A DNA stretch of 21,993 nt, taken from a virus. Positions 1 to 21,993 of this stretch are shown one piece after another. The position numbers were made by a program, and so were the translations under genes. The stretch spans positions 2,643 to 24,635 of the IMG/VR virus record IMGVR_UViG_3300000115_006353; one strand, 5' to 3'. A model generated the notes under the pieces. That model saw only the letters and a list, made by a program, of their open reading frames with translations. It made no database searches and had not been told where the DNA came from. Each line of letters opens with the position of its first letter. Position 1 is the first letter of the stretch.

Positions 1-414
1 AATCTTCACGGAAGTAATCATGGACCTTGGGATTCTGAAATAGATAGATATAATGATATTTCATCATGGGCTGTGAAGGTCTTGACTAAACATCAAGTGA
101 CTCAGGTTTATTTGGAGGGATACTCGTTTGGTTCGACAGGTCGTGTTTTCAATATAGCGGAAAATACTGGTATATTGAAATATAAATTATGGGATGCTTT
201 AATTCATTGTGATATTCTTGCTCCTACCACAGTCAAGAAATTTGCAACAGGTTCGGGAAGAGCATCAAAGGTTGATATGTATAATCAATTTGTTGAGGAG
301 AACGGTGAATCTAATTTGAAAGATTCTTTGACGCCTCGCTCGGACAATATAATTAGTCCATTAAATGATGTTGTGGATGCCTATTATATTTTAAAGTGTG
401 GTATATTCAACTAA
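1..414 (+). CDS. RuvC-like Holliday junction resolvase (5' truncated)
   Basis: The reading frame is open from the first base to the TAA at 412-414, giving 137 codons, so the N-terminus lies outside the window. A GTG at 73 is an in-frame valine rather than the start. The visible part fits the RuvC/RNase H fold: an acidic residue in the VYLEGYSFG strand (visible E39), a basic stretch PTTVKKFATGSGRASK (residues 75-90) resembling the RuvC segment around its conserved lysine, and a C-terminal NDVVDAYYIL (D123 and D126) matching the last two catalytic aspartates. The first catalytic aspartate would be upstream. Such enzymes cut branched DNA during phage recombination, replication and packaging. It is followed by a weak terminator and a promoter for the next gene. 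Family assignment comes from motifs; a related RNase H-fold nuclease is possible. Confidence 0.8.
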   Translation, partial: NLHGSNHGPWDSEIDRYNDISSWAVKVLTKHQVTQVYLEGYSFGSTGRVFNIAENTGILKYKLWDALIHCDILAPTTVKKFATGSGRASKVDMYNQFVEENGESNLKDSLTPRSDNIISPLNDVVDAYYILKCGIFN

Positions 415-418
415 TAAA

Positions 419-442
419 AAAAATGCAAAAAAATGCATTTTT
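419..442 (+). terminator. AT-rich hairpin after the resolvase gene
   Basis: AAAATGCA at 420-427 pairs with TGCATTTT at 434-441 across a six-A loop; an extra A-T pair at 419/442 is possible. The T-rich 3' arm doubles as the tract. Only two G-C pairs support the stem, so it is weak. It lies just behind the stop codon and just before a promoter -35 box, as expected for a small terminator. Confidence 0.4.
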
Positions 443-445
443 CTA

Positions 446-473
446 TTGACTTTGAATCTCAGTGGTGTATAAT
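446..473 (+). promoter_or_regulatory. Sigma70-like promoter, TTGACT-16-TATAAT
   Basis: TTGACT (446-451) and TATAAT (468-473) are separated by 16 bases, with a likely start near 480. The spacer holds CTCAG at 458-462, exactly six bases after the -35 box, as in the promoter at 20723-20750. It would drive the 60-aa gene at 503 and possibly the gene at 766. An early, host-polymerase role is inferred from the consensus match. Confidence 0.75.
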
Positions 474-502
474 ATGGGTCTACTTTAAGAGGAGCTACAT
501 AT

Positions 503-685
503 ATGAGCGGGGTTAAGACGAGACGAAGCGGTGAAAATGATCATCGCTTTTGGTATGAAGCGGGAACTGATAATAAGTTGACTCGAATCCTTCGCGTAGA
601 TAATGGTAAGCGATCTTGGTTTTGGGGCTTCAGAGAAGGTGATTCATACCGTGAGATTCCGAAGGACAAGACGATTCTTCGATAA
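503..685 (+). CDS. Small basic hypothetical protein (60 aa)
   Basis: I do not recognise this gene. It starts at an ATG preceded by AGAGGAG (488-494) at good spacing, directly downstream of a consensus promoter. The protein is charged and net basic, with aromatic residues clustered at residues 17-18 (WY) and 39-42 (WFWG), and no membrane segment. Its middle and C-terminal parts look like short beta strands with charged turns, so a small beta-barrel is conceivable but unproven. It has a strong ribosome-binding site and its own promoter. This is typical of small early phage proteins that bind host factors or nucleic acid. It lies upstream of a helix-turn-helix-like gene, with an intrinsic terminator between the two. 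Confidence 0.7.
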   Translation: MSGVKTRRSGENDHRFWYEAGTDNKLTRILRVDNGKRSWFWGFREGDSYREIPKDKTILR

Positions 686-698
686 AGATTTTTAAACC

Positions 699-737
699 GT
701 TTTGTAGATTGGGTCGGCGTTTCTACAAAACTTTTTT
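699..737 (+). terminator. Intrinsic terminator between the two small genes
   Basis: GTTTTGTAGA (699-708) is perfectly complementary to TCTACAAAAC (722-731). This forms a 10-bp stem with a 13-base loop, followed at once by T6 (732-737). The form is typical of rho-independent termination, probably partial, because no separate promoter is seen for the next gene. Its loop can also pair downstream (see the adjacent entry). Confidence 0.65.
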
Positions 738-746
738 GAAGCCGAC
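699..746 (+). promoter_or_regulatory. Possible H-type pseudoknot in the leader of the 73-aa gene
   Basis: The loop of the terminator hairpin contains GTCGGC (713-718), complementary to GCCGAC (741-746) beyond the T tract. The two stems interleave: 10 bp at 699-708/722-731 and 6 bp at 713-718/741-746, with connecting segments of 4, 3 and 9 bases. That is the geometry of an H-type pseudoknot. It ends just before the AGAGG ribosome-binding site (750-754) of the gene at 766. It could tune termination or translation; function is inference. Confidence 0.35.
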
Positions 747-765
747 AATAAGAGGAAATAAAAAT

Positions 766-987
766 ATGGCATTTGCAGCTAATTCTAAGACACGAAAGAT
801 TGTTGACTATCTCAGCGAGGGTCGTACCCTTACTGCGGCACAGGCTCGTGCGCGCTTTGGCGTGCAGAACTTTAGTGCTACGATGTCAACCATCCGTAAG
901 ACTGTTGAGGCTTATGGTAATTGGGAAGTTACCAAGGATGTTGCCGTTAACGGTTCTACGAAGTATGGTATCAACCGACTATCGTAG
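766..987 (+). CDS. Small helix-turn-helix-like DNA-binding protein (73 aa)
   Basis: I place the start at ATG 766, nine bases after AGAGG (750-754). The frame is open further upstream, but a start there (for example 709) would lie inside the terminator hairpin and lacks a ribosome-binding site. The protein begins MAFAANSKTRKI. It reads as a compact winged-helix fold: helix SKTRKIVDYLSEG (residues 7-19), a helix-turn-helix around TLTAAQARARFGV (21-33), a likely recognition helix NFSATMSTIRKTV (35-47), and a C-terminal beta-like segment ending in KYGINR. Similar short proteins are common in T4-like marine phages. A regulatory or architectural DNA-binding role is inferred; no target is visible. 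The gene is closed by a strong terminator at 1033-1066. Confidence 0.75.
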   Translation: MAFAANSKTRKIVDYLSEGRTLTAAQARARFGVQNFSATMSTIRKTVEAYGNWEVTKDVAVNGSTKYGINRLS

Positions 988-999
988 TCTTGTGCAGAT

Positions 1000-1023
1000 T
1001 CAATCTTCTCTAATCTAGATTGA
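1000..1023 (+). other. Inverted repeat before the G/C terminator
   Basis: TCAATCT (1000-1006) pairs with AGATTGA (1017-1023) across a ten-base loop. The overlapping AATCTAGATT (1012-1021) is a perfect ten-base palindrome. It could be part of the 3' end structure or an operator site. Nothing in the sequence decides between these. Confidence 0.3.
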
Positions 1024-1032
1024 GTTAAATTG

Positions 1033-1066
1033 GGGGGGGGAGTGTTATTGCTTCCCCCCCTTTTTT
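1033..1066 (+). terminator. Strong rho-independent terminator
   Basis: A run of nine G (1032-1040) followed by AG pairs with CTTCCCCCCC (1051-1060). This gives a 10-bp stem, 1033-1042 with 1051-1060, including one G-T pair. The loop is eight bases and T6 follows at 1061-1066. It ends the left flank and separates it from the glycan cluster. I see no convincing promoter between it and the first cluster gene; a TATAGT at 1094-1099 lacks a -35 partner. Confidence 0.9.
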
Positions 1067-1133
1067 ATTATACTGCTACAAAAAAGATGACTATATAGTT
1101 TCATCATGATGAATTGATGAGGAGAATAATATC

Positions 1134-2093
1134 ATGTCACAAGATGGTTTTGAATTTCGTATTAATCAAGATTCTTCTGAACCTATGGGTGGGACAGAGT
1201 TAATTTACAATCGAGTTATGGATCGAATTGACGATGATTTGAAAGAAAAGTTTTTGGTTGTTCCCCAGAGAGTTCGTGAGGATCATGTGAATGATTCCCG
1301 AGACAAGATTCTTTGGCTTCACGATCTTGCAGAAGATCCAGAGTCAGCGCATTTATCTCACGAAAAAAATAGACAGATGTTTCGCAAGTTAGTTTTTCCG
1401 AGTAATTGGGCTCTTTGGGATTTTCATCAAAAGCTCGGTGTTCCGTTTGATCAGTGTATGGTAATTCCCAATTGCATCGAGCCAATTGAACCACACGAAA
1501 AGCCGAAGGATGGAAAGAAGAAGATTATTTACTTCTCTACACCCCATCGTGGATTAAATATCTTAGAATCTGTGGTTAGACTTCTTAAAGATAAGCGCGA
1601 CGATTTTGAGCTTGATGTTTATTCCAGCTTTAAGTTGTATGGTCGTGATCAGCAAGACAACCTTCCCGAGTATAAAGATCTATATGCTCGACTGGAAGAA
1701 TTGGATTGTGTCAATTATCACGGCACTGTGTCTAATGCTGAAATTCGAGAAGCATTAAAACAAACACACATTCTTGCATATCCAAGTACATATCTAGAAA
1801 CTTCTTGTCTGGTTGCAATCGAGTCTCTTGCAGCAGGATGTTTGGCTGTGGTTCCTAACTATGGCGCACTTCCAGAAACATGCAAGGACTTTGCTCTAAT
1901 GTATCCTTGGTGTGCTTCAGATCAAATTCATGCAGCGAATCATTATCATTATCTAAATGCTGCTCTGGACAATTACTGGTCAGAAGCCACACAAAGTGTT
2001 CTTGATCTTCAAGTTGGATATTATAACTATTTCTATAGTATGGATTCTTGTGCAATGAAATGGAACAATCTCTTGAAAGGATTGGCACGATGA
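1134..2093 (+). CDS. GT4-type (GT-B) glycosyltransferase
   Basis: This retaining sugar transferase (319 aa) is the first gene of the cluster. The N-terminal Rossmann-like domain holds a glycine motif MGGTEL (residues 18-23), usually a donor or acceptor loop near the N-terminus, and the linker contains IPNCIE (111-116). The C-terminal nucleotide-sugar-binding domain has the GT4 signature E-x7-E: E222 and E230 in YLETSCLVAIESLAAG. The start has a GAGGAGA Shine-Dalgarno at 1120-1126. The gene overlaps the next by four bases (ATGA). It is a little shorter than typical 350-400 aa GT4 enzymes but both domains are present. Donor and acceptor cannot be read from sequence. It is cytoplasmic, with no membrane segment. 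Confidence 0.88.
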   Translation: MSQDGFEFRINQDSSEPMGGTELIYNRVMDRIDDDLKEKFLVVPQRVREDHVNDSRDKILWLHDLAEDPESAHLSHEKNRQMFRKLVFPSNWALWDFHQKLGVPFDQCMVIPNCIEPIEPHEKPKDGKKKIIYFSTPHRGLNILESVVRLLKDKRDDFELDVYSSFKLYGRDQQDNLPEYKDLYARLEELDCVNYHGTVSNAEIREALKQTHILAYPSTYLETSCLVAIESLAAGCLAVVPNYGALPETCKDFALMYPWCASDQIHAANHYHYLNAALDNYWSEATQSVLDLQVGYYNYFYSMDSCAMKWNNLLKGLAR

Positions 2094-3019
2094 AAGCATT
2101 AGTGACGGGTGGTGCCGGGTTTATCGGAAGCAATCTAGTGGATCAATTGATTGATGATGGGAACGATGTTTTCATTTTTGATGATCTTTCCTCTGGAAAA
2201 TCTGAAAATATTAATCCAAAAGCATGGTTTGATTATCAGGTAGATATTGCTGACGTGTCTCCTCACGTTATATCATGGATGAACAAATTTGTTTATGATA
2301 ATGATATTGATGTTATCTTTCATCTTGCTGCAAAAGCAAGAGTTCAGCCATCAATCGAAGATCCGATTGCATTTAACAATGTAAATGTTAATGGAACTCT
2401 AAACTTATTAAAGGCTGCTGTTGATGCGGATGTGGATCGTTTTGTGTTTACTTCTTCGTCGTCTGTTTACGGGGATGTTCACATTACACCAACGGATGAG
2501 TATCATATCGCAGATCCATTGAGCCCATATGGCGCACAAAAATTAATTGGTGAAGTTTACTGTAAGCAATTTTATCGAACATATGGTTTGAGATCAACAT
2601 GTCTTCGATATTTCAATGTGTATGGTGAGCGACAATTGCTTGAGGGTGCATATTCTCTGGTCATGGGAAAGTTCGTTCAGCAGAGATTGAATGGGGAGCC
2701 CATGACAATTCGTGGAGATGGTGAACAGCGCAGAGACTTTACTTATGTTGGTGATGTAGTAAGGGCAAACATTCTCGCGGCTCTATCAGAAAATCCACTG
2801 GCAAGCGAGGGAACTCCCATCAATATTGGTAATGGGGATAATCGTTCTGTAAATGAGATTGCAGATATGATTGGTGGTGATCGTATCAATGTTGATGCTG
2901 TTCTGGAACCCAGAGAAACTTTGGCAGACAATAATAGAGCGTTGAATCTTCTTGATTGGGTTCCTCGTGGTGATATTGAAACTTGGATTCAAGGATACAA
3001 AAAGGAAGTTGGATTATGA
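2090..3019 (+). CDS. NAD-dependent sugar epimerase/dehydratase (extended SDR)
   Basis: I place the start at ATG 2090, which overlaps the previous stop in ATGA and begins directly with the dinucleotide-binding motif. This gives 309 aa, close to the family norm. Features of the extended SDR sugar family are an N-terminal TGGAGFIG (residues 6-13), an acidic DD at 31-32 after the second strand fitting NAD binding, HLAAKARVQPSIEDP (78-92), serines at 122-125 before VYG, and catalytic Y147 and K151 in YGAQK. Later RGDGEQRRDFTYVGD (208-222) is the conserved substrate-domain motif. The nearest textbook enzymes are UDP-glucose/UDP-GlcNAc 4-epimerases, though 4,6-dehydratases and decarboxylases share the fold. 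It probably supplies an epimerised nucleotide sugar to the neighbouring transferases. Confidence 0.9.
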   Translation: MKALVTGGAGFIGSNLVDQLIDDGNDVFIFDDLSSGKSENINPKAWFDYQVDIADVSPHVISWMNKFVYDNDIDVIFHLAAKARVQPSIEDPIAFNNVNVNGTLNLLKAAVDADVDRFVFTSSSSVYGDVHITPTDEYHIADPLSPYGAQKLIGEVYCKQFYRTYGLRSTCLRYFNVYGERQLLEGAYSLVMGKFVQQRLNGEPMTIRGDGEQRRDFTYVGDVVRANILAALSENPLASEGTPINIGNGDNRSVNEIADMIGGDRINVDAVLEPRETLADNNRALNLLDWVPRGDIETWIQGYKKEVGL

Positions 3020-3942
3020 TTGGTAAACTTGCGGTTTATGTTTTGACATATCACGGTCATTATAGAAGGCATCTTGAGCGATGCTTTTGGTCAATTGAGA
3101 ATCAGCCGACAGAAGTTGAGTATGATGTTATTGTCAATTTCAATTCCCTAAAACCTGAGAAGGTTGACTTGAAGACCTTTGTTCCCAAAGATTACACCCT
3201 GATCAGAACTGAAAGTGATGGGTATACTGGCAGGGGCACCAATTCGTGTATTGATCATTATCTTGAGAATTATGAAGAGAATGGTTGGACCCACATGTGT
3301 ATCATTGATGGTGATGATTATTATTATCCAATGGCGTTTGATTTGTTGAACGAACTGCATGAAAAATCGAATTATGATTATCTTAGCGGAATGGCACACA
3401 TGGTAGATTCGCTCAGAGAATCTGCCGCACAAATTGGTGATCCTAGATCCGATTTTCAAAATCAGTATACAAAGAATAGATTTGTTTGGACGTTTGCTGA
3501 CATGAGACTTCCCGTTCAACCGTATGTTTTTTGGAATGGAGAAAAGATTCCGGGTGGAGAAGTCACACTCTGCATGACCACTAAAGCAGTCAAGGCGAAT
3601 ATTCGATCATTAGAGGGGGAAAATCGTTGTGATGATTATTTCTTCATGTTAAAGGCTGTGGCAGCTCACCTGAGAAAAGAAATCAATTTTGTAAGCACCG
3701 ACTGTAATGATATTTACGTTTACGACTGCACGCAAGAAAGTATTACTCGTGGTACAAATGATTATGATAAAAACCTTGGGTGGCCCTTTGATAAAAAGGG
3801 TCTTGTTTTGAATGAGCTTAAACGGGATGAATATAAGGTGCTGAATGGTATTACAAGACAACACCTTCCTTATGTAACCATGCCTCAAGTTTGGGGTATC
3901 GAAGATAAAAAGAAATATGTTCATGGAAGCGAAGTAGGATGA
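3016..3942 (+). CDS. GT-A fold glycosyltransferase (GT2-like)
   Basis: The start chosen is ATG 3016 (ATGA overlap with the epimerase), giving 308 aa that begin at the first beta strand (MIGKLAVYVLTYHGHY). The domain has a metal/nucleotide-binding acidic motif IIDGDDYYYP (residues 97-105). Later GGEVTLCMTTKAV and ENRCDDYFFML resemble the acceptor-site acidic region of GT2-like enzymes. The N-terminal part differs from classical GT2 (no clear VDDGSxD), so the family label is approximate. It sits between the epimerase and a classical GT2, suggesting successive sugar additions to the same glycan. Donor and acceptor are unknown. Confidence 0.75.
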   Translation: MIGKLAVYVLTYHGHYRRHLERCFWSIENQPTEVEYDVIVNFNSLKPEKVDLKTFVPKDYTLIRTESDGYTGRGTNSCIDHYLENYEENGWTHMCIIDGDDYYYPMAFDLLNELHEKSNYDYLSGMAHMVDSLRESAAQIGDPRSDFQNQYTKNRFVWTFADMRLPVQPYVFWNGEKIPGGEVTLCMTTKAVKANIRSLEGENRCDDYFFMLKAVAAHLRKEINFVSTDCNDIYVYDCTQESITRGTNDYDKNLGWPFDKKGLVLNELKRDEYKVLNGITRQHLPYVTMPQVWGIEDKKKYVHGSEVG

Positions 3943-4706
3943 ATACTCATTTTAAAATTTTGATTCCGGTTCGTAATGCGGAAAAGTATATCAAGAATGC
4001 TTTGGTTAGTGTTTTGGATCAGGACTATGACAACTACGAAGTTTATATTGTTGATGATTGTTCAACGGACAAGACTCCCGATGTTGTTCATGATTTCATT
4101 TATGAATATACCCTTGATGATATTTTTAATTTGAGGGTCAATGAGACGAGACAATATGCGCTTCAGAATTTATATGAAATGATTCAAACTTCAAAATGGG
4201 TTGATGACCTTGCAGACGATGATGTGTTTATCACTCTTGATGGTGATGACTGGCTTTCAAATTCGCATGTGCTGTCACGATTGAATGAATTATATCAAGA
4301 TCCTGATTGTTGGCTGACTTACGGAAGCTATCAGGTGTATCCATCCGGTCATGATTCTAGTTTTCATGTAGACGAATATCCAAAAGACATCATCGAGTCG
4401 GGAGACTTTAGAAAAGATCCGAAGTGGAGAGCAAGTCATCTTCGGACATTCAAAGCGAAGTTAGCAAAACGCTTGACTAAGGATGATCTATCTGACGAGG
4501 ATGGAAACTTCTATCGCTATGCGTATGATCAGGCTTTGATGTTTCCGATGATGGAAATGGCGTGTGAACGAATTCGGTTTGTTTCAGATATCCTATATAT
4601 CTACAACGACGAAAATCCAATGAACGTTCATAAGGTTGAACCTGAAGAGCAAATTGAAATGGCATATCGTGTTCGTAATAACCATGAGAAGAAGGATCGG
4701 CTTTAA
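3939..4706 (+). CDS. GT2 family glycosyltransferase
   Basis: This is a classical inverting GT2 enzyme (255 aa). It opens with ILIPVRNAEKYIKNALVSVL (residues 7-26), continues with YIVDDCSTDKTPDVV, whose acidic pair D39-D40 binds the nucleotide, and has the DxD-type motif TLDGDDWLS (99-107). The stretch from 145 onward should form the acceptor side. It overlaps its upstream neighbour by ATGA. Its TAA shares a base with the ATG of the next gene (TAATG). There is no C-terminal membrane helix, so it is not a processive membrane synthase. It probably transfers one sugar onto a growing glycan in the cytoplasm. Confidence 0.88.
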   Translation: MNTHFKILIPVRNAEKYIKNALVSVLDQDYDNYEVYIVDDCSTDKTPDVVHDFIYEYTLDDIFNLRVNETRQYALQNLYEMIQTSKWVDDLADDDVFITLDGDDWLSNSHVLSRLNELYQDPDCWLTYGSYQVYPSGHDSSFHVDEYPKDIIESGDFRKDPKWRASHLRTFKAKLAKRLTKDDLSDEDGNFYRYAYDQALMFPMMEMACERIRFVSDILYIYNDENPMNVHKVEPEEQIEMAYRVRNNHEKKDRL

Positions 4707-5329
4707 TGCATGTGAATTATTTTGATTTTGGTCTTTGTAGTGGAGAAGAGTTGCATTGGATGGTTAATCATTACTTTCCTTCCTTGGGCGTAGACGACTA
4801 TTCGGCATATGGGTTTGAAGCGTCTTATCCATATTGGAATAATCTAAATCAATTTTTTTCTGTTAATGATAATGTGTCTATAATTCATGGTGCGATTTCA
4901 GAAAAACATGGAGAGGATGTCCGGTTATACCATTCACCAAATACTGTTGGACATTCTATTTTTTCTACAAAGAATAATATTTTACTCGATGATTATGAAA
5001 ATATTCGTGGTATTGTTTTTTCTGAATGGCTGGCAGAAAATGAGATTAAACTGAAAAATTCGTTGAATATATTAAAGGCGAATATTGAAGGAGCCGAATA
5101 TTTTTTGTTTAGGGATATAATCGAATCGGGTTTGCGTGATCATTTTTCTATATTTTTAGGAACTGGTCATGATATTGAAAAGGTTGAAGAGCTTAAAGAA
5201 AATGTTGCTGAATATGATGATCTGTTAACCTATAATAATATTGAAATTCTTAGATACTCTGAGTGGAAACCAGAAAGGAATGTTGATATTTTTTCTCTAA
5301 TAGATAGTAAGCTGGGCGAATTGGAATGA
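4706..5329 (+). CDS. FkbM family methyltransferase
   Basis: This SAM-dependent methyltransferase (207 aa) probably O-methylates a sugar hydroxyl. The FkbM pattern is visible: an N-terminal DFGLCSGEE SAM loop (residues 7-15), an acidic residue after strand 2 in YGFEASYPYWNNL (E38), a middle segment HGAISEKHGEDVRLY (61-75), and the hallmark ILKANIEGAEYFLF (122-135), in which the acidic IEGAE helps form the active site. The family is frequent in capsule and LPS clusters, where methylation can cap chains. Translation is coupled through TAATG upstream and ATGA downstream. Base composition is more AT-rich than in the first four genes, hinting at a separate origin. Confidence 0.85.
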   Translation: MHVNYFDFGLCSGEELHWMVNHYFPSLGVDDYSAYGFEASYPYWNNLNQFFSVNDNVSIIHGAISEKHGEDVRLYHSPNTVGHSIFSTKNNILLDDYENIRGIVFSEWLAENEIKLKNSLNILKANIEGAEYFLFRDIIESGLRDHFSIFLGTGHDIEKVEELKENVAEYDDLLTYNNIEILRYSEWKPERNVDIFSLIDSKLGELE

Positions 5330-6249
5330 ATATTTTATTTGATAATGTAGATTGGAATTCTACTGCTGGTCCGCATTGGTTTGGTAGAAAACTGGCAAAT
5401 CATCTTCGTAAAAATGGTCATACGATTAATCCCACTCTATCTGAATCTCAGGTTCAATTGTCTATTGTCATTGCATCACAGAGACATCATGGTTTGCCTT
5501 TGATTCAGAGGCTAGATGGCATCTATTATGATACACTCAAAAACTATGTTGAATTAAATGCTCCGATCAAGGCAACATATGATATTGCTGATGGTGTGGT
5601 ATTTCAGTCTGGGTGGAGTAAGAAACTTGTTGAGTCTTTTTTTGGACCGGCAGAAAACTATGCGATTATTCACAATGGTGCGGATGTGGATGCGATTCAA
5701 AAAACTGCTCCTGCAACGGGTCTTGAAAAATACGATCAGGTTTGGTCGTGTGCTTCTAGTTGGTTTTATGAAGATGGTTCCCAGAGATATATCAAGAGGC
5801 TTGGCGAAAACATTCGATACTTTCAGGAACATTCAGGTGATAATGATATTCTTTGTGTCGCTGGAGATGTGAGAGATTTTGTCAACCCAGATCCAATCAA
5901 GATTGTTTTTGTTGGAGAGTTGGACATACCCTCATTGTATTCTTTGTATCGAGCTTCTGATTATTTTATTCATCTTGGAAGATTTGATAATTGTCCAAAT
6001 GTTGTGGTAGATGCTCGTGCTGCTGGTTGTCATATTATTTGTAGTTCTTTGGGTGGAACTGTTGAAGTTGCTGGCTCCGATTCGACTGTGATTGTTGAAG
6101 ACGAGTGGGATTTTGTTCCATTTAAATGCAATGTTGAATCTATACTAGACTTTAGTCAAGTTGATTTGTCTCTAGCTAAAGGAAAAGACATTTCAATGGA
6201 CTTTGTTTCTAATGAGTATTTAAATTTCTTTGGAAAGGTTATTAAGTGA
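5326..6249 (+). CDS. GT4-like glycosyltransferase with D-x7-D motif
   Basis: This is a GT-B fold transferase (307 aa). The N-terminal domain has GPHWFGRKLANHL (residues 15-27) and QRLDGIYYD (61-69); IIHNGAD (114-120) marks the interdomain linker. In the C-terminal donor domain, the usual GT4 E-x7-E is replaced by D221 and D229 in FDNCPNVVVDARAAG with exact spacing. The conservative change suggests an active but divergent enzyme. A short N-terminal domain and compact size are common in phage homologues. The start overlaps the previous stop by ATGA, and the end overlaps the GTG start of the next gene. Sugar specificity cannot be read. Confidence 0.82.
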   Translation: MNILFDNVDWNSTAGPHWFGRKLANHLRKNGHTINPTLSESQVQLSIVIASQRHHGLPLIQRLDGIYYDTLKNYVELNAPIKATYDIADGVVFQSGWSKKLVESFFGPAENYAIIHNGADVDAIQKTAPATGLEKYDQVWSCASSWFYEDGSQRYIKRLGENIRYFQEHSGDNDILCVAGDVRDFVNPDPIKIVFVGELDIPSLYSLYRASDYFIHLGRFDNCPNVVVDARAAGCHIICSSLGGTVEVAGSDSTVIVEDEWDFVPFKCNVESILDFSQVDLSLAKGKDISMDFVSNEYLNFFGKVIK

Positions 6250-6848
6250 TAAAAAGATATGAACAATTAAAGTCTCAAATTGTGAAAATGAAATCCTGTA
6301 CTAAAATTATGGAAATTGGAGTACATAAAGGAAAAAGTTCACTTAGAATGATTAATGCCGCACTGAAAAAAAACAATAATGTAAATTTTTATGGATTTGA
6401 TATTTTTGAAGGCATGACTCCAGAATTACATAAAAATGAAATGGCAAAAATGCCTCGATCAGAAAAAGAAATATATAATTTGTTATCCGAAACAACAGGG
6501 GCTAAAATCAATCTTATAAAAGGGAACACATCAAAAACTCTTCCAGATTTTGTTGAAACACATCTGGGATTTATTTTTGATTTTATATTTGTTGATGGTG
6601 GTCATTCTGAAGAAACAGTTTTGTCTGATTGGGAAAATGTACAAAAGTTGATTAATGACGACACAGTAATTATTTTTGATGATTATGTTGTAGCAGATAA
6701 GAGGGGAATATCTTGGGGATGTAATCCTGTTGTTGATAATTTAGATAGGGCTGTTTGGGATATTAATTTTTTGGGTGTGGTTGATAAATTTGAATGGGGG
6801 GCTTTGCAATTTGTAAAGGTTCAGAGGAGAAATGGAAATGAGCGATAA
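6246..6848 (+). CDS. Class I SAM methyltransferase (Methyltransf_24/TylF-like)
   Basis: The start is GTG 6246, overlapping the previous stop as GTGA; the next in-frame ATG would cut into the first helix. The 200-aa protein has the SAM motif IMEIGVHKGKSS (residues 21-32), an acidic residue after the second strand in YGFDIFEG (D52), and FIFVDGGHSEETVLSDWENV (113-132) followed by IIFDDY (142-147). These motifs define the TylF/macrocin O-methyltransferase-like group, in which the DGGH-type segment binds metal and SAM. Such enzymes methylate sugar hydroxyls in antibiotics and surface glycans. The gene is among the most AT-rich in the window: 15 G/C bases in 6361-6420. Confidence 0.83.
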   Translation: MIKRYEQLKSQIVKMKSCTKIMEIGVHKGKSSLRMINAALKKNNNVNFYGFDIFEGMTPELHKNEMAKMPRSEKEIYNLLSETTGAKINLIKGNTSKTLPDFVETHLGFIFDFIFVDGGHSEETVLSDWENVQKLINDDTVIIFDDYVVADKRGISWGCNPVVDNLDRAVWDINFLGVVDKFEWGALQFVKVQRRNGNER

Positions 6849-7596
6849 GTGCTTTTTGACAATATCAAACTCACCCTATATCCCGGTTGCTGAAAAATTA
6901 GTTTCGTCAGCATTCAAATACCATCCAGAAATTTTATTTGAATTTTATGGAATAAATTTATCTGAAAATGATATCATCAAACTTAAAAAAATGCACAATA
7001 ATTTAAAAGTGTATAATCACGAAAAGGAATTTGATGATGTCTCGTTAGAGGCTCTATATGCATCTAGTATTTGCAGACCTTTGTTTATAAAAAAATCAAT
7101 GGATGAAGAATATGATGTTTTGTATCTCGATGGTGACATGGTGATTAAAGACAATCTCGATGACCTTTTTTATTTTGTTGATGATTATGATTTTGTAGTA
7201 AACCCTTCTAGGAGTATTAAATCGAAAGAGTTTCGATGTAATGCTGGTTTGATTTGGATTAAAAATAACAGAAAAACTATTAATATTGTTAATGAATGGC
7301 AAGATGTCACAGTGAACTTTTGTGAGGATGGTAATCCTGATATTGGTTTGGCTTGGTATTCTGAACAACATGCATTGGATAAAATGATTGAGAAATATCA
7401 TTTCGACAAAAATGAAATTACTTATGCTTCATTTTTAAATGATCATCTTTCCGAGAGAAAAGAAAATCGTAATTCATTAATTGTTCATAACAAAGGTCCG
7501 AAGGATAAACCGGATTCATATCCGGGTAAAGCAAAAAGATTTCGGGCTAAAAAAGGAACTAAACTTGATGTAGAGATGGGAATTAGTTTTAAATGA
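6838..7596 (+). CDS. GT8-like (GT-A) glycosyltransferase
   Basis: Two in-frame ATGs exist at 6832 and 6838. I prefer 6838 because AGAGGAG (6823-6829) is eight bases before it but only two before 6832. The product is 252 aa, and the gene overlaps its neighbour by 11 bases. The GT8/nucleotide-diphospho-sugar transferase pattern is clear: YDVLYLDGDMVIKDNLDDLF (residues 92-111) with the metal-binding DGD, FRCNAGLIWIKN (132-143), and a late metal or acceptor histidine in VHNKGPKDKP (216-225). GT8 enzymes such as LPS galactosyl- and glucosyltransferases are retaining and build LPS outer cores. There is no signal or membrane segment. Confidence 0.82.
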   Translation: MSDKCFLTISNSPYIPVAEKLVSSAFKYHPEILFEFYGINLSENDIIKLKKMHNNLKVYNHEKEFDDVSLEALYASSICRPLFIKKSMDEEYDVLYLDGDMVIKDNLDDLFYFVDDYDFVVNPSRSIKSKEFRCNAGLIWIKNNRKTINIVNEWQDVTVNFCEDGNPDIGLAWYSEQHALDKMIEKYHFDKNEITYASFLNDHLSERKENRNSLIVHNKGPKDKPDSYPGKAKRFRAKKGTKLDVEMGISFK

Positions 7597-8243
7597 AAGT
7601 TAATGAATTTTATATTGGTGACATCGAAAATAAGCTACATACATGTGTGAGAAAAAAAAGAGAACGGGCAGTCTATAAAGACGGTTCATTTTATTATAAA
7701 ATTTGGGTTCCTGAATGGACAAAATCTGAAGTTGTAAAGGTTGCATTAGACTGTGGATTTTATGATGATTTTATTTGTCCTGTAATGGCAGGAACTATAT
7801 ATGATGACACTGGTCAAAGAGGCTATATATTAAAAGAGGGTGTAGAAATTGTTCAGCATGGCATAAAAGACTGGAGGGGTTTGATTGAGCATACTACAAA
7901 AAAACAGCGATTAGATTTTTTGTCTCGGGTGATTGAAAACTCTTTAAGAGTTCATGGAACTTTTTTGGACTTCTTTCCTTCCAACCTAGTATTGTTTGAG
8001 AATAAAATATCATTCATTGATTTGGATAGTTTTGGTAGTTTTGGTTTTGTATTTGATGGTAAAAAGGAATGGTATGAGAAATTTTCATTAGATGCATGGT
8101 GGAAGCCGCTCGAAACATCAAGACGAGACTTAAATTTATCATTGCGTGGATACTTAAAGGAGTGTTTAGATATTGAATATGATGGTGTCATAGATAGTAA
8201 AGATGATTTTTACACTATCAGTGATATTTTATCAAAAAACTGA
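7593..8243 (+). CDS. Protein kinase-like fold phosphotransferase (LPS kinase/APH-like)
   Basis: The 216-aa protein carries a diverged kinase catalytic signature. HGTFLDFFPSNLVL (residues 121-134) matches the catalytic loop of aminoglycoside phosphotransferases and LPS core kinases (H, then D126-x4-N131). FIDLDSFGSF (141-150) corresponds to the metal-binding DFG strand (D143/D145). An upstream lysine (K36 in YYKIW) could be the ATP-anchoring residue, and the E/Q-rich segment near 81-89 would be the hinge. The length is short for APH but close to small bacterial sugar kinases such as WaaP/RfaY types. It probably phosphorylates a glycan sugar. A pseudokinase or a GT-associated binding module cannot be excluded. 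It overlaps the GT8-like gene by ATGA. Confidence 0.6.
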   Translation: MKVNEFYIGDIENKLHTCVRKKRERAVYKDGSFYYKIWVPEWTKSEVVKVALDCGFYDDFICPVMAGTIYDDTGQRGYILKEGVEIVQHGIKDWRGLIEHTTKKQRLDFLSRVIENSLRVHGTFLDFFPSNLVLFENKISFIDLDSFGSFGFVFDGKKEWYEKFSLDAWWKPLETSRRDLNLSLRGYLKECLDIEYDGVIDSKDDFYTISDILSKN

Positions 8244-8254
8244 TTGGAATTTTT

Positions 8255-8566
8255 ATGATATATGCAATAGATATAGACGGAATACTTTGTAATGAAACTT
8301 TAGGTGATTATGAAAACTCGGTGCCTAATCAAAAGAGTATTGATGTGGTTAATAAACTTTATGAAGATGGAAACACTATTAAGATATTTACTGGAAGGGG
8401 TTCTGCGACCGGAATTGATTGGAGGGAATTTACTGTCAATCAATTAGATGATTGGGGCGTGATGTATCATGAATTGATTTTAGGCAAACCTGTTTGTGAT
8501 ATTATTGTAGATGATAAAGCAATAAGTTTAAATGAATGGGTTGGTGGGAGAGTGCGACTTGATTGA
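8255..8566 (+). CDS. Small HAD-superfamily phosphatase
   Basis: This capless HAD protein of only 103 aa has every catalytic motif: nucleophile and acid aspartates in AIDIDGIL (D6, D8), motif II IFTGRG (residues 44-49), a conserved lysine in LGKPVCD (K78), and the metal-binding acid pair in IIVDDKAI (D86-D87). The pattern resembles small HAD proteins found in capsule clusters (BcbF/LcbC-like). It lies directly before the KdsA-type gene, so a plausible role is dephosphorylation of the ulosonate 8-phosphate, the step KdsC performs. KdsC is larger (about 190 aa) and the direct match is weak, so this role is inferred from position. The gene ends inside the start region of the next (overlap at 8559-8566). 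Confidence 0.8.
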   Translation: MIYAIDIDGILCNETLGDYENSVPNQKSIDVVNKLYEDGNTIKIFTGRGSATGIDWREFTVNQLDDWGVMYHELILGKPVCDIIVDDKAISLNEWVGGRVRLD

Positions 8567-9353
8567 TTATAATTCTTTGTTAAATGTGGAGAAGCCATTT
8601 TTAATTTCTGGTCCTTGTGTGATAGAAAGCGAAGACCATTGCATGTTTATGGCTGAGAATATTAAGAATATCGCCGATAAACTAGGCATCGAATATATAT
8701 TTAAAGCATCGTTTGATAAAGCGAACAGAACAGCCTTAACTAATTATAGAGGATTGGGTTTAGACAAATCTTTAAAGATTTTTTCTAGAATTAGGGACGA
8801 ACTTAAAATTCCCGTCTTAACAGACTTTCATGAGTCGTGGCAAGCTAGATCATTACAGGATTGTGTTGATGTGTTGCAAATTCCTTCTTTTTTATCTAGG
8901 CAAACAGATTTACTTGTAGCAGCCGCAGAAACGGGGAAGATTGTGAATATTAAAAAAGCTCAATTTGTTTCTGGGCATGACACTAAAAAAATGGTTGATA
9001 AGTGTATAGACAGTGGAAATGGTTCGGTTTTTTTAACAGAGCGCGGAAACACTTTTGGTTATGGTGACTATATTGTTGATTTTAGGAATCTAGTTGTCAT
9101 GAGTGAATATGCTCCGGTTATTTTTGATGTGGGTCATTCTTTGCAAAATGGGTGTTCTGGGGGAAGTTCTGGTTCAAAAATTCAGTTTGCTGAACCATAT
9201 CTTCGCGCCGCTTTAGCGATTGGTGTTAATGGAATTTTTATGGAGGTTCATGATGATCCAGAGAATGCCCTGTCTGACGGCACTACGAGTATTAAATTAA
9301 GTTCATTATATGAATTGTTGAATTCAAATATGGATGTTTGGAGGACTAGATGA
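8559..9353 (+). CDS. kdsA: KdsA-type 3-deoxy-octulosonate-8-phosphate synthase
   Basis: This aldolase-type enzyme condenses a five-carbon aldose phosphate (arabinose 5-phosphate in the classical case) with PEP. I choose TTG 8559 because GGGAGAG (8546-8552) lies just before it and the product, 264 aa from MIDYNSLLNV, aligns with KdsA N-termini. ATG 8532 is the alternative, adding nine residues. Strong family motifs are LISGPCVIES (residues 15-24), FKASFDKANRT (48-58), LTDFHE (87-92), IPSFLSRQTDL (108-118), VNIKKAQFVSG (129-139), ERGNTFGYGD (161-170), FDVGHSLQ (189-196), and FMEVHDDPENALSDG (227-241). C20, H193, E229 and D240 match the four metal ligands of the metal-dependent class (Aquifex-like), unlike the metal-free E. 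coli enzyme that has Asn at the Cys position. No SAF domain is present, so it is not NeuB. Confidence 0.93.
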   Translation: MIDYNSLLNVEKPFLISGPCVIESEDHCMFMAENIKNIADKLGIEYIFKASFDKANRTALTNYRGLGLDKSLKIFSRIRDELKIPVLTDFHESWQARSLQDCVDVLQIPSFLSRQTDLLVAAAETGKIVNIKKAQFVSGHDTKKMVDKCIDSGNGSVFLTERGNTFGYGDYIVDFRNLVVMSEYAPVIFDVGHSLQNGCSGGSSGSKIQFAEPYLRAALAIGVNGIFMEVHDDPENALSDGTTSIKLSSLYELLNSNMDVWRTR

Positions 9354-10360
9354 GATTACTATTAGATACGATTGATACTAAAATTATAAGTAAATATTAT
9401 AAACTTGGGTTACTTTTTGGTGTAACGACAAATCCAACCTTAGCAAAGAGGTTTGGCATGTCTGATGATATTGATATGATCAAGAAAATCCGAGATGTTA
9501 TGCCCATTGGAGAAATTCATGTGGAGGCATTCGGCGATAATGCGATTGAAATTATTAATAACGCAAAGCGAATCCGGCATGATTCTCTTGACAATAACCT
9601 AGTATTCAAGGTTCCATTTAGCCCAAGTGGAGTTCAAGCTGTAAAGTTTTTAAAGAGAGAGGGTCTTAGAACTAATCTGCATCTAATATTTTCTCTCAAT
9701 CAATCTCTGCTTTCTAGTTCTGTTGACACTGACTATATTTGCCCCCTAGTTGGAAGGCTTGACGATGTTGGTCATGATGCATTTGACAATCTAGAAAAAA
9801 TTATTAATTCATATAAAAAGTTCGACCATATCCATACTAAAATTATGGTATCGAGTGTTCGTCACCCGCAGCATGTTGAACGTGCATTTATGATTGGAGC
9901 CGATGTTGTAACAGTTCCAGCCGCAGTCTTAGACAAGATGTTTAGTCACCCATTAACATCTTCTGGTTATAAGGAATTTGAGGATGATATAAGAACTATG
10001 CAAACTATTCATGAGTCTGACATTGATAATGATTGCGTGGTTGATTCAACTACGTCATTGAAGGATTGTGTAGTTCACATGACAAAATATAAAAAAGATA
10101 GTGTTGTGAGTTGTGTTGATGGTGAAACCGGAATTTATACATTGGGCGATTTTAAGAGACTTATGGTAGATGGCGATTTCAATATTTCAGAACATCTCGA
10201 TGAACCAATTGCTAAGTTTATGAATTTTGATGGTGTTAGTTTAGACTCTTCGTCTACTTATGAAGATGTATTTTCTGTTTTTGATAATAACAATATTCGA
10301 CATATTGCAATACTGTCCAATAAAAATGTTGTTGGTGTTTTGACTAAAGAAGAATTGTGA
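9350..10360 (+). CDS. Transaldolase/FSA-like domain fused to C-terminal CBS pair
   Basis: This is a two-part protein of 336 aa. Residues 1 to about 220 form a small transaldolase/fructose-6-phosphate-aldolase-like barrel: LDTIDTKIISKY, FGVTTNPTLAKR (23-34), the Schiff-base lysine K87 in VFKVPFSPSGVQAVKFLKREG, TNLHLIFSLNQ (108-118), YICPLVGRLDDVGHDAFDN (129-147), KIMVSSVRHPQHVERAFMIGAD, and VTVPAAVLDKMFSHPLT. Residues about 232-336 look like two CBS motifs, ending IRHIAILSNKNVVGVLTKEEL. CBS pairs regulate enzymes by nucleotide binding and also occur on KdsD, which makes arabinose 5-phosphate. Directly downstream of kdsA (ATGA overlap, GGAGG at 9340-9344), it could supply the aldose phosphate for KdsA. 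Free-standing TalC is a known phage gene; this fusion is unusual. Confidence 0.85.
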   Translation: MRLLLDTIDTKIISKYYKLGLLFGVTTNPTLAKRFGMSDDIDMIKKIRDVMPIGEIHVEAFGDNAIEIINNAKRIRHDSLDNNLVFKVPFSPSGVQAVKFLKREGLRTNLHLIFSLNQSLLSSSVDTDYICPLVGRLDDVGHDAFDNLEKIINSYKKFDHIHTKIMVSSVRHPQHVERAFMIGADVVTVPAAVLDKMFSHPLTSSGYKEFEDDIRTMQTIHESDIDNDCVVDSTTSLKDCVVHMTKYKKDSVVSCVDGETGIYTLGDFKRLMVDGDFNISEHLDEPIAKFMNFDGVSLDSSSTYEDVFSVFDNNNIRHIAILSNKNVVGVLTKEEL

Positions 10361-10373
10361 TTTGTGGTGACAA

Positions 10374-11270
10374 ATGAAAATATTTTTCAACCAAAAACCA
10401 GTTTCCGGTCCTTGGGGCGGCGGCAATAAATTATTATCTTCATTAGTTTCTTCATTAGCTGATAAAGTGACTTTTGATTTAACTGACGATGTTGATATTA
10501 TTTTTTGTATGGACCCACGACCAAACCATCAAGGGCTTTGGTATCAAGACTATTTGAATCATAAAACTAAACATGGATCGAAGATAGTTCAAAGGGTTGG
10601 TGATGTGGGAACACACGGAAAACCTCAACTTACACAGCTTATCAGGGATAGTGTGGTTTATTCTGATTTTTGTATTTTTCCGAGCCAATGGGCATCTGAT
10701 TATATTGATGATCAAATGAATTCGATAATTATTTCAAATGCTCCATTAGATTGTTTCTATGAAGAGAGGACTCGTCGAATTGTTCCAAATCAGCCCGTTC
10801 GTGTAGTTACGCATCATTGGTCTGATAATATAAGAAAAGGGTTTGATCTATATTCTGAGTTTGCTAGGATAAATCCTTTTGATGTTGAATTTACATATAT
10901 TGGGAGATACTCTAGCGACTATAATTTACAGGGAATAAACTATATTCCACCAAAGGATAAAAGTGAGTTAAAGACTATTCTACCAACATACGATATATAC
11001 CTTACGGCTTCCGAAGAAGAAGCGGGAGCAAATCATGTTTTAGAGGCGATGGCATCAGGTCTTCCGGTTCTCTATAGAGATTCTGGTGGTAGTATCGTTG
11101 AATATTGTTCCGATTATGGGTTGGAATATGATTCTATAGATTCTTTAATTCGCCAGTTATCCAAGTGTGTTGAAGATTATGAAAAATATAAAACGAAAGT
11201 TTTAAATTACAATGAACGCATTGAAAATGTAATTGAAAGGTATTTGGGTATTATATTACATGGTAGATAA
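10374..11270 (+). CDS. GT4-type glycosyltransferase
   Basis: This retaining GT-B transferase (298 aa) has an N-terminal glycine-rich motif SGPWGGGNKLLSSLV (residues 11-25), a feature of GT4 enzymes in which this loop contacts the sugar donor. ITS C-terminal domain has the donor signature ASEEEAGANHVLEAMASGLP (212-231), with E216 and E224 spaced by seven. RVGDVGTHGKP (74-84) and FPSQWASDYI (102-111) are further conserved stretches. It starts 13 bases after the transaldolase fusion and overlaps the next gene by 11 bases. The short N-terminal domain is typical of phage GT4 proteins. Specificity is unknown; its place after the ulosonate-type genes makes it one candidate to transfer that sugar, although CMP-sugar transferases usually belong to other families. 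Confidence 0.86.
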   Translation: MKIFFNQKPVSGPWGGGNKLLSSLVSSLADKVTFDLTDDVDIIFCMDPRPNHQGLWYQDYLNHKTKHGSKIVQRVGDVGTHGKPQLTQLIRDSVVYSDFCIFPSQWASDYIDDQMNSIIISNAPLDCFYEERTRRIVPNQPVRVVTHHWSDNIRKGFDLYSEFARINPFDVEFTYIGRYSSDYNLQGINYIPPKDKSELKTILPTYDIYLTASEEEAGANHVLEAMASGLPVLYRDSGGSIVEYCSDYGLEYDSIDSLIRQLSKCVEDYEKYKTKVLNYNERIENVIERYLGIILHGR

Positions 11271-12021
11271 CATTCCGGTTTACATATTCTCCACGCAAGA
11301 AAGAACCAAAGACCTTTGTGTTTATTCCTACAAAAAACTTGGATTTGAAAATGTTGTGGTATTAGAGGATTCTAGTTCGTTCAAGGACAAATACATTGAA
11401 TTTGCCGAACATGCATCTTCTAGCGGATTGGATTATTTTATTAGAGCGGATGCTGATTTGATTCCATTTGATGGAATTTTAAAAATTGTAAGCAAAATAA
11501 AATCAGGAATTCCCTATTGGATTGAGGGGCAATATTTTGACTATTTTATGAATAAGCGCAGGCATGGAACTCCACATCTCATCCCAAAAGTGGCAGTCGA
11601 TGTATTGGCTAATAATCATGGCATTATATCAAATTCAAAAAAACCAGAAAGTGAATTTTCTAGGTATCTTGTTAACAATGATTTAGTAAAGCTGAAGTCT
11701 GTAAAAGTTATAACCAGTTTACATGAATATGAACAATATCCCAGCAAGGTTTGCAATTCTTTTCTTAATCGTCTTAAACGAAGCCACCGGCATTTATATG
11801 ATTTATCCTTTATTGAGAATTATGCTCCTGAAATATATAAGAAAGCAATAAAACATGCTATTGATATATACAATTCGGGAAATTTAGAACATCCAGATAG
11901 TATGAATTTTTTAGACTTTAGCGATTTGGATATTGGGTTTAGTGATATTTCCGAACACCAATTGAGTGCAGTTTATACTGACTTGAAATACATATACTCT
12001 TTAGTGAATCGGATTGTGTAA
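11260..12021 (+). CDS. Probable GT-A glycosyltransferase
   Basis: I choose ATG 11260 (MVDNIPVYIF). An upstream TTG at 11233 is in frame but would add a stretch without a strand-like start. The product is 253 aa. It begins with a beta strand IPVYIFSTQERTKDL, followed by GFENVVVLED (residues 28-37), and has a DxD-type metal-binding motif FIRADADLIPFDG (60-72). This arrangement resembles small GT-A transferases. The C-terminal half is not recognisable and rich in Tyr, His and Lys. The gene ends in TAATG with the next. The glycosyltransferase call rests mainly on the DAD motif and the cluster context. Confidence 0.6.
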   Translation: MVDNIPVYIFSTQERTKDLCVYSYKKLGFENVVVLEDSSSFKDKYIEFAEHASSSGLDYFIRADADLIPFDGILKIVSKIKSGIPYWIEGQYFDYFMNKRRHGTPHLIPKVAVDVLANNHGIISNSKKPESEFSRYLVNNDLVKLKSVKVITSLHEYEQYPSKVCNSFLNRLKRSHRHLYDLSFIENYAPEIYKKAIKHAIDIYNSGNLEHPDSMNFLDFSDLDIGFSDISEHQLSAVYTDLKYIYSLVNRIV

Positions 12022-13142
12022 TGGCTGAAAAAAGTTTTTGTTTCTATTATGTAAACACTACTGATATACAAGAATATACTGGGCTGATATTAGAATGCGT
12101 TCGCGCAAACATTCATGCACATATTATGGTCTTTGACATCACTTCAGAGAAAAGGAATTTTTATTATTATTCATTGCATGATTTTGAAGATTATTTTGAC
12201 AGGGTATTTTCGTTGAATGGTCTAGAAAAAAAATATTCAATTCACAAATATACAAAGAACGACGAGACGAAGTATTTAAGCGATTATCAAAAAATTAATC
12301 CAAATTTAGTGTTTACTAGAATTGTTAAGAATTTGAAATATGCTTATTGGACACCAGTTGTTGAAAAAAATAAGTCTGTGGTATTTTTGTGGGAGCCCCA
12401 ACAAACCCACCCAAAATATGATAATTTCTTAACGCTTTCCAGATATGTTAATGGTGTTATAGGGTTTATGAATAATAATACTGCTGATTATTCTGGGCTA
12501 TTGAGGTATGTGGGTGCTGGACACACACCTTGTCTGGGAGATGATATTGTTGAATTTTGTAAAAAAGAAAAAACTTGCTTTATACCAGAAACTTGGGCTA
12601 GAAACCCCCAAGATAAAAAAAATAATTTACCGTTTGTTTTAGAGGTTGTGCAATCATTAAAATCAATGGGATATTCTATAGCGTATAAAATGCGAGAGAA
12701 AGGGTATCCTGCACAAGACAGGTATGATAAAAATTATGTCAATGAAGTTGAGTCTTTGGTCGATCTGGTTATAACGAAAGACTTGCACTACCCATCTAGT
12801 TTGTATTATTTGATTGAAAATTGTGATTTAACTTGCACATTTAATGTTACAACAACCACATTGGATGCAATTGATTTGTCTAAAAATTCTTTTGTATTTT
12901 TATCAAAACATTTAAATAATCATTACAGGTCAAAGCTAAAAGAAAAACATCCATTATCTTGGGGTATTCCATATTTTTATGATAATTTGAAAAATACAAC
13001 AAATCTCTATGATCAAAAATATGAAACACAATCAGTAAAAAGTTTTTTGGTCGATAATGAATTTAGAGAAAGAGCCCAGACAAGTTTTGTGTTGAATGAC
13101 AATCCACATAGGGACTTGATTCAAAGGCTACTACATATATGA
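12021..13142 (+). CDS. Hypothetical protein, possible GT-B-like transferase
   Basis: I do not recognise a defined family in this 373-aa protein. The most telling segment is residues 256-296: HYPSSLYYLIENCDL, then FNVTTTTLDAIDLSKNSFVFLS. It resembles the C-terminal donor domain of capsule synthesis or CDP-glycerol-type GT-B enzymes, where a serine/threonine stretch is followed by a helix and a value such as FVFLS. An earlier FLWEPQQTHPKY (122-133) and YAYWTP might belong to the N-terminal Rossmann domain. It has no membrane segment. TAATG couples it to the preceding gene; a 24-base gap follows, the largest in the cluster. A glycosyltransferase is likely by context but unproven. Confidence 0.55.
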   Translation: MAEKSFCFYYVNTTDIQEYTGLILECVRANIHAHIMVFDITSEKRNFYYYSLHDFEDYFDRVFSLNGLEKKYSIHKYTKNDETKYLSDYQKINPNLVFTRIVKNLKYAYWTPVVEKNKSVVFLWEPQQTHPKYDNFLTLSRYVNGVIGFMNNNTADYSGLLRYVGAGHTPCLGDDIVEFCKKEKTCFIPETWARNPQDKKNNLPFVLEVVQSLKSMGYSIAYKMREKGYPAQDRYDKNYVNEVESLVDLVITKDLHYPSSLYYLIENCDLTCTFNVTTTTLDAIDLSKNSFVFLSKHLNNHYRSKLKEKHPLSWGIPYFYDNLKNTTNLYDQKYETQSVKSFLVDNEFRERAQTSFVLNDNPHRDLIQRLLHI

Positions 13143-13166
13143 GCTATCAGTGGGAGATATTATATA

Positions 13167-13814
13167 ATGAAAGCAGTGACATTTATTCGGTTAGATAGTA
13201 AGCGTGTTCCTAGAAAAAGTGTTTCGCCTTTGCAGGGGCGACCTTTGTTTGATTACTCTTTATCGACAATGAATAAGGTAGAAGGAATTGACGAGATACT
13301 TGTATTTGCTTCTGAGGATTTTATAAAAGATACCGTGAGTCCTGATGTTGATTATACCTTTGTTCAAAGGGATAAGTTTCTAGATGGTGACGTAACCTTC
13401 AATACTGTTATGACAGAAGCAATTAAGCATATAGACAGTGAATTTATTTTGTATTTTTGCGTCACTTCTCCTTTTATTACAAGGGAAGTGGTCGATGATA
13501 TTATTGATAATGTTGAATCTGGGGAATATGATTCTGGTCTTGCGGTAAAGGCTTCCCAATCTTTTTGCTGGTATGATGGGAAACCTTTAAATTATGATCC
13601 AACAAAAACTATACCTTTCACGCAGGATCTCAATCCAGTTTTAGTGGAGACTAGCGGTCTTTATGTTTTTAAGAAAGAATTGTTTGAAAATTATGGAAGA
13701 CGAATTGGAGATAATCCATATCTCAAACAGGTTGATGAAGTTGTGGGTCATGATATAGATTACCCAATTGATTTTACTCTAGCAGAATATTATTTGGAGA
13801 AGGGTTTAGTATGA
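13167..13814 (+). CDS. neuA-like: CMP-sugar (acylneuraminate-type) cytidylyltransferase
   Basis: This 215-aa enzyme would activate a nonulosonic or octulosonic acid with CTP to give a CMP-sugar. The N-terminal nucleotide loop FIRLDSKRVPRKSVSPLQGR (residues 6-25) matches the NeuA family (SKR-P-K pattern), and so do LFDYSL (27-32), FCVTSPFITREV (97-108), GLYVF (164-168) and the C-terminal DIDYPIDF (196-203), the metal-binding acidic motif. KdsB proteins instead carry a STRLPGKPL loop, so the sequence is NeuA-like rather than KdsB-like. Together with the KdsA-type enzyme, it suggests a CMP-activated ulosonic acid. It starts after GGGAGA (13152-13157) and overlaps the SDR gene by ATGA. Confidence 0.85.
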   Translation: MKAVTFIRLDSKRVPRKSVSPLQGRPLFDYSLSTMNKVEGIDEILVFASEDFIKDTVSPDVDYTFVQRDKFLDGDVTFNTVMTEAIKHIDSEFILYFCVTSPFITREVVDDIIDNVESGEYDSGLAVKASQSFCWYDGKPLNYDPTKTIPFTQDLNPVLVETSGLYVFKKELFENYGRRIGDNPYLKQVDEVVGHDIDYPIDFTLAEYYLEKGLV

Positions 13815-14515
13815 TGGAATTATTCTCGGTTAAAGATAAAGTTGTAATAGTGACAGGATCGTCTGGTGGAAATGGTTCGGCAATATCAGATGGATTGGAA
13901 AAACTTGGTGCTATTGTCGAAAGGGCGGATTTGCCGGAATGTGATGTCACAAAAAACGAAGATCTGGACGATCTTGTTAGAAGCGCATTGCGCCATTCAG
14001 GCAAAATTGATGGGTTGGTGAATTGTGCAGGAGTTACTTTTGTCAATGATTTGTTTGAGTACACAGAAGATGATTGGGATAAAACTTACCGTATAAATCT
14101 AAAAGCTCCTTACGAATTATCCAGAAAAGCAGCAAGACATATGAAAATTGGTGGAGGTTCTATTGTCAACATAACAAGTCTAAATTCTGAGATGGCATTT
14201 CCCAATAATCCGGCTTATGTATCGACGAAGGGTGGATTGAAGCAACTGTCGAAGTCTCTCGCTTTAGATTTGGGTAAGTATGAAATCCGTGTTAACAATC
14301 TTGGACCCGGCTATATAAGAACTAATATGACAAGGGGCAGTTGGAAAAATCGAAGGCAAGAAATAGAAGACCGCACCATACTTGGTAGGTGGGGCGAATC
14401 TGAAGATTTGGTCGGAACAGTTGTGTTTTTATTATCATCAGCCTCTACCTATATAACAGGGCAGGATATTTATGTTGATGGTGGTTATCTTGCGAAGGGA
14501 ATGAAGTGCGAGTAG
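13811..14515 (+). CDS. Classical SDR oxidoreductase
   Basis: This NAD(P)-dependent short-chain dehydrogenase (234 aa) carries all family marks: cofactor loop VTGSSGGNGSA (residues 14-24), DV at 45-46, NCAG at 71-74, N96, catalytic S123 within NITSLNSE, and Y136-x3-K140 in YVSTK, followed by PGYIRTNMT and a C-terminal YITGQDIYVDGGYLAKG. It begins ATGA over the cytidylyltransferase stop. SDRs often sit beside NeuA-type synthetases in surface-sugar clusters and presumably oxidise or reduce a sugar precursor; the exact substrate is unknown. A second SDR follows immediately, overlapping by ten bases, so the pair may act as an epimerising oxidation-reduction couple. Confidence 0.9.
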   Translation: MMELFSVKDKVVIVTGSSGGNGSAISDGLEKLGAIVERADLPECDVTKNEDLDDLVRSALRHSGKIDGLVNCAGVTFVNDLFEYTEDDWDKTYRINLKAPYELSRKAARHMKIGGGSIVNITSLNSEMAFPNNPAYVSTKGGLKQLSKSLALDLGKYEIRVNNLGPGYIRTNMTRGSWKNRRQEIEDRTILGRWGESEDLVGTVVFLLSSASTYITGQDIYVDGGYLAKGMKCE

Positions 14516-15201
14516 TTATAACGGGCGGCGCAACAGGAATAGGTAGATCGTGTGTTAATGCTTTATTATCCAATGATATTGATTTAATTTATTTTAGTAG
14601 TGTTGATGCAGCTAAAGAGTTGGAGAGTTGTCGAGTAAAGACACACCGAGTTGATGTGACGAATGAAAGTGCTGTTGCTACTTTTTTTGATTCGATTGAG
14701 CCTTTTGATGTTTTGATAAATAATGCTGGAGGAAACGTGTCTTTCAGCCCAACAACAGAATATGATAAAGATGATTGGATTGAAACATTTAACTTAAACA
14801 CGATGAGTGTATTTTTGATGTGTAAGTATGGGATTCCGATTATCAATGATGGTGGTAGAATAATAAATATAAGTTCTATATCAGCAACTACAGGGGGTGC
14901 CCCCGGAGGAATGGCATATGCTGCGTCAAAGGCGGCAGTAAATACTATGACAAAATCTTTATCCAAAGAACTTGCCGAAAAAAATATTTGTGTAAATGCA
15001 ATTGCGCCGGGAATTGTGTGGACAAAGCAGCATGAAAAATTTTCAAGTCGGGAGTATTATAATACCTTAATAGAAAAAGTGCCTATGGGTCGTGACGGAA
15101 AGCCGGAAGATATTGCTGGTGTTGTTGAATTTTTGTGTTCTGATAAAAGTTCTTATATCACGGGTCAGGTGTTTGGAGTTAATGGAGGAATGTTGATGTG
15201 A
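14506..15201 (+). CDS. Classical SDR oxidoreductase (FabG-like)
   Basis: The gene starts at GTG 14506, with AAGGGA at 14495-14500 as ribosome-binding site, and overlaps the previous gene by ten bases. The 231-aa protein has the cofactor loop VVITGGATGIGRS (residues 3-15), NNAG (72-75), serine S123/S124 in NISSIS, and the active Y138-x3-K142 in YAASK, then an APGIVWT loop and a C-terminal SYITGQVFGVNGG. It is a sister of its upstream neighbour but clearly distinct in sequence, so this is not a recent duplication. A FabG-like name is only structural; within this cluster a sugar substrate is more likely than fatty acid synthesis. Confidence 0.9.
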   Translation: MRVVITGGATGIGRSCVNALLSNDIDLIYFSSVDAAKELESCRVKTHRVDVTNESAVATFFDSIEPFDVLINNAGGNVSFSPTTEYDKDDWIETFNLNTMSVFLMCKYGIPIINDGGRIINISSISATTGGAPGGMAYAASKAAVNTMTKSLSKELAEKNICVNAIAPGIVWTKQHEKFSSREYYNTLIEKVPMGRDGKPEDIAGVVEFLCSDKSSYITGQVFGVNGGMLM

Positions 15202-15857
15202 GTAAATATCTTTCAGTTATGTACGATGAAAATGTTCGACCTTATACGGATTATCCCATGAAGCTGGCGAAGCATCTTTTTGACAAATTCAACCTCAAGC
15301 CCGGAATGAAGATGTTGGAGCCGGGTGTTGGTCGAGGCGAAATGTTGCAAAATTTTAAAAGTCTTGGGCTAATCCCCTACGGTATGGATATTTCTGATGA
15401 AGCCCCTTCATATCTACCTGAAATTCCGATTGAAGTTGGTGACATTGAAAAGGATGGATTGCCATATTCTGATAACTTTTTTGATGTTATATATTCTAAA
15501 TCTTTTTTGGAACATATGTATCATCCAGAAAATTTTATGCAGGAGTCTTATCGAGTTTTAAAGCCCGGAGGAATTCTTATAAGTCTTGTGCCAGATTGGG
15601 ATACTCAGTATCGTACTTACTATGATGATTATACTCATCGAAGACCATTTACTAAAATATCATTAGACACTATTCATAAAGTATATGGTTTTAATGATGT
15701 AAATGTTTTTAAGATGAGAGAACTTCCTTTGGTGTGGAAGTATCCGATTCTAAATGTTCCGTGCGATATAATTGGTCCATTGACACCAATACGTTCACAA
15801 AATAAATTGTTTAAGTGGTCTAGAAGACTAATGTTAGTTGCGAGTGGTGTAAAATGA
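15198..15857 (+). CDS. Class I SAM methyltransferase (Methyltransf_11-like)
   Basis: The start is GTG 15198 in a GTGA overlap, with a fine GGAGGA at 15184-15189. The 219-aa protein shows SAM motif I MLEPGVGRGEML (residues 39-50), an acidic residue after the second strand in GMDISDEA (D64), the segment VGDIEKDGLPYSDNFFDVIY (80-99), FLEHMYHPENFMQESYRVLK, and LKPGGIL (121-127). The conserved THRRPFT (147-153) is typical of sugar- or quinone-type methyltransferases of this group. There is no transmembrane helix. Methylation of a sugar or an oligosaccharide end is the likely role. It overlaps the radical SAM gene by ATGA. Confidence 0.87.
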   Translation: MSKYLSVMYDENVRPYTDYPMKLAKHLFDKFNLKPGMKMLEPGVGRGEMLQNFKSLGLIPYGMDISDEAPSYLPEIPIEVGDIEKDGLPYSDNFFDVIYSKSFLEHMYHPENFMQESYRVLKPGGILISLVPDWDTQYRTYYDDYTHRRPFTKISLDTIHKVYGFNDVNVFKMRELPLVWKYPILNVPCDIIGPLTPIRSQNKLFKWSRRLMLVASGVK

Positions 15858-16669
15858 ATATTTCAAAATTCAAAAAAATAAGAATAGAAATCAATTCTGA
15901 TTGCAATAGGAAGTGTGTATTCTGTCCAAGAGGGACCGATGTTAGTAGATGGGTGGATGGAGGACAAGACACAAAAAGGCAAAAATTGCTTACTAAATTT
16001 ATGAGTACGGAAAATGTAATTTCCTTAATTGATCAAAATGTTGATCAAGGATTTAATGCAGAAGTTTCGTTTGTTTTTTATAATGAGCCTGTGTCTGATG
16101 ATCGGTTGATATATTTTAGTGAATATGCAAAAAGCCGAAAACTTAGAGTTGTTGTAACCACAAATGGGGATGCAATGTTACAGGACAGTGAATTGGCGAA
16201 AGAAGTATTTAGAGTGAATGATTTGGTTTGCATATCTCTTTATGATTATAAGGATATGGAGGGAAGAAGTAAACTTATGGGTGAGTGGGATGCATATCTT
16301 TCTAGTCTTGGGATACGGAAAGATGCGTATAGGTTGACGGGGGAGTATTTTAATTTTGGCAACAGGGCGGGTCTTATTGATAGAAAAAATAAATTTATGG
16401 GCAAAAATCATAAATTGGATGACGAGGTTCCGCTTACAGCAGACTGTAGTAAGATACATTCTAAGTTGAATATACGTTATGATGGAGAGGTTCCGATTTG
16501 TTGTGATGACGCTCATGTTCGGAATTCTTTGGGAAACGTCTTAGATACTTCTATTTCTGAGGTTTGGTATGGTGATCGGATGAAACGGGCTACTGAAATA
16601 TTGTCGAGAGGAGCCCGTTCTGAAATGATTCCTTGTAGCACATGTGTTCGCTCTATTGTTCCATTATAG
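15854..16669 (+). CDS. Radical SAM protein with SPASM-like C-terminus
   Basis: This 271-aa protein has the radical SAM motif CNRKCVFC (C17, C21, C24; CX3CX2C), which binds the [4Fe-4S] cluster that cleaves SAM. The middle contains FVFYNEPVSDDR (residues 73-84), the position of the usual GGEP strand, and VVTTNGD (100-106). The C-terminal part carries more cysteines (C198, C216-C217, C261, C264) in a SPASM/twitch-like arrangement with LNIRYDGEVPICC and SLGNVLDTSISEVWYG, implying an auxiliary Fe-S cluster. Some radical SAM enzymes with these domains act on peptides or sugars, such as epimerases, dehydratases or oxidases. The substrate is unknown. In this cluster a carbohydrate is the simplest idea. 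Weak ribosome-binding site, ATGA overlap upstream. Confidence 0.85.
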   Translation: MNISKFKKIRIEINSDCNRKCVFCPRGTDVSRWVDGGQDTKRQKLLTKFMSTENVISLIDQNVDQGFNAEVSFVFYNEPVSDDRLIYFSEYAKSRKLRVVVTTNGDAMLQDSELAKEVFRVNDLVCISLYDYKDMEGRSKLMGEWDAYLSSLGIRKDAYRLTGEYFNFGNRAGLIDRKNKFMGKNHKLDDEVPLTADCSKIHSKLNIRYDGEVPICCDDAHVRNSLGNVLDTSISEVWYGDRMKRATEILSRGARSEMIPCSTCVRSIVPL

Positions 16670-16679
16670 TGGAGGGTAT

Positions 16680-17609
16680 ATGTTTAAGTTATATTATGAC
16701 AGAACTAGATTTTCTTATATAGATAATGAGTTGAGGTCTACAGGATTAGTTCAGTATTCGGGTTCAGAAAAGGTTAAAAAAACAGCAACTCTTTATGGAA
16801 AAGACCTGAATGTTTATATTGACACTTCTGATGGCGTGAATGAAGATTTGGAATCTAATGAGTATTGCGGTAGGGTTTTTAAAATTATTGAAGAGACAAA
16901 AGGAAAGCCTTTCTTATTTTTTAAGTCTGCATTTTCTCCAACGAGAAGTTTAGATATTGTTCGTGCGGCAGAGGAAAATAATGGAACTGTCTTGCCGTTT
17001 TTTAAGATGCCGTTTAATTCTAATTTTAATTCTTTGCGTAGTAGACGAGATGTCTTGATAGAAAAATCACGATCTACTAAAAAGGAATATGATATTGGTT
17101 TTTATGCAGGAACTTCTAAGTATACCTATCCTAAACCAAGTCAATCCAATCCCCTGATCTCATGGCCTGATGTAATGTTCGGATCAGATGGAAAAGATAT
17201 GGGATTTTACGATAATTATAGTAGACCAAACATGTTTAATAGAATTAAAGACAGTAAATTTTCTATGGATCACAAGATGGTTTCTTATGATGAATATATA
17301 GAGAGTAGTCATTTATGTAAAACGATAATCAATCCTCCGGGTATTGGTGAATATACGTCTCGTATGCTTGACCATTGCTTTCTTGGTAATTGTATTGTGA
17401 TTAGAAAGACTACATATGATAATGGTTATTCTTGGAAAGACTATATTCCCGAGGTTGATTTTGAAACAGATGGATGGGAAGATGAATATCAAACTATAAT
17501 TGATAACCGTTTAGAGTGGGGAGACAAGGCAAAGGATTACTTTGATTTGTATTGGACACCAGAAGCAATTGTTGATTATTTTGTCGAGAAGGTTGAAGAA
17601 TTTTTATGA
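16680..17609 (+). CDS. Hypothetical protein, possible exostosin/GT-B-like transferase
   Basis: ATG 16680 is preferred to an in-frame ATG at 16644 because GGAGGG (16671-16676) sits just before it. The 309-aa protein is not clearly recognisable. The best hint lies at residues 216-262: IINPPGIGEYTSRMLDHCFLGNCIVIRKTT and then WKDYIPEVDFE. Its layout resembles the donor domain of exostosin-like GT47 and related GT-B enzymes: a small-residue loop, a helix with conserved R and a re-emerging strand. The N-terminal half (FFKMPFNSNF at 107-116, FYAGTSKYTY at 141-150) has a plausible nucleotide-domain strand. No membrane segment. It is flanked by two radical SAM genes, and ends in an ATGA overlap. Confidence 0.55.
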   Translation: MFKLYYDRTRFSYIDNELRSTGLVQYSGSEKVKKTATLYGKDLNVYIDTSDGVNEDLESNEYCGRVFKIIEETKGKPFLFFKSAFSPTRSLDIVRAAEENNGTVLPFFKMPFNSNFNSLRSRRDVLIEKSRSTKKEYDIGFYAGTSKYTYPKPSQSNPLISWPDVMFGSDGKDMGFYDNYSRPNMFNRIKDSKFSMDHKMVSYDEYIESSHLCKTIINPPGIGEYTSRMLDHCFLGNCIVIRKTTYDNGYSWKDYIPEVDFETDGWEDEYQTIIDNRLEWGDKAKDYFDLYWTPEAIVDYFVEKVEEFL

Positions 17610-18667
17610 GTTTTTTGAAGAGTAATAAAGTATTACATCACCCAGAAAAATTTGGGGAATGGCTTAGAACTGGAGATACTTCTGGTCCAATTACAGTCAA
17701 GATTGATTTGACAAACGTATGCAATCACAATTGCCCCGGCTGTATTGATTTTGATTTGATTGAAAATGATAACAATCATCTTAGTGTTGAGTTGTTGTCT
17801 ACACTTCTTGACGATTTAAAATTATGTGGTGTTTCTGGTATCAATTATACTGGAGGCGGCGAACCAACTGTGCATAAGAAGTTTGATGAAATCATTAGAA
17901 TGACTCATTCTAAAGGATTTGAGATTGGGCTCATATGCAACGGATCTAGATTTCATAAGTGGAATATGGAAGAATTGCTTTCTATGTTTACATGGATTCG
18001 TGTTTCTCTCGATGCATACGATAAAGATACTCACAAAAGAACACATGGGCTTGCAGCTAATTTTGATCTAACCATCACAAATCTTAAAGAGCTTGTTCGG
18101 ATCAAAACTGAACAAGGTTTAGAAACCACACTGGGTGCAGGTTACATTACCAATCAACACCAAGATATGGATAGGCAATTATATAGATTTATAGAGGTAT
18201 GCAAAACTGTTGGAATAGACTACTCTCAACTTAGACCAAGTTTTGGGTTTCTTTATGATTATGAGTCGATATCTCAGATTGAGTGGAATGCAATATTCGA
18301 TGAGGCAAAGTCATATCAGGATGATGCGTTTAGTGTAATAATTGATGAGGGTAAATTTAATAAAATTATTAACGGCGAGGGAACCACTAGAAGTTATACT
18401 CGATGTCACGCTCAGGCGTTTAAGGCAACGTCAATAACTGCAACTGGAGATGTTTATATATGCTGTTCATTGTCGGGCGTGAAATCTGGATGGATCGGTA
18501 ATATTAAAGACGAGTCGTTCATTGATATATGGCAAGGACCAAAAAGAAATGAGTTAGTAGATACTCTTGATGTATCAAAGTGTCCTCATTTGTGTGTGGG
18601 TGATAATTTAAATGAATATCTGGACGATTTTATAAAGATTCAGCCAGAACATAAGAATTTTTTATAG
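17606..18667 (+). CDS. Radical SAM/SPASM-type protein
   Basis: This 353-aa protein has a full radical SAM core: CNHNCPGC (C39, C43, C46), the SAM-binding YTGGGEPTVH (residues 81-90), LICNGSRF (109-116), and VSLDAYDKDTHKRTHG (133-148). At the C-terminus it has C267, C286-C287, C326 and C330 around SITATGDVYICCSLSG and WIGNIKDESFIDIWQGPKR (296-314), which is a SPASM/twitch layout nearly parallel to the gene at 15854. Two such proteins in a phage glycan cluster are uncommon; a sugar or peptide modification is possible but no precursor peptide is visible. It is coupled to the previous gene by ATGA and followed by a gap of nine bases containing AGGAG. Confidence 0.88.
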   Translation: MSFLKSNKVLHHPEKFGEWLRTGDTSGPITVKIDLTNVCNHNCPGCIDFDLIENDNNHLSVELLSTLLDDLKLCGVSGINYTGGGEPTVHKKFDEIIRMTHSKGFEIGLICNGSRFHKWNMEELLSMFTWIRVSLDAYDKDTHKRTHGLAANFDLTITNLKELVRIKTEQGLETTLGAGYITNQHQDMDRQLYRFIEVCKTVGIDYSQLRPSFGFLYDYESISQIEWNAIFDEAKSYQDDAFSVIIDEGKFNKIINGEGTTRSYTRCHAQAFKATSITATGDVYICCSLSGVKSGWIGNIKDESFIDIWQGPKRNELVDTLDVSKCPHLCVGDNLNEYLDDFIKIQPEHKNFL

Positions 18668-18676
18668 GAGTATATT

Positions 18677-19378
18677 ATGCAGAGGAAATTTATTCAGGAA
18701 AAAATAGACGAACTTGGGTTCAGTCTTGATGATTTTGTTTTGGGTGATTTTGATCTTATTGGGGAGTATTGTGCAAAGAAGCAACGCGGGAGAGATTCGG
18801 ATTTATATAAAACTGCTGGGGCATTCTTTCGACCAAATTATGAAAGAGGTCTTTTAATATCTGCCTTAATTCAAGAATATGATGTTAAGTCTTTTTTGGA
18901 GATTGGTTTTGGTAGAGGATACGGAACACTTTGTGCCGCAATGGCAATGCATGAAAACGGAGGAGGGGAGATTACTACAGTTGATCCAACCTTTGACCAG
19001 AATCATATTACTATGTTAAAGCAAATATTTCCAAAGGAGTGGTTTGATATGATTAATTTTGTCAACAAGCCCTCGCAGGATTATTTGTTTGAGCATGATG
19101 ATAAGTTTGATTTTGTATACATTGATGGCGATCATCGTTACGAGGCAGTTAAGAGGGATTGGGAATTATGCGAACATAGATATGAGCGTCTTTTATTGTT
19201 TGATGATTACAATGAGGTGAAAGGTGTTTCTTCAGAAATTCAATGCAACGAGGTGATTGATGAAATTGAAGATGAATCTAAAGAATTGATTATCATGGAT
19301 CGAAGAATATTTTTTGATGATCGTGGATACACAGACGAGAAAATTAAATATGGTCAGGTGTTACTGACAAGAGAGTAA
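18677..19378 (+). CDS. Class I SAM methyltransferase (Methyltransf_24-like)
   Basis: This 233-aa methyltransferase starts at ATG 18677 after AGGAG (18666-18670). It carries SAM motif I SFLEIGFGRGYGT (residues 72-84), an acidic residue after the second strand in TTVDPTFDQNH (D103), and FVYIDGDHRYEAVKRDWEL (146-164) followed by LLLFDDYNEV (172-181). The DGDH/FDDY pair is the metal-dependent O-methyltransferase signature seen in TylF-like enzymes and also in the 6246 gene, but the two proteins differ in most other positions. It likely caps or decorates the glycan by O-methylation. A two-base gap separates it from the next gene. Confidence 0.85.
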   Translation: MQRKFIQEKIDELGFSLDDFVLGDFDLIGEYCAKKQRGRDSDLYKTAGAFFRPNYERGLLISALIQEYDVKSFLEIGFGRGYGTLCAAMAMHENGGGEITTVDPTFDQNHITMLKQIFPKEWFDMINFVNKPSQDYLFEHDDKFDFVYIDGDHRYEAVKRDWELCEHRYERLLLFDDYNEVKGVSSEIQCNEVIDEIEDESKELIIMDRRIFFDDRGYTDEKIKYGQVLLTRE

Positions 19379-19380
19379 AT

Positions 19381-20289
19381 ATGAAGATATTCACAAAAGC
19401 TCCAAATGAAAATTGGATTATTGATAGATACAAGTCGGAGTTTGATTATTACAATAGCTCTATTACTACAAACTCTTTGGATGAAGCAGACATTATCTGG
19501 TTGCTTGATGGGTACACATGGAGAGAAATTCCAGAAAAATATCTTAGAGAAAAGTTTGTTGTCAATACTGTTCATCATATTGCACCAGATAAATTTGATT
19601 TTAACGATTTTAAAATTAAAGATTGTTTAGTAAATCAATACCATACTGTTTCGCTAAAAACTGCTGACGTTTTATCGGGATATACAAATAAACCAATAAC
19701 TCCTATTACATTTTGGGTCAACGAAAATATTTGGAAGGTCACTTCCGATACAACTAATACGTTAAGACGCAAGCACAATCTTCCAGACGAAAAAAATATT
19801 TTGGTTGGGTCATTTCAAAGAGACACTGAGGGACACGATCTGATTTCCCCCAAACTTGTAAAAGGTCCAGATTTGTTCTGTGATTATATGGAGCGAATGC
19901 AGGAATCTGTTGGAAAAACCCTTGAAGTTGTTTTGGCTGGATGGAGAAGGCAGTATGTAATGAAGAGGCTGAATGATGCGGGTATCAAATATCATTATTT
20001 TGATCGTTGCAGTTTCGAGACTCTCAATGAACTGTATAATTGCCTCGACTTGTATGTGGTATCTTCAAGAATAGAAGGTGGACCACAAGCCGTTCCAGAA
20101 TGTGCGATGACAAGAACACCAATCATTTCAACAAACGTTGGTCTTGCTCCAGAGATTTTGGCACCGGAGTCTGTCAATAATGATTTGAATGTAGCAATTC
20201 CAAATATAGATTTTGCTCACGTTAAGGTTCAGCAGTATTCAATCCAGAACCACATGCAGAATTTTGTTAATTTTTTTGAGGGAATGTGA
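19381..20289 (+). CDS. GT4-type glycosyltransferase
   Basis: This GT-B transferase (302 aa) starts two bases after the previous stop. The C-terminal donor domain has the classical SSRIEGGPQAVPECAMTRTP (residues 228-247) with E232 and E240 seven apart, then STNVGLAPEIL. The middle VGSFQRDTEGHDLISPKLVK (142-161) begins the C-terminal Rossmann domain and carries the basic residue that contacts the phosphate. The N-terminal domain (DEADIIWLLDGYTW, VNTVHHIAPDKF) is short. There is no membrane segment. As the last transferase of the cluster it could add the terminal residue, but order of genes does not prove order of reactions. Confidence 0.87.
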   Translation: MKIFTKAPNENWIIDRYKSEFDYYNSSITTNSLDEADIIWLLDGYTWREIPEKYLREKFVVNTVHHIAPDKFDFNDFKIKDCLVNQYHTVSLKTADVLSGYTNKPITPITFWVNENIWKVTSDTTNTLRRKHNLPDEKNILVGSFQRDTEGHDLISPKLVKGPDLFCDYMERMQESVGKTLEVVLAGWRRQYVMKRLNDAGIKYHYFDRCSFETLNELYNCLDLYVVSSRIEGGPQAVPECAMTRTPIISTNVGLAPEILAPESVNNDLNVAIPNIDFAHVKVQQYSIQNHMQNFVNFFEGM

Positions 20290-20292
20290 GAA

Positions 20293-20634
20293 ATGATACA
20301 TGTGACTAAAGGTTGGGGATATGAAAAGTGGATTGTGAATAAATCTGAATATTGTGGTAAGTTGCTTTTCTTTGAAAAGGGCAAAAGGTGTTCCTTTCAT
20401 TACCACAAACTGAAGGACGAGACGTTCTATTTGCAATCAGGAAAAATGGTTGTTCGATATTCTGATAATGATGACATTTCCGAGTCTGAATCATTAGTTT
20501 TAAATCCCGGTGATAATTTTTATGTGTATCCCGGTTTGAGACATCAGATGGAAGCATTAGAAGAGTCTGAACTTTTTGAATTTTCTACGGAACATTTTGA
20601 TGAAGATAGCTATCGGATCATAAAAGGTGACTAA
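20293..20634 (+). CDS. Cupin-domain protein (mannose-6-phosphate isomerase-like)
   Basis: This single-domain cupin of 113 aa ends the cluster. Motif 1 is FHYHKLKDETFYLQSGKMVV with metal ligands H36, H38 and E43; motif 2 is LNPGDNFYVYPGLRHQMEA with H84. The N-terminal GWGYEKWIVNKSEYCGKLL and the C-terminal FEFSTEHFDEDSYRI resemble the cupin half of GDP-mannose pyrophosphorylase/phosphomannose isomerase fusions and small sugar isomerases. It could isomerise a sugar phosphate or bind a sugar, a common accessory role beside ulosonate genes. All metal ligands are present, so it is probably active. It is separated by three bases from the GT4 gene. Confidence 0.85.
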   Translation: MIHVTKGWGYEKWIVNKSEYCGKLLFFEKGKRCSFHYHKLKDETFYLQSGKMVVRYSDNDDISESESLVLNPGDNFYVYPGLRHQMEALEESELFEFSTEHFDEDSYRIIKGD

Positions 20635-20655
20635 ATTTATATTTAAGTATCTTCT

Positions 20656-20665
20656 ACATATATGT
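20656..20665. other. Ten-base perfect palindrome
   Basis: ACATATATGT lies in the 161-base interval between the cupin gene and the 377-aa gene. It could be a binding site or part of a weak 3' structure, but AT-rich palindromes arise easily by chance. Confidence 0.2.
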
Positions 20666-20676
20666 CCAATTTCAAT

Positions 20677-20712
20677 ATAATCAGAGATGAAAACTTTTTT
20701 TCGATTATTTTT
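20677..20712 (+). terminator. Possible weak terminator after the cluster
   Basis: ATAATC (20677-20682) pairs with GATTAT (20703-20708) over a 20-base loop and is followed by T residues to 20712. It lies 43 bases after the last cluster stop and before the next promoter, where termination is expected. The stem has only one G-C pair, so this is a weak candidate. Confidence 0.25.
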
Positions 20713-20722
20713 GGATTGGGTG

Positions 20723-20750
20723 TTGACACCACACCTCAGAGTGCTATACT
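20723..20750 (+). promoter_or_regulatory. Sigma70-like promoter, TTGACA-16-TATACT with extended -10
   Basis: TTGACA (20723-20728) and TATACT (20745-20750) are 16 bases apart. TG at 20742-20743 makes an extended -10. CTCAG occurs at 20735-20739, six bases after the -35 box, as in the promoter at 446-473. Transcription should start near 20757, giving a 40-base leader for the 377-aa gene. Confidence 0.8.
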
Positions 20751-20795
20751 CTAGAGACGCTGGGAAGAACACCCCGAACTGAAAGGTATAATCAA

Positions 20796-21929
20796 ATGGC
20801 ACGCAAGGCATCGAAGATTCCGAAGGCATATGAGCTTCAGGGATCGGAGCCCGATTGGGACGATCAGTATGACCTTAAAGACGAGGATCTGAACTCTCGT
20901 TTTGGTAATGCTCTTAACTGGTACAATTACAACTACTCCAATAATAATGCTCAGGACTTTCTGACAAAGTATGTTAGTTCAAAGAATGATGCTGCTGCGA
21001 TCTCTGCGCTCGACGCATCGAGTATCAAGACGACTTATGGTTTTGTTGCGAAGATGGCATCGAACGGTCTTGAGTTTCCCTCTGTCCTTGAGCGATACAA
21101 GATCAAGTTGGATGAATATGTTGCCAAGTTGATTGTCGATGGCAATGAGGCTCTTGGGAAGAAGCAGGTAAAGAAGCAGGCAAAGAGTTCTGCTCCTGTT
21201 GTTTCTATTCAAGAACGCACACGCAATGCTGCGAGTGAACACATTGGTCACATCGAAGGTGAGCTTGATGATTTCATTGAGTCGAACTGCAAGAGCAAGT
21301 TCAGCACTTTTGATTATCTTCAGCAGGCTGAAATTAAGGGTGGTTATATGAAGTATTTCATTGACCACTTTCAGCCGATCTACGAAGAATTGCAGGAAGC
21401 ACTTCGTGGAGATGATGATCAATTGGTTGAGGGTTATGCTTTTCTGACCAAGCCCCGTAAACGTAAGCTGATTGCTTTTCTTGCGAACATCATCAACGAT
21501 TGTCGCGAATGGCAGAAGCAGAGTCGAGGAAAGCGCAAGGCTCGCAAGCGCAAGGTCAAGTCACCGAAGGATCTTGTGAAGTCATTGAACTTCAAGAAGT
21601 CTGACGAAGACTTTGGTATTGAGAGTGTTAAGTCTTCTGATATCATTGGTGCAACTCAGGTCTGGGTGTTTGATACCAAAACGCGATTCATGCACAAGTA
21701 TATTTCTGATATTGGTATGTCTGTGAAGGGAAGCACACTCAAAGAGTTTGATGCTGATCAGTCATTCAAGAAGAAGATTCGTGAATCGTATTGCAAGAAG
21801 GTTCTTGATGACGTTGTGAAAGGTGGTAAGGTTAAGTTGAAAAAGTCCCTTGTGAATATTGCAGCCAAGGAGGTTGCAGTCACCGGACGCATTGGTAAGG
21901 AAATGGTAATTGTGAGGGTTGTGAAATGA
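20796..21929 (+). CDS. Conserved-type phage hypothetical protein, basic (377 aa)
   Basis: I do not recognise a domain. The protein starts at ATG 20796 after GAAAGG (20781-20786) and has its own promoter. The N-terminal third is acidic and aromatic (DWDDQYDLKDEDLNSRFGNAL, WYNYNY). A highly basic run (KQSRGKRKARKRKVK) lies around residues 239-253. Before it is a helical region (about 170-235). The C-terminal third has beta-like segments. This layout of acidic start, helices and basic linker resembles nucleic-acid-associated proteins of T4-like phages, but that is only analogy. G+C is clearly higher than in the cluster: 31 of 60 bases in 21481-21540. It overlaps the next gene by ATGA. Confidence 0.75.
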   Translation: MARKASKIPKAYELQGSEPDWDDQYDLKDEDLNSRFGNALNWYNYNYSNNNAQDFLTKYVSSKNDAAAISALDASSIKTTYGFVAKMASNGLEFPSVLERYKIKLDEYVAKLIVDGNEALGKKQVKKQAKSSAPVVSIQERTRNAASEHIGHIEGELDDFIESNCKSKFSTFDYLQQAEIKGGYMKYFIDHFQPIYEELQEALRGDDDQLVEGYAFLTKPRKRKLIAFLANIINDCREWQKQSRGKRKARKRKVKSPKDLVKSLNFKKSDEDFGIESVKSSDIIGATQVWVFDTKTRFMHKYISDIGMSVKGSTLKEFDADQSFKKKIRESYCKKVLDDVVKGGKVKLKKSLVNIAAKEVAVTGRIGKEMVIVRVVK

Positions 21930-21993
21930 TTGAATGGATTTTGATTATGTTTGTTCCGATTCTGTTTTGGATCGGTAATAGTTTGGCGAATAT
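21926..21993 (+). CDS. Small membrane protein (3' truncated)
   Basis: An ATG at 21926 overlaps the preceding stop (ATGA) and stays open to the end of the window, giving MIEWILIMFVPILFWIGNSL and two further residues. Nearly all residues are hydrophobic, so this is the first membrane helix, or a signal-like anchor, of a protein that continues outside the window. Translational coupling to the 377-aa gene supports a real gene. Function unknown. Confidence 0.6.
   Translation, partial: MIEWILIMFVPILFWIGNSLAN

Follow-up and report, generated by a model that had tools for sequence, protein, structure and literature searches.

A transaldolase-like aldolase clade linked to KdsA in marine phage contigs suggests an unfamiliar route into CMP-activated ulosonic acids

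Enzymes of the KdsA family require an aldose phosphate and PEP, and to our knowledge known bacteria rely on arabinose 5-phosphate isomerase to make Kdo-type sugars. A phage locus in which a kdsA-type gene is coupled to a transaldolase-like gene raises the question of where its aldose phosphate comes from. We analyzed such a locus in a window of 21,993 nucleotides, corresponding to bases 2643-24635 of the 24,635 bp phage fragment IMGVR_UViG_3300000115_006353, and compared it with related phage contigs, bacterial genomes and characterized enzymes.

A KdsA cassette in a phage surface-glycan cluster

Directly upstream of the window lie a ThyX fragment, a class II ribonucleotide reductase (NrdJ), a small zinc-ribbon-like protein and RuvC, the last identified by profile (phrog_159) and ThyX and the reductase by inspection of their protein sequences; ThyX, the reductase and RuvC point to a phage backbone. 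The genes of the window form a surface-glycan cluster comprising several glycosyltransferases, methyltransferases, an NAD-dependent epimerase, short-chain dehydrogenases (SDRs), radical SAM/SPASM proteins and a cupin, and no tRNAs were present in the window. A Kdo-kinase identity for 7593-8243 was tested and was unsupported.

Four genes had been singled out by the initial annotation, namely a HAD phosphatase at 8255, a KdsA at 8559, a transaldolase-CBS fusion at 9350 and a NeuA-type synthetase at 13167, and family profiles and alignments confirmed all four in place (Table 1). The first three were indeed contiguous and coupled, as it had also stated, with HAD and KdsA overlapping by 35 nt (8 nt if KdsA starts at TTG 8559, which has a better ribosome site than 8532) and KdsA and the fusion joined through ATGA. 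The NeuA-like gene follows 2.8 kb downstream of this trio, and the three genes between had been described as transferase-like, which held for the GT4-type enzyme at 10374 and not for those at 11233 and 12021, neither of which matched any family. The latter product, possibly a glycosyltransferase, gave a structure prediction with a pLDDT of 33 and had no viral relatives by pattern scan.

Table 1. Coordinates of the cassette and neighboring genes in the window
Feature	Position	Strand	Evidence
Small capless HAD phosphatase, EcbF/BcbF-like, predicted ulosonate-phosphate phosphatase	8255..8566	+	TIGR01689 1.3e-6
KdsA-type metal-dependent PEP condensing enzyme	8532..9353	+	TIGR01362 330.4 bits (curated cut-off 314)
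Transaldolase/FSA-like Schiff-base aldolase domain of fusion	9350..10003	+	PF00923 139.8 bits
CBS pair fused to transaldolase, weakly KdsD-like	10004..10360	+	PF00571 2.7e-7, 31.3 bits
GT4-type glycosyltransferase	10374..11270	+	PF00534 3.3e-7
Protein without family match, between cassette and NeuA	11233..12021	+	Family searches
Protein without family match, between cassette and NeuA	12021..13142	+	Family searches
NeuA/PseF-like cytidylyltransferase, predicted CMP-ulosonate synthetase	13167..13814	+	PF02348 8.4e-11
Short-chain dehydrogenase	13811..14515	+	PF13561 9.9e-56; ATGA overlap with NeuA
Second short-chain dehydrogenase, overlapping the first	14506..15201	+	PF13561 3.3e-53

The HAD protein, 103 residues long, contained the DxD, Thr and Asp-Asp motifs and lacked a cap; a solved relative was 9iqw (1e-15 with the cassette profile), and a score of 0.6 bits against E. 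coli KdsC indicated no sequence kinship. The window KdsA fell within a clade of six phage proteins with support of 100/99, in a tree with rough support values and a long branch for the KdsA of another phage contig, L246. Aligned to the Aquifex KDO8P synthase 1fwn, it retained the metal ligands Cys29, His202, Glu238 and Asp249 together with the KANR motif, which was also kept in a 70-row KdsA alignment and which we take to be the KdsA motif for the arabinose 5-phosphate (A5P) acceptor, thus favoring an A5P-like acceptor. By contrast, all six cassette KdsAs have Q[NK]-GCSGGSSGS at the beta7-alpha7 (L7) loop in place of the canonical QxPGGxGxxSGG, and the loop was also altered in the remote-type KdsA of L246; as the canonical Pro-Gly is missing, the acceptor may differ from A5P.

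When the NeuA-like protein was searched as a profile with its homologue from the phage contig L004, the best solved relatives were PpNeuA/CMAS at 4e-16 and 6e-10, compared with 0.0027 for KdsB. The protein scored 18.9 bits against the KdsB family TIGR00466, under its curated cut-off of 155.2, and 45.6 bits (6.4e-12) against the PseF family TIGR03584, under the cut-off of 205.7.

The active site of the transaldolase domain and its CBS tail

The TAL_FSA domain of the fusion scored 171.7 bits on TIGR00875, under the equivalog cut-off of 245.95. Its barrel gave a good model with the T. maritima transaldolase 1vpx as the closest fold, and structural alignment showed ~34-36% identity to 1vpx and 3r8r. 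In an alignment to E. coli FsaA, the clade to which the domain belongs retained the equivalents of Asp6, Thr26, Lys85, Arg134 and Ser166, the Schiff-base Lys being K87 in the window protein, and had Glu at FsaA position 59, which is the transaldolase state. Conservation of these six residues suggests that the domain is catalytic.

Despite this conservation, four changes were shared by all clade members compared, namely Thr109 to His, Tyr131/Phe to Leu, Ala/Ser129 to Cys and Ala165 to Ser (H111, L133, C131 and S168 in the window protein), whereas all 17 other FSA/TalC proteins compared had Thr109, Phe/Tyr131, Ala/Ser129 and Ala165, with the four changes found in none. This 'His/Leu' clade was monophyletic with support of 100/98 and phage-only among the sequences compared; its member from contig L281 was read from sequence and left out of the tree. 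In FSA, the catalytic water sits in a site formed by Gln59, Thr109 and Tyr131 (PMC13259622), and two of these three residues, Thr109 (His) and Tyr131/Phe (Leu), are replaced in the clade. The proton-shuttle site has thus been rebuilt and the Schiff-base Lys kept, and the clade likely catalyzes a changed reaction. The initial annotation had taken the transaldolase as an ordinary one, a view that the replaced catalytic-water residues and the distinct clade contradict. The fold and Schiff-base Lys are thus shared with E. coli FsaA and with T. maritima and B. subtilis TalC, but the four substitutions, the link to KdsA described below and, in the window, the CBS fusion set the clade apart.

The CBS pair, a type of regulatory module, was fused to the aldolase in the window only, no other clade member carrying one. 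The tail matched TIGR00393 (kpsF) at 1.7e-6 over 218-331, and its best solved match was the CBS of an arabinose 5-phosphate isomerase, 4o9k, at a weak E of 0.0025. On a KdsD-CBS profile it scored 28 bits, compared with 152 for E. coli KdsD itself and, as best single domains, 18 for CorC and 12 for ProV; the two CorC domains summed reached 27 bits, whereas the 28 bits of the tail came from one continuous stretch. In addition, the tail has GIYTLGDFKRL at the position of the KdsD G[IV]FTDGDLRR. The resemblance to the KdsD CBS pair is weak and suggestive only, and on this likeness the fused pair may sense the end product, the CMP-sugar.

Association of the aldolase clade with KdsA

The gene set recurred in other marine phage contigs, all of them metagenomic and partial, which argues that the grouping is more than chance; no isolate carrying the cassette was found among annotated phages. 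L004 (172,940 bp) has a run of two GT29 sialyltransferase-like genes, NeuA, KdsA, HAD, two methyltransferases and the aldolase, and contains a second pair consisting of a DAHP-synthase-like and a cytidylyltransferase gene. The position of its NeuA homologue, directly upstream of KdsA-HAD, supports the earlier assignment of the more distant NeuA-like gene of the window to the same pathway. A tight KdsA-HAD-aldolase operon was found in the T4-like contigs L005, L068-L073 and L162, and where flanks could be read, one part of a split DNA polymerase gene lies on either side of it. The contigs L006 and L249 start inside or just before the aldolase; the split-polymerase contigs are close kin and were counted as one lineage. 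Most of the KdsA-HAD-aldolase contigs are fragmentary and show no cytidylyltransferase, which, like the three genes that separate NeuA from the trio in the window, speaks against the complete pathway. In L154 (36 kb), KdsA of the cassette clade and HAD lie between a true KdsB 5 kb upstream (268 bits on NF009905, cut-off 255) and the aldolase 7 kb downstream, and in L246 and L281 the aldolase is followed directly by a KdsA of remote type.

Every contig with a His/Leu aldolase and a readable neighborhood also had KdsA, of two very different types, and KdsA was the only partner common to all six lineages (the window, L004, the split-polymerase group, L154, L246 and L281). HAD adjoined KdsA in every cassette contig having KdsA of the window's clade. 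Conversely, a transaldolase was present in none of 25 other phage contigs with KdsA (30-353 kb), and no such gene lay within 8 kb at 61 phage KdsA loci. SIS/KdsD was likewise found in none of 23 viral records, and the record of the window has no SIS domain, an absence we rejected as evidence because other phage KdsA loci are also without KdsD. Conservation of the grouping across several phage lineages bears out the initial reading of the locus as a route to a CMP-3-deoxy-ulosonic acid that uses non-orthologous proteins in place of KdsC, KdsD and KdsB.

A bacterial source of the cassette was not found in our scans. Relatives of the clade were absent from a scan of genome contigs, and no transaldolase lay within 8 kb of the 80 nearest bacterial KdsAs among the matches listed. 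The exact aldolase motif pattern occurred in 0 of 398 Pseudomonadota genomes, a weak scan as the pattern was without Leu CTN codons at one position, and in 0 of 395 Bacteroidota genomes with the Leu codons complete, the two scans covering ~800 genomes from two phyla. Viral matches to the pattern numbered at least 12, a count that misses Leu CTN at one position and the L281 protein.

Proposed route and identity of the sugar

Taking these observations together, we propose, with a probability of roughly 0.6, that the product of the cassette is a CMP-activated 3-deoxy-2-ulosonic acid and that its aldolase supplies the aldose phosphate, A5P being the leading candidate, in place of KdsD; the assigned gene functions and the gene associations support this pathway well. 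The aldolase would most likely form the aldose phosphate in a Schiff-base aldol reaction that uses a changed donor, the leading candidate being the reaction of glycolaldehyde with glyceraldehyde 3-phosphate to D-arabinose 5-phosphate. KdsA would then condense the aldose phosphate with PEP, the small HAD would remove the phosphate and the NeuA-like enzyme would add CMP, yielding Kdo, or a sugar closely related to it, for a glycan whose synthesis the phage directs. We infer the supplier role from KdsA being the sole common partner and from the ability of FSA-type enzymes to make A5P, as E. coli FSA and TalB F178Y do from glycolaldehyde and glyceraldehyde 3-phosphate in engineered pathways (PMC9947464). 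Given that A5P formation by FSA relies on an active site with Tyr131 and Thr109, both of which are replaced here, the reaction of the phage aldolase may be another.

In the bacterial Kdo pathway KdsD-KdsA-KdsC-KdsB, as in the cassette, PEP condensation by a KdsA-family enzyme is followed by a phosphatase step and then CMP activation, but the cassette has the altered transaldolase(-CBS) for KdsD, the EcbF-like HAD for KdsC and the NeuA-like enzyme for KdsB. Phage KdsA-KdsB modules (61 loci, and that of cyanophage S-SCSM2R) are similarly phage-borne genes for CMP-Kdo-type sugars, yet contain KdsB and often a cupin, lack a transaldolase and have KdsAs in separate clades. Phage ulosonate genes as such are already known, as passages of one report place NeuA and KdsA among the polysaccharide genes of a marine viral genome, and those passages describe no link to a transaldolase or HAD (PMC5332604). 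What is new is a small aldolase clade that is linked exclusively to KdsA and whose active site is unseen in the characterized relatives compared. It suggests that the starting sugar phosphate is made by a route that nature is not known to use, points to a second means of supplying the synthesis of Kdo-type sugars and broadens the view of marine phages as makers of their own surface sugars.

A more tentative extension, to which we give less than even odds, is that the clade is a natural A5P-forming aldolase dedicated to KdsA and, in one phage, feedback-controlled by a KdsD-type CBS pair. If so, Kdo would be reached through the formation of a carbon-carbon bond, with no need for KdsD. The synthetic A5P-dependent glycolaldehyde pathway also employs an FSA/TAL-type enzyme as A5P aldolase, but was engineered in E. 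coli, whereas the phage route would be natural and feed KdsA; FSA mutants already serve as A5P aldolases and engineers want better ones (PMC9947464), so a natural A5P aldolase would be useful to them.

Among the alternatives, the one that survives best, although we consider it unlikely, is that the sugar is a different ulosonic acid, for which the aldolase would deliver another aldose phosphate (such as erythrose 4-phosphate, or a pentose phosphate of an unusual kind obtained by cleaving an octulose phosphate), the altered-loop KdsA would condense it, and SDRs would tailor the product before or after CMP activation. Room for such a sugar is left by the altered L7 loop in both aldolase-linked KdsA types, by a NeuA-like rather than KdsB-like enzyme in the window and L004, and by the SDRs coupled to NeuA in the window, the first of which may modify the sugar; the second pair of genes in L004 points the same way. 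However, the KANR motif is kept, no SDR was seen in the L004 stretch examined, and the same KdsA clade with HAD stands beside a true KdsB in L154, which favors Kdo for that phage and undercuts the earlier argument that a NeuA-like enzyme means a sugar other than plain Kdo.

That the aldolase is instead an ordinary TalC boosting the pentose phosphate pathway as in cyanophages, with KdsA nearby through chance or hitchhiking, appears improbable. Cyanophages commonly carry TalC, which matched 500 phage records, and cyanophage TalC was placed beside the His/Leu clade in the aldolase tree (89/93), but the catalytic-water residues are changed in every clade member and in no TalC compared, and the link to KdsA holds in every readable contig, for two unrelated KdsA types, while the 25 other KdsA phage contigs are without a transaldolase. 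No more credible is a plain top-up of CMP-Kdo from host A5P, as must occur in other phages with KdsA-KdsB and without KdsD or a transaldolase, in which a weak or regulatory aldolase domain would only modulate KdsA, a role that its regulatory CBS pair would fit but that the six conserved catalytic residues, and the absence of CBS from all other clade members, argue against.

In our proposed pathway, the CMP-activated product plausibly decorates a surface or the virion. A search of the window for GT29 homologues gave none; in L004, the GT29-like genes adjoin NeuA-KdsA-HAD, and since the plant GT29 protein RCKT1/MGP2 has been proposed as a CMP-Kdo transferase (PMC11288761), these phage neighbors fit the use of a CMP-ulosonate.

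Cassette site in a split DNA polymerase gene

The DNA polymerase gene of one T4-like marine phage group (contigs L005, L068, L070, L072 and L073) is split, and a KdsA-HAD-TAL operon lies between its two parts, with the polymerase N-part followed by one small gene, the cassette and then the polymerase part containing the YVDTDS motif. In other phages, this split site is occupied by homing endonucleases.

Features at and around phage KdsA cassettes
Feature	Position	Remark
KdsA-HAD-TAL operon	L005:4877-9559; L068:1251-5934; L070, L072, L073	in split DNA polymerase gene
Two GT29 sialyltransferase-like genes	L004:3907-5156	immediately upstream of NeuA; family match
Short cytidylyltransferase and DAHP-synthase-like enzyme	L004:9574-10916	adjoins KdsA cassette
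Two radical SAM/SPASM proteins	window 15854-18667	within glycan cluster
phrog_11903 protein	window 20796-21929	function unknown

Window genes around the cassette

The window gene immediately preceding HAD (7593-8243) contained a kinase-like stretch, 'HGTFLDFFPSN...IDLDSFG', and matched neither any Pfam family or PDB chain nor the Kdo-kinase family. Many other marine phage loci likewise have radical SAM genes close to KdsA, and distant relatives of the phrog_11903 protein are found within a few kb of KdsA in many other phage loci.

Neighbouring genes in contig L004

In the 172,940-bp contig L004, a 2-hydroxyacid dehydrogenase precedes the cytidylyltransferase and DAHP-synthase-like pair, which possibly constitutes a second CMP-ulosonate (heptulosonate) pathway. 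Separately, genes resembling the L004 GT29 pair, as judged by reading only, occupy the same position in the phage locus L234 (5993-7984).
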